Source of the DNA: Halobellus sp. MBLA0158
Lineage (GTDB): Archaea > Halobacteriota > Halobacteria > Halobacteriales > Haloferacaceae
Reading direction: 5' to 3'
Assembly: GCF_041477585.1 (NCBI RefSeq)
Contig: NZ_JBGNYA010000001.1
Coordinates: 1,860,001-1,924,000 of the forward strand
Length of the DNA: 64,000 nucleotides
Part shown: one piece after another, positions 1 to 64,000 of the stretch
Numbering within the stretch: position 1 is the first letter of the stretch
Layout: each line of letters starts with the position of its first letter
The notes under the pieces: generated by a model
What the model saw: only the letters and a program-made list of their open reading frames with translations
The model's database searches: none
What the model was told of the DNA's origin: nothing
Translations under genes and position numbers: made by a program

Positions 1-15
1 GGGATTCAGGGAGTC

Positions 16-97
16 ATAGTGATTACTCTCGCTGTTTACCGCCGAACGCCACCACCGGTGACGGCGTTGGGCGGGAAGAGACGAGAGTACTCACTAT
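16..97. repeat. 82-bp inverted repeat downstream of the surface-protein gene
   Basis: ATAGTGATTACTCTCG at 16-31 is matched by its reverse complement at 82-97 with one mismatch. The interior holds a second inverted segment (AACGCC and GGCGTT arms) around 45-77. It lies just past the stop codon of the minus-strand gene ending at 112, so it may be a transcript-end stem-loop. A small MITE is an alternative, but no clean target duplication is visible. Confidence 0.55.
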
Positions 98-111
98 CAG
101 TCGGGACTCGA

Positions 112-1857
112 TTAGTTCTGGCCGGGGGCGTTGCCTGAGTTCCCGGGCGCGCCGCCCGAGTTGCCGTTTCCGTTGCCCGAACTGCTGGACGACCCGCCGC
201 CGGCTTCGGACTCGTCATCCTCGGCTTCCTCGTTCTCGGCCTCCTCGTCTTCGGTCTCTGCCTCTTCGGACTCGACTTCGTCGTCTCCGTCCTCGTCCTC
301 ATCCGCGGCCTGGGGTCCGCCGTCGCGGCCGCGGTCGTCGGTCTCGTTTTCGGTGTCGTCGTCGGGACCGGCCTGACCGGAGCGACCCGGCGCGTCGCCG
401 GACCGACCGGGAGCGTCTGCGGCGTTACCCGCGCCGCCGCTCCGCGCGCTCTCGGACTGTCCCGGTGCGTCGCCGGAGCGGCCGGGCGCGTCGGCAGCCT
501 GCCCAGGGGCGTTGCCGGAGTTGCCCGGGGCATCGTCGGCCGCTTCGGGCGTTTCGGTCTCGTTTTCGGCCGTCTCGTTCTCGCTGTTGTCGTCCTGCCC
601 GGGGGCGTTGCCTGAGTTCCCGGGCGCTTCGTCGGCGTTACCGGGGTTGTTGCCGGTGACGAAGTCCGAGATGATCTGTCCCGGCGGGCCGTCGAAGCCG
701 GCCGACTGGAGCGCGCTCACGAACCCGGCGACGGCCTGGCCGAAGGGCCCCTGCTGGGCGAACTCGACGGTCAGCCGCTCCGTGGTCGTCGCGGTCTCGT
801 TCTCCGCGCTGGCGGTCACGGTGATCGTGACATTCTCCTGCGGGAGCGGGAGGGCGACCTCGCCGTCGGCGTCGGTCGCGTACGTGCCCGTGCCCGAGTA
901 GTCGCCGTCGGCCTCGATCTCGACGGTGGCGTTCTCGACCGCGTCGTCGCCGTGCGTGACGCGCACGAAGACGCCGTCGTCGTTCTGGACCGCCGAGACT
1001 TCGAGCTTCGCGTAGCCGGCGAGCTCGGACGTCGTCTCGGCGCTCGCACCTTCGACGCTCGCGGTCACCGTCACCTGCTGGGTATCTTCGGGCTGGTCCA
1101 GCGTGACGGTGCCGTTGGCGTCGGTGGCGTAGGTCCCCGCCTCGGAGTAGTTCTCCTCGCCGGTGACGTTCACGGTGGCGCCCTCGACGACCTCGCCGTA
1201 CTGGGTGACCGTCACGGTCGCCGTGCCGTCGTCGCTCTGTTCGACGGCGACGTCAAGGGACTCGGAGAGCGGCACCAACTCGACGCTCGCGCTCGCGTTC
1301 GCGCCGTTGGCGCTCGCTTCGACGGTCACCGAAACCGTCTCGTTCGGGTTCGGCAGGGCGACCTCGCCGTCGGCGTCGGTCTCGTAGCTCCCGTTCCCGT
1401 CGTAGGCCGTCTCGGAACTGACCGCGACGGTCGCGTTCTCGATCGCCTGGTCGTACTGCGTGACGGTTATCGTCGCCGTGCCGTCGTCGTTCTGCGCCGC
1501 GGAGACGGCGAGTGCGTCCTCGCGGGGGCGCAGTTCGACCTGCTGGCTCGCGTTGACGCCGTCGCTGGAGGCGTTGATCGTCACGGTGACTGTCTCGGCC
1601 GGCTCGGGGAGCACGACGGTGCCGTCGGCGGCTGTCGTGTACGTCCCGTTGCCCGCGTACGCGCTTTCCCCTGTGACTTCGACTGTCGCGTTCTCGACTG
1701 CGCTCTCGTTTGCGGTCACGGTGACGACTGCCTCGCCCGTCTCGGGGCGCTGGTCGACGTCGACCGCGAGTCCGGTCGCCGCGCTCGCGGCCGACGGGAC
1801 GACGGCCATCCCGAGGACCACGAACGCCGCGACGAGTGCGAACGTGCTGCGGTTCAT
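112..1857 (-). CDS. Secreted surface protein with four Ig-like repeats and a low-complexity tail
   Basis: The 581-residue product starts with a Sec-type signal peptide (about residues 1-27, hydrophobic core and an Ala-X-Ala end), so it should be exported. Residues about 28-370 hold four copies of a roughly 80-residue beta-rich unit, each with recurring ENATVEV, GTYxTDADGxV and VTVTA segments, which resembles carboxypeptidase-regulatory-like or Ig-like folds. Many N-X-S/T sequons suggest heavy N-glycosylation. The last 170 residues are low complexity: repeated APGNSGNAPGQ and APGRSGDAPG units, then a Glu/Asp-rich block and a Ser/Gly/Asn end. There is no transmembrane or PGF-CTERM anchor at the C-terminus, so the protein may be released or held by the tail. 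Function is not recognised; a cell-surface or adhesin-like role is an inference. The start is supported by the signal peptide. Confidence 0.8.
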   Translation of the reverse strand: MNRSTFALVAAFVVLGMAVVPSAASAATGLAVDVDQRPETGEAVVTVTANESAVENATVEVTGESAYAGNGTYTTAADGTVVLPEPAETVTVTINASSDGVNASQQVELRPREDALAVSAAQNDDGTATITVTQYDQAIENATVAVSSETAYDGNGSYETDADGEVALPNPNETVSVTVEASANGANASASVELVPLSESLDVAVEQSDDGTATVTVTQYGEVVEGATVNVTGEENYSEAGTYATDANGTVTLDQPEDTQQVTVTASVEGASAETTSELAGYAKLEVSAVQNDDGVFVRVTHGDDAVENATVEIEADGDYSGTGTYATDADGEVALPLPQENVTITVTASAENETATTTERLTVEFAQQGPFGQAVAGFVSALQSAGFDGPPGQIISDFVTGNNPGNADEAPGNSGNAPGQDDNSENETAENETETPEAADDAPGNSGNAPGQAADAPGRSGDAPGQSESARSGGAGNAADAPGRSGDAPGRSGQAGPDDDTENETDDRGRDGGPQAADEDEDGDDEVESEEAETEDEEAENEEAEDDESEAGGGSSSSSGNGNGNSGGAPGNSGNAPGQN

Positions 1858-2021
1858 TGCACTCGGCCGTTACACCGTATCCATCATAAACCGGGAACTC
1901 GCTCAGCCCGTCTTCCCGCCGATTTAGCCCGATTTAGCCCGATTTAACGGTCTTTGGACTCGGTTCGGCGGGCTGGCCCAGCGAGCGGAGTGCTGAGGCT
2001 ATGGTGTGGGATGGTAATAAT

Positions 2022-2061
2022 CGAGAGCGGTGCGCTCGCTTGGGCGAGCGCGTCGCTCTCG
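2022..2061 (-). terminator. Strong hairpin after 5S rRNA, probable rRNA operon terminator
   Basis: CGAGAGCG at 2022-2029 pairs with CGCTCTCG at 2054-2061, and GCGCTCGC at 2032-2039 pairs with GCGAGCGC at 2044-2051. The two intervening positions can form G-U pairs, giving an 18-bp stem with a TTGG loop. On the transcribed strand it follows the 5S gene by about 28 nt and is followed by ATTATTACC. It may terminate transcription or protect the 3' end. Further downstream (1927-1946) there is a short tandem GATTTAGCCC repeat. Confidence 0.6.
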
Positions 2062-2088
2062 GTGTGTGATGAGTGTAGTATGAGTGGT

Positions 2089-2210
2089 GAGGCGGCGAGT
2101 CAGTGTTCCCAGAGGATCGCTCACTCCAGTACTTGCTGACACGCTGGCAGGCTTAACTTCCGTGTTCGGGATGGGTACGGGTGTTTCCCTGCCGCTCTGG
2201 CCGCCTTCAA
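2089..2210 (-). rRNA. rrf: 5S ribosomal RNA
   Basis: The reverse complement begins TTGAAGGCGGCC and contains the archaeal 5S core CCCGTACCCATCCCGAACACG and the GTACTGGAGTG segment, ending in CGCCGCCTCACC, which pairs with the 5' end. Length is about 122 nt, as in other haloarchaea. It is the last gene of the rRNA operon. No tRNA-Cys, which often follows 5S in haloarchaea, is seen between this gene and the surface-protein gene. Ends are good to within a few bases. Confidence 0.93.
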
Positions 2211-2412
2211 GCCGACTGATGGAATCGAACCATCTTGAACTGCTCGGTATCGAACAGTTCGTCGACCACTGTCGGTGGCGTCTCGCTGATCGGTCCGATG
2301 GATTCGACCGTGTGTAGTGCGCGCAATCCAGTTACCGCCTGAACCCGCTCGCACGGTGGTTCGTGAGCGTCTCACGTACCAGTCGTGTTGCGGTTCTGTC
2401 TGACACTCAAGT
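2211..2412 (-). other. 23S-5S spacer with 3' half of the 23S processing stem
   Basis: The spacer holds no gene. GGTTC at 2392-2396 and GACACTCAA at 2402-2410 are complementary to TTGAGTGTC at 5334-5342 and GAACC at 5347-5351 on the other side of 23S, with a 4/5-nt internal loop between the two helices. This is the expected place of the 23S precursor stem. The loop does not fit a perfect bulge-helix-bulge. Confidence 0.6.
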
Positions 2413-5328
<2,916 letters not shown>

Positions 5329-5333
5329 CGGTA

Positions 5334-5449
5334 TTGAGTGTCGTTGGAACCAGTCTCGCCTGGGTAGGCGAGACCGTCTGTTAGGTGCCTATCGTAGTGA
5401 TAGGCGGTGTGTCTGTCTTCCGACAGACGGACTGTCCGTAGTGGACAGT
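5334..5449 (-). other. 23S processing stem and array of four perfect hairpins in the tRNA-Ala/23S spacer
   Basis: Next to the 23S 5' end, 5334-5351 is the partner of 2392-2410. It is followed by four perfect hairpins: 5353-5374 (8-bp stem GTCTCGCC/GGCGAGAC, 6-nt loop), 5387-5405 (7-bp GCCTATC/GATAGGC, loop GTAGT), 5411-5428 (7-bp GTCTGTC/GACAGAC, loop TTCC) and 5431-5449 (7-bp ACTGTCC/GGACAGT, loop GTAGT). Two share the same loop. They may guide precursor folding or binding of processing proteins. The rest of the spacer (5450-5682) shows no gene. Confidence 0.7.
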
Positions 5450-5682
5450 ATACTGGTACAGTGATCTGTGACGTCCACGAGCCGTTCGTGTGAACGGGTT
5501 CAGTGGGCGTCTGGATTGCGCGCGTACACACGGTCGTCATTGCACGTCCGGTGGCGGCCGGAGCGTGCGTCGAACCCTTCCCATCCGCGCTTTCACGGGA
5601 TGGTGCATCAGTTCGTTGGGATCTCATCCTCGCGCTGTCTCCCACTTAAGGGATGTGTTTCGCGATGATGAGCGCCCAAGTA

Positions 5683-5754
5683 TGGACCCGCTGGGATTTG
5701 AACCCAGGGCGTCCTCCTTGCAAAGGAGGTGCTCTACCGCTGAGCTACGGGCCC
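5683..5754 (-). tRNA. tRNA-Ala (anticodon TGC) in the rRNA spacer
   Basis: The reverse complement begins GGGCCCGTAGCTCAGC and ends GGGTTCAAATCCC plus CGGGTCCA. The 7-bp acceptor stem pairs completely (one G-U), and the anticodon loop TTTGCAA gives TGC, alanine. Length is 72 nt with discriminator A and no encoded CCA. Its place between 16S and 23S is standard for Euryarchaeota. Confidence 0.97.
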
Positions 5755-5755
5755 T

Positions 5756-5794
5756 GTTAGCCTTGGTGGTTCTAAGGTGCCTGTCCGGTCGATC
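5756..5794 (-). other. 3' half of the 16S bulge-helix-bulge processing stem
   Basis: This 39-nt segment is complementary to 7424-7462 on the other side of 16S. In the transcript the outer helix (GGTGGTTC/GAACCACC) is followed by a 4-bp central helix GGTG/CACC and the inner helix CCTGTC/GACAGG. A 3-nt bulge ACA lies on the 5' strand and TTA on the 3' strand. That is the exact substrate geometry of the archaeal tRNA-splicing endonuclease. It lies between tRNA-Ala and the 16S 3' end. Confidence 0.88.
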
Positions 5795-5856
5795 TGGTAC
5801 ACGATCCACGCGATGAGTGAAAGTGAGCCAGGCGCGTCGGCCTGGTCTCGGTCTGT

Positions 5857-7329
<1,473 letters not shown>

Positions 7330-7423
7330 GGGTCTCTCCCCGTGTGGGGAGAGGGGTGTGGCGGGATTTCCCATCAGAAGATGGGAGAATCACCATATAT
7401 CATTGCGTGGTCCGTGTGGTTCG

Positions 7424-7462
7424 GATCGACCAGACAGGTGTCACCGAACCACCAAGGCTAAC
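7424..7462 (-). other. 5' half of the 16S bulge-helix-bulge processing stem
   Basis: This is the complement of 5756-5794, carrying outer helix, GGTG central helix, ACA bulge and inner helix. Between it and mature 16S the leader also holds two perfect hairpins, 7334-7353 (8-bp stem, GTGT loop) and 7369-7386 (7-bp stem, AGAA loop). Confidence 0.88.
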
Positions 7463-7514
7463 ATCAGATCCCATCTGTACGGCGGACCGCAGGGGTGGAA
7501 TCCTCATATCGTGT

Positions 7515-7552
7515 CCGACTCAAGCGAAACGGCGGATGGGTATAAACCCGTT
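7515..7552 (-). promoter_or_regulatory. rRNA operon promoter, proximal copy
   Basis: On the minus strand the TATA box TTTATA (7541-7546) is preceded directly by CAACGGG. The start of transcription is expected about 26 nt downstream, near 7515. It lies upstream of the 16S processing stem. The same CAACGGG-TATA layout recurs at the distal promoter. Confidence 0.65.
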
Positions 7553-7644
7553 GGATCCGTTTCGCCCCACGGCGCGATGGTCCGCGGCGGTCGGAAAGCG
7601 AGCGCGAGCGGAGTTCAACCGCCCGCAGTCGCGTTGTGTTCTTC

Positions 7645-7683
7645 GCATTACCGTCTGATGCGAGGGTCGTACTTAACCCCGTT
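7645..7683 (-). promoter_or_regulatory. rRNA operon promoter, distal copy
   Basis: On the minus strand CAACGGGG is followed by the TATA-like TTAAGTA (7670-7676). TGCGAAG lies about 25 nt downstream, near 7641-7647, and resembles the initiation region of haloarchaeal rRNA promoters. Tandem rRNA promoters are usual in haloarchaea. Confidence 0.65.
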
Positions 7684-7839
7684 GATTCCGAACGATCTCC
7701 GAAAATTCCTGTGAGATATGTGTGATCGTCTAACACCGCGGCCGAACGACGACATCGAGTGACCGTTCGCCCACCCGTGTCCGGGCGCGAGTCACGCGTG
7801 CTCGCGCACGATGATGAAGAGAATTCGGTCGTCCCGTTC

Positions 7840-7861
7840 TTTATAACGGGGGCCTTTATAA
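7840..7861 (+). promoter_or_regulatory. Tandem TATA boxes before tbp
   Basis: Two identical TTTATAA boxes lie at 7840-7846 and 7855-7861, 15 bp apart, followed by an A-rich stretch up to the ATG at 7890. The second box is about 30 bp from the start codon, so its transcript would be nearly leaderless. The two boxes in front of the TATA-binding-protein gene could allow autoregulation, which is an inference. Confidence 0.6.
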
Positions 7862-7889
7862 GGGAGGGCAGAGATAATAAAAACAGAGC

Positions 7890-8450
7890 ATGAGTTCGCC
7901 GGCAGATTCAATCGAGATTCAGAACGTTGTCGCATCGACCGGAATCGGCCAGGAGCTCGACCTCGAAGCGCTCGCGGAGGACCTCCCCGGAGCCGACTTC
8001 AATCCGGACAACTTCCCCGGGCTCGTCTACCGGACCCAAGAGCCGAAGGCCGCCGCGCTCATCTTCCGCTCGGGCAAGATCGTCTGCACGGGCGCAAAGA
8101 GCATCGACGACGTCCACGAGGCCCTCGGCATCATCTTCGAGAAGCTCCGCGGACTGCAGATCCCCGTCGACGAGGACCCCGAGATCACGGTCCAGAACAT
8201 CGTCTCCAGCGCGGACCTCGGCCACAACCTCAACCTCAACGCGCTCGCGATCGGGCTCGGTCTCGAAGACGTCGAGTACGAGCCCGAGCAGTTCCCCGGG
8301 CTCGTCTACCGGATGGACGAACCCGAGGTCGTCATCCTCCTGTTCGGATCCGGTAAGATCGTCATCACGGGCGGCAAGCGGACCGACGACGCCGAGACCG
8401 CGGTCGAAGAGATCGTAAAGCGGATCGACGACCTGGGCCTGCTCGGATAG
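7890..8450 (+). CDS. tbp: TATA-binding protein (TBP)
   Basis: The 186-residue product has the two-fold TBP saddle: residues about 8-90 and 98-182 are direct repeats. Both halves carry IQNVVAS or VQNIVSS at the start, the FPGLVYR core and the SGKIV(C/I)TGAK or GGK strand. It binds TATA boxes and recruits TFB and RNA polymerase. Like other haloarchaeal TBPs it is very acidic. Haloarchaea often have several TBPs; the chromosomal place beside orc1 and the rRNA operon suggests the housekeeping copy. Tandem TATA boxes stand in front. The next gene begins 77 bp downstream on the same strand. Confidence 0.97.
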   Translation: MSSPADSIEIQNVVASTGIGQELDLEALAEDLPGADFNPDNFPGLVYRTQEPKAAALIFRSGKIVCTGAKSIDDVHEALGIIFEKLRGLQIPVDEDPEITVQNIVSSADLGHNLNLNALAIGLGLEDVEYEPEQFPGLVYRMDEPEVVILLFGSGKIVITGGKRTDDAETAVEEIVKRIDDLGLLG

Positions 8451-8527
8451 GATTACCGTGACCAATCGGACGTTCCAGCGAGGTGTGAGAGTGTGACCCA
8501 ACGGGAGGGTGTCGCGCCGCCGAACCG

Positions 8528-9301
8528 ATGACCGCGCGGGAGGATATCGCGTTCCTGGCCGGCTCGGAACTCCGCGTGGAGGCGCTGTTCGCGCTCCGCT
8601 CGGAGACAGCCACGCCGACGGAGTTGGCCGAGCGCTGCTCGTGCGCACGCGAGACTGCCCAACGGACCATCTCGGCGTTCGTCGACCGCGGGTGGGCCGA
8701 GAAGGTCTCGACGGCCGAGGGCTATCGCCTGACGCGCGCCGGCGGACTCGTCGCGAGCGGCTACGAGGACTTCGAGAGGTGCGTTGCGGTCTCGAAGGAG
8801 TACCGCGAGTTCCTGGTCCACCTCAGCGGCGTCGACCCGGACCTGAGCTGCCGTGAGCTCGACGCGCTCACCCTCACGCGGGCGACCACCCAGAACCCCC
8901 ACGCGCCGATCAATCGGTTCCGAGACGTCGTCGGCGACGAGCCGGTCGAGGAGTTTTTCGGGATCACGCCGATCGTGAGCCGGATGTTCAACGAGGCCGC
9001 GGCGCGGGTCATCGGCCCCGACACCCGGATCGACCTTGTGATCGACGAGAGCGTCCTCACCGCCTCCGCCTCGGAGTTTCCCGAGGCGCTCGAACGCGCC
9101 GAACGGCTCGATCAGTTCACGCTCTACGTCTCGCCTGAGACGCTGGAGTTCGGGCTGATGCTCGTCGACGGTCACGCCTACCTCGGCGCCTACGACGACG
9201 GGACCCTCGTCGCGAGCGTCGACGGTCGGACCGACGCCTTCCGAGAGTGGGCGGCCGACACCTTCGAGCGGATCCGCGAGCAGTCAAAGGCGAGATTGTA
9301 G
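8528..9301 (+). CDS. Winged-helix transcriptional regulator, FilR1/DUF1724-like
   Basis: The 257-residue product has an N-terminal winged helix (about residues 1-80), with a helix-turn-helix around TPTELAERCSCARETAQRTI followed by the wing. A C-terminal alpha/beta domain follows, of the kind found in haloarchaeal and methanogen regulators related to FilR1 (DUF1724), which may sense a ligand. Conserved parts are the FRDVVGDEP segment and the central DTRIDLVIDESVL strand. It follows tbp by 77 bp on the same strand and converges with orc1. The target is unknown; the assignment to the family is by pattern only. Confidence 0.75.
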   Translation: MTAREDIAFLAGSELRVEALFALRSETATPTELAERCSCARETAQRTISAFVDRGWAEKVSTAEGYRLTRAGGLVASGYEDFERCVAVSKEYREFLVHLSGVDPDLSCRELDALTLTRATTQNPHAPINRFRDVVGDEPVEEFFGITPIVSRMFNEAAARVIGPDTRIDLVIDESVLTASASEFPEALERAERLDQFTLYVSPETLEFGLMLVDGHAYLGAYDDGTLVASVDGRTDAFREWAADTFERIREQSKARL

Positions 9302-9363
9302 GGCTTCTGAAGCTCAGAATCCAGGGCCGACGAGATCGGCCGAGACAGACCGAGGCGAGGACC

Positions 9364-10569
9364 TCACTCGTCGATGTCTTCGAGCAGGACTTCCTTGACG
9401 ACTTCGGGATCTTCGAGCAGCTGGTGTTTCGTGTAGCTGCCCTCGGCGCTCCCGCCGCTGTGTTTGGACTGTTCGATGATGTCGAGGAAGGCGTGTTCCT
9501 TGAGCAGATCGCGCACCCGGCGCAGTGAGAGCGTGTCGGAGCCCTGGCCGTCGCAGATGTTCTCGTAGACCTCGTAGACGCGACTCGTGCGGAAGCCCTC
9601 CTGCCGCTCGCTCGACAGCGAGAGGATGGCCAGCGCCTGGAGGACGTACCGGGAGTGCGGCGTCGAGCCGCGGATGAGCTCCCTGAAGCGGTCGGTCTCG
9701 GCGCGCTCGCGCGCCTGGGTGACGAACTCTTCGCGGACGGTCTGGGCGCCCTCGGACTGTGCGATCTCGCCCGCATAGCGGAGGATGTCGATCGCCTTGC
9801 GGGCGTCGCCGTGCTCCCGCGCCGCCAACGCCGCCGCGCGCGGGATCGTCGAGGGGTCGAGGACGTCGTCGCGGAAGGCGTCCGACCGCGCGTCCATAAT
9901 GTTCCGGAGTTGGTTCGCGTCGTAGGGCGGAAAGACGAACTCCCGCTCGCAGAGGCTGGATTTGACCCGCTCGTCCATCCGGTCTTTGTACTGGATCTTG
10001 TTGCTGATCCCGATCACGCCGAGCTTGCACTGCTCGATCTTGCCGGCCTCGCCCGCTCGCGAGAGTTGCATCAGGATGTCGTCGTCCGAGAGCTTGTCGA
10101 TCTCGTCGAGGATGATCAACACGACGTCGTACTGCGCGTCGAGGATTCGCCAGAGCCGCTTGTAGTAGGTCGACGTGCTGAGGCCCTTGTCGGGGACTTT
10201 GATCCCCGTCGCCCCCGATTCGTTGACGCTGTCGGCGATGGTCTGGACCGCCTGCGTCTCGGTGGTGTCCTGGGCGCAGTCGACGTAGGCGAACGTCGCC
10301 TCGACGTCCTCCTCGCCGGCGGTGTCGACGAGGCGCTGGGAGACGTACTTCGCACACAGGGATTTCCCCGTCCCGGTCTTCCCGTAGATGAGGACGTTGC
10401 TGGGGCTCTGTCCGAAGATCGCGGGATTGACCGCGGCCGCCAGATCCGAGATCTCGTCGTCGCGGCCGACGATCCGACCCTCACCGGGGAGGTGATTGAT
10501 CTCCAGGAGTTCCTTGTTGGCGAAGATGGGGTCCTCCCGAGTGAAGAGGTCGTCGCTGGTGTTCGGCAT
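9364..10569 (-). CDS. orc1: Orc1/Cdc6 replication initiator
   Basis: The 401-residue product is an AAA+ origin-binding ATPase. Walker A GKTGTGKS is at residues 63-70, Walker B LIILDEID near 152, and a C-terminal winged helix (after about residue 300) binds ORB repeats. The start MPNTSDDLF at 10569 is chosen because it matches the family's short N-terminus. The open frame runs on upstream to 10806, but that part overlaps two ORB repeats and has no Orc1 character. The gene lies at the left edge of the ORB-containing intergenic region and is transcribed away from it, the usual layout for the main haloarchaeal origin, oriC1. Autoregulation by binding the nearest ORBs is likely. Confidence 0.96.
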   Translation of the reverse strand: MPNTSDDLFTREDPIFANKELLEINHLPGEGRIVGRDDEISDLAAAVNPAIFGQSPSNVLIYGKTGTGKSLCAKYVSQRLVDTAGEEDVEATFAYVDCAQDTTETQAVQTIADSVNESGATGIKVPDKGLSTSTYYKRLWRILDAQYDVVLIILDEIDKLSDDDILMQLSRAGEAGKIEQCKLGVIGISNKIQYKDRMDERVKSSLCEREFVFPPYDANQLRNIMDARSDAFRDDVLDPSTIPRAAALAAREHGDARKAIDILRYAGEIAQSEGAQTVREEFVTQARERAETDRFRELIRGSTPHSRYVLQALAILSLSSERQEGFRTSRVYEVYENICDGQGSDTLSLRRVRDLLKEHAFLDIIEQSKHSGGSAEGSYTKHQLLEDPEVVKEVLLEDIDE

Positions 10570-10577
10570 ACCGTAGG

Positions 10578-10597
10578 ACACCGGGTTTCCGATGAAA
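10578..10597 (-). repeat. ORB repeat 1
   Basis: TTTCATCGGAAACCCGGTGT on the minus strand, 9 bp before the orc1 start codon; two or three changes from consensus. Confidence 0.85.
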
Positions 10598-10638
10598 TGC
10601 GTTGTTATTCGGAACGGGCGTCGTCGCCGACGACACAC

Positions 10639-10658
10639 ACACCGCGTTTCCGGTGAAT
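10639..10658 (-). repeat. ORB repeat 2
   Basis: ATTCACCGGAAACGCGGTGT on the minus strand, two changes from consensus. Confidence 0.9.
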
Positions 10659-10700
10659 GGGCGAAAAGGGGCGTGGAGATCCACTCGAAAGCCCGATCTG

Positions 10701-10720
10701 TTTCACCGGAAACGTGGTGT
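10701..10720 (+). repeat. ORB repeat 3
   Basis: Exact consensus TTTCACCGGAAACGTGGTGT on the plus strand; with ORB 2 it forms an inverted pair. Confidence 0.95.
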
Positions 10721-10910
10721 GCTCGGAACAGCGAACGGTGGCGACGGTCGAAAGCAACGGTGAGATCACGACACTCGTCGGATCCGGACACGACCCGGGA
10801 TTTCACCGCATTTTCACCACGCGGCAGCGGGATCGGTTCAGGTGGTGAATCGGAGACAAAAGCGACTCACTAGCGTGCGACTGGAGTCAGCGGTAGGTAC
10901 GAAACGCCCC

Positions 10911-10946
10911 TACTTATTTGTTGCTTTCTAAAGGTCGGAATATTTA
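10911..10946. other. Candidate duplex unwinding element
   Basis: This is the richest A+T stretch of the origin region (TACTTATTTGTTGCTTTCTA and then GGAATATTTA), flanked at some distance by ORB 3 and ORB 4. It is the best candidate for the melting site. The same stretch could hold TATA boxes. Confidence 0.55.
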
Positions 10947-10980
10947 CGCCGGCGACGGATATCAGCCCATTACCAGCCCA

Positions 10981-11000
10981 TTTCACCGGAAACGTGGTGT
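10981..11000 (+). repeat. ORB repeat 4
   Basis: Exact consensus TTTCACCGGAAACGTGGTGT, identical to ORB 3 and ORB 7. Confidence 0.95.
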
Positions 11001-11094
11001 GTCTCCCGATGACGGTGTTCCAGTATTCGCGGTTTTGCACCCACTAGCGATCGCTTCGCGTTCACCAGAATCACCGATAGCCGAACGGGCGCAG

Positions 11095-11114
11095 TTTCAT
11101 CGGAAATCCGGTGT
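11095..11114 (+). repeat. ORB repeat 5
   Basis: TTTCATCGGAAATCCGGTGT, a variant copy sharing the T at position 6 with ORB 1. Confidence 0.85.
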
Positions 11115-11138
11115 CACCGCCACGGATCTCGCCCTCAG

Positions 11139-11158
11139 TTTCACCGGAAACGAGGTGT
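11139..11158 (+). repeat. ORB repeat 6
   Basis: TTTCACCGGAAACGAGGTGT, one change from consensus. Confidence 0.93.
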
Positions 11159-11203
11159 ACGGCCTCTGAATGCCGCCGGCGGCGGCCGCAACATCCGCAC
11201 CCA

Positions 11204-11223
11204 TTTCACCGGAAACGTGGTGT
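11204..11223 (+). repeat. ORB repeat 7
   Basis: Exact consensus, the copy nearest the Rad25-like gene. Confidence 0.95.
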
Positions 11224-11379
11224 GGGTTCCAGTGACGTCCGGGAAGGTCCGCCGGGGGTTCCCGTTGGCAGCCGCGGGGGAGTTCGCGCTGGCGACTCCC
11301 CTATTTCGCTCCCGCCCAATCGTATCGCACACCGACCCAGTCGCAAACCGTTTCCCGGTCGGGACCGTTCCGTGAGACG

Positions 11380-13539
11380 ATGACGGACGACGACGGGACG
11401 GCCGGACCGGAGCCATCGGATCCGGATGGCGTCCCAGAGACGGCCGGATCGGCCGCGGACTCCCTCGTGGACGCCGACACGAACGCCGGGGGCGATCAGG
11501 GGACCGAGCGCGGCTCCGCCGAAATCCGGGCGGCCGACGGCGTGGATCTGGAGCAGTTCCGCGACGCCTTGGAGGCCGAAGGCCGTCCCCTCGCGAGCGC
11601 CTCGGCCGTCGCACGGCGGCTCGGTCTCTCCCAGGCCGACGCGGCCGAGGGACTGGACGCGCTGGTCGAAGACGGCGAGGTCGAGCGCGTGAACGTCGAG
11701 ACCGATCCCGTCGTCTACTACCCGAGCGAGTGGGATCGGCTGGCCGAGCGCGAGCGCATCATCCTCTTTCCCGAACGCCGCGAGATCGTCGTCGACCAAC
11801 CGACCCAGTACACGCGAGCGCGCCTCTCGCAGTTCGCGCACCTGGTCGACTCCACCGGCGAGCGCGAGCGGACGACCGTCGACCGCGAGACCGACACCCG
11901 CGGCTACATCTACGAGATCCGCCAGGAGGACGTCTGGCAGGCGCCCTTCGACGACGTCGAGGACCTGCTCTCGCTGGTCCGGTCGGTCCTGCCGCGGCGC
12001 TCGCCGCAGCTCGAAGACTGGATCGCCTCGCAGTGGAAGCGGGCCAACCGATTCCGGCTCTACACCCACGAGGACGGCTACGTCGTCCTCGAAGCCGCCT
12101 CCGAGAGCCTGATGGGCAACGTCGCGCGCCAGAAGCTCGACGACGAGCAGTTGGTCGCGCCCATCTCCGACACCGAGAGCTGGGTCCGCGAGGGGAAGGA
12201 GGCCCAGATCAAGCGGGTCCTCTACGAGGCGGGCTACCCGGTCGAGGACGACCGCGACCTCGACACCGGCGATCCCCTGGACGTCGACCTGACGGTCGAG
12301 CTACGCGACTACCAGCGCGACTGGGTCGACCGCTTCCTCGACCAGCGCGCCGGCGTGCTCGTCGGGCCGTCGGGCGCCGGAAAGACCGTGACCGCGATCG
12401 GCGTCCTCGCCGAGATCGGCGGCGAGTCGCTGATTCTGGTCCCCTCCCGGGAGCTCGCGGGCCAGTGGCGCGAGGAACTCCTCCGGCACACGACCCTCAG
12501 CGAGGACCAGATCGGCGAGTACCACGGCGGCCAAAAGGAGATCCGGCCGGTCACGATCGCGACCTACCAGACCGCCGGGATGGACCGCCACCGCTCGCTG
12601 TTCGACTCCCGCGGGTGGGGGCTCGTCGTCTACGACGAGGTCCACCACATCCCCTCGCGGATCTACCGCCGGAGCGCCGACCTCCAGGCCAAACACCGGC
12701 TCGGGCTCTCGGCGACGCCCGTGCGCGAAGACGACAAGGAAAAAGAGATCTTCACGCTCATCGGCTCGCCGATCGGGACCGACTGGTCGCGGCTCTTCGA
12801 GGCGGGCTACGTTCAGGAGCCGGAAGTCCAGATCCGCTATCTCCCCTGGAGCGACGAGTTCGCCCGCAACGAGTGGGCGAGCGCCGAGGGCCGCGACAGG
12901 CACCGCATCGCGGCGGAGAACCCAGAGAAGATCGAAGAGACGCGCCGCCTGCTCGATGCTCACTCCGACGCGAAGACGCTCGTGTTCGTCGATTGGCTGG
13001 ACCAGGGCGAGCGGATTTCCGAGGCGCTCGACGTCCCGTTCGTCAGCGGGGAGATGGCCCATTACCGCCGCGAGCGCGTTTTCGAGGCCTTCCGCGAGGG
13101 CGACCGTCGCGTCCTCGTGGTCTCGCGCGTCGGTGACGAGGGCATCGATCTCCCGAACGCGGAGGTCGCGATCGTCGCCTCGGGACTCGGCGGCTCGCGT
13201 CGCCAGGGCGCCCAGCGCGCGGGGCGGACGATGCGTCCCGCGGGCGGCTCGACGGTGTACGTGCTGGCCACCCGCGGGACCTCCGAGGAGGACTTCGCCC
13301 AGCGGCAGATGCGACACCTCGCGGAGAAGGGCGTCCGCGTGACCGAACGCGACCGGAGCGAGACTGAACGAGACCAGAGCGAAACCGAACCCGATCGGAG
13401 CGAAACCGAACGCGATCGGAACGGCGACGGTACCGATCACGACGGCGCGGACGCGGCGGAGACCGAACCGTCCGAAGGGGAGACCGAGAACGACACGGTC
13501 TCGCCGGAAACGTCGTTGGACACGACCGGCGGAGCATAG
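11380..13539 (+). CDS. rad25: XPB/Rad25-type superfamily 2 DNA helicase
   Basis: The 719-residue product has an acidic disordered N-terminus (1-45), a winged-helix-like segment (about 46-110), and an XPB-type helicase core. Motif I VGPSGAGKT is near residue 328, the DEVHH motif near 419, a SATP motif near 445, and motif VI QGAQRAGRTMRP near 610. The last 75 residues are a low-complexity tail of repeated ERDxSETE units, typical of salt-adapted linkers. Archaeal XPB homologues unwind DNA in repair, often with Bax1, which is not present here. It flanks the origin and is followed 33 bp later by the methylase-like gene on the same strand, so the two may share a transcript. Confidence 0.9.
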   Translation: MTDDDGTAGPEPSDPDGVPETAGSAADSLVDADTNAGGDQGTERGSAEIRAADGVDLEQFRDALEAEGRPLASASAVARRLGLSQADAAEGLDALVEDGEVERVNVETDPVVYYPSEWDRLAERERIILFPERREIVVDQPTQYTRARLSQFAHLVDSTGERERTTVDRETDTRGYIYEIRQEDVWQAPFDDVEDLLSLVRSVLPRRSPQLEDWIASQWKRANRFRLYTHEDGYVVLEAASESLMGNVARQKLDDEQLVAPISDTESWVREGKEAQIKRVLYEAGYPVEDDRDLDTGDPLDVDLTVELRDYQRDWVDRFLDQRAGVLVGPSGAGKTVTAIGVLAEIGGESLILVPSRELAGQWREELLRHTTLSEDQIGEYHGGQKEIRPVTIATYQTAGMDRHRSLFDSRGWGLVVYDEVHHIPSRIYRRSADLQAKHRLGLSATPVREDDKEKEIFTLIGSPIGTDWSRLFEAGYVQEPEVQIRYLPWSDEFARNEWASAEGRDRHRIAAENPEKIEETRRLLDAHSDAKTLVFVDWLDQGERISEALDVPFVSGEMAHYRRERVFEAFREGDRRVLVVSRVGDEGIDLPNAEVAIVASGLGGSRRQGAQRAGRTMRPAGGSTVYVLATRGTSEEDFAQRQMRHLAEKGVRVTERDRSETERDQSETEPDRSETERDRNGDGTDHDGADAAETEPSEGETENDTVSPETSLDTTGGA

Positions 13540-13572
13540 ACGGAACCGACCGAAGATGGGACGGACACTCTG

Positions 13573-16158
13573 ATGACCGATTCGCGCTCGCCAGAGGGGA
13601 CCGATACCGCCCCTGCGTCCGCGACTCCAGCGGACGGCTCGGGCGACTGGCAGGACCTGGTCGACGGCGACTACGTACGCCGATACCGGACCGCACTCCG
13701 GGACTCCCTCGACGCGCGACCCGTCGCGGACGCGTTCGAATCGTGGCGCCGGTACGTCCGAGACCGGCACGGGGGCGTCGTCGACGACCTGGCGAGTGAT
13801 CGCGACGACCTGGCAGGCGACCGCGACGACCCGGTAGACGACCACGACGACTCCCGGACCGAAATCGCCCGGTCGCTGTTCGTCGAGACGCTCGCGTTCG
13901 ACTTCCGACTTCGCTCCGTGCTGGAGGCGTTCGAACGCCAGTTCGACTGTTCGGTGCGGCGACCTCTCGGAGTCGGCTCGTCGATCCCGTACGACCCCGG
14001 ATTCGAGTCCGTCCACGACTACGTCTGCCCCCGAATCGACGCTGCCGACGACGAGCGCTCGGCCTTCGTCGCCGCCGCCAACGGATTCGCTCGCGGGGCA
14101 GACCCGGACGCCGTCGCCCGACTGCACCGGGCGTCCGTGTCGCTGTCGTTCCGACGGGCGTTCGGCCGCTACGACACCCCGACCGGCATCGCCGAACTCG
14201 CCGTCGAGGAGGCGCTCGGTCCGTTTCTCGACGATGCGAGCGGCGACCAAACCTCACTCCCGACCGTCCTCGATCCGGGCTGCGGCGCCGGAGCGTTCCT
14301 CGCGGCCGCGACGCGCGCGATGATCCCGGGGTCTGATCCTGACTCCGATTCCGAGTCCGACTCCGCTCCTCCTTTCGATCCTGCTCCCAATTCCGCTACC
14401 GATCGCGACCCCACCGACCGAGTCCGATCGATCCTCGACGCCGTCCGCGGATTCGACGTCTCGCCGACGGCCGTTCGCGCGTCGCGTCTCGCGATGGTCC
14501 TCGCGATCCGGTCCCTCCTCGCCGAGATCGCCGCTGAGAGGAGCGCCGACGGCACCCCCACCTTCGCGCCGCGGGTCGTCCTGGGCGACGCCGTCGACGC
14601 CATAGCGGCGGACCCGCCGCTTGACGGCCGCCGGGCCGACGCGCTCCTCGCGAATCCGCCGTGGCTGACCTGGGACGGGCTCACAGAGCGGACGAAGTCG
14701 CGCTGGCGGGACGGCCCGATCGCCGACGCGGCGCTCGACCTGTTCGACCGCGAGGGAGCCGACGCCCGACTCGGCTACGCCAACGACGACCTCTCGGTCT
14801 CGTACGCCTGGGCGTGTCTGGACCGGCTCCTCCGGGACGGTGGGCGCGCTGCGGTGGTGCTGAAGCGCGACGTCCTCACGGGCGTCGCGGGGGCCCGCGC
14901 TCGACGGTCCACGCTGGGCGAACGGGGCCTCGAACACGAGCGGATCCACGATTTCGGCCCGCTCTGTCCCTTCCCTGACGTCGACGCCGGCACGGCGCTG
15001 TTCTCGCTCCGCGTGGGCGATCGGGCGGCTGATCAGATAGCTGGAGAGGCCGATGGAGACGGAACCGAAGCCGGTTCGGACGGAACCGGAGTCGATAGAG
15101 ACGAAATCGGTGGCGACGGTGGCGTCCCGACGACCGAGTGGCGCGCCCGAAGCGACGACCCCGACGCGACTCCTTCGGCGGATGACGGCCGCGACCGATT
15201 TCGGTCCCTGGCGAGGATGCGGGCGTCGCTCGACCGCTCGACGACCCGGCTCGTCCCGGCGGCGCCCGACGAGCCGACGTCGCCGTGGATCCGCGCCGAC
15301 GCGGAGCGGCGAGCCCTCGGTGACAGCGCCTACCGGATCCGCCACGGCGTGAAGGACGACGCGAAGTCCGTCTACGCCGTCGACCGGGAGACGATCGACC
15401 GCCACGACCTCGAACCCGACTACCTTTACCCCTACCTCAAGTCCAAACACGTGGTCAAATACGGCCTGTTCGGCTACGATCGGCAGCTGATCCCACAGCG
15501 GAAAGCCGGCGAGGACAACGAAGCGGAGCTCCGGAGGCAGGCCCCACAGACGTACGCGTACCTCGACGCACACCGCGACCGTCTGACCGACCGCGGCTCG
15601 ACGTGGTTCGACGACGGCCCGTTCTACTCGCTCTTCGGCCTCGGGCCGTACACGTGGGCGGACTACAAAGTCGTCTGGTGCCGGCTCGGGTTCAAGCCCC
15701 ACTTTGCCGTCGTTTCGACGGTGACCGATCCGCTCCTCGGCGAGAAGCCCGTCGTCCCGGGCGATCACTGTATGTTCGTCGGGACCGACGACGAACGCGA
15801 GGCGCTCTATCTCTGCGGTCTGCTCAACTCCGCCCCCTATCAGCGATGCCTCCGCGACGTCGCCTCCGGCGGGAAGTCCAGCCTCTCGAAGTCGACGGTC
15901 GAACGGCTCGCGCTGCCGGCGTGGACGGGCGACCGAACACAGCGACGACTGGCGGAGCTGACTCGAACCGCCCACGACATCGTCCCCCAGCACGTCGACT
16001 GCTCGAAGCGAGCCTACAACCGCAAGACGATTCCGGAGCTCGCGTCGGTCCAGGCGGAGATCGATCGCACCGCGGAGGAATTCCTGACCGCACGCACCCA
16101 ACACGGCTCGGACGAGACCGACCGACGGGACCGGGCCGTCCGCGACCCCGATGAGTAA
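13573..16158 (+). CDS. Large adenine-specific DNA methylase-like protein
   Basis: The 861-residue product shows amino-methyltransferase motifs: motif I DPGCGAGAF near residue 235 (SAM binding) and catalytic motif IV NPPW near 361. Its C-terminal half (about 560-830) resembles the specificity part of TaqI or Eco57I-type enzymes (YPYLKSKHVVKYG, then the GDHCMFVG and LCGLLNSAPYQR segments). Low-complexity Asp/Ser and Gly/Asp insertions lie near 255-275 and 485-520. No PD-(D/E)XK nuclease motif is obvious in the N-terminus, so it may be a solitary methylase or a type IIG-like enzyme. It lies 33 bp after the helicase and 35 bp before tRNA-Tyr. Substrate and role at the origin are unknown. Confidence 0.8.
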   Translation: MTDSRSPEGTDTAPASATPADGSGDWQDLVDGDYVRRYRTALRDSLDARPVADAFESWRRYVRDRHGGVVDDLASDRDDLAGDRDDPVDDHDDSRTEIARSLFVETLAFDFRLRSVLEAFERQFDCSVRRPLGVGSSIPYDPGFESVHDYVCPRIDAADDERSAFVAAANGFARGADPDAVARLHRASVSLSFRRAFGRYDTPTGIAELAVEEALGPFLDDASGDQTSLPTVLDPGCGAGAFLAAATRAMIPGSDPDSDSESDSAPPFDPAPNSATDRDPTDRVRSILDAVRGFDVSPTAVRASRLAMVLAIRSLLAEIAAERSADGTPTFAPRVVLGDAVDAIAADPPLDGRRADALLANPPWLTWDGLTERTKSRWRDGPIADAALDLFDREGADARLGYANDDLSVSYAWACLDRLLRDGGRAAVVLKRDVLTGVAGARARRSTLGERGLEHERIHDFGPLCPFPDVDAGTALFSLRVGDRAADQIAGEADGDGTEAGSDGTGVDRDEIGGDGGVPTTEWRARSDDPDATPSADDGRDRFRSLARMRASLDRSTTRLVPAAPDEPTSPWIRADAERRALGDSAYRIRHGVKDDAKSVYAVDRETIDRHDLEPDYLYPYLKSKHVVKYGLFGYDRQLIPQRKAGEDNEAELRRQAPQTYAYLDAHRDRLTDRGSTWFDDGPFYSLFGLGPYTWADYKVVWCRLGFKPHFAVVSTVTDPLLGEKPVVPGDHCMFVGTDDEREALYLCGLLNSAPYQRCLRDVASGGKSSLSKSTVERLALPAWTGDRTQRRLAELTRTAHDIVPQHVDCSKRAYNRKTIPELASVQAEIDRTAEEFLTARTQHGSDETDRRDRAVRDPDE

Positions 16159-16193
16159 CCCTTAAGTCCGACAGCGGCGCTACCTTGAGGTGC

Positions 16194-16267
16194 CCGCTCT
16201 TAGCTCAGCCTGGTAGAGCAGCCGACTGTAGATCGGCTTGCCCCCCGTTCAAATCGGGGAGAGCGGA
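16194..16267 (+). tRNA. tRNA-Tyr (anticodon GTA)
   Basis: The sequence starts CCGCTCTTAGCTCAGCC; the acceptor stem CCGCTCT/AGAGCGG pairs fully with the C1-G72 pair typical of archaeal tRNA-Tyr. The anticodon stem GCCGA/TCGGC holds the loop CTGTAGA, anticodon GTA. The T stem CCCCG/CGGGG is intact. Length 74 nt, discriminator A, no encoded CCA. No intron is present. Confidence 0.97.
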
Positions 16268-16491
16268 CTCGATCTCCTGTCGAACCCGAATCGACACCGA
16301 TGGTCTCGCCGACCGCAGAGCAGTCTCCGATTTCTCGCCAAGAGGCGACGAATATCGAACGTAGTACCAAGCAACGGATCTGTCGGTATCGGCCGTCTGA
16401 CTCGGGCCAGCGGCGCTCCCACTCAAACATAATTATCATTTATAATAATAAACGCCTAAAGCTATCACCTCTCCCCGACGAACGTCACAGT
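16268..16491 (+). promoter_or_regulatory. A+T-rich promoter region before the HalX gene
   Basis: No gene is supported in these 224 bp. The stretch 16428-16452 (ATAATTATCATTTATAATAA) is the most A+T-rich short segment in this neighbourhood and carries a TATA box (TTTATAAT) about 50 bp before the ATG at 16492. Confidence 0.5.
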
Positions 16492-17355
16492 ATGGCACAC
16501 GCTCCCACAGACGGCGCCGACCGGCCCGACGGCCCAGCGGCCGCCCCGGAGGGGGCGTCGACGAACGAGCCGCGACCCCGCTTTCGAGCGGCGGTCTTCG
16601 TCCTCGCGGACGGGGGCACCTGCGCCGAGATCGCCGACTCGATGCCCGACCGGCTCCCCGTCGAGACGTTCACGACGTCCGCGTCGTTCGAGGCGGAATT
16701 CTCGGAGAACGTGGCCGTGGCGGTGTTGTCTCTGGCCGTCCCCGAATCGCGGCTCTCGAAGCTCGTGCCGCGGATCATCGCGACGTCGCCGTCCGCTCGG
16801 ATCTGCCTCTCGGCGTCGAGCGGTGCGGAACTCGACGCCAGCGACGTCCCGCACGACGAGGCCGTCGTGCGGCCCGTCGACCGCGAGTCGTTCACCGACC
16901 TGATCACGCGGCTGTACGTCCGCGCGTACTACGTCGTCACGATGGAGCGATACTTCAAGATCGCCGTCTCGATCCGGCACTGCGAATTCCGGCATCGGAG
17001 TGCGGACGCGCCCGACGACGAGACGATCGAGCGCCTGGAGCGCCTCAAACGGGCGCGGGACCGCACGGAGAGGTACCTCTCGTACTTCCGGGGCTACCTC
17101 GGTCAGGACGACATCAGGGCGATCAAGAGCCGTCCGGATCGGCTCGACGACCTGGTGCGGTCATCGAAACGGGGGCCGGACCCCTCGGACGTCGGGCTCC
17201 CCGAGACGTGTCCGGGGTGCGGTCTCGACTGGACGGCGTGGCACGGTCCGGGCCTCCGCGACGGCTACCAGCGACTCGGGGCCGACACCTGGGAGTGTAC
17301 CAAGTGCGGCCACGTCGTCGCCGACACCGACCCGCAGGGCTACTACGTGAACTGA
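16492..17355 (+). CDS. HalX protein with degenerate receiver domain and C-terminal zinc ribbon
   Basis: The 287-residue product has a disordered start (1-27), a receiver-like fold (about 28-150), a HalX-type helical segment (about 150-225, RLYVRAYYVVTMERYF onward) and a zinc ribbon at the end (CPGCGLDW and CTKCG). The strand that should carry the phospho-acceptor Asp reads VAVAVLSLAVPE, with Ser where Asp is expected, while the later PVDRESFTDLI segment resembles the conserved Lys-Pro region of receivers but reads Arg-Pro. It is therefore probably not phosphorylated in the usual way. The start at 16492 follows the A+T-rich promoter; the frame is open further upstream through the tRNA, which cannot be coding. 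Its regulatory target is unknown. Confidence 0.75.
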   Translation: MAHAPTDGADRPDGPAAAPEGASTNEPRPRFRAAVFVLADGGTCAEIADSMPDRLPVETFTTSASFEAEFSENVAVAVLSLAVPESRLSKLVPRIIATSPSARICLSASSGAELDASDVPHDEAVVRPVDRESFTDLITRLYVRAYYVVTMERYFKIAVSIRHCEFRHRSADAPDDETIERLERLKRARDRTERYLSYFRGYLGQDDIRAIKSRPDRLDDLVRSSKRGPDPSDVGLPETCPGCGLDWTAWHGPGLRDGYQRLGADTWECTKCGHVVADTDPQGYYVN

Positions 17356-17397
17356 GTCCGGAACGGCTTATTACCGAGCGACGCACACGGGGAGACG

Positions 17398-17703
17398 ATG
17401 CCGACAGCCTACGTCACGGCCCCGCGGGCGGCGGCCGAAGACCTCGCGTCGTTCCTCGTCGACGAGCGCCTGGCGGCCTGCGTGAACGTCGTCGACTGCC
17501 GATCGACCTACCGCTGGGACGGCGACGTCCACGAGGCCGAGCCGGAAGCGATCCTCCTCGCGAAGACGACGGCCGAACGCTACCCCGACCTGAAGGCGGC
17601 CCTCGAAGCCGAACACCCGAACGACGTGCCGTGTATCGAGCGCTTCGACGAGGCCGACGTGCTCGATTCCTTCGCCGGGTGGATCGACAGCGAGGTCGCG
17701 TGA
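17398..17703 (+). CDS. cutA: CutA1 family protein
   Basis: The 101-residue product covers a whole CutA1 domain: the LVDERLAACVNVV segment near residue 18-30, YRWDGDVHEAEPEAILLAKT near 40-60, and HPNDVPCIERF near 78-88. CutA1 forms a very stable trimer; in bacteria it was linked to divalent-cation tolerance, but its molecular role remains unclear. The gene starts 42 bp after the HalX gene on the same strand and may be transcribed with it. Confidence 0.92.
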   Translation: MPTAYVTAPRAAAEDLASFLVDERLAACVNVVDCRSTYRWDGDVHEAEPEAILLAKTTAERYPDLKAALEAEHPNDVPCIERFDEADVLDSFAGWIDSEVA

Positions 17704-17805
17704 CCGGAGTCGAGTACTCCCAGAATGCAACGATACGTAGCTCCCAATACCGGCTAGTAGGCCTCATATATCGGCTTATGCGCCGCGGGCGTCTGTTTCG
17801 AAACG

Positions 17806-18096
17806 ATGTCCGATCGCGACTGCCCGGCCCGCGTCGTCGTTCGGCGGCCGATGAACGACCACGGGACGATGACCGTCGAACTGTGTGAGACGAACGAGAT
17901 CCGCCACGTCTGCGAGTACGCGACGCCCGAACTCGAACGCCGGCTCGGCTCCCTCCCGGCCGAGGCGGTCCTCCCGTTGGCGATGGCTCGCGTCGGCGTC
18001 CGCGCGAACGTGTGGCGCGCCGTGGCGATCCCCGATCGGAGAGCCGCCGACGCGGCCGCCGTCGAATCCGATCGAGGACTCCGACAGCCGCCGTAG
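17806..18096 (+). CDS. Small haloarchaeal protein of unknown function
   Basis: The 96-residue product is not recognised. It has a compact alpha/beta pattern (VVVRRPMNDHGTMTVELCE, then a helical ELERRLGSLP and the MARVGVRANVWRAVAIP strand region) and a disordered end. A TATA-like CATATATC lies near 17764-17771, about 35-40 bp before the ATG, which supports a real gene. It is preceded by cutA and followed by a thioesterase, both on the same strand. Confidence 0.6.
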   Translation: MSDRDCPARVVVRRPMNDHGTMTVELCETNEIRHVCEYATPELERRLGSLPAEAVLPLAMARVGVRANVWRAVAIPDRRAADAAAVESDRGLRQPP

Positions 18097-18162
18097 CCGG
18101 AGCACCACGTCCCGCGGTGATCCGATCGGACGTTTTTCTACGGTCCGCCCCGAGGGAGCGGT

Positions 18163-18570
18163 ATGTCGACTGACTCGATCGCGTTCCCCTACGAGACGGA
18201 GCACGAAGTCCGGTTCCGCGACCTCGACGCCGTCGGCCACGTGAACAACGTCGTGTACGCGACCTACTGCGAGCAGTGCCGCGTCAGATTTCTCGAAGCG
18301 GTTCTCGGCGAGCGCGCCGCCGACCTCGGCGTCGTCGTCGCGCACCTGGAGCTCGACTATCGGACGCCGATCGAAGGGACAGGCACCGTCGCCGTCGCGA
18401 TGGAGCCCGGCGACGTCGGCGACTCCTCGTTCGAGCTGACCTACGAACTCACCTTCGAGGGCGAGGTCGTCGCCACCGGCTCGTCGGTCCAGGTAGTCGT
18501 CGATCCCGAGACCGGCGCGTCGGCGCCGCTCCCGGACGGCTGGCGGGCGGTGCTCGACGCCGAGGCCTGA
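18163..18570 (+). CDS. Hotdog-fold acyl-CoA thioesterase (4HBT family)
   Basis: The 135-residue product is a single hotdog domain. The FRDLDAVGHVNNVVYATYCEQ segment near residues 19-38 carries the Asp and the HVNN motif of the YbgC/FadM (4-hydroxybenzoyl-CoA thioesterase) type, and YRTPIEGTG follows near 66. It should hydrolyse acyl- or aryl-CoA esters; the substrate cannot be told from sequence. It converges with the propeller lipoprotein gene, only 9 bp apart. Confidence 0.9.
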   Translation: MSTDSIAFPYETEHEVRFRDLDAVGHVNNVVYATYCEQCRVRFLEAVLGERAADLGVVVAHLELDYRTPIEGTGTVAVAMEPGDVGDSSFELTYELTFEGEVVATGSSVQVVVDPETGASAPLPDGWRAVLDAEA

Positions 18571-18579
18571 GCGCTCGCC

Positions 18580-21087
18580 TCACTCGCCCACGACGGCGTA
18601 GACGCGCCCGGTCCCGTCGGCGAGGAAGACCGCGCCGTGGCCGAGCGCCGGCGGCGCGTCGGCCCACCGCCCGAGCGAGAGCCGCCACCGGACGTCTCCC
18701 TTCGCCGCGTCGAAGGCCGACAGCGTTCCGGCGTGATCCCCGGCATATACCGTCGCCGTACCCGCCTCGCCGGTCCCGCCGGTTCCGTCGGCCTCGGTAG
18801 CGACCGCCGGGGAGGCGTGAATCGCTCCCTCGGCCGGCGCGCGCCACGCCACGGAGCCGCCCTCCCGAGCGAGCGCGACCACTTCACCGGCTGTCGTCCC
18901 GACGAAGACGTGCCCACCGGCGACCGCGACCCCGCCGTAGATCGCGCCGTCGAGCGACTGCGACCACCGGCGGTCGCCGTCGACGCCGACGGCCGTCACC
19001 GTCCCGGACTCGTCGGCGACGTAGACGCTCCCGTCCGCGACCGCCGGCCCCGAGCGGACGTCGCCGTCGAGGGAGACTTCCCAGGCGACGTCGGTATCCG
19101 CGGTCGATCCGCTTCTCCCGTCTGTCACGACCTCCAGCGCGACGAGTCGACCCGCGCGCGTGGCGGCGAACAGCCGGTCGTCGACCACGGCTGGCGCGCC
19201 GGGGACAGGAGAGCCGAGTCCGCGCCGCAGACGGAGGCTGCCGGTCCGCGCGTCCACGGCCGCGACGCCCTCGCTGGTCCCGACGTAGCCCCAGCCGTCC
19301 GCGTAGGTGATCGGCGAGCGCGGCTCGACCTCGGGGGTCGATTCCCACAGCGACTCGGGCTCCGGAAAGTCGATGTGGGGAGTCGGCGTGATCGTGGGCT
19401 CCCCGGGACCGGGGATCGCCGTGGGCGTCGCCGTCGGCGGGAGGTCCGCGCCCGGCGCGTCGCCGTAGTCGATCGTTCGCACGCGGGCGAACGAGCCGTC
19501 GGTACCGCCTGCGAGGAGCGTCTCGCGCGAGCCGTCGGCGCCGTCGAGGAACGCCGGCGTGAGGCCGGTCCCGCCGATGCTCCCGACGACGCCGAGTTCC
19601 AGCCCGTCGACCGCCAGCAGGTCGTACGTCCCGCCGTCGCGGCTCCCGCCAGCGACGGTCCGCGGCCCGACGACGGGACCGGGCACCGTCTCGGGCTGGA
19701 ACGGCAGAGTCCACCGCTGTTCGCCCGAGGCGGCGTCGACGGCCACGACCGTCCCGTACCGGTCGCCCGCGTACGCCGTGCCGTCCTCGACGCGGACGTC
19801 GAACTGCACCGCCCCGTCGGTCGGTGCCCGCCACCGGACGGCGCCGTCGTCGCGTCCGACAGCGACGAGGCCCTCGGTACCGCCGAAAAGCGCCGCCTCG
19901 TCGGTCAACACGGGGTTCGTTCCGACCTCCAGGCCGGGGCCGTCGCCCTCGCCGGTGCGCCACGCGACCGAGCCGTCGGGGGTGAGTTTCGCGGGGCCCT
20001 CGCCGAGCACGACGACGTAGACCCCGTCGGCCGCGGCGGTCGGGCCGCGGGTCACCCAGTCGCCGACGGTCTCGCGCCAGCGCTCCCGCCCGGACCCCGC
20101 CTCGACGGCGTGGACGGCGCCCCTGTGCGTCCCCGCGAACACGACGCCGTCGTGGACGCCGGGCGGGGCCGTCGGGTGCCCTTCGAGGGGCTCCGTCCAG
20201 CGCACCGTCCCGCTTTCGACGTCGACGGCGACGAGGACGCCCGCGTCCCCCGAGCCCCCGCCGTCGTCGGCGTCCCACCGCCGTGCCGCGACGTACGCGA
20301 CGCCGTCGACCACGACGGGCGGGAACGCGCGGCTCGGTTCGCCGGCCTGCCACAACTGCTCGCCGGAGGCGAGGTCGACCGCGACGACGCCCCCGGAGAA
20401 GGTGCCGACGAACGCGCGGCCGCCGTCGAGGGTCGGCGCGTAGAGGATCCCGCCGGGGACGTCGATCGTCCGTCGCAGTTCACCCGTGTCCGCGTCGAGG
20501 ACGGTGAGGCGCTCGCGCGCGGGGACGACGACGCGTCCGTCCGCCGCGCTCGGCGGGAAACGCCCCGCCTCGACCGTGGTGCGCCAGCGGACGGTTCCGT
20601 CTCCGTCCACGGCGGCGACTCGCCCGTCCTCGGCGACGGCGTAGACGGCGGCTTCGGAGTCGTCCCCGTCGCCGGTCTCGAACGACGCCGTCGGCCCGCT
20701 CGGACCGGGGACGCCCACCGCCGCGCCGACGGTGCCCGCCGCGGTGGTCTCCCAGCGCACGCTCGGGTCGCTCGTCGGCGCCGTCGACTCCGCCGCGCCG
20801 GTGTTGGCGGCGTCCGCGCGGGCCTGGGGCCACGGCCCCACGAGCGTCGGCGCCGGGCCGAGGTTGGCGTCCGTCCCCGATGACGGCGATGCGGTCGATC
20901 CCGCTGTCCTGTAATCGGTCTCCGGCGACGACGTTCCCGGCAGTCCACACCCCGCGAGCGGGAGGCTGATTCCGACGCTCGCGAGCGCGGCGACGAGGGA
21001 CCGACGCGTCGTCGCGGCGGTGGGATCGTCCGGCTCGCGAGCGTCGGACACGGCAGCGTCCGAATCCGACGGAGGAGGGCTGTGCAT
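18580..21087 (-). CDS. Twin-arginine lipoprotein with two PQQ-type beta-propellers
   Basis: The 835-residue product begins with a TAT signal (TTRRSLVAALASVG) ending in a lipobox LAGC near residue 50, so it is exported folded and lipid-anchored. The N-terminal part (about 70-545) is a propeller of repeated units such as VVAVDLASGEQLWQAG and YAGDRYGTVVAVDAASGEQRW. A Pro/Thr-rich linker (near 550-590, PTATPTAIPGPGEPT) joins it to a second propeller part (about 595-835). Such proteins resemble BamB or quinoprotein dehydrogenase propellers; dehydrogenase activity is not shown by the sequence. The start at 21087 fits the TAT signal; the frame is open to 21267 but that part overlaps the divergent gene's promoter. 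Confidence 0.88.
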   Translation of the reverse strand: MHSPPPSDSDAAVSDAREPDDPTAATTRRSLVAALASVGISLPLAGCGLPGTSSPETDYRTAGSTASPSSGTDANLGPAPTLVGPWPQARADAANTGAAESTAPTSDPSVRWETTAAGTVGAAVGVPGPSGPTASFETGDGDDSEAAVYAVAEDGRVAAVDGDGTVRWRTTVEAGRFPPSAADGRVVVPARERLTVLDADTGELRRTIDVPGGILYAPTLDGGRAFVGTFSGGVVAVDLASGEQLWQAGEPSRAFPPVVVDGVAYVAARRWDADDGGGSGDAGVLVAVDVESGTVRWTEPLEGHPTAPPGVHDGVVFAGTHRGAVHAVEAGSGRERWRETVGDWVTRGPTAAADGVYVVVLGEGPAKLTPDGSVAWRTGEGDGPGLEVGTNPVLTDEAALFGGTEGLVAVGRDDGAVRWRAPTDGAVQFDVRVEDGTAYAGDRYGTVVAVDAASGEQRWTLPFQPETVPGPVVGPRTVAGGSRDGGTYDLLAVDGLELGVVGSIGGTGLTPAFLDGADGSRETLLAGGTDGSFARVRTIDYGDAPGADLPPTATPTAIPGPGEPTITPTPHIDFPEPESLWESTPEVEPRSPITYADGWGYVGTSEGVAAVDARTGSLRLRRGLGSPVPGAPAVVDDRLFAATRAGRLVALEVVTDGRSGSTADTDVAWEVSLDGDVRSGPAVADGSVYVADESGTVTAVGVDGDRRWSQSLDGAIYGGVAVAGGHVFVGTTAGEVVALAREGGSVAWRAPAEGAIHASPAVATEADGTGGTGEAGTATVYAGDHAGTLSAFDAAKGDVRWRLSLGRWADAPPALGHGAVFLADGTGRVYAVVGE

Positions 21088-21234
21088 ACCCTCCCTGACC
21101 GACCGAGGGATAAGTGCTTTCGGCGGGCCGCCGCGGTGCGGTGATCGGTCCGAGGACGACCCGCGGACCGCTTCCGAGGCAGGGAGCGATACCGGGGGCG
21201 AAATTATTTGACGCTCGTCGCAATCAGTGTACAT

Positions 21235-22137
21235 ATGGAACGAACCGGGCCCGGAGCCTTCCTCCACTCCTTGTACCGCCGGTACGTCGGACCGGTCCGA
21301 GACAGCCGCGACGTCTACGCCGGGTTCGGCCTCTTTTTCACCGGCGTCGGGCTCGTGGTCGTCTCGATCGCCGTCTTCCTCTGGAGCACGACCGTCTCGC
21401 CCAGCGGGACGTTCAAGTTCGTCCTCCGGGAGTTTGCGGTGACCGCCGGCGCCGCGGGACTACCCATCGTGCTCTTTGGCGTCACGGTCCTGCTCCCCGT
21501 GTCGCGCCGGATCGACGCCGCCGCCGGATTCGGCGTCGTCGCGTGCCTGATCGCGGCGGTCCGCTTCACCCAGATCTACCCGCAGGCGTGGTACACGTAC
21601 AGCAGCACCGTCGTCGGCATCTACGCGCTCGGCGCGGTCGTCGTCGTCGCGACCGCCGGCACGGCGCTGTCCGGCTACCACGTCGAGCGGGCGACCGTCC
21701 GGACCGAAGCCGAACTCTCCGGCGGCTCGACGTCCGGTGAGTCGGAAGCCGCCGCCGACGAGCCGGAGGTCACCGACGAACAGGTCCGCCGAGACATCGA
21801 AGACGCGATGGAGGGCGCCGAGATCAACTGGGGCGGCGTCGAGCGCGACAGCGGCCGGACGCTGACGCTCACCGACTCCTCGCTCGACGACGCCGACAGC
21901 GTCGGCCTCGGCAACGCCTCGGCGAAGGAGTCCCGCGGCGGCAGCGTCGACGACGCGGTGGCGGGGCTCCAGAGCCTCCGCGGCGGCCAGAAGAAGACGG
22001 CCACGAGCGACTCCGGCACGTCCGATCAGGTGAACGCGCTGGCGGAGTTGCGGGCCCAACAGCGCGAACGCGAGGAGGCGGCCGCTGACGACGACGCCGA
22101 CGGCGTGTTCGACCGCCTCCGCTCGCTCTTCTCGTGA
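21235..22137 (+). CDS. Four-helix membrane protein with a long acidic cytoplasmic tail
   Basis: The 300-residue product has an amphipathic start (about 1-30), four hydrophobic segments (about 33-55, 68-92, 98-116 and 124-146) and a hydrophilic tail from about 150 to 300. The tail contains DEQVRRDIEDAMEGAEINWGGVERD, a serine-rich part and a final helical segment QVNALAELRAQQREREEA ending in DRLRSLFS. It belongs to a haloarchaeal membrane family whose role I do not recognise. It lies 104 bp before the salactin-like gene on the same strand, so a link to the actin filament, for example as an anchor, is worth testing. ATG at 21235 is preferred over an upstream TTG at 21208 because of promoter spacing from AAATTATTTG at 21201-21210. 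Confidence 0.75.
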   Translation: MERTGPGAFLHSLYRRYVGPVRDSRDVYAGFGLFFTGVGLVVVSIAVFLWSTTVSPSGTFKFVLREFAVTAGAAGLPIVLFGVTVLLPVSRRIDAAAGFGVVACLIAAVRFTQIYPQAWYTYSSTVVGIYALGAVVVVATAGTALSGYHVERATVRTEAELSGGSTSGESEAAADEPEVTDEQVRRDIEDAMEGAEINWGGVERDSGRTLTLTDSSLDDADSVGLGNASAKESRGGSVDDAVAGLQSLRGGQKKTATSDSGTSDQVNALAELRAQQREREEAAADDDADGVFDRLRSLFS

Positions 22138-22241
22138 GGTCGGCCGTCGGCTGACGGCGCCCCGCCGCGCCCGGTCGCCGAGCGAGATATGACAACAATC
22201 TACACAGTGCAATTTTTGTGGTATCCTAACAAGGGTTACCT

Positions 22242-23270
22242 ATGGCCAAAGGCCTGGACGTCGGTACGATGAACATCCTGTCATCGAGCCCTGACGGTGA
22301 CGGGACGAAGTTCGTACAGCAGCGCAACTCCTTCGTGGAGATCGAGTACAGCGATATGGCCGAACAGATGCTCTCGCGGAGCGAGGTCCTCCATATCCGG
22401 AAGGACGACAAGGTGTACGTCGTCGGCGACGACGCCCTCAACTTCGCGAACATCTTCAACAAGGAGACCCGCCGGCCGATGCAGCGCGGCATCCTCTCCA
22501 GCGAGGAGGCTTCCGCCATCCCGATGATCAAGCTCATCACCGAGCAGGTCGTCGGCGAGCCGAGCACCGACGGGGAGAATCTGTTCTTCTCGTCGCCGGC
22601 GGACCCGATCGACTCGGAGCTCTCGACGCTCTACCACCAGAAGACCCTGGAGTCGATGCTGTCGGACATGGGCTACGACCCCGAGCCGATCAACGAGGGG
22701 ATGGCCGTGATCTACAGCGAGCTCGCAGACCACAACTTCACCGGCCTCGGCGTCTCCTTCGGCGCCGGGATGACGAACGTCTGCCTGGCGTACTACGCGG
22801 TGCCGGTGATGAAGTTCTCGATCGCCCGCGGCGGCGACTGGATCGACCAGCAGGCCAGCCAGGCGACCGGGACGCCCGTCGACAAGGTGACCTCGATCAA
22901 GGAAGACGACTTCGCGCTCGACTTCCAGACCGACGTCGGCGGCGTCGAGGGCGCGCTGTCGATCTACTACGAGAACCTCCTGGACTACGTCGTCGAGAAG
23001 CTCTCGGCGGAGGTCGACGAGGAAGACGTCGAAGAGGACCTCGACGTCCCCGTCGTCGTGACCGGCGGCACGTCGAGCCCCGACGGCTTCGAGGAGCTGT
23101 TCGAGCGCCACCTCGAAGACGTCCAGATCCCGTTCTCGATCAGCGACGTCAGGAGCGTCGACGATCCGCTCTACAGCGTCGCCCGCGGGGCCCTCGTCGC
23201 CGCCCGCTCGGAAGAAGAGTCCGACGGCGCGGCGGCCGCCGCGAGCGCGCCCGAACCGGAAGAAGACTGA
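22242..23270 (+). CDS. Salactin/volactin-type actin homologue
   Basis: The 342-residue product shows the actin-ATPase fold: phosphate-1 loop [10 protein letters not shown] at residues 4-13, phosphate-2 loop [14 protein letters not shown] near 168-181, and the adenosine-site [13 protein letters not shown] near 271-283. The last 22 residues are an acidic Ala/Glu tail. Its length and opening match the haloarchaeal actins described as salactin in Halobacterium and volactin in Haloferax, which form dynamic filaments in cells. A short A+T-rich stretch CAATTTTTGTGG lies 20-30 bp before the ATG. A T5 run at 23335-23339 may end the transcript. The upstream neighbour is a membrane protein with a long cytoplasmic tail. 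Confidence 0.87.
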
Positions 23271-23383
23271 GCCCTCACCACGGTCCGATCCCCGATCCGC
23301 TACCACCGGCGCTGTGAAACAGGCCGGTCCCCGCTTTTTCGACGTCGCCGACGGTCCCGATCAGTCGACGGACTCCGCCGAAC

Positions 23384-23953
23384 TCACTCCTCAGCGTCAC
23401 GCTCCTCGTGACCTGCCGAATCGGTCGGAGTCGAATCGCTATCGGATTCGGTTGCCGATTCCGACTCCTCAGCTGAGTCCGCTTGGGGTTGTACGTCCGA
23501 CTCCGCGTCGGACTCTGACTCTGACTCTGACTTAGCCTCGGCGTCGGATTCTGTCTCTGCCTTCACTTCCGAGTCGGCATCCGACTCTGCTTCCGTTTCC
23601 ACTCCCGCCTCGATATCTGACTCTGCTTCCGCCTCAGCATCCGACTCTGCTTCCGCCTCCGTGTCCGTCTCCACTTCCGCTTCAGCGTCCGCGGATTCGT
23701 CCGATTCCTCCTCCTCCGATTCGTTGGCCGTCTCTCCGGCCGCGCCATCCTCGTCGTCGTTCCGCAGGGGCGCCTCTGCGAGTGACTGGCGGAATCGATC
23801 GATCGCCTCGTCCCAACTCTCTTCGGCGTCCGGGTTCGGCTCGAACTCGGAGGTGACGTCGGCGAACCGACAGCGTTCGCAGTACGTCGCCTCGCCGTCA
23901 CCCCCGGCGATCGTGATCGTCGACAGCGGTCGGCCGCAGCGGGGACAGTCCAT
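23384..23953 (-). CDS. Zinc-ribbon protein with a long acidic repeat tail
   Basis: The 189-residue product starts with a short zinc ribbon: CPRCGRPL at residues 3-10 and CERCRF near 25-30. A helical segment follows (WDEAIDRFRQSLAE near 46-60). From about residue 70 the chain is a degenerate repeat of Glu, Ser, Asp and Ala (EAEAESDAEAEAESDIEA-like units), with no hydrophobic core. The start at 23953 is chosen because it places the zinc ribbon at the N-terminus; the frame is open further upstream through the SRPBCC gene, which is the real gene there. The zinc ribbon may bind nucleic acid or protein. Repeat number may vary between strains. Confidence 0.75.
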   Translation of the reverse strand: MDCPRCGRPLSTITIAGGDGEATYCERCRFADVTSEFEPNPDAEESWDEAIDRFRQSLAEAPLRNDDEDGAAGETANESEEEESDESADAEAEVETDTEAEAESDAEAEAESDIEAGVETEAESDADSEVKAETESDAEAKSESESESDAESDVQPQADSAEESESATESDSDSTPTDSAGHEERDAEE

Positions 23954-23994
23954 ACGCGACCGTTCACGCCCCCGGTAGTTCAATATAGCCGACG

Positions 23995-24474
23995 TTATTC
24001 CAGCAGCGCCTTCGTCTTCCGGTGGCGCCCGCGGAACATCGGCTCGAAGCCGACCACCGCGAGCGGCGACGCCGACCGCCCGAGCGGGCCGCCCGGCAGT
24101 TCGTACTCGACCTCGTCTTCGACGATCGTCTCGTCGCCGTCGGCGACGAAGCGGTGCGTGTGGATCCACGTCGCGAACGCCCCGCCGCGCATCTCGTCGC
24201 GGAAGGTCGCGCTGTCCTCGTCGGACTCCCGCGCGACGATGACGGACGTCCAGCGCTGGCGCGGCCCGAGACCGAGGGGCTGCATCGACATCTCGATTTC
24301 CGCGCCCGTCTCCAGAACGTCGGGATCCGGCTCGCCGTCGGGGCCGGTAACGGATTCGATCCGGAGGTTCATCCACTCCGGCGTCAACGCCTCAAGTCCC
24401 GAAACGCGCGAGTGGAACTCCCAGACGTCGGAGAGCGGCGCCGACACCCGAGTCAACCGCGAGTACGTGGCCAT
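23995..24474 (-). CDS. SRPBCC (START-like) family protein
   Basis: The 159-residue product fits the helix-grip fold: an N-terminal strand TYSRLTRVSAPLSDVWEFHSR, the central TPEWMNLRIESV and GAEIEMSMQPLG strands, and a late WIHTHRF strand before the C-terminal helix. Such proteins bind hydrophobic ligands; the ligand here is unknown. It lies 41 bp upstream of the zinc-ribbon gene on the same strand and 85 bp after the end of the GH15 gene. Confidence 0.82.
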   Translation of the reverse strand: MATYSRLTRVSAPLSDVWEFHSRVSGLEALTPEWMNLRIESVTGPDGEPDPDVLETGAEIEMSMQPLGLGPRQRWTSVIVARESDEDSATFRDEMRGGAFATWIHTHRFVADGDETIVEDEVEYELPGGPLGRSASPLAVVGFEPMFRGRHRKTKALLE

Positions 24475-24559
24475 ACGGGAGCGAGGCGCCGACGAAGTAA
24501 AAGCGCCGTGGCGGATGGCGGATCCGACGTCCGTGGGTCGGGTCCGCGTCGGCCGCCGC

Positions 24560-27500
24560 TTACAGCGTGAAGCGGGTCACGTTCGTTCCCGCGGCGGTCA
24601 GGTCCTCGTCGCTCGCGGCCGCGACGATGATCTGGTTCTCGCCGTGTTCGATGTCGAGCGACGCCTCGAAGCCGCCGTCCTCTGGCCGACGGAGGGTGAT
24701 CTCCGACGGCGTCTTCACCGCGACGACCGCGGCGTCGGTCTGTCCGGACACGACGATCTCGTCGCCCTTGAAGCGGGTGCTCACGTGGAGGGAGGGGGCC
24801 TGCTCCCGGTCGCTCTCGACGTAGCGCTCCCGGAGGACCGACGGCGTCTCGATCGGCTCGCCGACGTCGATCCCGTGGGCCAGCCGGACGTACTGCGCCA
24901 TCGACCACGCCAGCGGGGTCGCCGCGCCGGTGCCCTCGCCGAACGCCCAGTTGTACTCGGTGCTGTGCTCGCGGTCCCAGACCTGCTCGGAGAGCATCCG
25001 CCCGGAGTTGGCGAATCCCGCCATCGTCTCCAGGAGGTTCTGCGGCTCCAGCGCCTCCTCGTCCGGGTCGTGCAGGAGTTCGTACTCCCCGCGCTCGCCG
25101 GTGAAGATGGGCCAGAGCCGCCCTTTGCCCTTCGCCTCGATCGACCACGGCGCGCCCTCCTCGTCGACGGCGCGCTCCCCGTAGCCGTCGCCGTTGTAGC
25201 GGTAGAACGCCGGCCCGTGCGGCGTGTCGACGCGGATGGTGTCGTCGACCTCCTGGACGGAGTTCACGACCGTCTCGTCGTCGGGGGGCTTGATCCCCAG
25301 CCGCGTCAGTTCGAGGAAGCCGGCGTCGATGATCTCCCGCTCGTCGAGCGTCGGGCCGTTGTTCGCCAGCGTCCGGAGGTGTCCCGCGTCGGGGTCGCCG
25401 TCGCGGGTGATGCGGACGAAGTACGGCGTGTTCTCGTGCCGCTTGGTGCCGGTCTCGGTCGCGGTCCACTCCTCGACGCGGTCGGCCCAGTCGTCGGCGA
25501 GCGCCTGCCAGATGAGCGCGTCGGCGTCGTGGCCCTCCTCGCGGGCGATGGCGGCCGAACACCCGAGCCCGGCGATCTCGGCGGCGATGGACGACGGCGA
25601 GTAGCCCGCCTCCTCTTCCCAGCGCTCCTGGGCGGTCGGCGGGCCGTTCCGCGCCACGTAGTCGGCCGAGCGCTTGACGTTCTCGTACTCGTATGCGGCG
25701 GTGTCGAAGTCGACCCCGTGCTGGCGGAGCATCCACGCCATCACCGCCGGGAACGAGATGTTGTCCATCTGCTCGCCGCCCCAGCGCGTCCGCCCGTTCA
25801 GGTAGGTGTTCTGCGGGATGAAGCCGCGGTCGTCCTGCTGGTAGCGGTAGATGTACTCTAAGGCCAGCCGACCGGTCTCGATGTCGCCGACCGCCTCGAA
25901 GGCGGTGAACACCTGATAGAGGTCCCGCGACCACACGAAGTTGTAGCCGTAGCCCTTCGCCTCCTCGGCGCTCACGGCCTCCCCCCACGGCACCGACGGG
26001 GAGGCGATCCCCGCGCCGAGGAACGTCTTGTCCTCGACGGCGCGGAGGCTCATCAGACAGGCCTTGTACTGATTCGCGAGCGTCTCGTCGTGGGCGACCG
26101 AGTCGGGCAGGTCCTTATCGGCGAGGAACGCCCGCCAGGAGTCGACGTAGCCCTCGCGGACCGTCTCGTAGTCGCGGCTCAGCGCCCCCGCGGCCTCCCC
26201 GAGCGCCGCGGCGGTGTCGGCGTCCTCGGCGAACCCGAGCGCGAGGTGGTTCGCGACCTCCTCGCCGGTGCCGATGCGACCCACGAGGACGACGTTCTCG
26301 TCGTCGACGCTGTCTTCGGGCTCCGGCGCGATGCCGTCCGAGAAGAGCTCCGCGAGGTAGTCCGACCCCGCGACGCCGACGGTGGCCCACTCGAAGCGGC
26401 CGGCGGCGGCCATCGCCGCGGCGACGCTGTACTCGTCGCCGTCCTCGTCGATGAGGAGCGGCTCGGCGTCGCCGGCCGGGTCGTAGGCGCTGGCGTCGCG
26501 CGCGACGAGGTTGTAGCCGGTCTCGCCGCCGAGGCGGATCCCGCGGTCCGTGGTGCCGGTGTTGACGAGCGCCGTGTCCGCGACGGCGTACAGTTCGTAC
26601 TCGTTTCCGTCGTCGGCCTCGAAGTCGACGTCGACGAGCAGGGCGTCGTGTTCGGGGTCGGCGACGTACTCCGCGGTGAGCGTCCAGCGGTGGCCGCGGC
26701 CGTCGCCGGTCTCCTCGATCACGTGCCTGAAGAGGAGGGCGTCGTCGTCGGCGACCTCCACGCGCCGCTCGATGGTGTCGGCCTCGTCGTCCCGCCGGGT
26801 CTCGTTGTGCGTGCGCGCGGTGTACGACGACCCGTCGGCGCCGACGACGAGCAGATCGAACGTCCGGAGGTTCATCAGGTCGACCCGCGGGAAGCGGACC
26901 TCGGTCAGCGACCCCTCGGTGAGCGTGAACCAGATCCGCGAGGGGTCCGCCTCGGTGTGGTCGGCGACGGTTCCGACGCCGTACTTCTCGCCGGTGGTCC
27001 AGCGCGGCCGACTCCCCGGCCCCGAGGGCGCGGGCTTCGGCGCGGGGAGCGCGTCGTGTCGCTCCAGCAGTCCGGTCGCCCGCAGGCGCGTCGCGTGGGA
27101 CCACGCCAGCGGCGTCGCGCAGTCGTGGGTCCCGTCGTCGAAGACCTGCTCGGAGAGGTAGCCGGCTCCGGTGGCGAACGGTCCGTCGGGCTGTAAGAGC
27201 TCGTAGAGTCCGGTCGCCTCGTCGAGGAACTCCGCCGCGGCGTCCTCCCGTCCGTAGGATTCGAGGAGCTCGGCGAACTCCGCGGCGGCGGTCGCCCCCC
27301 AGGCGGTCGAGACGGACCAGATCTTCTCGTCGTCCTGGTCGGCGCTCCGCCAGTAGTCGCCCTCGAACCGGATCAGCCCGGCTACGTCGCCCTCCTTGGA
27401 CTCGCGGTAGAGGTCTGTGAACGCGGCGCTGAGGTGGGTCTCCAGCCGCGACAGCTTCGACTCGGGAATCTCGGGCAGTCGGTCGACGTCGTCGTAGGCG

Positions 27501-29116
27501 GCGAACGCTTCCACCAGCGCGAACGACCCGGAGTCGATCCTGGCGTCGAGCCCGCCGTCGTCGCCGTCCCGCAGTCGGAGCGCGTAGATCTCGTAGGACT
27601 CGTCCCAGAGCAGGTCCAGGCCGTCGAAGACGGCGTCGGCCTGCGCGCCGGCGTGCTGGGCGAGGTCGTCGGAGACGGGGGCGGCCGCGACCGTGGCGTA
27701 GGCCTGGAGGAACGTGGCCGCGGTGTGGACGAACCGCCCGACCATGTTCTCCCAGGCGTTCTGACACGACTCCGGGAGCCCGTCCTCGGCGAGGCTGTCG
27801 TCGAGGGCGTCGACGCCGTCTTCGATCGTCCCGAGGACGCGCGACCGGAGCCCCTCCGAGAGGTCGCCCCCGCGCTCTGTGAGGAGCGTTGCCAGATAGG
27901 TGACGACGCTCGCCGTTTGGTCGGCCTGGTACTCCGGCGAGTCGGAGTCCTCGACGCGGGCGTTGGCCCACCCGGGCGCGAGCGAGCCGTCGATCGCCCA
28001 CGCGCGGTGCGGCCACGAGCCGTCCTCTAACTGCGTGTCGCAGAAGAACCGGGCGATGGCCGTGAGCCGGGCGTCGACCCCGAGGTCGAACTGCGCGTCG
28101 CTCCGCAGCAGGTGTCGCGCGACCTCGGCCTCGTCGCGGAACCACGTGTAGCCGTAGCCGCCGGTGTGCGTGTAGAACGGGTCGAACTCGGGGCCGGCGA
28201 CGTGCGCCCCCGACGGCGCCGTCAGGAGCGACAGCGCGCGGAGGTCCGAGCGGACCGAGCGCGACCGGGGAACGCCCTCGGGGACGAACACCTCCGCGCG
28301 CTCGCGGGCGGCCTCGCGGATGTCGTCTGCGGTCGCGTGTTCGAGCGCGCAGTGCCGCAGGTCGCGGAGGGCGTCTTCGCGTTCGACCTCGTCGTGATCG
28401 GACAGCTGGGTGACGAGCGTCGTCTGGACGCCGCGGTCCTCGGGTTCGAGCGGGGCGGAGACGACGATGTCGCCGCTGAGGTGGGTGTCCTCGTAGCGTT
28501 CGAGGACGGCCTCCCGGGGGAACTCGAAGGCCTCCTCGGAGAGGATCTCCTCGAACCGCTCGGGGATCTGCCCGCGGACGTCGTCGATGCCGGTCGAGGC
28601 CGTGACGTAGTCGTGCTCGCGGCGGTGATACACCTCGACGGCGGTGGTGTCTTTCGGCCCGGCGGACTCGTGGATGAGTCTGCCGACCCGCGTCTCCCGA
28701 CCCTCGGGCGCGAGGGTCAGAAACGCCGTCAGGTGTGCGTCCGGCGGGATCGCCCCGCGGAGTTCCACGTGGGTCACGTGCGCCCGCCCGAGCGTCAGGT
28801 CGTACTGGTGTACCGTGTACGAGCCGGCGTTGTACTCGGTCTCGACGAGGCTCGTCTCGCGGTAGTAGTGCTGACGGACGCGCTCTAGGTCGTCGAACCA
28901 CCGGATCTCGCCGTCCGCCTCGATGGCGAACCGCGAGCGGTCGATGCCGTACAATCCCGAAAGCGCCGACGAGTAGTCTCGGAGGGCTCCGTCATCACCG
29001 ACGTGGACGAGGCGGTCGCCGTGCCCGGAAAACGCGCCGTCGCTCGTGGACACCTCCCCCGGAAAGTGTCCGTCGCGGTCGCGCTTGTACTCGTTCAGCA
29101 CGGTCCGAAGTCTCAT
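24560..29116 (-). CDS. Giant tandem GH15 glucoamylase/glucodextranase-like protein
   Basis: The 1518-residue product contains two GH15-type units, roughly twice the size of a usual enzyme. Unit 1 has the subsite motif GGYGYTWFRDEAE near residue 322 and YLSEQVFDD near 657. Unit 2 opens with a glucodextranase-type N-terminal beta domain (GEKYGVGTVADHT near 710), has GYGYNFVWSRDLYQ near 1055 and MLSEQVWD near 1375, and ends with a beta-rich domain of about 90 residues. The Glu in each SEQV motif matches the GH15 catalytic base, so both units may be active. No signal peptide is seen, which suggests action on internal glucans or imported oligosaccharides. ATG 29116 is chosen since a TATA-like ACTTATG lies about 25 bp upstream. 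It is divergent from the alpha-amylase gene. Confidence 0.9.
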   Translation of the reverse strand: MRLRTVLNEYKRDRDGHFPGEVSTSDGAFSGHGDRLVHVGDDGALRDYSSALSGLYGIDRSRFAIEADGEIRWFDDLERVRQHYYRETSLVETEYNAGSYTVHQYDLTLGRAHVTHVELRGAIPPDAHLTAFLTLAPEGRETRVGRLIHESAGPKDTTAVEVYHRREHDYVTASTGIDDVRGQIPERFEEILSEEAFEFPREAVLERYEDTHLSGDIVVSAPLEPEDRGVQTTLVTQLSDHDEVEREDALRDLRHCALEHATADDIREAARERAEVFVPEGVPRSRSVRSDLRALSLLTAPSGAHVAGPEFDPFYTHTGGYGYTWFRDEAEVARHLLRSDAQFDLGVDARLTAIARFFCDTQLEDGSWPHRAWAIDGSLAPGWANARVEDSDSPEYQADQTASVVTYLATLLTERGGDLSEGLRSRVLGTIEDGVDALDDSLAEDGLPESCQNAWENMVGRFVHTAATFLQAYATVAAAPVSDDLAQHAGAQADAVFDGLDLLWDESYEIYALRLRDGDDGGLDARIDSGSFALVEAFAAYDDVDRLPEIPESKLSRLETHLSAAFTDLYRESKEGDVAGLIRFEGDYWRSADQDDEKIWSVSTAWGATAAAEFAELLESYGREDAAAEFLDEATGLYELLQPDGPFATGAGYLSEQVFDDGTHDCATPLAWSHATRLRATGLLERHDALPAPKPAPSGPGSRPRWTTGEKYGVGTVADHTEADPSRIWFTLTEGSLTEVRFPRVDLMNLRTFDLLVVGADGSSYTARTHNETRRDDEADTIERRVEVADDDALLFRHVIEETGDGRGHRWTLTAEYVADPEHDALLVDVDFEADDGNEYELYAVADTALVNTGTTDRGIRLGGETGYNLVARDASAYDPAGDAEPLLIDEDGDEYSVAAAMAAAGRFEWATVGVAGSDYLAELFSDGIAPEPEDSVDDENVVLVGRIGTGEEVANHLALGFAEDADTAAALGEAAGALSRDYETVREGYVDSWRAFLADKDLPDSVAHDETLANQYKACLMSLRAVEDKTFLGAGIASPSVPWGEAVSAEEAKGYGYNFVWSRDLYQVFTAFEAVGDIETGRLALEYIYRYQQDDRGFIPQNTYLNGRTRWGGEQMDNISFPAVMAWMLRQHGVDFDTAAYEYENVKRSADYVARNGPPTAQERWEEEAGYSPSSIAAEIAGLGCSAAIAREEGHDADALIWQALADDWADRVEEWTATETGTKRHENTPYFVRITRDGDPDAGHLRTLANNGPTLDEREIIDAGFLELTRLGIKPPDDETVVNSVQEVDDTIRVDTPHGPAFYRYNGDGYGERAVDEEGAPWSIEAKGKGRLWPIFTGERGEYELLHDPDEEALEPQNLLETMAGFANSGRMLSEQVWDREHSTEYNWAFGEGTGAATPLAWSMAQYVRLAHGIDVGEPIETPSVLRERYVESDREQAPSLHVSTRFKGDEIVVSGQTDAAVVAVKTPSEITLRRPEDGGFEASLDIEHGENQIIVAAASDEDLTAAGTNVTRFTL

Positions 29117-29261
29117 ACACACGGACCAGTGGGCCCGTGACATAAGTATTGACGGAACACGTCGAACACCCGAGATATACGGCGGAATCTTACACGAACG
29201 ATAACCGAACACCCTCGCGACCGGGGCAAAGCCAAAGGTCTAACATCTCCTTGGGAACCCT

Positions 29262-31361
29262 ATGGAACATCCAGGGCCTCCCCGGTTCGTCGCGGTCGGC
29301 GACGCGGTCGAGCTCGCGCCGCGCGACCCCGACCCGGCGGCGACCTACGAGTGGCGGATCCGGGCCGCCCCGCTGAACAGCACCGTCGAGCTCGACCCCG
29401 ATTCGGCCGTCGTGGAGTTCGTCCCCGACGCCCCGGGGACCTACGAGATCGAACTCGACGCCCCGGACCGGACGCACCGGCTCACCGTTCGTGCGTTCCC
29501 GGGCGAACTGGCGCCGACGGCCCGCGCCGGCGGCGCGAGCGGCGCCAGCGGGATCAGCGGGTTCCAGAGCGGATCGGCGCGCTCGCCCGGCGAGAGCGGC
29601 GGCGTCTCCGGGTCGGGATCGGGAACCCACTCCGAAGGCGGTGGCGGCGGCCGCCCCCGCGTCCAACTGCACGGCGCCGTCGAGGGGAGCGACCTCGTCG
29701 TCCGCGCCGATCCGCAGCCGCACCCCGACAGCGACACCGACCGCGACGACGTCGTGGTCGAGTTCCTCGTCGACGACCGCGACGACGTCGACGAGAGCGA
29801 CGTCGCGGTCGACGGCTGGGAGCTTCGTATCCCCACCAGCGCAGTCGGCGACCGCGTCCGCGTCCACGCCGTCGCGGTCGCGGATTCCTACAGCGTCCCC
29901 GACACCATCGAGTTCGCCCGCGAGGCCGTCCCCGACGGCGGCGACGGCCGCGTGGTGACGATCGGCCCCGAGGGGTCAGGGACGGAGGCAGGGAGCGCCG
30001 ACGCCGACCGGACCGCCGACCGGGACCGCACCCCCGACGGCGGCCGCGCGGGCAACGACTCCCGGGACGACCCCGAGACGGAGGCCTTCGAGATCGTCCG
30101 CCCGAACGACCCGCCGGCGTGGGCGACGGAGGTCACGCTCTATGAGATCTACGTCAGAGGGTTCGCTGGCCCGCCCGAGGAACAGGACGCCGACACCGTC
30201 TTCGACGCGATCGCGGAGCGGCTCGACTACCTCGAAGATCTGGGCGTCGACTGCCTCTGGCTCACGCCCGTCCTCCAGAACGACCACGCGCCCCACGGCT
30301 ACAACATCACGGACTTCTTCTCGATCGCCGAGGACCTCGGCGACCGCGAGGACTACGAGCGGTTCGTCGAGGCCGCCCACGACCGCGGGATGAAGGTGCT
30401 CTTCGACCTCGTGATGAACCACTCCGCGCGGGACCACCCGTTCTTTCAGGACGCGTACAAGAACCCCGACTCGGAGTACTACGACTGGTACGACTGGCAG
30501 GACAGCGGCGAGCCCGAGACCTACTTCGAGTGGGAGTACATCGCGAACTGGAACTTCTCGAACTTGAAGGTCCGCCGGCACCTGCTCGACGCCGTCGACA
30601 CGTGGTCCGAGATCGCCGACGGCTTCCGGTGCGATATGGCGTGGGCGGTCCCCGACTCCTTCTGGCGGGAACTCCGGGACCGCGTGAAGTCCCGGGACCG
30701 CGACTTCCTCCTCCTCGACGAGACCATTCCATACATCGCGGACTTCCACGACGGGATGTTCGATATGCACTTCGACACCACGCTGTACTTCACGCTGCGG
30801 CAGGTCGGCCGCGGCGACGAGCCGGCGGACGCGATCCTCGACGCGATCGACCAGCGCGCGGAGGTCGGCTTCCCGCCGCACGCGGCGTTTATGCTCTACA
30901 TCGAGAACCACGACGAGACCCGGTACGTCGTCGAGTGCGGCGACGACGCCGCCCTGGCGGCCGCGGGCGCGCTCGTCACGCTGCCGGGCGTCCCGATGCT
31001 CTACGGCGGCCAGGAACTCGGCCAGCGCGGCCGCCGCGACGCCCTGGCCTGGGACCACGCCCGCGAGGAGTTCCGCGAGCACTACGATCGCCTCCTCGAC
31101 ATCCGCGAGGCGGTCGACCCACTCGGCTACGCGGGCGACCTCCGACGGATCGAATACGACGCCGACACCGACCGCGCGGTCGCGTTCGAGCGCTCGCTCG
31201 ACGGGGACGCGTACGTCTGCGTCCTCAACTTCGGCGAGTCGACGGCGACGGTCACGCTCGACGGGCTGGAGGTGGATCCCACGGACGTCGTCTCCGGCGC
31301 GTCGCTGGCGACCGCCGAGGGCCTGGCGGTCGACGACGTCGCGGTCTTCCCGGTCGCCTGA
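29262..31361 (+). CDS. GH13 alpha-amylase family enzyme
   Basis: The 699-residue product has an N-terminal beta-rich region of about 280 residues (with a Gly/Ser-rich linker near 85-125 and an acidic linker near 235-275), followed by a GH13 barrel from about residue 288. Catalytic residues are visible: nucleophile Asp458 in GFRCDMAW, acid/base Glu487 in LLDETIPY, and the transition-state Asp551 in ENHDET. The first conserved region reads DLVMNH. A short C-terminal beta domain follows. There is no signal peptide, so it probably works in the cytoplasm on glycogen-like glucans or maltodextrins. The next gene starts 18 bp downstream, so the two are probably one operon, divergent from the GH15 gene. 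Confidence 0.92.
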   Translation: MEHPGPPRFVAVGDAVELAPRDPDPAATYEWRIRAAPLNSTVELDPDSAVVEFVPDAPGTYEIELDAPDRTHRLTVRAFPGELAPTARAGGASGASGISGFQSGSARSPGESGGVSGSGSGTHSEGGGGGRPRVQLHGAVEGSDLVVRADPQPHPDSDTDRDDVVVEFLVDDRDDVDESDVAVDGWELRIPTSAVGDRVRVHAVAVADSYSVPDTIEFAREAVPDGGDGRVVTIGPEGSGTEAGSADADRTADRDRTPDGGRAGNDSRDDPETEAFEIVRPNDPPAWATEVTLYEIYVRGFAGPPEEQDADTVFDAIAERLDYLEDLGVDCLWLTPVLQNDHAPHGYNITDFFSIAEDLGDREDYERFVEAAHDRGMKVLFDLVMNHSARDHPFFQDAYKNPDSEYYDWYDWQDSGEPETYFEWEYIANWNFSNLKVRRHLLDAVDTWSEIADGFRCDMAWAVPDSFWRELRDRVKSRDRDFLLLDETIPYIADFHDGMFDMHFDTTLYFTLRQVGRGDEPADAILDAIDQRAEVGFPPHAAFMLYIENHDETRYVVECGDDAALAAAGALVTLPGVPMLYGGQELGQRGRRDALAWDHAREEFREHYDRLLDIREAVDPLGYAGDLRRIEYDADTDRAVAFERSLDGDAYVCVLNFGESTATVTLDGLEVDPTDVVSGASLATAEGLAVDDVAVFPVA

Positions 31362-31379
31362 GGGCCGGCGCGATCCCCG

Positions 31380-33857
31380 ATGGCCCACCCGGACCCGGAT
31401 CCGCCGCGACTACTCGACCGGCGCACCGACGATCTGCTCGCCCGACACCGCCGCATCGAGGCGGCCCACGAGGACCGGTTCGCGGTCGCGGCGGAGCTCG
31501 CAGCGCACCTGGGCGGCCGCGTCGTCGGCGACGAGACCGCCGCGTTCGGCTTCTGGACGCCCGAAATCGTCGAGCGCGGCGTAGAGACCGTCTTCCTGGA
31601 AATCCTCACCCCGCCGTGCGACCTCGATCCCGGGCGAACAGAGCGCCGTGAGGTCCGCTTCGACCGCACGCGCGTCCCGCTGGCGCGGCGCGGCGAGTAC
31701 CACTGGGGCGCCGTGGCGGGGATCCGTCCGGGCACGCGCGACACCCTCGGTTCGCTCTACCGGCTGGCATACGAGACCGACGACGGCTGGGAGACCGCCC
31801 CCGATCCGCTGGCGTCGTCGCTGCCGTTCGGGGCGTTCGGCCCCGCGGAGCTCTACGACCGCGACCGCCTCGACCGGGACCGGACGGACCGCTCGTACTT
31901 CGCGTCGCTCGGCACCGACGACGAGCGCGTCGCGACGACCGTCGGCGACGACGGCGTCCCGCGGATCGACGCCGCGACGAACGTCCTCGAAGTCCATCCC
32001 GGGACGGCGACCGAGGCCGGCTCGCTCGGAGGCCTCGCCGACCTCTTCGAGTCGATCGGCCGGAAGCGGCGGGCCGGAGACGATCTGTCCCCGTGGGAGC
32101 GCAACTTCGCCGGCTACGACGCCGTCGAGCTCCTCCCGATCGAGCCGGTCACCGAGAGCCGCGAGCGGCACGACTTCTGGATCGAATCCGACGACCCCGA
32201 CGGCTCCGGCGACGCCACCGGGGCCGCAGAGTCCGCCGATCCGACCGCCGCCGAGTCCGTGACGGCGACCGTCGCTCGGCCCCGGATCCGAAACTGGGGA
32301 TACGACCCCGTGATCGCGGGCTTCGCGGCGCCGAACCCCGCGCTCCTGGCGTCGGGTCGGCCCGACGAGCTCGTCGACTTCGTCGCCGCGTGCCACGCCG
32401 GGCCGCGGCCGGTTCGCGTGGTCTTCGACGTCGTCCTCGGCCACGCCGAGGGGCGGGCGACGGAACTGCTCCCGAGCCGCTACTTCGACGGGCCGGGCCC
32501 GTACGGCAAGCGCCTGAACTACGCCGATCCCACCGTCCGCGCGGTTCTCCTCGAACTCCTGCGCCGGAAGCTCCGTTACGGCGCCGACGGAATCCGCGTC
32601 GACGCGTCCCACGACGTCCGGCGCGGAGGAGCGGCCGGCGGCGAGTCGGCGATCGACGACGCGTTCCTGGCGGCGATGCGGCAGATCGTCGTCGAGGTCG
32701 CCGGCGCCGAGTACCGGCCGTGGACGATCTACGAGGACGCCAGGCCGTGTCCGGACCCCGACTGGCCGCTGACGGCGACGTTCCGCGGACTGCTCGATCA
32801 GCACCCCGCGGCCTTCCAGTGGTCGCCCGTCACGTTCGGCGACAACACGCCGGGGCTCTCGACCTACTGGGCGCGGAACTGGTGGCGCCTCCGCGAGGTC
32901 GCCGACGCCGGCGACCGCTGGCTCACGGGCGTCGCCACCCACGACACCGTCCGCCGCGGGACCCAACTCGACCCGCACGGCGAGGCCGGCCGCGTCCCGG
33001 TGAATCCGCGCCTCGGCGACGACCCGCGGGAGCGACACGTCCGCGCCTACGACAACGCCGCCGTCTCGCTGCTGTTTCACGCCTTCCTCCCCGGCGTCCC
33101 GCTCGATTTCGCCCACGCGAACGTGCGCGCGCCCTGGGGGTTCTTCCGCGACACCGACGACGGCGGTGTCGGCGTCGTCGCCGACGAGGCGAACGCGCTC
33201 CACTGGGCGGTCCGCCCCGCCGACTTCGACGACGGGCGCTTCTTCCGGCGGACGAAGGCCCTCGGCTTCGAGTCGCTGTCGGCGCTCCGGTCGTTCACCG
33301 ACGCGCTGTCGGCCGCCGTCGACGTCGCGGGCGCGGACCCGGCGGCACTGTCGGACGTCCTGGCGCGGACCGACCACCCCTTCGAGGACTGTTCCGCGGA
33401 CCGAATCCGCACGTTCGCCACCGCCTGGCTGAATGACCTCCGCGACGCCGCCGTGCTCGAACGGTGGCGCGACTGCCAGGACGGGGCCAGGACGTCGTTC
33501 CGGCTGCGCGTGCGGGAGTTTCGTCGGGATCGGCCCTGGCTCCGGCATAGCCTCGCCGACGGTGACTACTTCGCATATAGGCACCCGGCAGACGGGACCG
33601 TGCTGTACTACGGCTACCGCGCGGCGCCCGCCGACGCAGAGACGGAAGGACTGCTCTTCGCGGGGAATATGGAAGGCCGTCCGGTGACGGTCACACCGCG
33701 GGGGATCGCCGAACTGGCGGCCGACGACGGTGGATCGGCAGTCCCGCCCGATGGGTGGGAGCCGGCGCTCGTCCCGCCGGGCGTCGCCCTCGGCGACACC
33801 GACGGGTCGGCGTCGCTCGACAACGCCGAGGCGGTCGTCTGGCACCGTCCGCGCTGA
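31380..33857 (+). CDS. Glucosylglycerol hydrolase-like GH13 enzyme
   Basis: The 825-residue product has an N-terminal region (about 1-230) unlike standard amylases and a divergent GH13 barrel. Region II reads GIRVDASHD with probable nucleophile Asp408; the acid/base is probably Glu452 in WTIYEDARP and the third acid Asp522 in GVATHDTVRRG. Region I is VVFDVVLGHAEG, where amylases have a DxxxNH motif. This combination and the length fit the cyanobacterial glucosylglycerol hydrolase family (GghA, slr1670). The expected reaction is breakdown of 2-O-glucosylglycerol, a compatible solute, to glucose and glycerol. It follows the alpha-amylase gene by 18 bp. Family placement is by pattern; a sucrose phosphorylase-like activity is possible. 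Confidence 0.72.
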   Translation: MAHPDPDPPRLLDRRTDDLLARHRRIEAAHEDRFAVAAELAAHLGGRVVGDETAAFGFWTPEIVERGVETVFLEILTPPCDLDPGRTERREVRFDRTRVPLARRGEYHWGAVAGIRPGTRDTLGSLYRLAYETDDGWETAPDPLASSLPFGAFGPAELYDRDRLDRDRTDRSYFASLGTDDERVATTVGDDGVPRIDAATNVLEVHPGTATEAGSLGGLADLFESIGRKRRAGDDLSPWERNFAGYDAVELLPIEPVTESRERHDFWIESDDPDGSGDATGAAESADPTAAESVTATVARPRIRNWGYDPVIAGFAAPNPALLASGRPDELVDFVAACHAGPRPVRVVFDVVLGHAEGRATELLPSRYFDGPGPYGKRLNYADPTVRAVLLELLRRKLRYGADGIRVDASHDVRRGGAAGGESAIDDAFLAAMRQIVVEVAGAEYRPWTIYEDARPCPDPDWPLTATFRGLLDQHPAAFQWSPVTFGDNTPGLSTYWARNWWRLREVADAGDRWLTGVATHDTVRRGTQLDPHGEAGRVPVNPRLGDDPRERHVRAYDNAAVSLLFHAFLPGVPLDFAHANVRAPWGFFRDTDDGGVGVVADEANALHWAVRPADFDDGRFFRRTKALGFESLSALRSFTDALSAAVDVAGADPAALSDVLARTDHPFEDCSADRIRTFATAWLNDLRDAAVLERWRDCQDGARTSFRLRVREFRRDRPWLRHSLADGDYFAYRHPADGTVLYYGYRAAPADAETEGLLFAGNMEGRPVTVTPRGIAELAADDGGSAVPPDGWEPALVPPGVALGDTDGSASLDNAEAVVWHRPR

Positions 33858-33917
33858 CCCGACCGCGGCCGTCCGAAACCCACAGATACGAGTTACCTCG
33901 GTCCGTAGCCCCCGGCA

Positions 33918-34169
33918 GTGACCGAATCGTACGTCTGCCCCCACTGCGGGCGCGTCGAAGACCGCTCGTACCGGGTCCGTTTTATGATCTTCACGTGCCC
34001 GGACTGCGGAGAGAACGGTCGGTTCCTCAACGAGTCCCTCGTCGATCGCCTCGACGAGGTCCCCGAGGCGGAGCGCCCGGAGGGGTGGAGCGAGATGCCC
34101 CTCGACGAGCGCCTGCGGTACGCCGTCGAGGAGGGGCTCTTGGACGTGTCGTTCTCCGGACCGATGTAG
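33918..34169 (+). CDS. Small zinc-ribbon protein
   Basis: The 83-residue product has CPHCGRVED at residues 7-10 and CPDCGENGRF near 27-30, a classic four-Cys zinc ribbon, followed by a helical acidic part with EVPEAERPEGWSEMPLDERLRYAV. The start is a GTG at 33918. It lies 60 bp after the glucosylglycerol-hydrolase-like gene on the same strand. Function is not recognised. Confidence 0.7.
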   Translation: MTESYVCPHCGRVEDRSYRVRFMIFTCPDCGENGRFLNESLVDRLDEVPEAERPEGWSEMPLDERLRYAVEEGLLDVSFSGPM

Positions 34170-34201
34170 ACGCGTCCGGAGCGGCGTCGTGTCGGTTTCG
34201 A

Positions 34202-36394
34202 CTACGCCGGTGTGCCGATCGAGCTGTTTTCCACGGCGCTGGCGCTCGTCTCCACGGCGACCCCGCGGACGTAGTCGCCGTCGGGGCCGACCCACGTGCC
34301 CTCGCGGCCGCACTCGGTCGTGAGCCGACAGACCCGCGTCTCGGGCGGCCAGACGGCCCGGACCGAGTCGCCCCGGGCGTCGAGGGTCACCTCCTGGCGG
34401 TACGTGACGCTCGACCCGCCGACGCCGACGAACGTCACCGCGAGGTCGACTTCAGCGCGGCCCGCTTCGAGCGGCACGTCGCCGAACCGCGAGCCGCCGG
34501 CGTACGGGAGGTTCCGCACCCGCGCCGTCTCGGGACCGATGGTCCACTCGACGGTCACCGACTCGTTCGCGGTCGCGTTCGCCGGCACCGCATAGCGCGC
34601 GTAGCCCTCTGGCGTCTCGATCCGGACGCTCGCGCTCGTCGCCTCCGCGGGGACGCCGACGGTGGTTCGCGCTCGCACTCGCTCGGCCTCGATGACCCGA
34701 AGCCGCGTGAGTTCGGGGTTCACGGGCGTCGCCGCCCCGGTCCAGGTCCCGCGGTAGGTGAAGCGGTACGGCGTCCGATCGGTCGCGTTCAGCACCCGGA
34801 GGTCGCGGTCAGGACCGCCGTCGGTCGCATACACCACGTCGCCGTCGTAGCCGGGATCGGAGCGGAGGTACTGGAAGGGGTGGGCCTGCCAGTCGCCGTA
34901 GGGGTCCGGCGTGAACACGAGCCCGTCGTCGAAGGACCGGTCCTCGAACGGCTCGTAGGTGGCCGCGAGGTTCTCGGTCCGGAGTTCGTTCGCCGCCAGC
35001 GGATGCTCAATCACCGAACGCTCGGCCGACGCCACGACCGGCGCGGCGGCGACGAGCGCCACGAGGACGACGAGCCGCGCGCGGCGACGCGTCGTGACCG
35101 ACGAGAGGACGTCGGCGGCGCCGCGGACGAGGAAGGCGACCCCCGCGGCGGTGAAGACCGCCACGGGGATCAGGGCATCGAAGTGGTAGAACGGCCCCAG
35201 CAAGTCGATGAGTCCGTTCCGGAGGCCGTTGTGCGTGCCCCAGAAGTACGCCTCGCCGAGGAACACCGCGGGGACGACCCCGACGAGCACCGCGCGGACC
35301 TCGCCGTCGGTCATCCCCGCCGCGGGCCGGAACCGGGCGCGGAGGTTGACGCCGCGGGCTCGCCAGGCCGCCCCCGCGACGCCGACGAGCGCGAGCGCGG
35401 TCCCGAGGCTCCCCGCGGCGACCCACTCGGTGAAGAAGTACTCCGTGACCGTGACCGTGGTCTCGTGGGCCAACTCCGGCGTGTAGTTGCGCTCGTAGTT
35501 GAGGATCTCGTGGGGGCCGAACCCGATGCCGTCGTTCGGCGCGAACGCCGCGTAGGGGAACACGAGCAGGTCGCCGGTCACCACCGCGTTGTAGGCGAGC
35601 GTGACGCCGACGAGCGCCGCGCCGGGGAGCGCGACGGCGAGCGAGCGCCCGAGGACGTCGCGGAAGCCGTCGGTCCACCCCGCCCGTCGCCACGCGACCG
35701 CAAGCGACAGGAGGGTGTGCGCGATGAACGGGAGCGCGAAGAGCACGGCCGTGTACGGCCGACAGAAGAACGCCAGCCCGGTCGCGACGCCGGCGGCGGC
35801 GCCCCAGCGCGGGCTCCCGGACCTGGCGGATTTGACGTAGGCGACCGCGAACGCGACGTTCAGCATCGTCGCGGGCGCGTACGAGAAGAACGTCGCCGAC
35901 GTCAGTAGGAACAGCGGCGCGGCCGCGAGCGCGGGGACGGCGAGGAGTCCGACGCGGCGGTCGAACGCCGCCGCCGCGAGCCAGTAGACGCCCGCGGCCG
36001 TGCCGGTCGCGACGAGGCCGAGCGCGAGATTCCAGTCGCCGAGTAGCCGCCCGACGGCGAAGACCGCGGGCGCGACCGGCGAGTACTTGCTGTACATCCG
36101 AACCCCGCTCTCGGTGCCGTCGACGACGAAGAACCACGGGCGGACGGCCTCCCAGGGGATGTCGCCGGGCCGGAGGAACAGCTTGCCCTCCAGGAGCATC
36201 GCCGCTTGGTAGAGATAGACGCCCTCGTCGTCGTTGACCGAGTGGTACGGGAAGAGATCGACCGCGAGGTAGTAGATCAGGAGACCCACCCCGACGGCGA
36301 GCGCGGCGGCGACGACCCGCTCGGGGTGGGCCCGCGCGCCCTCGATAATTCGTCCGAGGCGGTCGCGAACGCGGTCTGTGGCCCCTCGGAACAC
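34202..36394 (-). CDS. ArnT/PMT-like membrane glycosyltransferase
   Basis: The 730-residue product has a hydrophobic N-terminal two-thirds with about 11-13 membrane helices, and a soluble C-terminal part (about 480-730) of beta-rich character facing outside. The first loop carries VNDDEGVYLYQAAMLL near residue 53-68, matching the acidic metal-binding motif of GT-C enzymes such as ArnT and Pmt, which transfer sugar from a lipid carrier. The GTG start at 36394 follows the fbpC stop codon by 3 bp, so it appears to be the last gene of the iron-transport operon. Acceptor and sugar are unknown; an S-layer or lipid target is plausible. Confidence 0.78.
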   Translation of the reverse strand: MFRGATDRVRDRLGRIIEGARAHPERVVAAALAVGVGLLIYYLAVDLFPYHSVNDDEGVYLYQAAMLLEGKLFLRPGDIPWEAVRPWFFVVDGTESGVRMYSKYSPVAPAVFAVGRLLGDWNLALGLVATGTAAGVYWLAAAAFDRRVGLLAVPALAAAPLFLLTSATFFSYAPATMLNVAFAVAYVKSARSGSPRWGAAAGVATGLAFFCRPYTAVLFALPFIAHTLLSLAVAWRRAGWTDGFRDVLGRSLAVALPGAALVGVTLAYNAVVTGDLLVFPYAAFAPNDGIGFGPHEILNYERNYTPELAHETTVTVTEYFFTEWVAAGSLGTALALVGVAGAAWRARGVNLRARFRPAAGMTDGEVRAVLVGVVPAVFLGEAYFWGTHNGLRNGLIDLLGPFYHFDALIPVAVFTAAGVAFLVRGAADVLSSVTTRRRARLVVLVALVAAAPVVASAERSVIEHPLAANELRTENLAATYEPFEDRSFDDGLVFTPDPYGDWQAHPFQYLRSDPGYDGDVVYATDGGPDRDLRVLNATDRTPYRFTYRGTWTGAATPVNPELTRLRVIEAERVRARTTVGVPAEATSASVRIETPEGYARYAVPANATANESVTVEWTIGPETARVRNLPYAGGSRFGDVPLEAGRAEVDLAVTFVGVGGSSVTYRQEVTLDARGDSVRAVWPPETRVCRLTTECGREGTWVGPDGDYVRGVAVETSASAVENSSIGTPA

Positions 36395-36397
36395 GGA

Positions 36398-37630
36398 TCA
36401 GCCGCTGTACCGCTCGCCGTCGCCGGGGCGCTGTTCGCGCGGGAACCACGCGAGTTCGTGGTCGGCGTCGAGCTCGAGGGCGACGGGACCCTCGTCGGGG
36501 ACGTCCTCGTCGTGGTTGTGCATACACTGGATCGACTCGCCGGTCTCCAGTTGCACCTCGTAGAGGAACGTCGGCCCCAGGTACCGACGCCCGACGACCT
36601 CGCCGCAGGCCTCGTCTTCGACGCCGGCCCGGCGGACGCTGACGTCGTCGGGGCGGACCAGGAGATCGATCTTCGTGTGGTCGTACTCGGAGGCGAGCCC
36701 GTGGATCTGCTCGCGGGGGACGGTCCCGAGGTCGGTCTCGACGCTGTCGCCGGAGACGTAGCCCGGGACGAAGCTCGCATAGCCCAGGAAGGCGGCGACG
36801 AAGCGGGACTCGGGGTGCTGGAAGACGCCCTCGGGGTCGCCGATCTGTTCGATCTCGCCGTCGTTCATCACCGCGACCCGGTCGGAGATCGACAGCGCCT
36901 CCTCCTGGTCGTGGGTGACAGAGACCGCGGTCACGCCGGTCTGTTTGATGATGTCGCGTACCTCCTCGCGCATCTCGACGCGGAGGTCGACGTCGAGGTT
37001 CGAGAAGGGCTCGTCGAGGAGGAGGATCGCCGGCTCGGGCGCCAGCGAGCGCGCGAGCGCGACGCGCTGCTGTTGGCCGCCCGAGAGCTGATCCGGGTAG
37101 CTGTCGCCCTGTCCCGCGAGGTCGACGAGGTCGAGCAGTTCGTCGACCCGCTCTCGGACCTCGTCCTCGGGGCGGTCCTTCAACCCGAAGGCGACGTTCT
37201 CGCGGGCGGTCAGGTGCGGGAAGAGCGCGAAGTCCTGGAACACGACGCCGACGCCGCGCTCTTCGGGCGGGACGAACGGCGTCCCCGACACCGCGCGTCC
37301 GTTGAGCCGGACGTCGCCGCCGTCGGGTCGTTCGAGCCCCGCGATCATCCGCAGCGTGGTCGTCTTTCCGCAGCCCGACGGCCCAAGCAGCGTGAGGATC
37401 TCGCCCTCGTGGACCGACAGCGAGAGCCCCTCGACGACGGTCTCGGCCCCGTAGGACTTCTCCAGTCCGTCGAGTTCGAGGACGGCGTCGCCGCGGTCGC
37501 TCTGGTCTGTCCCCGAACCCTGTGTCGTCGGGGCGACGGTACCGTCTGCGCCGCCGGTCGCGTCGGCGTCGCTTCCGACGCCGGTCCGATGGTCCGATTC
37601 TACGCCAGCCTGTGTGCTATTTGACATCAT
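36398..37630 (-). CDS. fbpC: Iron(III) ABC transporter ATP-binding protein
   Basis: The 410-residue product has Walker A GPSGCGKT near residue 83, signature LSGGQQQR near 178, Walker B LLLDEPF near 200 and a TOBE-type C-terminal region binding the permease or a regulator. An N-terminal extension of about 45 residues is low complexity. It powers uptake through FbpB. It overlaps the end of fbpB by 14 bp, and a Shine-Dalgarno-like GGAGGG stands inside the last fbpB codons just before ATG-ATG at 37630/37627, so it is translationally coupled. It resembles FbpC/PotA-type proteins; ferric iron is chosen because of the iron box upstream of the operon. Confidence 0.88.
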   Translation of the reverse strand: MMSNSTQAGVESDHRTGVGSDADATGGADGTVAPTTQGSGTDQSDRGDAVLELDGLEKSYGAETVVEGLSLSVHEGEILTLLGPSGCGKTTTLRMIAGLERPDGGDVRLNGRAVSGTPFVPPEERGVGVVFQDFALFPHLTARENVAFGLKDRPEDEVRERVDELLDLVDLAGQGDSYPDQLSGGQQQRVALARSLAPEPAILLLDEPFSNLDVDLRVEMREEVRDIIKQTGVTAVSVTHDQEEALSISDRVAVMNDGEIEQIGDPEGVFQHPESRFVAAFLGYASFVPGYVSGDSVETDLGTVPREQIHGLASEYDHTKIDLLVRPDDVSVRRAGVEDEACGEVVGRRYLGPTFLYEVQLETGESIQCMHNHDEDVPDEGPVALELDADHELAWFPREQRPGDGERYSG

Positions 37631-39218
37631 ATCCCTCCTGTCTGAGAATCACGAGCATCGAGAGCCCCGAGACGAAGAGCAAGACCAGGGCCGGTATCGC
37701 CGCCTGTCCGAAGTACCCCGACTCATACGCTGTCCAGATATGCGTGACCAAGGTGGTAAAACCCGACGGTCGCAGAAGCAGCGTCGCCGGCAGTTCCTTC
37801 ATCGTCGTCAGGAAGACGAGCGCGGCCCCGCCGAACAGGCCCGGCGCGACGAGCGGCAGCGTCACGTACCGGAACGCGCCCGCGGACGTCTGGCCGAGGG
37901 TCCGCGCGGCCTCGGGCAGTTCGGGGTCGACCGTGAGGAACGACGCCCGGAGCGAGCCGACCGACTGCGGCAGGAAGCGGATCACGTACGCGAACACGAG
38001 GAGATAGAGCGTCTGGTAGATCGGCGTCGCGTACTGGCTCCCGAAGTACACGAGCGCGAGGCCGAGCACGACGCCGGGGACCGCGTAGCCGACGTAGCTG
38101 ATCCGCTCGAACGCGGTCGGCAGGAAGCCGTCGTAGCGCGCCGAGAGGTACGCGACGGGCAGTCCGGCGACGACCGCGACGGCCGCGGCCGCGGTGGCGA
38201 CGACGACGGAGTTCGTCACGTAGGACCACTGGAACGCCAGCGACTGATTCACCGACGCGGTGGCGGTCCCGAGCCACGAGAGCAGGATGACGACGGGCAC
38301 CGCCAGCGCCAGCCCCGCGATCAGGGTCGCAAAGCCCATCGCCGGGTACCGCCAGGCGCCGAGCGACAGCGTCGCGCGCGAGCGGCCGCCCGCCGTCGTC
38401 CGCTCCTCGCCGCGGACGCGCGCTTCGAGCCAGAGGATGAAGAGCGTCACCGCGACGAGCTGGAGCGACAGCAGGGTCGCGGTGTCGCGGCCGAACGTTC
38501 CGAACTCGACGAAGATGACGCGCGTGAACACGTCGTAGCGCATGATCGACGGCGTCCCGAAGTCCGCGAGGACGTAGAGCGCCGAGAGCAGCGCGCCGGC
38601 GGCGACCGCCGGGCGGATCTGCGGGATCGTCACCCGACGGAACGCCTCCCAGCGGTCGTGTTCCAGCGTCCGGGCCGCGTCGATCAGCGTCGTGTCCATC
38701 GACTTCAGCGACGCCCGCGCGGTGATGTAGACGTACGGGTACGTGTACAGCGTGAGGATCAGCACGGTCCCTTCGAGCCCGTAGATCTCGGGGATCCGCT
38801 CGATCCCGAGCGGCGCCAGGAACCGCTGAAATCCGCCCTGCGGACCGAACGCGGAGACGAACGCGAAGGCGCCGACGTAGCTCGGGATGACGAGCGGAAG
38901 CGAGACGACGACCGTCCAGAAGCGCCGGAACGGGATGTCGGTCCGGACCGTCAGGTACGCCAGCGGGACGCCGATGAGGACGCACGTCGTCGTCGTGAGC
39001 GCGACGAGGATGGCGCTGTTGACGAACACCTGGACGGTGGTCGGTCGGGTGAGGAGCGCGAGCGCCTCCGCGTAGCCGACGGAGAGTCCGGTGCGGACGA
39101 GCCACAGCACGGGCAGCACGACCGCGGCGGCGACCGCGGCGGCCGCGACCGACACCCCGAGGGGGAGCGGGCTCTCCTCGTCGGCGCCGTCGTCGGTCGT
39201 CTCGTGCTCCGTGGCCAT
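37617..39218 (-). CDS. fbpB: Iron(III) ABC transporter permease
   Basis: The 533-residue product has two fused permease halves with about 12 membrane helices, as usual for FbpB and CysW-type fused permeases. Each half has an EAA-loop-like segment, LIDAARTLEHDRWEAFRRVTIP near 190-215 and LPEAARTLGQTSAGAFRYVTLP near 435-460. It forms the membrane channel for FbpA-delivered iron. It lies 22 bp after fbpA and overlaps fbpC. Confidence 0.92.
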   Translation of the reverse strand: MATEHETTDDGADEESPLPLGVSVAAAAVAAAVVLPVLWLVRTGLSVGYAEALALLTRPTTVQVFVNSAILVALTTTTCVLIGVPLAYLTVRTDIPFRRFWTVVVSLPLVIPSYVGAFAFVSAFGPQGGFQRFLAPLGIERIPEIYGLEGTVLILTLYTYPYVYITARASLKSMDTTLIDAARTLEHDRWEAFRRVTIPQIRPAVAAGALLSALYVLADFGTPSIMRYDVFTRVIFVEFGTFGRDTATLLSLQLVAVTLFILWLEARVRGEERTTAGGRSRATLSLGAWRYPAMGFATLIAGLALAVPVVILLSWLGTATASVNQSLAFQWSYVTNSVVVATAAAAVAVVAGLPVAYLSARYDGFLPTAFERISYVGYAVPGVVLGLALVYFGSQYATPIYQTLYLLVFAYVIRFLPQSVGSLRASFLTVDPELPEAARTLGQTSAGAFRYVTLPLVAPGLFGGAALVFLTTMKELPATLLLRPSGFTTLVTHIWTAYESGYFGQAAIPALVLLFVSGLSMLVILRQEGYDVK

Positions 39219-39240
39219 CGTGTGTGTCCGTCTCGGAGGC

Positions 39241-40419
39241 TCAGAGGACGCCGGTCTCCCGCAGGAGATCGATCGTGGCCTCGAGGTCCGAGAGTTGAGA
39301 GAGGTCTAGATCCTCCGGTGGGTTCAACTCGTCGATCGCGGGCAGCCGACCGATCGGCTCGATCTCGGGGACCAGCGGGTACTCGAAGGTGGTCCGCGCG
39401 AAGTAGTCCTGGGCCTCCGCCGAGAGGAGGTGCCGGACGAAATTCGAAGCGAGCGTGTCGTCCTCGGCGGTGTCGAGGACGCAGGCGCCCGCGACGTTGA
39501 AGATCGCGCCGGCGTCGTTCTGGGTGAACGTCGTCCGGAGCGGCGCGGAGAGCCCGCGGCGGGCCAGCACGCGCTGGATGTAGTAGTGGTTCGTCAGCCC
39601 GGCGGAGATCTCGCCGTCGGCGACCGCGCGGGCGACCTGGAACTCGTCGGCGTACTGGCTCACGCCGAGGTCCTGCATGTCGGTGAGCCACTGCCGCGTC
39701 GCCTCCTCGCCTTCGAGGATCCGCATCGCGGTGACGAACGCCTGGAACGAGGAGTAGGTCGGCGCCCACCCGAGTTCGTTCTCGAACGCCGAGACGTCGG
39801 GGAACGACATGATGTCGGTCGGGATGTCCGACTCCGCGAAGGTGTCCGTGTTGTACGGGACCGAGCGGGCGCGGCCCGAGGTGCCGATCCACGCGCCGCT
39901 CGACGCGCGGAAGCTCGCGGGGACGAACTCCAGGACCTCCTGGGGGAGCGACTGGGTCCGCCCGCGGTCTTCGAGCGCGCCGAGCGCGCCGGCGTTGACC
40001 GAGTAGAAGACGTCGGCGGGGCTGTTCTGCCCCTCGGTCTCGATCTGATTCACCAGTTCGGCCGCGGAGTTGTACAGCGGCCGGATCGTGAAGTCCGGGT
40101 AGAGGTCCTCGATGAAGGAGACGAGTTCGCCGACGAGCGCCTGCCCGCGGCCGGAGTACAGCGTCAGTTCGCCTTCGAGGTCCGGCATCTCCTGCATCGA
40201 GACGCCGTCGGAGATGTCCCGGTCGCCGAACGGGGAGCGACCGGATCCGATCTGTTCCGGCGTGTCGCCGTCGACGCTGCCGGCGTCGGTCTCGGTGCTC
40301 GTTTCCGTCCCCTCGCCGGGGGTGTTACATCCTGCCACGCCGACGATCCCCGCGGCGGCGGCCGCCTGCAGGAACCGCCGCCGGTTCGGCCGCCGAGAGA
40401 AGTCCTGTGATTCGTCCAT
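39241..40419 (-). CDS. fbpA: Iron(III)-binding lipoprotein of the ABC transporter
   Basis: The 392-residue product has a twin-arginine signal (RRRFLQAAAAAG near residue 12-25) and a lipobox VAGC near 29-32, so it is anchored outside the membrane. The mature part is a class II periplasmic-binding fold (LTLYSGRGQALVGEL near 85, DVFYSVNAGALGAL near 135, TNHYYIQRVLARRG near 290). The pattern matches ferric-ion-binding FbpA/FutA proteins. It is the first gene of the operon. Its promoter has TATATA at 40445-40450 and a DtxR-type palindrome between TATA and ATG, which predicts repression by iron. Confidence 0.92.
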   Translation of the reverse strand: MDESQDFSRRPNRRRFLQAAAAAGIVGVAGCNTPGEGTETSTETDAGSVDGDTPEQIGSGRSPFGDRDISDGVSMQEMPDLEGELTLYSGRGQALVGELVSFIEDLYPDFTIRPLYNSAAELVNQIETEGQNSPADVFYSVNAGALGALEDRGRTQSLPQEVLEFVPASFRASSGAWIGTSGRARSVPYNTDTFAESDIPTDIMSFPDVSAFENELGWAPTYSSFQAFVTAMRILEGEEATRQWLTDMQDLGVSQYADEFQVARAVADGEISAGLTNHYYIQRVLARRGLSAPLRTTFTQNDAGAIFNVAGACVLDTAEDDTLASNFVRHLLSAEAQDYFARTTFEYPLVPEIEPIGRLPAIDELNPPEDLDLSQLSDLEATIDLLRETGVL

Positions 40420-40425
40420 ATCCGA

Positions 40426-40450
40426 TTTAGGCTAACCTAAAACGTATATA
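40426..40450 (-). promoter_or_regulatory. fbpA promoter with DtxR/IdeR-type iron box
   Basis: The palindrome TTTAGGCTAACCTAAA (40426-40441) is TTTAGG-N4-CCTAAA and closely matches the DtxR/IdeR consensus core TTAGGTTAGCCTAA on the minus strand. The TATA box (40445-40450) lies directly upstream and the fbpA ATG only 7 bp downstream, so a bound repressor would cover the transcription start. A haloarchaeal Idr or SirR protein is the likely ligand. Confidence 0.85.
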
Positions 40451-40535
40451 CCTTCCGGTTCGGAGAGAGCCGGCGGGGACGTCCGGCGCCGTCGCTCGCC
40501 GGCATCGCGTCGGAGAAGTCGAGCCGGCCGGCCGC

Positions 40536-41708
40536 TCAGTCGTCGGCGACGACGGCGTCGCGGGGCGGATCAGCTGGCGACTCGGCCAGTTCGGTGAGGC
40601 AGTCGAGCCAGTCGAGCCAGTACTCGCCGCAGTGATTCAGGAACGCGCCGTTGTTCCAGTCGCCGAAGTCGCTCGTCGCCAGGGCCGTCGCCATCGCGTC
40701 GGCGGCCGCGCGCCAGGAGTCGGCGTCGTCGCCGACGGCGTCGACGACCTCCCAGACGTGCTCGTTGAGCTCCAGGCCGGGGACCTCGTTGTTGAGGTCG
40801 TCGAACGTCGGCCGCGGCGCCTTGTTGTGCTCACAGAGGGGGTAGCCGTTGACGACGTCCTTGTCGAGGAGGTCGGCGGCGCGCTTGAGGAACACGCCCG
40901 ACCAGATGTCGTCGAAGCGGCCGACGTCCCACTCGTTGTCGTCCATCGGGAGCTGGTAGAACGCCGGCACGACCTCGCGCTCGAACGCGAGGTTCATCGA
41001 GCACACGGTGAGGTACTGGCCGGGTTCGGCGACGAAGTCGCCCTCGAAGTCGTCCTTTCCAGTCCGGGTCTGGGCCTGCCCCTGCAGGTCGCCGTCCATC
41101 AGGATTCGGACCGCGTCGAGGTCCGGCACGTTCGTCCAGAGCCCCTGGGAGGCGACGACGTCCGTGAGCTCCTGTCGGTCGGTCTCGACGTCCTCGTCCA
41201 TCGCGGAGTAGGGGTACCCGCGGGGGTAGAGACCGTGCTCGTCGGCGTTCTGGTAGAGGACGTTCACCCAGCGCTCGTCCGAGCGGACGGACTCGACCTC
41301 GTCGGTGCGGTCGAGGTTCGCCATGTGGCGGCCGAAGAAGTCCCACTCGTCGTGCGGCAGCGTGTCGTCGTCGATGAAGACGCCGCGCTCGAACCGCGGG
41401 TGGGCCCACATATACAGGAGGCCGAAACTGGTCTGGGCGTGGGAGGCCGCCGGGATCAGGTGGGAGAACTCCGAGAGCCCCTGGGACTCGAACCACGCCT
41501 CGCGGCGCGAGCCGTCGTAGACCGCGCCGTCGACGCCCTCCTCGTCGAGCATCCGTTCCATCGCGTCGGTGTCGCAGAAGTCCTCCGTCACGAGGAGGAC
41601 GAACAGCCGGTCGAGGTCGAAACCGTGCTCGCGGGCGTTGTCGAAGTAGGCCCGCATACACTCGTACTCACGGATCGTCGGCACGATCACACAGACGTCC
41701 TGTTTCAT
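40536..41708 (-). CDS. Reversibly glycosylated polypeptide-like protein ('alpha-1,4-glucan-protein synthase')
   Basis: The 390-residue product fits the RGP family, known in plants for UDP-arabinopyranose mutase and self-glucosylation and often annotated in haloarchaea as alpha-1,4-glucan-protein synthase. The GT-A-like start VCVIVPTIREYECM, the metal-binding FIDDDTLPHDEW with Asp113-115, and the PMDDNEWDVGRFDDIWSG segment near 260 are visible. It has no signal peptide. The substrate in Archaea is not known. A DtxR-type palindrome sits 13 bp upstream of the ATG, shared with fbpA, so iron should control it. It precedes fbpA by 117 bp on the same strand but has its own promoter. Confidence 0.85.
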   Translation of the reverse strand: MKQDVCVIVPTIREYECMRAYFDNAREHGFDLDRLFVLLVTEDFCDTDAMERMLDEEGVDGAVYDGSRREAWFESQGLSEFSHLIPAASHAQTSFGLLYMWAHPRFERGVFIDDDTLPHDEWDFFGRHMANLDRTDEVESVRSDERWVNVLYQNADEHGLYPRGYPYSAMDEDVETDRQELTDVVASQGLWTNVPDLDAVRILMDGDLQGQAQTRTGKDDFEGDFVAEPGQYLTVCSMNLAFEREVVPAFYQLPMDDNEWDVGRFDDIWSGVFLKRAADLLDKDVVNGYPLCEHNKAPRPTFDDLNNEVPGLELNEHVWEVVDAVGDDADSWRAAADAMATALATSDFGDWNNGAFLNHCGEYWLDWLDCLTELAESPADPPRDAVVADD

Positions 41709-41720
41709 TGCTCCGGGCTA

Positions 41721-41736
41721 TTTAGGCCGCCCTAAA
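41721..41736 (-). promoter_or_regulatory. Second iron box, before the RGP-like gene
   Basis: TTTAGGCCGCCCTAAA has the same half-sites and the same 4-bp spacing as the fbpA box; only the spacer differs. On the minus strand it overlaps the presumed core promoter (GTTTTTAG) and lies 13 bp before the ATG at 41708, with GGAG between them. It may also affect the divergent HPP gene, about 90 bp away. Confidence 0.78.
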
Positions 41737-41825
41737 AACTCTGTCGCTATGGACTGCACGCGGGGGTCGGGCCGGCGCCGAGGCGTTTCGATCCATTCTT
41801 GACCCTCAGCGACCGCCTCGGAGTC

Positions 41826-42305
41826 GTGTCGAACCCGACTCTCGCCCGAGACGCGGCGGTGGGCCTCCGGGCCGGCGCGCTGCTGTCGCTCGTCGCCGCC
41901 GTCGCGTGGGTCACGGGCGCGCCCGCCGTCTTTCCGAGCCTCGGCCCCTCCGCGTTCGTGCTCGCGACGGCCGACTCCCGCCCGGACGGCGACGTCGTGA
42001 TCGGCGGCCACGCCGTCGGCGTCGCGGCGGGACTCGTCGCCTACAGCATCGCCGTCGCGCTCGTCACCGTTCCCGCGGCGCCGCTGTCGTTCGAGCCGCC
42101 GTGGCTCGTGCTCAGCGGCATCGCCGCCGTCGCGCTCACCACCTTCGGAATGCGGGTGACGGACCTCGTGCATCCGCCCGCCTGCGCGACGACGCTCATC
42201 GTCGCACTGGGCCTCCTCGAACCCCGACCGGCGGTCCTCGTGATGCTGCCGGCCGTCGCCTCCCTGCTCGTCGTCGACCGCGCCCTCGACGCCCTCAGTC
42301 CGTGA
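41826..42305 (+). CDS. HPP family integral membrane protein
   Basis: The 159-residue product has four or five hydrophobic segments. The motif after TFGMRVTDLV reads HPPACATTLIVALG near residues 114-127, which is the HPP signature, and FPSLGPSAFVLA near 38-49 is the other conserved part. The HPP family includes a cyanobacterial/plastid nitrite transporter, but archaeal members are not characterised. GTG at 41826 is chosen as start; a TTG nine codons upstream is possible. It overlaps the helicase gene end by 11 bp (convergent). Confidence 0.82.
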   Translation: MSNPTLARDAAVGLRAGALLSLVAAVAWVTGAPAVFPSLGPSAFVLATADSRPDGDVVIGGHAVGVAAGLVAYSIAVALVTVPAAPLSFEPPWLVLSGIAAVALTTFGMRVTDLVHPPACATTLIVALGLLEPRPAVLVMLPAVASLLVVDRALDALSP

Positions 42306-44766
42306 GCGAATCGAGCAGGCGGACGGCCTCGTCCTTCGCGAGCGGGTCGTTGGCGTTGCCGCAGTGCGGCGACTGCACGCAGGCGGGACAGCCGTCCGCG
42401 CAGTCGCAGTCGGCGATCATCTCGCCGGTGTGGGCGAGCAGCCCCTCGATCTCGTCGTAGCCGCTCTCGGTCAGGCCGACGCCGCCCGGGTAGCCGTCGT
42501 AGACGAAGATCGTCGACTGGCCCGTGTGCGGGTGGTGCGGCGTCGACAGGCCGCCGATGTCGCCGCGGTCGCAGAGAAACGAGAGGGGAAACAGCGAGAT
42601 CATCCCGTGTTCGGCGGCGTGGATGCCGCCGTTGAAGCCGTACTCGCCGCCCATCTCGCGCATCTCGACCTCGACGTCCCGCGGCACCGTGAAGTACAGC
42701 GCCTTCGTCCGCAGGGTGGTCTCCGGGAGGTCCAGCGCCTGCGTGCCGATCGCCTCGCCGCGGCGCGGGTCCCGGCGCTCGAAGCCGGTGATCCGCTTGC
42801 GCATCGTCACCTCGGCGAAGCGGATCTCGGTGTCCGGCCGGGCCGAAAGCGACTTCTCCCGCAGATCTTCCTCGACCGTGATCGTCTTGTCGTGGAGGAC
42901 GCGCGTGTAGTAGTCCGCCCAGGTGCGCTGGAGCGTGGCGACGTCGCGGTCGAGATCCAGCTCGGCGACCTCGTAGGTGGTCCCCTGGTGGTGGTAGATC
43001 GCGCCCTCGTGGGCGTCGCGCAGGGCGTCCGAGAACGACAGCGACGCGATCACCTCACCCGAGCGCGAATCTACGAGGTCGATCTCCCGGCGCTCGATCG
43101 TCCGCAGGCTCATCTCGTGTTGGGGGCTCCCGTCGCCGTCGTGGAGCCAGCGGATCCCCCGATCGGTCTCCCGCCGATCGAGCCGTCCCGACTCGGTGAG
43201 GTTGGCGACGACCTCGGAGAATCCCTCGCCGAAGTGCGCGTCGTCGTCGACCCGAAGCCAGTTCTCGGCGGCCGCGCAGGCGACGTGGTCGGGGAGCAGT
43301 TCCTCGTTTTCGGGATCGCAGACCGCCCGTTCGGGCTCGCCCTCCCAGAACTCTTCGGGGTGCGAGAGGAGGTACTGGTCCAGTTGGTCCTCGCCGCCGA
43401 CGAGGATCACGAGCGCGTCGTCGTCGCCGCGCCCCGCGCGGCCGGCCTGCTGGAACGCGGACATCCGGGTGCCGGGGTAGCCGTCGATGAGGACCGCGTC
43501 GAGTTCGCCGACGTCGACGCCGAGCTCTAAGGCATTGGTCGACCAGACGCCCCGAACGGAGCCGTCGTGGAGGCCCGCCTCGATCTCCCGCCGCCGCTCG
43601 TTCCGCAGGGTCGACTGGTAAGCCGTCACCGACGTCGCCGCGTCGTGGTGGCCGCGCTCGCGGAGGTCCGACGCGCTCTCTTTGGCGTACCGCTCGGCGG
43701 CCTGTCGCGCCCGGGTGAACGCGAGCGTCTGGAAGCCCTCGGCGACGAGGTCGACGAAGAGGTTCTTCGTCTCGACGTGGCTCGACCGGCGGCGACCGCT
43801 GCCACCGGAGGCCGCTGCCGCGCCGCCCCCGTCGCTGCCGTCCGTCCCGTACTCCGGCGGATTCCACAGCAGCCAGTGCTTCGGCCCCGTCGCGCTCGTG
43901 TCCTCGTCGACGAGGCGGAAGGCGTCCGCCTCGCGCCCCGTCACCCGCGCGGCGTGCTCGATGGGATTGCCGATCGTCGCCGAACAGCAGACGTACTGGG
44001 GGTCGCTGTCGAAGCGCTCGCAGATCCGATTGAGCCGCCGGAGCACCAGCGCGACGTGGCTCCCGAAGACGCCGCGGTAGCCGTGGACCTCGTCGATCAC
44101 GACCGTCTCCAGCGACTCGAAGAACCACTCCCAGAGCCGGTGGGCGTGCGGGAGCAGGCCGTAGTGGAGCATATCGGGGTTCGAGAGGAGCACCGTGGGC
44201 CCGCGGTCTCGGATCTCCCGCTTTTCGGACTTCGACTGCCGGCCGGTGTACTGCGCGACCGAGACGCGACTGCCGAACCCGAGGCCGTGGGCCAACTCCG
44301 AGAGCGTCTCCTCCTGATCGGCGACGAGGGCGTTCTGCGGGCCGAGGTAGAGCGTCCGGCCGCCGTGGTCCATCGCGCGCTCGAACGCCGGGACCGTGTA
44401 GGCGAGGCTCTTCCCGCTCGCGGTCGGCGTCGCGAGGACGACGTCGTCGCCGTCGCGGACGGCCTCGATCGCGGCCGCCTGGTGGGCGTAGAGGCGGTCG
44501 ATGCCGGCCTCCGAGAGCGCACCCGCCAGCCGGGGTTCGAGGTCGACGTCGGCGTACGTCGGGGACCGGCCCTCGATCCGGCGGTGGTCGCGGATCTGAT
44601 CCACGTAGTGCGGTCGCTCGCGGAGGTCCTCGACGAGGTCGGCGACGGTCGGGCGGTCGTCCACGGTTGAGTCCCGTCTCACTGTCGGGGCGACGGCGAC
44701 CTGATCGTTACGGTCCGAGCGATCGCCTCCGGAACCGCGGATCCGCCGATACCGTCCCGCCAGCAC
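42295..44766 (-). CDS. MrfA/Hrq1-type DEAD/DEAH-box helicase with DUF1998 domain
   Basis: The 823-residue product has motif I ATPTASGKS near residue 109, the DEVHGYRG Walker B near 222, the SATIGNP motif near 259, the QAGRAGRG motif near 440, and a C-terminal DUF1998 part with four zinc-binding Cys in CDCADGCPACVQSPHCG near 795-810. That layout is the one of MrfA and Hrq1, 3'-5' helicases that act in crosslink and mitomycin-type damage repair. The start is uncertain: the first 30 residues are weakly conserved in character, and a GTG at 44682 would give a 795-residue protein. It is divergent from the DCC gene. Confidence 0.9.
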   Translation of the reverse strand: MLAGRYRRIRGSGGDRSDRNDQVAVAPTVRRDSTVDDRPTVADLVEDLRERPHYVDQIRDHRRIEGRSPTYADVDLEPRLAGALSEAGIDRLYAHQAAAIEAVRDGDDVVLATPTASGKSLAYTVPAFERAMDHGGRTLYLGPQNALVADQEETLSELAHGLGFGSRVSVAQYTGRQSKSEKREIRDRGPTVLLSNPDMLHYGLLPHAHRLWEWFFESLETVVIDEVHGYRGVFGSHVALVLRRLNRICERFDSDPQYVCCSATIGNPIEHAARVTGREADAFRLVDEDTSATGPKHWLLWNPPEYGTDGSDGGGAAAASGGSGRRRSSHVETKNLFVDLVAEGFQTLAFTRARQAAERYAKESASDLRERGHHDAATSVTAYQSTLRNERRREIEAGLHDGSVRGVWSTNALELGVDVGELDAVLIDGYPGTRMSAFQQAGRAGRGDDDALVILVGGEDQLDQYLLSHPEEFWEGEPERAVCDPENEELLPDHVACAAAENWLRVDDDAHFGEGFSEVVANLTESGRLDRRETDRGIRWLHDGDGSPQHEMSLRTIERREIDLVDSRSGEVIASLSFSDALRDAHEGAIYHHQGTTYEVAELDLDRDVATLQRTWADYYTRVLHDKTITVEEDLREKSLSARPDTEIRFAEVTMRKRITGFERRDPRRGEAIGTQALDLPETTLRTKALYFTVPRDVEVEMREMGGEYGFNGGIHAAEHGMISLFPLSFLCDRGDIGGLSTPHHPHTGQSTIFVYDGYPGGVGLTESGYDEIEGLLAHTGEMIADCDCADGCPACVQSPHCGNANDPLAKDEAVRLLDSLTD

Positions 44767-44796
44767 GGTTTAGGCCGCGCGGCCCCAATGTGGGAT

Positions 44797-45225
44797 ATGG
44801 CCGACTACGACGCGGTGCTGATCTACGACGGGGAGTGCCCGTACTGCTCGATCGCGGCGCGGGCGCTCCGCCGCCTCGACGACGTCGGCGCGATCTCGTG
44901 GTACGACGAGGCCGCCCAGTCGTTTCTGGAGACCCAGTTCGGCGAGACGCCGTTCGCGATGTTCCTCGTCGACCGGCGCCGCGGGCGGGTCTACGCCGGC
45001 CGTTCGGCGGCCGAGGAGCTGGCCGACCGCGCCGGCACGCTCGGCATCGTGGGATCGCTCGTCCGGGAGAACTACGACCGGATCGCGAAGGCCGTCGGGC
45101 TCGCCAGCGGACGCGGCCGCGACCCCGACGACTACCACGAGATCTACCGACTCGACGCCGAGGCCGAAGAGCTGTTCGACCGCCTCGTCGACGCGGCCGC
45201 CGAGCGGCCCGAAGCCCTCGCGTAG
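44797..45225 (+). CDS. DCC family thiol-disulfide oxidoreductase-like protein (DUF393)
   Basis: The 142-residue product has the family motif DGECPYC with Asp11, Cys14 and Cys17 at the end of the first strand, a thioredoxin-like pattern. The start is ATG 44797; an in-frame ATG at 44788 would add three residues. The biochemical role is not established for the family. Its stop codon is directly followed by the ATG of the next gene with no gap, so the two should be co-translated. Confidence 0.88.
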   Translation: MADYDAVLIYDGECPYCSIAARALRRLDDVGAISWYDEAAQSFLETQFGETPFAMFLVDRRRGRVYAGRSAAEELADRAGTLGIVGSLVRENYDRIAKAVGLASGRGRDPDDYHEIYRLDAEAEELFDRLVDAAAERPEALA

Positions 45226-45738
45226 ATGAGCGACTCGGAGGTCTACGTCCTCGATCCGGCCGCCATCGAGGCCGACCGCGACCCCCTCGGAGTCGGCGCC
45301 GGCGACGCGCCGTCGGGGACGTACGCGCTCGTGTACTCGCTCCGGAAGGCGGCGACGCTCCCCGTCGGCGCGCTCGGCCGGGCCGCGTTCCCGGCCGGCG
45401 CCTACGCGTACGTCGGGAGCGCCTTCGGCTCGAACGGGCTGGGCCGGATCGACCGCCACCGACGCGTCGCCGCCGGCGACCACGACGTCACCCACTGGCA
45501 CGTCGACTACCTCGGCGCCCACCCGGAGACGTCGCTGACGTCGGTGCTCGCCGCCCCCGACGCCGACGTGGAGTGCGCGCTCGCGTCCGAACTGCTGGGG
45601 ACTGAATCGGCGCGAGCGCCGCCGCTGGCCGGCTTCGGCGCGTCGGACTGTGACTGTCCGGCCCACCTTGTCGCGGGAGCGGACGGAGACGAGCTCCGCT
45701 CGGCGGTGCGGTCGGCGTTCGAGGCCGTCTCGGAGTAA
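45226..45738 (+). CDS. GIY-YIG-like DUF123 protein
   Basis: The 170-residue product matches the DUF123 type, a branch of GIY-YIG-like domains that in some archaea is fused to endonuclease III. GTYALVYSL near 31-39 stands in the place of the first GIY motif, and AGAYAYVGSAFG near 61-72 in that of YIG, followed by RIDRHRR. The HWHVDYLG segment and the three Cys in SDCDCPAHL near 142-150 are also family features. Nuclease activity is not shown. It starts directly at the DCC stop codon. Confidence 0.8.
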   Translation: MSDSEVYVLDPAAIEADRDPLGVGAGDAPSGTYALVYSLRKAATLPVGALGRAAFPAGAYAYVGSAFGSNGLGRIDRHRRVAAGDHDVTHWHVDYLGAHPETSLTSVLAAPDADVECALASELLGTESARAPPLAGFGASDCDCPAHLVAGADGDELRSAVRSAFEAVSE

Positions 45739-45995
45739 TCAGACGAACGCCGCACCGGTCCGGGCAAGGCCGGTGCGGGTTCGCGGGTGGCTCGCGGCGC
45801 ACTCACCGGAGCCGCACTCACGGCGTGTGTCGTACTGCGAGGCCACGATATGCCGGTTGTCAGAGGCACCCCGGCAGGGCCTTCATTCGCCGTCTGACTA
45901 CTTATACTCACCCACTCGTTCGACAGAATCGTACGAGTGTCAAAGAGTGACTCACGCGGCGGCCCAGAACCGAACGCCTCGCTCGGGGGTCGGCG
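45739..45995. other. Intergenic region with a GC-rich hairpin
   Basis: These 257 bp lie between two convergent genes. CCGCACCGG at 45750-45758 pairs with CCGGTGCGG at 45770-45778 (9-bp stem), just after the DUF123 gene; no T-run follows. CACTCGT at 45913-45919 and ACGAGTG at 45933-45939 form a weaker inverted repeat. No gene is supported. Confidence 0.45.
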
Positions 45996-46973
45996 TCACT
46001 CGAACATCCCGGTCGACATATACCGCTCGCCGCTGTCCCAGAAGACCGTGATCACGAGCGGTCGGTCGTCGGGCGCGGCGTCGTCTGCTTCGTCGTCCGC
46101 CTCGGGCTCAATGATGTATCCCGGCTCTGCGTCCCGCGCCGTCGCGTCGGGATCGGCGAGCCGTTCGGCGACGCGCTTGGCGGCGAGGTTCGAGGCCCCC
46201 GAGGACTGGCCGACGAAGATCCCCTCCTCGCGGGCGAGGCGGCGACACTCGGCCTCGGCCTCGTCGATGGTGACCGTCTCGACGCCGTCGAGCAGGTCCG
46301 TATCGAGGTTCGGGCTGACGAAGCCCGGGCCCATCCCCTGGAAGTCGTCGATGCCGGGCTCGCCGCCCGAGAGGACGGCGTTGTCGGCGGGCTCGACCGC
46401 GACGATCTCCATCTCGGGGAACGCCTCGCGGAGGCGACGGCCGATGCCGGTGATCGTCCCGCCGGTGCCGACGCCCGCGACGAGCGCGTCGACGGTGCGG
46501 TCGCCGATCTGGTCGAGGATCTCCTCGGCGGTCGTGAGGTAATGTGCGCGGGGGTTCGCGTCGTTTTCGAACTGCCTGAGCTGGAACATCCCCTCGGCCT
46601 CCAGTTCGTCGGCGCGGTCTTTCGCATCGGAGATGTCGCCCTCGACGAGTTCGATGTCGGCGCCGTAGGCCTTCATAATACCGCGGCGCTCCGGTGACTT
46701 CGAGGACGGCATCACGACCGTGAGGTCGTAGCCCTTCACGGCGGCGACGACCGCGAGGCCGATCCCGGTGTTGCCGCTCGTGGGCTCGACGAGCGCGTCG
46801 CCGGGGGAGATCTCGCCCTCGCGCTCGGCGCGCTCGATCATCGCGAGCGCCGGGCGGTCCTTCGCCGATCCCCCGGGGTTCTTCGATTCGATCTTCGCGG
46901 CGACCGTCGCGCCCGGCGGGGAGTCGACGCGGACGAGCGGCGACCCGATCGTCTCCAGCACGTTGTCCTTCAT
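45996..46973 (-). CDS. cysK: Cysteine synthase A (O-acetylserine sulfhydrylase-type)
   Basis: The 325-residue product is a type II PLP enzyme. Lys38 in NPGGSAKDRPAL is the Schiff-base residue; PTSGNTGIGLAVVAA near 75-90 binds substrate, GTGGTITGIGRRL near 175-187 binds PLP phosphate, and GQSSGASN near 263-270 completes the site. It makes cysteine from O-acetylserine or a related acceptor and sulfide. ATG 46973 is chosen because the conserved N-terminus (LETIGSPLVRV) starts just after it. An insertion of about 20 acidic residues near 290-310 is typical halophilic decoration. It is divergent from the thioredoxin gene by 169 bp. Confidence 0.95.
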   Translation of the reverse strand: MKDNVLETIGSPLVRVDSPPGATVAAKIESKNPGGSAKDRPALAMIERAEREGEISPGDALVEPTSGNTGIGLAVVAAVKGYDLTVVMPSSKSPERRGIMKAYGADIELVEGDISDAKDRADELEAEGMFQLRQFENDANPRAHYLTTAEEILDQIGDRTVDALVAGVGTGGTITGIGRRLREAFPEMEIVAVEPADNAVLSGGEPGIDDFQGMGPGFVSPNLDTDLLDGVETVTIDEAEAECRRLAREEGIFVGQSSGASNLAAKRVAERLADPDATARDAEPGYIIEPEADDEADDAAPDDRPLVITVFWDSGERYMSTGMFE

Positions 46974-47142
46974 ATCCCACCGTTCGACGGTGGGGCACAA
47001 GACGATGACGACGCCGGACGCGGCGTGCCGGTACCGACGACGCGCGCCGGGGACGCGCTCGTCGAGCCCACGAGCGGCGGCGAGACGGAGCGACGCGGAT
47101 CCGACCGCGAGGTTTACGCCGCCGGCCCGCGTACGGCCGCGT

Positions 47143-47529
47143 ATGTCCGAATCCGAGACCGAGGCCGGCACGCTGGAGACGATGCGACCGAACCCCGCCT
47201 GGAGCGCCGACGCCCACGAGGACGCCGTCGAGGCGCTCTCCGAGGAGGGGCTCGTGTTCCGCGTCTGGGGCGGCGACTGGTGCGGCGACTGCCGCGGCCA
47301 GCTCCCCGACTTCGGGGCCGCGCTCGACGCGGCGGGCGTCCCCGACGAGCGCGTCCACCACTACCCCGTCGAGAAGGAAGACGACGGGAGCAAGACCGGC
47401 CCGCTCGTCGAGGAGTACGGGATCGAACTGATCCCCACCGTCGTCGTCGAACGCGACGGCGAGGAGGTCACCCGCTACGTCGAAGACGAGGACCGACCGA
47501 TCGCGGCCTACCTCGCAGCGCGGCTGTAA
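47143..47529 (+). CDS. Thioredoxin family protein
   Basis: The 128-residue product has a thioredoxin fold with active site WCGDCRGQ (Cys47 and Cys50), not the usual WCGPC, and a cis-proline segment IELIPTVVV near 100-108. The GDC active site is found in haloarchaeal thioredoxin-like proteins of undetermined partner. It should act in disulfide exchange in the cytoplasm. A T6 run downstream probably ends its transcript. Confidence 0.88.
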   Translation: MSESETEAGTLETMRPNPAWSADAHEDAVEALSEEGLVFRVWGGDWCGDCRGQLPDFGAALDAAGVPDERVHHYPVEKEDDGSKTGPLVEEYGIELIPTVVVERDGEEVTRYVEDEDRPIAAYLAARL

Positions 47530-47568
47530 CCCCGCCGCTCGGCCGTTCGATCGCCCGTCGACTCGTGC

Positions 47569-47574
47569 TTTTTT
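47569..47574 (+). terminator. T-run terminator after the thioredoxin gene
   Basis: TTTTTT on the coding strand 40 bp after the stop codon and 28 bp before the kinase start; oligo-T is the usual archaeal termination signal read by RNA polymerase with aCPSF1/FttA. Confidence 0.5.
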
Positions 47575-47601
47575 GTGCGTCCCGTTCCGTAGTCGACACG
47601 A

Positions 47602-49002
47602 ATGGTCCCTCCGGACCCGGATGGTATCCTGCTCGATTACTCGCAGGACAAGGTCGTGCTCTTGGACGAGTCGGGGACGTTCACGTACGCCAACGACGCC
47701 GTCGAGCCCATCCTCGGATTCGCGCCCGAGGAGCTCGTGGGCGAGAACGCCTTCGAGTACATCCACCCCGAGGACCGCGAGGCGGTCCGGACGGCGTTCG
47801 AGCGGACGATCGCGAGCGACGCGTTCACCGAGACGAGCGTCGAGTACCGCCACCGGGCGAAGGACGGCTCGTGGGTCTGGCTCGAAAGCCGGATGTCGAA
47901 CCTCACCGACTCGGCGCTCGACGGCTACGTCGTGAGCTCCCGCGACGTCACGGACCGCGTGCGGGCCGAAGAGGAGCGCCAGCGGACCGCAGAGCGGCTC
48001 GAAGAGATCGCCGCCGCCTCCGGCGACGTGCTGTGGATGTTCGACGCCGACTGGTCGGAGGTGCTCTTTGTCAACCCCGCCTACGAGGAGATCTACGGCC
48101 GGCCGGTCGAGGAACTGGAGTCGGACCCCGAGTCGTTCCTGGAGACGGTCCACCCCGACGACGTGCCGCAGGTGCGAGACGCGATGGAGTGTCTCAACTC
48201 GGGGATGTCGGTCGATATGGAGTACCGCATCGACGCCGAGGAGGGCCAGGACCGCTGGGTGTGGGTCCAGGCCGAGCCGATAATCGAGGACGGCGAGGTC
48301 GTCCGGATCACGGGCTTCACGAGCGACATCACCGACCGGCGCCGCCGCGAGCGACAGCTCTACGTGATGGACAATCTGCTCAGGCACAACCTCCGCAACG
48401 ACCTCAATCTCATCCTCGGGATGGCAGAGCTCATCGAAGACGACGTCCCGGAGGCCGAAGCGCGGACGGCGGTGATCCGCCGGACCGGCGAGGCCCTACT
48501 CGAAAGCGCCGAGAAGGGCCGGGAGATCATCGACCTCCTCACGAAGCGCGGGCGACGGGAGCGCCTGGACCTCGGGAACGTCGTCGCGGACGCGTGCGAC
48601 ACCGTCCACGAGCGGTTCGACCGGCCGATCGTCGAGACCGGCTCGATCGAGCCCTGCACCGTCCGCGCTCGCACCGAACTCCGCCTCTGTGTCGTCGAAC
48701 TCCTGGAGAACGCGATCCGCCACAGCGACAGCGAGACCCCGTTCGTCCGCGTCTCCGTCCACTGTGCGGACACTGGAGACGAGGCCGTACTCACCGTCGA
48801 AGACGACAGCGCGCCGATCCCGTCGATCGAGGCCGACGTCCTCGAAGGGAACCACGAGATGAACGACGTCTATCACAGCAGCGGGCTCGGCTTCTGGCTC
48901 CTCTACTGGTGCGTCGAGCTCTCCGGCGGGTCCGTGAGCGTCGAGTCCGACCCCGAGAGCGGCAACACCATCACGGTCAGGCTCCCGCTGGACGAAGGGT
49001 AG
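47602..49002 (+). CDS. PAS-PAS sensor histidine kinase
   Basis: The 466-residue product has two PAS domains (about residues 15-125 and 135-245), the second ending in the PAC-type DGEVVRITGFTSDITDRRR. A phospho-acceptor His follows near residue 261 in LLRHNLRNDL, and a HATPase domain from about 345 (LLENAIRHSD near 370, GLGFWLLYWC near 430). No membrane segment is present, so it senses a cytoplasmic signal. No response regulator lies next to it, as often in haloarchaea; the signal is unknown. Confidence 0.92.
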   Translation: MVPPDPDGILLDYSQDKVVLLDESGTFTYANDAVEPILGFAPEELVGENAFEYIHPEDREAVRTAFERTIASDAFTETSVEYRHRAKDGSWVWLESRMSNLTDSALDGYVVSSRDVTDRVRAEEERQRTAERLEEIAAASGDVLWMFDADWSEVLFVNPAYEEIYGRPVEELESDPESFLETVHPDDVPQVRDAMECLNSGMSVDMEYRIDAEEGQDRWVWVQAEPIIEDGEVVRITGFTSDITDRRRRERQLYVMDNLLRHNLRNDLNLILGMAELIEDDVPEAEARTAVIRRTGEALLESAEKGREIIDLLTKRGRRERLDLGNVVADACDTVHERFDRPIVETGSIEPCTVRARTELRLCVVELLENAIRHSDSETPFVRVSVHCADTGDEAVLTVEDDSAPIPSIEADVLEGNHEMNDVYHSSGLGFWLLYWCVELSGGSVSVESDPESGNTITVRLPLDEG

Positions 49003-49050
49003 CCGGCGCTTGAGCGACGGAGCGCCGGGATGCCGCGTCGGATCCGCCGG

Positions 49051-51291
49051 CTACGACCCGTCGGCGTCGGTGCCGGCGCCGACGTCCGAAGCTTGTCCGT
49101 CGTCGAACCACCCGAACGCCTCAGCGAGGTCGTGCGCGGGCGGCGAACAGACTCGGTCCTCGCAGACGTAGACGGTCGGCTCGCCGTCGCGCTCGGTCCG
49201 GCCCTTCCAGATCGGCGGCGCGGCGTCGAGGCTGAGGAGGTCCAGCCACTCGGCGAGCCCGTCGTCGGTCGCGGGCCGCGGCGCCACGATCCCGTCGGGA
49301 AGGTACGTGGACGCGAGCGACGACCGGAACGCTTCCGGGAGCCCGGCGGAGGCCTCGCCGACTCCCGAGGCCGCGATCACGACCTCCGTGCCGCCGCGGG
49401 CGCGCTTGTCCGCTGCCAGCGCGAGGGAGACGTGTTCCAGCGGGCGCCCGCGGATCGTGTCCCGGTGCGTGTCGACGACGTCGCCCACGGCGGCCGCGAG
49501 GCCCGCCTCGGGCGCGAACGCGTCCAGATCGAAGAGGAGAGACGCCGCGACGCCCGCGCTGGCCGGGGTGGTCTGGTCGCGGAGGTCCTGCGGGCACGTG
49601 ACGAGCGACTCCCCGTCGGCGGGCGTGAGATAGAACGTCCCGCTGTCGGCGTCGTAGAACGCCTCGACGATCGCCCGCGCGAGGTCGACGGCGAACGCCA
49701 GGTGGGCGACGTCGCCGGTCGCCTGATGCAGGTCGAACGCGCCGCGTGCGAGGAACGCGTAGTCGTCGAGGTAGCCCTGGCCCTTCACGTCGCCGTCCTT
49801 GTAGCGCCGGGCGAGCCGCGTTTTTTCGGGGTCCCACAGGTGCTCGCGCACGAAGTCGAGCGCGTCTGCGGCGAGGTCCGTGTAGTGGTCGTCGCCGAGA
49901 ATGAGGCCGCCGCGCGCGAGACTGCCGATCGCGAGGCCGTTCCACGACGCCAGGATCTTCTCGTCGCGCGCCGGGCGGACGCGCTCCGAGCGGGCCTCGA
50001 ACAGCGCCGCGCGGGCGTCGTCGAGATGCGCGATGATCTCGGACTCCGGGCGGTCGTACTCCGCCGCGAGGTCGGGGATCGAGCGCTGGACCGCGAGCAC
50101 GGTGGACCCCTCGAAGTTCCCTCCTTCAGTGATGCCGAAGCGCTCCATCGCGATCCCGGCGGTCAGTTCGTCGTCGACCGCGGCTTCGACCTTCGCTGGC
50201 GTCCAGACGTAGAATTTGCCCTCCTCGCCCTCGCTCCGGGCGTCGAGCGTGCTGAAGAAGCCGCCCTCGGCGTGGCGGAACTCCCGTTCGAGGAAGTCGA
50301 AGGTCTCGCGGGCGATCGTCGCGTACGCGTCTTTGCCCGTGAGCTGGTAGGCCGAGAGGTAGACGCGGGGGATCTCGGCGTTGTCGTAGAGCATCTTCTC
50401 GAAGTGCGGCACCGTCCACTCGCGATCCGTCGCGTAGCGATGGAAGCCGCCGCCGACGTGGTCGTAGACCCCGCCGGCCGCCATCGCGTCGAGCGTCTGG
50501 GTCGCCGCCGAGCGCGCCTCCTCGGTCCCCGAGCGCGCGTAGGCCCGCAGGAGGGCGTCGATCCGCCACGGCTGGGGGAACTTCGGGCCGCCGGAGCCGA
50601 AGCCGCCGTGCTCGCGGTCTGTCGCCCGGAGCGCCGACTTCGCGACGCTCCCGAGGATCTCAGCGCCGAACGGCGCCGCGTCGGCGTCGCTGTCGGCCGA
50701 CTCTCCGCCGACGCCTCCCATTCCGGCGTCGGGAGCGCCCCCCGACGTCGATTTGCCCGTCGTCTCCAACTGATCGCGGAGCGCGTCGGTCCACTGCGAC
50801 GCGCGGTTTTCGATCTCCTCGCGGTCCCGCTCCCAGGCCTGCGCGAACGACTCGCAGACGTCCAGAAAGCCCGGAGCGTTGCCGCGGCGGTCCCCCTCGC
50901 GTTTCGGGAAGTAGGTCCCGACGTAGAACGGCTCGCCCTCGGGGGTGAGCCAGACCGACAGCGGCCAGCCGCCCCCGCCGGTGACCCGCTGACAGATCGT
51001 CTGGTAGACTCTATCGAGGTCCGGGCGCTCCTCGCGGTCGACCTTGATCGGCACGAAGTAGTCGTTGAGCACGGCCGCGACCGCCTCGTCCTCGAAGCTC
51101 TCTTCGGCCATCACGTGACACCAGTGGCAGGCCGAGTAGCCGACCGAGAGGAAGATCGGGCGGTCGCGCTCTCTCGCGGCTGCGAGCGCCGCCTCGTCCC
51201 ACGGCTGCCAGTGGACCGGGTTGTCTGCGTGTTGCCGGAGGTACGGGCTCTCCTCCTCGTCGAGCCGGTTCCGAGCCAGCGGATCGTCCAT
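49051..51291 (-). CDS. DUF255 thioredoxin-domain protein (YyaL/SPATA20 family)
   Basis: The 746-residue product has an N-terminal thioredoxin-like domain with CHWCH (Cys55, Cys58) and SPYLRQHADNPVHWQPW at residues 15-31, the family signature, followed by an (alpha/alpha)6-type region resembling six-hairpin glycosidases (GGFGSGGPKFPQPW near 220, GGFHRYATDREWTVPHFEKMLYDNA near 280-305). The family is widespread from archaea to humans; its reaction is not established. It is divergent from purD, 153 bp apart. Confidence 0.92.
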   Translation of the reverse strand: MDDPLARNRLDEEESPYLRQHADNPVHWQPWDEAALAAARERDRPIFLSVGYSACHWCHVMAEESFEDEAVAAVLNDYFVPIKVDREERPDLDRVYQTICQRVTGGGGWPLSVWLTPEGEPFYVGTYFPKREGDRRGNAPGFLDVCESFAQAWERDREEIENRASQWTDALRDQLETTGKSTSGGAPDAGMGGVGGESADSDADAAPFGAEILGSVAKSALRATDREHGGFGSGGPKFPQPWRIDALLRAYARSGTEEARSAATQTLDAMAAGGVYDHVGGGFHRYATDREWTVPHFEKMLYDNAEIPRVYLSAYQLTGKDAYATIARETFDFLEREFRHAEGGFFSTLDARSEGEEGKFYVWTPAKVEAAVDDELTAGIAMERFGITEGGNFEGSTVLAVQRSIPDLAAEYDRPESEIIAHLDDARAALFEARSERVRPARDEKILASWNGLAIGSLARGGLILGDDHYTDLAADALDFVREHLWDPEKTRLARRYKDGDVKGQGYLDDYAFLARGAFDLHQATGDVAHLAFAVDLARAIVEAFYDADSGTFYLTPADGESLVTCPQDLRDQTTPASAGVAASLLFDLDAFAPEAGLAAAVGDVVDTHRDTIRGRPLEHVSLALAADKRARGGTEVVIAASGVGEASAGLPEAFRSSLASTYLPDGIVAPRPATDDGLAEWLDLLSLDAAPPIWKGRTERDGEPTVYVCEDRVCSPPAHDLAEAFGWFDDGQASDVGAGTDADGS

Positions 51292-51444
51292 ACCCGCGGT
51301 AGGCGACTGGCAGGGAAAAGCGGTGTGACGTCGGAACCGATCCGCCCCTTATGCTCGCTCGTCCCGCGTCGACAACCACGAACGTGCATACCGAGCGATC
51401 GAAAAAGAGCAACCTTTACACTCCTATGCGTACCCCCTCCGGGT

Positions 51445-52743
51445 ATGACAGACTCCGAGACGGTCCTCCTCGTCGGGGGCGGCGGACGCGAGCACGCGAT
51501 CGCCCGCGCCCTGACGGACGACCCGGCGTGCGAACTGTACGCGGTCGCGAGCAACCGAAACCCCGGCATCGTCGGACTCGCGGCGGGGTTCGAGACGGCC
51601 GACGAGCGGGCCGCAGACGAGATCGTCGCCTACGCCGAGGACGTCGGCGCCGACCTGGCGATCATCGGCCCCGAGTCGGCCCTGGAGGCGGGCGTCGCCG
51701 ACGCGCTCGACGAGGCCGGCGTCTACACCTTCGGGCCGGGCGCCGAGGCCGCCCGGATCGAGACGGACAAGGCCTTCCAGCGGGAGTTTATGCAGTCCGA
51801 GGACATCCCCGGCTGTCCGGACTTCGCCGTCTTCGACGACGTGGAGGCCGCCTGCGACTACATAGACGAGTACGACGGCGACCTCGCGGTCAAGCCCGCG
51901 GGCCTCACCGGCGGCAAGGGCGTGAAGGTCATCGGCGATCAGGTCGACGAGGAGGGAGCCAAGACGTACCTCCGCGAGAACCAGTACGATAGAGTCGTCC
52001 TCGAAGAGCGCCTCGTCGGCGAGGAGTTCACCGTCCAGGCGTTCGTCGCCAACGGCGAGATCCGGACGACGCCCGCCGTCCAGGATCACAAGCGCGCCTA
52101 CGAGGGCGACGAGGGCCCGAACACCGGCGGGATGGGCAGTTACAGCGACGCGACGCCCGAACTGCCGTTTATGACGGCCGACGACTACGAGGCCGCCGTC
52201 GACATCCTCGAAGCCACGGTCGAGGCCTTGCCCGACTACAAGGGCGTCCTCTACGGGCAGTTTATGCTCGGCGCCGAGGGCCCCCGCGTCGTCGAGTTCA
52301 ACGCCCGCTTCGGCGACCCCGAGGCGATGAACACGCTGCCGGTGCTCGAAACGTCGTTCCTCGACGTGCTGGTCGCCGCCCGCGACGACAACCCCCTTCC
52401 GGACCTCGAATTCGCCGAGCGGGCAACTGTCTGCAAGTACGCCGTCCCCGACGGCTATCCGACCGACCCCGACAGCGGCGCGAAGATCGCCGTCGACGAG
52501 GAGACCGTCGGCGACGCGCTCCTCTTCTATGCCAGCGTCGACGCCCGCGAGGACGGCCTCTACACGACGACCTCCCGCTCGTTCGCGGTCGTCGGCGTCG
52601 CAGACACCATCGAGGCGGCCGAAAAACAGGCCGAAGACGGCCTCGCGGCCGCCGGCGACGGCCTCCGCATCCGCCACGACGTCGGCAAGGCCGACCTCGT
52701 CCAGCGCCGCATCGACCATATGAACGACCTCCGCGGCGAGTAG
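51445..52743 (+). CDS. purD: Phosphoribosylamine-glycine ligase
   Basis: The 432-residue product is an ATP-grasp enzyme of purine synthesis: it joins 5-phosphoribosylamine and glycine to give GAR. LLVGGGGREHAIA near residue 8-20 is the conserved N-terminus, PAGLTGGKGVKV near 150 the ATP-binding loop and GPNTGGMGSYS near 225-235 the signature. ATG 51445 is the start, with a TTTACA box 27 bp upstream. The frame is open far upstream, but only as the antisense of the DUF255 gene. Length is normal for PurD. Confidence 0.96.
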   Translation: MTDSETVLLVGGGGREHAIARALTDDPACELYAVASNRNPGIVGLAAGFETADERAADEIVAYAEDVGADLAIIGPESALEAGVADALDEAGVYTFGPGAEAARIETDKAFQREFMQSEDIPGCPDFAVFDDVEAACDYIDEYDGDLAVKPAGLTGGKGVKVIGDQVDEEGAKTYLRENQYDRVVLEERLVGEEFTVQAFVANGEIRTTPAVQDHKRAYEGDEGPNTGGMGSYSDATPELPFMTADDYEAAVDILEATVEALPDYKGVLYGQFMLGAEGPRVVEFNARFGDPEAMNTLPVLETSFLDVLVAARDDNPLPDLEFAERATVCKYAVPDGYPTDPDSGAKIAVDEETVGDALLFYASVDAREDGLYTTTSRSFAVVGVADTIEAAEKQAEDGLAAAGDGLRIRHDVGKADLVQRRIDHMNDLRGE

Positions 52744-52811
52744 CGGTCCCGTACGGACCTCGCCGCCTCCGACGAGCGAACCTTTTGTTCGTCGCCCGCC
52801 TATCGGGAGTC

Positions 52812-53441
52812 GTGAGCGACGACGCCGACGGGACGGACGAGTCGAGACCGGGAGACGATCGCAGAGCGGACCGCAGACACGATCGACTGCGGCGCCACTC
52901 GACCCCCGGCGTCGGCAACTCCCTCCGGCGCTGGACGGACGCGAAACCGGTCTGGCGGGTCGCGCTCAACTACGTTCTGGTGTGGATCGCCCGCGTCGTC
53001 CCGTCGCTCCGCCTCCGCAACTGGGCGCTCCGGCGTCTCGGCGTGACCGTCGGCGAGGGCGTCTCCTGGGGGCTGGAGGCGACGCCGGACGTCTTCTGGC
53101 CCGAGCATATCACCCTCGGCGACCACGCCGTCGTCGGCTACGACTCGGTGCTCCTCTGTCACGAGTTCCTCCAGGACGAGTACCGGACCGGGGAGGTCGT
53201 CGTCAGCGACCGCGCGATGATCGGCGCGAAGGCGGTGGTCCTCCCCGGGGTCCGGATCGGCGAGGGTGCACAGGTGGGCGCGAACTCCCTCGTGACCGAG
53301 GACGTCCCGCCGGGGGCGACCGTCGTGGGCGTGCCCGCGCGGCCGGTCGAACGCGAGGGAGGTGCCGACGACGGCGACAGCGACGACGGCACAGAAAGGG
53401 ACGGCGACGACGAGACCTCGAACCGCGGACCCGACGAGTGA
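52812..53441 (+). CDS. Hexapeptide-repeat acyltransferase
   Basis: The 209-residue product has a disordered acidic start (1-35), a hydrophobic or amphipathic segment (about 45-65) and a left-handed beta-helix part with hexapeptide repeats (ITLGDHAVVGYDSVLL near 97-112 and RAMIGAKAVVLPGVRIGEGAQVGANSLVTEDVPPG near 133-167). The end GVPARPV is typical of serine/sugar O-acetyltransferases such as the MaaA/NodL group. Substrate is unknown. A GTG at 52812 is chosen as start. Confidence 0.82.
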   Translation: MSDDADGTDESRPGDDRRADRRHDRLRRHSTPGVGNSLRRWTDAKPVWRVALNYVLVWIARVVPSLRLRNWALRRLGVTVGEGVSWGLEATPDVFWPEHITLGDHAVVGYDSVLLCHEFLQDEYRTGEVVVSDRAMIGAKAVVLPGVRIGEGAQVGANSLVTEDVPPGATVVGVPARPVEREGGADDGDSDDGTERDGDDETSNRGPDE

Positions 53442-53460
53442 TCGACGGGAGCGATGGCCG

Positions 53461-54300
53461 CTACTCGCGGATGCGGACGACGCCGTCCTCGAAGACAGCG
53501 CTGTTGGGGACGACGAACTCCTCGCCGTCGTTCTCGATGTGGGTCACGAAGAGGTTCACCTCCTGGACGATCCCGCGGTTTCCGCCGATCTCGACCTCGT
53601 CGCCGATAGAGTAGGGCTGATTCAAGAGGAGGTACGACCCGGCCGCACCGGACTTCAGAAGGTCCGAGAGCGCGATCCCGCCGAGCAGGACCACGGCGAA
53701 GAGGTACGCCGCGAGTAGGACGACCAGCGCGAGCGTCGCGACGCCGAGCTGGGAGAGCGCGATGAGCACCGCGATGTAGAAGACGGTTACCTTCGCGATC
53801 TGCGGGAACACCCCGATCTGCGGGAGCTTGATCCCCGTCAGGCGCTCGCTGACGACGAGGTGGGCCTTGTCGCCGACGACGACGCCGACGATGAGGATCA
53901 CGACCGCGAGGAACAGCTGCGGGAGGAACTGGACGGTCCGGCTCCAGAAGGTCGCCGCGATCGAGATGTTCGCGATCGACAGCAGCAGCAGGACCGCGAT
54001 CCCGATGACGAAGTAGCGCACCAGAGAGCCCAGCACCTCGACGGTCGAGGTGTCGAAGTTCCGCGCGGTCCGCTCGAAGGCGGTCCCCTCGATCGCCTCC
54101 GGGACGCCCAGGCGGACGAGGATCCGGGTCGTCAGCGCCCCGAGGACGAACGCGACCGTCAGCCCGACGACGATCACGAGGAGCGCCGCCCAGATCTCGC
54201 GGGGCACGGTCCGGATCACCCGATCGAGGATCTGCGTATCGAACTGGAGCGCGGTCGGAACCGCTCCGCTCGCGGCCGCGGGCGCCTCGACCCCGGTCAT
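53461..54300 (-). CDS. mscS: MscS-family mechanosensitive channel
   Basis: The 279-residue product has four or five hydrophobic segments (about 38-60, 92-112, 128-150, 160-185, 187-210) and then a short beta domain with QPYSIGDEVEIGGNRGIVQEVN near 230-250, which is the MscS beta-domain signature, and VTHIENDGEEFVVPNSAVFED near 252-272. The cytoplasmic cage is shorter than in E. coli MscS, as in other small archaeal members. It opens on membrane tension and releases solutes after a drop in salinity. Its ATG overlaps the dacZ stop in TGATG, so the two are translationally coupled. Confidence 0.9.
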   Translation of the reverse strand: MTGVEAPAAASGAVPTALQFDTQILDRVIRTVPREIWAALLVIVVGLTVAFVLGALTTRILVRLGVPEAIEGTAFERTARNFDTSTVEVLGSLVRYFVIGIAVLLLLSIANISIAATFWSRTVQFLPQLFLAVVILIVGVVVGDKAHLVVSERLTGIKLPQIGVFPQIAKVTVFYIAVLIALSQLGVATLALVVLLAAYLFAVVLLGGIALSDLLKSGAAGSYLLLNQPYSIGDEVEIGGNRGIVQEVNLFVTHIENDGEEFVVPNSAVFEDGVVRIRE

Positions 54301-55115
54301 CAGTATTCCTCCGGGTCGATCTCCAGGATTATCTGACCGCTCTTGAACGCGCGGACGAGGCCGTCCGACTCCGAGAGGACGATCGCCGTGGCGTTGGTGT
54401 CGCGGGTGATCGCCGCGGCGGCCATGTGCCGCGCGCCGAGGCCCTTCGGGATGTCGACGCCCTCGGCCGCCGGTTCGAGGTAGCGGTAGGCGCTGACGAT
54501 CTTTCCGGAGTCGGAGATGACGAAGGCGCCGTCCAGTCTGGAAAACTCCTTGAGCATCACGTTCACGATCGGGTCGCCGACGTGGACGTGGGACTTCTCG
54601 AAGGGGTTGTAGCTGAGCGGGCGGGACTTGTTCATCACCTTGCCCGCGTCGCCGACAACGAACAGGGCGCCGACGGGCTTGCCCTTCTGGCCCTTCTTAC
54701 CCAGTTCGATCGCCACCTCGAAGACGTCGCGGATGACGCCCGGATCGGCCCGGGAGTTCGCGAAGAGGTCGTAGATCCCCGAGCGCATCGACTCGTCGAT
54801 GCGGACGCGGACCACGCCGTCGGGATCGCCGTCGAAGACGCGCACGCTGCAGGCGACGTTGTCGCCCTCCTCGACGAGGTCCTGTTCGAGCGCGCCCTCG
54901 ATGCCGAACCGGATCCGGTCGCGGACGTTGTCGAACTCGAGCGGCAGTTCGACGAACGTCTCGGCCCCGACGGCGTTCTCCGGGGCGACGACCACCAGGT
55001 CCACGTCGAGGTCGGCGTCGACGAACCGCTCGTAGTGGGAACTGCTCGGCGAGAACAGGAACGCGCCCTCGACGCCCGACACGACATCCCCCAGGAGGTC
55101 CGATAACGCCGTCAT
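54300..55115 (-). CDS. dacZ: Diadenylate cyclase (cyclic di-AMP synthase, DacZ)
   Basis: The 271-residue product has an archaeal N-terminal domain (about 1-120) and a DisA_N/DAC domain (about 125-262). LDGAFVISDSGKIVSAYRYLE near 189-209 contains the DGA catalytic motif, and KGLGARHMAAAAITR near 224-238 is the counterpart of the RHR region, with Met in the last place as expected for the archaeal branch. It makes c-di-AMP from two ATP. In Haloferax the homologue DacZ is essential and its level matters in osmotic control. It overlaps mscS by one base, which ties nucleotide signalling to osmotic release. Confidence 0.93.
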   Translation of the reverse strand: MTALSDLLGDVVSGVEGAFLFSPSSSHYERFVDADLDVDLVVVAPENAVGAETFVELPLEFDNVRDRIRFGIEGALEQDLVEEGDNVACSVRVFDGDPDGVVRVRIDESMRSGIYDLFANSRADPGVIRDVFEVAIELGKKGQKGKPVGALFVVGDAGKVMNKSRPLSYNPFEKSHVHVGDPIVNVMLKEFSRLDGAFVISDSGKIVSAYRYLEPAAEGVDIPKGLGARHMAAAAITRDTNATAIVLSESDGLVRAFKSGQIILEIDPEEY

Positions 55116-55208
55116 TGGTCACGATAGTCGTCGTGCGCTTATAAAGCGTTGTGGGACGTTTTCGCGGGTGATATCAGTCTGACGGACGTCTGACAGAACG
55201 GGGGCGGG

Positions 55209-56675
55209 TCAGTACGACTTCGCGAAGTACGCCGTCTCCTCGGCGTCGTCGTCGCAGATCGCACACGACTCGCCGCCGTGGATCTCCGCGTCCTCGTCGT
55301 TCAGCGGGACCATCACGATCTCGGCGGCGATCTGGTCTTTGATCTCGCCTTCGCAGGCCTCGTCGCCGCACCACGGCGCCTTGACGTAGCCGCCGTGCTG
55401 GCCGATCGTCCCGAGGATCTCCGCCCTGTCGTCGGCTTCTCGGACGTTCGATTCGAGGTTCTCCTCGGCCGCCGCATAGAGCTTCGCGTAGACCTCGTCG
55501 AAGTGCTCCTCGACGGTGTCGACGATATCTTCGCGACTCTCTTCTTCAGACTCCCCGTCGGGCCGGTGGACGAGCGTGACGGTCCCGTCGTCGGCCTCGT
55601 TGGGGCCGATCTCCATCCGGACGGGGACGCCCTTCAGCTCCCACTCGTTGAACTTGAAGCCCGGATTCCGCTCGTCGCGGTCGTCGAGTTCGACGCGGAT
55701 GCCGGCGTCTTCGAGGTCTGCGGCGATGTCCTCGGCGTACTCCAGCACGTCGTCTTTCGTGTCGGCCTGCCAGATCGGGACGATCACGATCTGCTCGGGC
55801 GCGATCGCGGGCGGCAGGACGAGCCCCTGATCGTCGGAGTGAGTCATAATCAGCGCGCCGAGCGCCCGCCAGGAGAGCCCCCACGAGGTCGTGTGGGCTA
55901 TCTGTTCGTCCTCGTCCTCGTCGGTGTAGGTGATGTCGAACGCCTCCGCGAAGGAGGTTCCGAGGTAGTGGGAGGTCGCGCCCTGGACGGACTTGCCGTC
56001 GGGCATCAGCGCCTCCACGGTGGTGGTCGTGTCGGCGCCGGGGAATTTGTCGTGTTCGGGCTTCGCGCCGCGGAGGACGGGCATCGCGAGCAGGTCCTCG
56101 TAGGTCTCCTCGTACTGGTCGAGCCGACGGGTGGTCTCCTCCCACGCGTCCTCGCGGGTGGCGTGGGCGGTGTGGCCCTCCTGCCAGAGGAACTCCTTCG
56201 TCCGGAAGAACGGCTTCGTCTCCGTGGCTTCCCAGCGGACGACAGAGACCCACTGATTCACGCGGAGCGGGAGGTCGCGGTGGCTGCGGACCCACTGGGA
56301 GATGTACGGCGTGATGATCGACTCGGAAGTCGGCCGGACCGCAAGGGGCTCCTCTAACTCCTCTTTGCCGGCGCGGTCGACCCACGCGACCTCGGGGTCG
56401 AAGCCCTCGACGATGTCCTTTTCCTGTTCGAGGTAGCTCTCGGGGATGAACATCGGGAAGTAGGCGTTCTGGACGCCCGTGTCCTTGAACAGGGAGTCCA
56501 AGTGGCCCTGGAGGCGCTCCCAGAGTTCGTAGGCCCGGGGGCGCGTGACGATGAAGCCGCTCATCCCCTCGGGCGCGTAGTTCGCGAGGTCGGCCTTCTG
56601 GACGACCTCGGCGTACCACTCGCCCGTGTTGTACTCTTTCGACTCGGTGATGCCGAGTTCCTGCTCGTCGCTCAT
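55209..56675 (-). CDS. proS: Prolyl-tRNA synthetase
   Basis: The 488-residue product is a class II synthetase of the archaeal/eukaryotic type. TRPRAYELWERLQGHLD near 40-56, the motif 2 region RPTSESIITPYI near 112-123 followed by NQWVSVVRWE, the motif 3 region near 345-350, and a C-terminal zinc-binding-like part with CGDEACEG and CAICDDDAEE near 440-475. It attaches proline to tRNA-Pro. The start MSDEQELGI at 56675 gives the normal length; the open frame continues upstream to 56930 but that part reads across the divergent HicB promoter. Confidence 0.96.
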   Translation of the reverse strand: MSDEQELGITESKEYNTGEWYAEVVQKADLANYAPEGMSGFIVTRPRAYELWERLQGHLDSLFKDTGVQNAYFPMFIPESYLEQEKDIVEGFDPEVAWVDRAGKEELEEPLAVRPTSESIITPYISQWVRSHRDLPLRVNQWVSVVRWEATETKPFFRTKEFLWQEGHTAHATREDAWEETTRRLDQYEETYEDLLAMPVLRGAKPEHDKFPGADTTTTVEALMPDGKSVQGATSHYLGTSFAEAFDITYTDEDEDEQIAHTTSWGLSWRALGALIMTHSDDQGLVLPPAIAPEQIVIVPIWQADTKDDVLEYAEDIAADLEDAGIRVELDDRDERNPGFKFNEWELKGVPVRMEIGPNEADDGTVTLVHRPDGESEEESREDIVDTVEEHFDEVYAKLYAAAEENLESNVREADDRAEILGTIGQHGGYVKAPWCGDEACEGEIKDQIAAEIVMVPLNDEDAEIHGGESCAICDDDAEETAYFAKSY

Positions 56676-56796
56676 TACGTGTTTCGAGCCCCAGGTCGGT
56701 CTTAAATCTCCTGAAGCGGCCCCCGCTCGGCGACGGATCGGTCTATCCGGACGGCGCCACAGCAGATTTATGCCTCGGTCGGTCGTTCGTAGGAGT

Positions 56797-57081
56797 ATGA
56801 GCGCCGATGTCGACGGGTCCGACAAAGGGGACGACGGTGGTCCGGTCAACATAACCCTGAAACTGGGCGAGGAGACCGATCTGTGGATCGCCCGCGACGA
56901 GGACACCGGCATGACGTCGCAGGGGCCCACCCGCCAGGCCGCGCTGTCGAATCTGGACGAGGCCGTCGCGGGCTACAAAGGGGCGGGCGACGCCCCGACG
57001 GAGGCGGAACTCAGGGAGTTCGGGATCGATCCCGACGAGAACACCGCGGGCGATCTCGAATCGTCCGACGTGTTCCAGTAG
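56797..57081 (+). CDS. hicB: HicB-type antitoxin
   Basis: The 94-residue product shows the partial RNase H-like fold of HicB: NITLKLGEETDLWIARDEDTGMTSQGPTRQAALSNLDEAVAGY near 17-60 with the conserved STNGDS-like turn replaced by TSQGPTRQ, then an acidic tail ending in SDVFQ. A Shine-Dalgarno-like GGAG lies just before the ATG. It neutralises HicA by binding its active face. It stands 6 bp before the hicA remnant on the same strand. Confidence 0.85.
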   Translation: MSADVDGSDKGDDGGPVNITLKLGEETDLWIARDEDTGMTSQGPTRQAALSNLDEAVAGYKGAGDAPTEAELREFGIDPDENTAGDLESSDVFQ

Positions 57082-57087
57082 GGCCGT

Positions 57088-57342
57088 ATGGATCGCGGCC
57101 CATTCTCCGGTCGCGACGTCGTGAAGGTGATGGTGAACAGCGGGATCTATCGGTGGGACCGGACGAACGGTGACCACGCGATCCTTCGGTAGGAGCCACC
57201 CGATGAACACGACGCAGACGCGCGGACCGTCCCGGTGCCACTGCACGACGAGCTCGACACTGGAACGCTCCGGAGCATCGCCGACCAGGCGGGCGCGAAG
57301 AGTTTCGAGGAGTTCTGCCGCTGGATCGATCGGAACCGATAG
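57088..57342 (+). pseudogene. hicA: HicA-type toxin gene with an in-frame nonsense codon
   Basis: Read from ATG 57088, the frame gives MDRGPFSGRDVVKVMVNSGI and then RWDRTNGDHAILR, the N-terminal HicA part with the catalytic His in GDHAIL. A TAG at 57190-57192 (codon 35) stops it. The same frame continues without any further stop to TAG 57340-57342: EPPDEHDADARTVPVPLHDE, then LDTGTLRSIADQAGAKSFEE and FCRWIDRNR, the normal C-terminal half. The full reading is 84 residues plus stop, a normal HicA length. In relatives Trp is common at the stop position (HWEPP-type), so a single TGG-to-TAG change explains it. The toxin is probably dead, while the antitoxin is intact. Confidence 0.85.
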
Positions 57343-57346
57343 CTTA

Positions 57347-57423
57347 TACTGTCGGACACAACTGTTTCAAGATATTCGCCGCCCCGGGCGGCGAAATTCT
57401 TCACAGACTTGTGTCCGACAGTA
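57347..57423. mobile_element. 77-bp MITE-like element with TTA target duplication
   Basis: Terminal inverted repeats TACTGTCGGACACAA at 57347-57361 and 57409-57423 are perfect. The inside is nearly palindromic too, with a 9-bp stem TTCGCCGCC/GGCGGCGAA around a 3-nt loop at 57375-57395. TTA stands on both sides (57344-57346 and 57424-57426), a 3-bp duplication of the TNA type made by some IS5-family transposases. The right TTA is also the stop codon (TAA) of the next minus-strand gene. It has no coding capacity. It could also serve as a two-way terminator between convergent genes. Confidence 0.75.
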
Positions 57424-57912
57424 TTAGAGCTCTCCTGAATCGACCGCAAACGGACTCTCGCCCGCCTGCCAGTCCCACCCCGGCAGCCGCGTCTGGAAGC
57501 CCGCGGCGAGCGCGGCGTCGAGGTCGTCGGCGCCCGCCCCGCCGTCGGTGTGCGTCGCCACGTCGGCGTAGTGGAACGTCGCCTGCGCGAGCAGCGACAG
57601 CGGGCTCCCGCCCGCGATCGTCGCCGCCAATTCTCGGCCGAGCACCTCGTCGACGACGAACCCCGGGTAGTCGCCTTCGACGTCCAGCTCCCGTAGAATG
57701 GCGACGTAGCCGGCGACGTTGACCGCGACGTCGCCGTCGGCGAAGACCGCCCGGACTTCGTCGCGGTACTGGTCGGACGAGACGGTCCCGACCTCCGTCT
57801 CGAACTCCTCGCCGAGTCGCCGCCGCGTCTCGTTGATCAGGGGGACGACGACGTCGCTCCTGTCGCGCACCCACGCGGCCTCCGCGGCGACCCGGTCTGC
57901 GGTGAGCCTCAT
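57424..57912 (-). CDS. Uncharacterised haloarchaeal protein
   Basis: The 162-residue product is not recognised. It is mostly helical and acidic: ADRVAAEAAWVRDRSDVVVPLINETRRRLGEEFE near 5-38, a central DEVLGRELAATIAGGSPLSLLAQATFHYADVATH near 92-125, and an end with GWDWQAGESPFAV. There is no signal peptide or membrane helix. The start at 57912 is the first ATG giving this compact protein; the frame is open further upstream. Its stop codon is the TTA target duplication of the MITE-like element, so the insertion sits exactly at its end. Confidence 0.65.
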   Translation of the reverse strand: MRLTADRVAAEAAWVRDRSDVVVPLINETRRRLGEEFETEVGTVSSDQYRDEVRAVFADGDVAVNVAGYVAILRELDVEGDYPGFVVDEVLGRELAATIAGGSPLSLLAQATFHYADVATHTDGGAGADDLDAALAAGFQTRLPGWDWQAGESPFAVDSGEL

Positions 57913-58250
57913 ACGGCCACAGAGGCGACCGCGGGATATCGGCTTTGCGAAGGCTTTTATACGACCGCGGAGGAAGAAGCTACCAAGCGGGTTCTCCCTG
58001 CCTCCTCGAACGAACCGCAGAGACTGCCGGTCACAAGTCGTCTTATGCTCTCTCGTAGGACTTCGTCGTCTCGGATTCACGACCTGCACGCCCGCTCGGT
58101 CCGTCGAGGAGGCGGGGGCGCCCCGACCGAACGCCGACGGCCCGCGCTGTCGGTCGGATGGGACCGATCGCGCTCGGTGCGGCCACGCGCCGCCCCGGGT
58201 CGGCCGGTCCGAATCGACGGCGCCGCGGCCCCGACGACACGCTCTCAGGT
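57913..58250. other. Divergent promoter region before aCPSF1
   Basis: No gene is well supported in these 338 bp. TTTTATAC at 57954-57961 is a good TATA box for one of the divergent transcripts. The region just before the aCPSF1 ATG is GC-rich, so its mRNA may have a leader. A 69-codon open frame at 58045-58254 has Arg-rich composition unlike haloarchaeal proteins and is likely chance. Confidence 0.4.
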
Positions 58251-60170
58251 ATGAGTTCAGTAGACACGCAACTCGAGGAGTTGAAAGCAGAGATCAAATC
58301 GGAACTGCCGGCCGACATCTCGATCACGGACGTCACCTACGAGGGTCCCGAACTGGTGATCTACACCCGGGACCCCAAGCGCTTCGCCCGGAACGGCGAC
58401 CTCGTCCGCGACCTCGCCGGCACGCTCCGGAAGCGAATCACCGTCCGTCCGGATCCGACGGCGCTGTCGACGCCCGACCGCGCCCGCGACCGGATTCTCG
58501 ACGTCATCCCCGAGGAGGCCGGCGTGACGGACCTCGACTTCCACGAGGACACCGGCGAGGTCGTCATCGAGGCCGAAAAGCCCGGGGTCGTCATCGGGAA
58601 CCACGGCGAGACGCTCCGGCGGATCACCCAGGAGGTCGGCTGGACGCCCGAGGTCGTCCGCACGCCCCCGATCGAGTCCTCGACCGTCTCGAACGTCCGG
58701 AGCTTCCTGAAGCAGGAGCGCGAGGACCGCCGGGACATCCTCGAACGGGTGGGCCGGCAGATCCACCGCGAGACCCTCGCCGACGAGGAGTGGGTCCGGA
58801 TCACCTCGCTGGGTTGCTGCCGGGAGGTCGGCCGCGCCTCGTTCATCCTCTCGACGGCCGACACGCGGATCCTCGTCGACTGCGGCGACAAGCCCGGCTC
58901 CGACGACTACCCGTACCTCCAGGTGCCCGAGGCGCTCGGGGCGGGCGCGAACTCCATCGACGCGGTGGTGCTCACCCACGCCCACCTCGACCACTCGGCG
59001 CTGATTCCCCTCCTGTTCAAGTACGGGTACGACGGGCCGATCTACACGACCGAGCCGACCCGCGACCTGATGGGGCTCCTCACGCTCGATTACCTCGACG
59101 TCGCGGCCAAGGAGGGCCGGACGCCGCCCTACGACTCCGAGATGGTTCGGGAGGCGATCAAGCACACCATCCCCCTCGACTACGGCGACGTGACCGACAT
59201 CGCACCGGACGTCAAGCTCACGTTCCACAACGCGGGCCACATCCTCGGGTCCGCGGTCACGCACTTCCACATCGGCGACGGCCTCTACAACGTCGCCTTC
59301 TCGGGCGACATCCACTACGAGGACACCCGCCTGTTCGACGGCGCCGTCAACGACTTCCCGCGCGTGGAGACGCTCGTCCTCGAATCCACCTACGGCGGCC
59401 GCAACGACTACCAGACCGACCAGGAGGACGCCGAGCGGAAACTGATCGATGCGATCAACGAGACCCACGACCGCGGCGGGAAGGTCGTGATCCCGGCGTT
59501 CGCGGTCGGGCGCTCCCAGGAGCTGATGCTCGTCCTCGAAGAGGCGATGCGCGAGGGGAAGATCCCGAGTATGCCCGTCCACCTCGACGGGATGATCTGG
59601 GAGGCCACGGCGATCCACACGACGTACCCCGAGTACCTCCGTGACGACCTCAGCGACCGGATCCTCCACGAGGACGAAAACCCCTTCCTGGCCGACGAGT
59701 TCAACCACATCGACGGCGGCGACGACGAGCGCCGGGACGTCGCCGACGGCGACCCCGCGATCGTCCTCTCGACGTCGGGGATGGTCACCGGCGGGCCGAT
59801 TATGTCCTGGCTCGAACAGCTCGGCTCGGATCCGGACTCCACGCTCGTCTTCGTCGGCTACCAGGCCCAGGGCACCCTCGGCCACCGGATCCAGAACGGC
59901 CGCCGGGAGATCCCGATCGACGGCGACCGGGTCGGCCGCTCGGAGACGATGACCCTAAAGATGGACGTCGAGACCGTCGACGGCTTCTCCGGCCACGCCG
60001 ACCGCCAGGGCCTGGAGAACTTCGTGAAGACGATGAACCCCCGTCCCGAGAAGGTCCTCTGTGTCCACGGCGACGAGCGCTCGGTCCAGGACCTCTCGTC
60101 GGGGCTGTACCACGACCACCACCTGCGGACGTTCGCCCCGAAGAACCTCGAGACGTTCCGCTTCCGGTGA
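58251..60170 (+). CDS. aCPSF1/FttA, archaeal transcription termination ribonuclease
   Basis: The 639-residue product has N-terminal KH-like domains (about residues 1-145, with VIGNHGETLRRI near 117-128), a metallo-beta-lactamase domain (motif 2 HAHLDH near 243) and an inserted beta-CASP domain (VETLVLESTYGGRN near 370, AFAVGRSQELM near 415), then the final GFSGHADRQ and VHGDERS motifs. This is the archaeal CPSF73-type endo- and exoribonuclease that cuts nascent RNA at U-rich sites and releases RNA polymerase. It is conserved in nearly all archaea. The next gene, mgsA, starts 68 bp downstream. Confidence 0.96.
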   Translation: MSSVDTQLEELKAEIKSELPADISITDVTYEGPELVIYTRDPKRFARNGDLVRDLAGTLRKRITVRPDPTALSTPDRARDRILDVIPEEAGVTDLDFHEDTGEVVIEAEKPGVVIGNHGETLRRITQEVGWTPEVVRTPPIESSTVSNVRSFLKQEREDRRDILERVGRQIHRETLADEEWVRITSLGCCREVGRASFILSTADTRILVDCGDKPGSDDYPYLQVPEALGAGANSIDAVVLTHAHLDHSALIPLLFKYGYDGPIYTTEPTRDLMGLLTLDYLDVAAKEGRTPPYDSEMVREAIKHTIPLDYGDVTDIAPDVKLTFHNAGHILGSAVTHFHIGDGLYNVAFSGDIHYEDTRLFDGAVNDFPRVETLVLESTYGGRNDYQTDQEDAERKLIDAINETHDRGGKVVIPAFAVGRSQELMLVLEEAMREGKIPSMPVHLDGMIWEATAIHTTYPEYLRDDLSDRILHEDENPFLADEFNHIDGGDDERRDVADGDPAIVLSTSGMVTGGPIMSWLEQLGSDPDSTLVFVGYQAQGTLGHRIQNGRREIPIDGDRVGRSETMTLKMDVETVDGFSGHADRQGLENFVKTMNPRPEKVLCVHGDERSVQDLSSGLYHDHHLRTFAPKNLETFRFR

Positions 60171-60238
60171 TCGACGTTTCGGGCGCGTGAGGCTCCCCCC
60201 GGACACACTTTCTTGCGGGCGCGGCCCGTAATTTTCGT

Positions 60239-60613
60239 ATGCGAATCGCGCTCATCGCCCACGACGAGAAGAAGCCCGACATCGTCGAGTTCGCGCAGAA
60301 CCGCATTGAGGACCTCCGACGGATGGAGCTGATGGCGACCGGAACGACCGGCAAGCGAATCCGGGAGGCGACGGGACTCGACGTCGAGCGCAAGCAGTCC
60401 GGCCCGATCGGCGGCGATATGCAGATCGGCGCCGAGATCGCCGACGGGAACTGCGACGGCGTGATCTTCCTCCGGGATCCGCTGACGGCACAGCCCCACG
60501 AGCCCGACATCACCGCGCTCCTGCGGATCTGCGATGTCCACGACGTGCCGCTGGCGACGAACCTCGCGAGCGCCGGTGCCGTCCTCGACGAGCTCGTCCG
60601 AACGATTGACTGA
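60239..60613 (+). CDS. mgsA: Methylglyoxal synthase
   Basis: The 124-residue product is a single MGS-like domain: [14 protein letters not shown] at residues 3-16, the phosphate-binding TGTTGKRI near 34-41 and the catalytic segment [10 protein letters not shown] with Asp60, the counterpart of the bacterial catalytic Asp. [13 protein letters not shown] near 79-91 is also conserved. It converts dihydroxyacetone phosphate to methylglyoxal, an overflow path for triose phosphates, which fits glycerol metabolism in haloarchaea. Length is a little under the bacterial enzyme. Confidence 0.95.
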
Positions 60614-60676
60614 CCCCAATCTCACGCGTGAGAATCGCGCAGTGAGACTTAATCCGGGAAGCGCGCAAGGCCCCGT

Positions 60677-61162
60677 ATGCCCACTCCTCGGACCCCTGAT
60701 ACGCTCCGCCGCGCCGTCGCCGTCTTCGCGGCCCTGGCGGTGTGCGCCTCGCTCGCGCTCGCCGGCCTCCCCGCGGTCGCCGCACAGTCCGGCGGCGACG
60801 GCGGTGCGGCGGCGGCCGATTCCGACCGCTGCTTCCCGCCGGGCGGGCACGACCTCGCGGTCGGCTCCGGCGACCCGCACATCAACGTCACCGTCCACAC
60901 CTCGCTCTTCACGTCGGCGCCGCCGAACGCGCTCGGCCTGTCGGCCCGCGGCGTCGCACTCGACGCCGACATCGTTCGGCTCCGGACCGGCGTGCTGTTC
61001 GAGGCGAACCAGGAGAACGTCTCGGTCGGCCAGATCTGGGACTCCTTCGTCGTCGTCTTCGACTACCGGCTCTCGCTGCCGATGTTCTCCGACGCGTTCG
61101 ACGACTCGACGTACGAGCCCTCCGAGGGGCCGGTCTCGGGCGTCGAGACGCGGGGCTGTTAG
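60677..61162 (+). CDS. Secreted protein of unknown function
   Basis: The 161-residue product has a signal peptide (about 1-36, AVFAALAVCASLALAGLPAVAAQS) and a short soluble part with two Cys (DRCFPPGG near 51 and the C-terminal ETRGC) that may form a disulfide. The middle part is beta-rich (INVTVHTSLFTS, LDADIVRLRTGVLF). No domain is recognised. It is convergent with the endonuclease III gene, 10 bp apart. Confidence 0.7.
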   Translation: MPTPRTPDTLRRAVAVFAALAVCASLALAGLPAVAAQSGGDGGAAAADSDRCFPPGGHDLAVGSGDPHINVTVHTSLFTSAPPNALGLSARGVALDADIVRLRTGVLFEANQENVSVGQIWDSFVVVFDYRLSLPMFSDAFDDSTYEPSEGPVSGVETRGC

Positions 61163-61172
61163 GACGCGGAGG

Positions 61173-61997
61173 TCAGTCGCCGGCGACCTCGGCGGGATCG
61201 ACGACCGACTCCGCCATCTCGTCGACGCCGACGCGGTCGCACAGGTCGTAGAGCGGGCACGCCTCGGGGCCGTCGAGACACGCGGGCTTGCGGGCCGAGC
61301 AGTACTCGCGGCCGAACTGGATCATTGCGGTGTGGCCGAAGCCGCATTTCTCGCCGGGGACGTCGGCTTCGAGGTGCTCGCGGACGGTCTCGTGGTCGGC
61401 GTCCGCGGGCGCGAGGCCCATCCGGCGCGCGATCCGGTGGACGTGGGTGTCCACCGGAAAGACGCCGTCGCGGCCGCCGGCGAAGAGCAGCACGCAGTCG
61501 GCGGTCTTCGGCCCGACGCCGTGGATGTCGAGGAGTGCGTCCCGCACCTCGCCCGGATCGCCCTCCGTCACAAACGCGTCGAAGCCGTCGGCGCCGCCGT
61601 ACTCCTCGCAGATCCGCTCGGCCGCGCCGACGATCATCTCCGACTTCTGGTTGTAGAGCCCCGCCGAGGAGATCGTCTCCGCCAGTTCGGACTGCTCGGC
61701 GTCCGCGAGCGCGGCCGCCAGGTCGTGGTCGGCATCGCTCGATGTCTCCCCGGCCGAACCGTACCGCTCCATCAGCGCGTCGTGGGCGGGCTGGCTCGCC
61801 ACGTCGCTCGTGTTCTGCGAGAGGATGGTCCGCACCAGCGACTCGAAGGCGTCCTTGCCGCCGTAGGTCTTCTGCCAGTACAGCCGGCCGAGCTCGTCGA
61901 CGACGGCCTCGGCGCGCGTCCCGGCTTCCCCCGATTCGAAGGCCGCCGCGGTGGCGCCGTCGCCGCCGCTGATGTTCTCCCGCGGTTCCTCGGGCAT
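61173..61997 (-). CDS. nth: Endonuclease III-type DNA glycosylase
   Basis: The 274-residue product has the helix-hairpin-helix LLDIHGVGPKTADCVLLFA near 155-173 with the catalytic Lys, the PVDTHVHRI motif near 181-189 with the catalytic Asp, and an iron-sulfur cluster site KCGFG ... YCSARKPACLDGPEACPLYDLC near 215-250. It should remove oxidised pyrimidines in base-excision repair. The first 35 residues are a weakly conserved extension. ATG 61997 is used; the frame continues without support to 62082 in another reading only. Confidence 0.93.
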   Translation of the reverse strand: MPEEPRENISGGDGATAAAFESGEAGTRAEAVVDELGRLYWQKTYGGKDAFESLVRTILSQNTSDVASQPAHDALMERYGSAGETSSDADHDLAAALADAEQSELAETISSAGLYNQKSEMIVGAAERICEEYGGADGFDAFVTEGDPGEVRDALLDIHGVGPKTADCVLLFAGGRDGVFPVDTHVHRIARRMGLAPADADHETVREHLEADVPGEKCGFGHTAMIQFGREYCSARKPACLDGPEACPLYDLCDRVGVDEMAESVVDPAEVAGD

Positions 61998-62143
61998 ACT
62001 CGCGGCTTCGGATCGGATCGAAAAAAGCCGTCCGGCCGCGGATCGGCTGCCGACGGACTCCCGACACCGTGGACCGATCCACTGCCGCGCACCGTAAGAG
62101 TGTAGTCCGTGTCCGGTCTCAGTAATCGTGTGGAAAATAGACT

Positions 62144-62542
62144 ATGACGTACACGACATCAATCTCCGTCGACGGGTCGTTCGAGGACGTGGTCGAGACG
62201 ACGACGGACGCGCTCGCAGCGGAGGGGTTCGGCGTCCTCTGCGACATCGACGTGCAGGCGACGCTGAAGGAGAAACTCGGCGAGGAGTTCCGCGACTATC
62301 GGATCCTGGGCGCCTGCAATCCCGAATTCGCCCATCAGGCGATGGAGGAGGAACTGGAACTTGGCGCGCTGCTGCCCTGCAACGTCATCGTCTACGCGGA
62401 CGACGACGGGGGCGTCGTCGTGAGCGCGGTCGCGCCCGACAAACTGCTCTCGGTGGTCGAAAACGACGCGCTCGACCCGGTCGCCGACGAGGTCGACGAA
62501 CGGCTCCAGTCGGCGCTCGCGACCGTCGAAGCGGCGTACTGA
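62144..62542 (+). CDS. DUF302 domain protein
   Basis: The 132-residue product fits DUF302: TTSISVDGSFEDVVETTTDALAAEGFGVL near 4-32, the LKEKLGEEFRDYRILGACNPEFAHQAM segment near 40-67 and GALLPCNVIVYAD near 75-87. The family is widespread, structurally a dimeric alpha/beta fold, and has no established reaction; some members are linked to redox or metal functions. It converges with the DUF371 gene. Confidence 0.9.
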   Translation: MTYTTSISVDGSFEDVVETTTDALAAEGFGVLCDIDVQATLKEKLGEEFRDYRILGACNPEFAHQAMEEELELGALLPCNVIVYADDDGGVVVSAVAPDKLLSVVENDALDPVADEVDERLQSALATVEAAY

Positions 62543-62581
62543 CGGCCGTACGTCCGATCGTGAAGACGGACACTATCCATC

Positions 62582-63016
62582 CTACTCGACGACCAGCTCG
62601 AAGCGGAGGTCGGCGCCGTCCGCGAGCGCCTCGACGAGGTCGCGGTCGACGTCTGCGGCCGCGCCGTCGGCATCGACGAGCACCGTCCGATCGTCCACGT
62701 AGTCGCTGGTGCGACCGACGTGGCTCCGCTCGTTCTCGAAGGAGAGGTCCGGATCGCCGCTGCCGGTGATCGTTTGGGTGTAGGTGTCGCCGTCGGCGGT
62801 CGTCGCGGTGAGGGTCGCGGTGATCGTCGCGTCGGCGTCGCGGCAGGCCGCGACGAAGTCCGCGTCGAAGTCGGCCGGCACCCGGTCGGCCTCGACCGCG
62901 AGGATGCAGTCGCCGGCGGGGGTCAGCCAGTCGTCGCTCGTCACCTCGAACGTGCTCGCGTGTTCGGCGGAGACGTTCTCGTGTCCGCGCGCGTGAACGA
63001 CCTCTCGCAGTGTCAT
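62582..63016 (-). CDS. DUF371 domain protein
   Basis: The 144-residue product matches the archaeal DUF371 family: LREVVHARGHENVSAEHASTFEVTSDDWLTPAGDCILAVEADRV near 3-46 and the late DYVDDRTVLVDADGAA near 105-120. The family is nearly confined to archaea and has no known function. A TATA-like TATATAAAAG lies on the minus strand near 63100-63109, about 60 nt further upstream than for a leaderless transcript. Confidence 0.87.
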   Translation of the reverse strand: MTLREVVHARGHENVSAEHASTFEVTSDDWLTPAGDCILAVEADRVPADFDADFVAACRDADATITATLTATTADGDTYTQTITGSGDPDLSFENERSHVGRTSDYVDDRTVLVDADGAAADVDRDLVEALADGADLRFELVVE

Positions 63017-63349
63017 ACTGCCGACTCCGGGACTCCCGGGTAAATCCCGACCGATTCCACACCGCGATCGGCCGTCCGTATGCGAACAGTTCCCACTTTC
63101 TTTTATATATGACTCGTGTACACTGCGAACGTCTCACAAGGCCCGTATGGGGTGTGAGAGCGGCTTTCAGCCCGTCAGTTCACCGGCAGATTTATATGTA
63201 GTAGCCGACAACTGATAGGTACCAGAACGCCTCCGGCGTTCCGGCGGCACAGCACGCAGAATGATCGGGAATTCTTATCCACGGTCGGCAGCGATCCACC
63301 AGCGGCCGCCACGGTCCGGAGCGGTGATGGTATCGAGGTTTGATTACGT
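63017..63349. other. Divergent intergenic region
   Basis: These 333 bp hold TATA-like boxes TTTTATATATG (63099-63109) and ATTTATATG (63190-63198) and a GCCTCCGGCGTTCCGGCGGC segment near 63229 that can form an imperfect hairpin. No gene is supported. The right-hand gene may have a leader of up to about 130 nt if the second box is its promoter. Confidence 0.4.
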
Positions 63350-64000
63350 ATGGTAACGAAGCAAGACGTTCTTCAGGAATACGACGTACAGGAACTCAAA
63401 GACGCAGACAACATCGAGCTCACCGACGACAAGCTCGAAAACGGTTCTAAAGGCCAGCTCATCAAGGTCGCCGGACAGCTCCGGGACCGACGAAACGAGC
63501 TCAATCAGATGGCCTCCGAGCGCGCCTCCAAGCGCGACGACCTGAACGCCAAGACGCGCGAGAAGGTCGACGAGGCCCAGGAACACCGCGAGAAGCGCGA
63601 CGAGCTCAACGAGCAGGTCCAGGAACACAAAGAAAAGCGCAACGAGCTCAACGCGGAGGCCAACGAGCTCTTCGACCAGGTCGAGGAGATGAAAGAGGAC
63701 CTGGAGCTCGACGACGGCAAGGACATCGAGGAGCTCGAAGACGAGATCGAGCAGCTCGAATTCCGCCAGCAGACCGAGGTCCTCTCGACCGAGGACGAGC
63801 GCGAACTCATCGAGAAGATCGAGGACAAGCGCGAGGAGCTCCGCCAGAAGAAGGAGAAGGTCGAAGACAGCGGTGAACTCGAAGAGCTCATCGAGGAGGC
63901 CGAAGAGGTCCGCTCGGAGGCGTCCCAGCACCACCAGAAGGTGACAGAGCTCGCCGACGAGGCCCAGGAACACCACAACCAGATGATCGAGGCCTACCGC
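63350..64000 (+). CDS. Coiled-coil protein, 3' end beyond the window
   Basis: From ATG 63350 the frame is open for 217 codons to the window end. It begins MVTKQDVLQEYDVQELKDAD, then runs into an almost unbroken heptad-rich coiled coil from about residue 45 (KGQLIKVAGQLRDRRNELNQ onward), dominated by Glu, Lys, Arg and Gln. A stop codon precedes the ATG in frame. It resembles the large archaeal coiled-coil family (COG1340 type), whose role is unknown. The long Leu/Ser-rich open frame on the other strand (63344-63976) is its antisense shadow. Confidence 0.88.
   Translation, partial: MVTKQDVLQEYDVQELKDADNIELTDDKLENGSKGQLIKVAGQLRDRRNELNQMASERASKRDDLNAKTREKVDEAQEHREKRDELNEQVQEHKEKRNELNAEANELFDQVEEMKEDLELDDGKDIEELEDEIEQLEFRQQTEVLSTEDERELIEKIEDKREELRQKKEKVEDSGELEELIEEAEEVRSEASQHHQKVTELADEAQEHHNQMIEAYR

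Follow-up and report, generated by a model that had tools for sequence, protein, structure and literature searches.

A 77-bp palindromic MITE of a haloarchaeal family that probably targets CTNAG and has promoter-like ends

To our knowledge, archaeal MITEs have been little studied. Those of Haloquadratum walsbyi share their ends with known transposons, and the small mobile repeats (SMRs) of the same species lack target duplications (PMC3119063). Outside the archaea, the Correia elements of Neisseria and MITEAba12 are small inverted-repeat MITEs with promoters able to act on neighboring genes (PMC10969869). Among insertion sequences, the IS1031 group of the IS5 family prefers TNA as its target and duplicates 3 bp (PMC12016507). 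For haloarchaeal promoters, a consensus of CGAAA plus TTWT has been proposed (PMC4983044).

The window analyzed here is a 64,000-nt stretch of the genome of Halobellus sp. MBLA0158, and the features of the locus under study are given in Table 1. The original prediction described a near-palindrome of 77 bp with perfect 15-bp terminal inverted repeats (TIRs) and TTA on both sides, the right TTA being the stop codon of the minus-strand neighbor, and each part of this description was borne out. Together with flanking sequence, the arms were 83% complementary across 42 nt, and the single-strand fold had a predicted energy of −49.6 kcal/mol (z = −12.4), with 0 of 200 shuffled sequences equally stable. 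The element is thus short, noncoding, and bounded by TIRs that match at 15 of 15 bp, as is expected of a MITE. A search of Rfam with the element returned no relevant match.

Table 1. Features of the MITE locus, in coordinates of the window
Feature	Coordinates	Strand	Remarks
Prolyl-tRNA synthetase gene (proS)	55209..56675	-	Adjoins the 57424-57912 gene in MITE-free relatives
HicB-like antitoxin gene (DUF7387)	56797..57081	+	PF24113
HicA toxin gene	57088..57342	+	PF07927; interrupted by in-frame TAG at 57190-57192
Promoter look-alike CCGACAGTATAAG	57343..57355	-	Perfect consensus; antisense into hicA; expected start ~57318; putative activity
Left TTA target duplication	57344..57346	.	Within target CTTAG
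77-bp palindromic MITE	57347..57423	.	Inspection, repeat count, copies, fold
Left TIR TACTGTCGGACACAA	57347..57361	+	15 bp
Right TIR TTGTGTCCGACAGTA	57409..57423	-	Perfect reverse complement of left TIR
Promoter look-alike CCGACAGTATTAG	57415..57427	+	Antisense into minus-strand gene; expected start ~57452; putative activity
Right TTA target duplication	57424..57426	.	TAA stop codon of minus-strand gene
Conserved haloarchaeal gene	57424..57912	-	Stop codon within right target duplication

The toxin gene preceding the insertion is indeed broken, as had been noted from the letters alone: with its internal stop masked as X, HicA scored 45.7 bits against its Pfam profile. Its terminal TAG (57340-57342) is followed one base later by the left TTA. 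The minus-strand gene had no match in Pfam, and its function is unknown. In seven other Halobellus species this gene directly adjoins the proS upstream region, both the MITE and the HicB/HicA cassette being absent from the orthologous locus, and an exact single-event empty site was not seen among them. The cassette (56797-57342) is an insertion, and the genes that flank it are direct neighbors in those seven species. As judged from the present arrangement, the preinsertion site can be read as CTTAG lying between two convergent stop codons.

A search for TIR pairs 77 bp apart was carried out on the own genome, where the exact 15-mer occurred six times, forming three pairs at this distance. These three copies were ~98% identical and lay at unrelated sites. 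Relatives with roughly 70 to 94% identity were found in other Halobellus members, and further ones in Haloarcula, Halomicrobium, and Natribaculum plasmids and in other haloarchaea. A survey yielded 63 distinct copies, mostly from Halobellus and about 60 of them from relatives, with lengths of 76 to 80 bp. Identical TNA was present on both sides in 52 of the 63 (TCA in 25, TGA in 22, TTA in 4, and TAA in 1), often within CTNAG. The end TNATACTGTYGG was in excess of a reversed control in relatives (for example, 196 versus 0 in G007 and 126 versus 2 in G003), and G010 had 121 end sites versus 2 in the control. At 8 of 21 pairs both sides had changed in such a way that the stem was preserved, and its sequence differed between subfamilies. 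Multiple copies, conserved ends, and matched TNA duplications are together the signature of a MITE, so the MITE-like insertion with TTA duplication that had been predicted stands, and the window element is a genuine MITE of a haloarchaeal family. In some Halobellus genomes this family has been amplified to about a hundred copies with no visible transposase.

Longer elements of ~100 to 216 bp with the same TACTGTCGG ends were observed at L068 (8279-8446), L069 (4326-4541), L466, L477, and L509, as well as in G211 (113 bp) and G109 (166 bp), and are further size classes of the family. L069 also contained, near position 6935, an isolated and perfect palindrome, ATACTGTCGGACAGTAT, built around a single central base; it represents either two fused MITE ends or an operator-like site. 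Viral contigs scanned for the family gave scattered single matches without partners, and a search of phage records gave none.

As a nonautonomous element, the MITE would be moved in trans by a cut-and-paste transposase recognizing TACTGTYGG ends, targeting CTNAG, and duplicating TNA. Whichever base stands for N, TNA reads as a stop codon on one of the two strands (TAA and TGA directly, TTA and TCA by reverse complement), which accounts for insertion at stop codons, and since the duplicated TNA restores the stop codon, landing there is harmless. A stop-coincident open reading frame of at least 150 codons was more frequent among the copies (15 of 63) than among control frames (26 of 252), and in two Halomicrobium plasmids copies were located at the stop of a gene. 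Insertion at the present CTTAG, between the stops of the HicA gene and the convergent conserved gene, would have disrupted neither, and the suggestion that the broken toxin had made the site tolerant is not needed. The TNA target explains the position on a stop codon better than does tolerance arising from a broken HicA, and the family accounts neatly for elements sitting on stop codons.

The first clue to a second property of the ends came from the end scan, which showed single, MITE-free CCGACAGTATNAG sites that often lay ~30 bp ahead of the start codons of native genes, for example, an aldo/keto reductase gene and a probable photolyase gene, both named by sequence reading. The arrangement CCGACAGTATAAG-N14-26-ATG was found in 95 of 391 Halobacteria genomes, compared with about four matches for the reversed control. 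After removal of MITE cases and orthologues, the ATG followed CCGACAGTATAAG by 23 to 26 nt in all 53 distinct genes, 26 of them at a gap of 24, and A/T was enriched at the expected position of the −10 element. The block was specific, the NNN of CCGNNNGTATAAG being ACA in 22 of 49 matches. The motif thus keeps a fixed spacing to the start codons of unrelated genes, and we conclude from its sequence context that CCGACAGTATAAG is probably a genuine haloarchaeal core promoter; the window copy faces no ATG so spaced. The YRNCCGACAGTATAAG/CCGACAGTATAAG variant stands apart from the published CGAAA/TTWT consensus (PMC4983044) and possibly reflects a distinct TFB specificity.

Across the class Halobacteria, base-specific YRNCCGACAGTATAAG was seen with an ATG 23 to 26 nt downstream before many unrelated genes (L157-L186 and L419-L478). 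In the own genome, MITE-free boxes at about −30 occur at L055, L057, L062, and L063, whose genes look like an aldo/keto reductase, a threonine dehydratase-like protein, a coiled-coil protein, and a photolyase. The first two were seen again in G002 and the third in G003 and G007. A photolyase-type regulon for the single CCGACAGTATNAG sites was considered and rejected, the genes being diverse. A fossil-MITE origin for all such promoters was not supported in general, as the likeness ends ~4 bases upstream of the motif.

Read outward and together with the duplicated target, the MITE end is CCGACAGTATNAG. Its terminal 9 bases plus T-AG match the promoter motif, with the best fit when N is A, and 9 to 12 bases are common to TIR and motif, possibly by chance or through a common constraint. 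Should the ends of the MITE in the window be active, they would at most give rise to two outward antisense transcripts. Of 90 inspected promoters of this kind, 5 (L420, L421, L442, L459, and L463) were recognizable MITE copies of 78 bp or elements whose ends were strongly MITE-like, the gap to the ATG being 24 to 26. TAA was present on both sides in L421 and L463, the duplication in L421 being perfect (CTAA...TAAG), and L463 has lost the palindromic character of its interior. Downstream of L459 lies pspAB, with a profile match beginning at residue 1. The gene downstream of L420 matched DUF5789, that of L421 gave a weak sensor-domain match, and a Pfam search with those of L442 and L463 gave none. 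From their spacing, these few copies elsewhere probably serve as promoters of the genes that they precede. Among the surveyed copies, which are mostly from Halobellus, only 1 to 2 of 126 ends stood at promoter spacing before an open reading frame, without enrichment, so promoter delivery is occasional and not what most copies do. TATCAG/TATGAG ends were also considered as promoters and rejected: the five near an ATG face no recognized genes, the open reading frames being of 19 to 27 aa in four cases and 132 aa in one. In two species (L181 and L182, ~1440-1545), the promoter box of a DUF1810 gene consists of a decayed MITE arm that, as judged by eye, is ~82% similar to a copy from Halobellus limi; this gene appears truncated in L182.

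The reading that we prefer, with a probability of about 0.8, is that the element is a nonautonomous haloarchaeal MITE which targets CTNAG and has promoter-like ends, with a transposase acting in trans and transcription from the ends both postulated. A MITE copy could then carry a ready-made promoter with it. It is conceivable, although we would not favor it, that this is a plain MITE whose likeness to a promoter is a functionless coincidence: hardly any of the surveyed copies has promoter spacing, and ends with C or G as N face no recognizable genes when near an ATG. However, the match to the motif, which takes in the terminal 9 bases and T-AG, has base-level specificity and the −30 spacing, and five copies stand at exactly this spacing upstream of genes, of which three have some support from Pfam. 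A stronger proposal, which we put forward only tentatively, is that the inverted repeats are mobile core promoters of Halobacteria, in which insertion into CTNAG completes the TATA box; selection would have kept copies at −30 of genes, N would have mutated to A, and part of the CCGACAGTATAAG class may descend from MITE ends. The base-specific match offers a testable explanation of how archaeal promoters could be distributed by small mobile elements.

The original prediction also held that the palindrome might act as a bidirectional terminator, and a native terminator hairpin between convergent genes would suit both its position between two convergent stop codons and its very stable fold. We regard this as very unlikely. 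Archaeal transcripts are terminated by means of U-tracts and FttA and not of hairpins, and we know of no archaeon that terminates at simple hairpins. The window element has no T-run or terminator match, its ends resemble core promoters instead, it is absent from seven congeneric species, and copies of the family occur in many contexts, each with its own target duplications.

No autonomous parent was found in end-pair scans of seven genomes (G002, G003, G007, G109, G211, G289, and G310) and four plasmids, where only short, MITE-like spacings occurred among the matches listed. The transposase loci with PF01609 that were examined in five genomes had ends that differ from those of the MITE family. 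L114 was considered as a related element on the basis of an 11-mer and rejected, one match falling within its coding region. Orphan MITEs are known. As for the IS5-family parent first suggested, only the duplication of TNA (3 bp) is in keeping with the IS1031 group, and these scans revealed no autonomous element bearing the MITE ends. The MITE family shares with that group the TNA target and the 3-bp duplication, whereas a published example of the group ends in GAACCTGTC and the MITE family, which has no linked transposase, ends in TACTGTCGG (PMC12016507). Because of this difference in ends, the family was not filed in the IS1031 group.

Compared by description, the family resembles the MITEs and SMRs of H. 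walsbyi in being short, transposase free, haloarchaeal, and present in many copies with inverted repeats, but it differs from those MITEs in having no known parent and from the SMRs in having TNA duplications (PMC3119063). A REP- or PATE-like palindrome mobilized by a transposase of the Y1 type (IS200/IS605) is scarcely credible, for although the element is small and palindromic and PATEs are common in Haloquadratum (PMC3119063), the family has true TIRs and 3-bp target duplications, neither of which PATEs possess, and the duplications already contradict this reading. In carrying promoter sequences, Correia elements and MITEAba12 also resemble the family. Their promoters are of the bacterial sigma-70 type, experimentally shown for Correia, whereas those of the haloarchaeal family are putative and of the archaeal BRE/TATA type, and only in the latter does the target duplication supply part of the putative TATA box.
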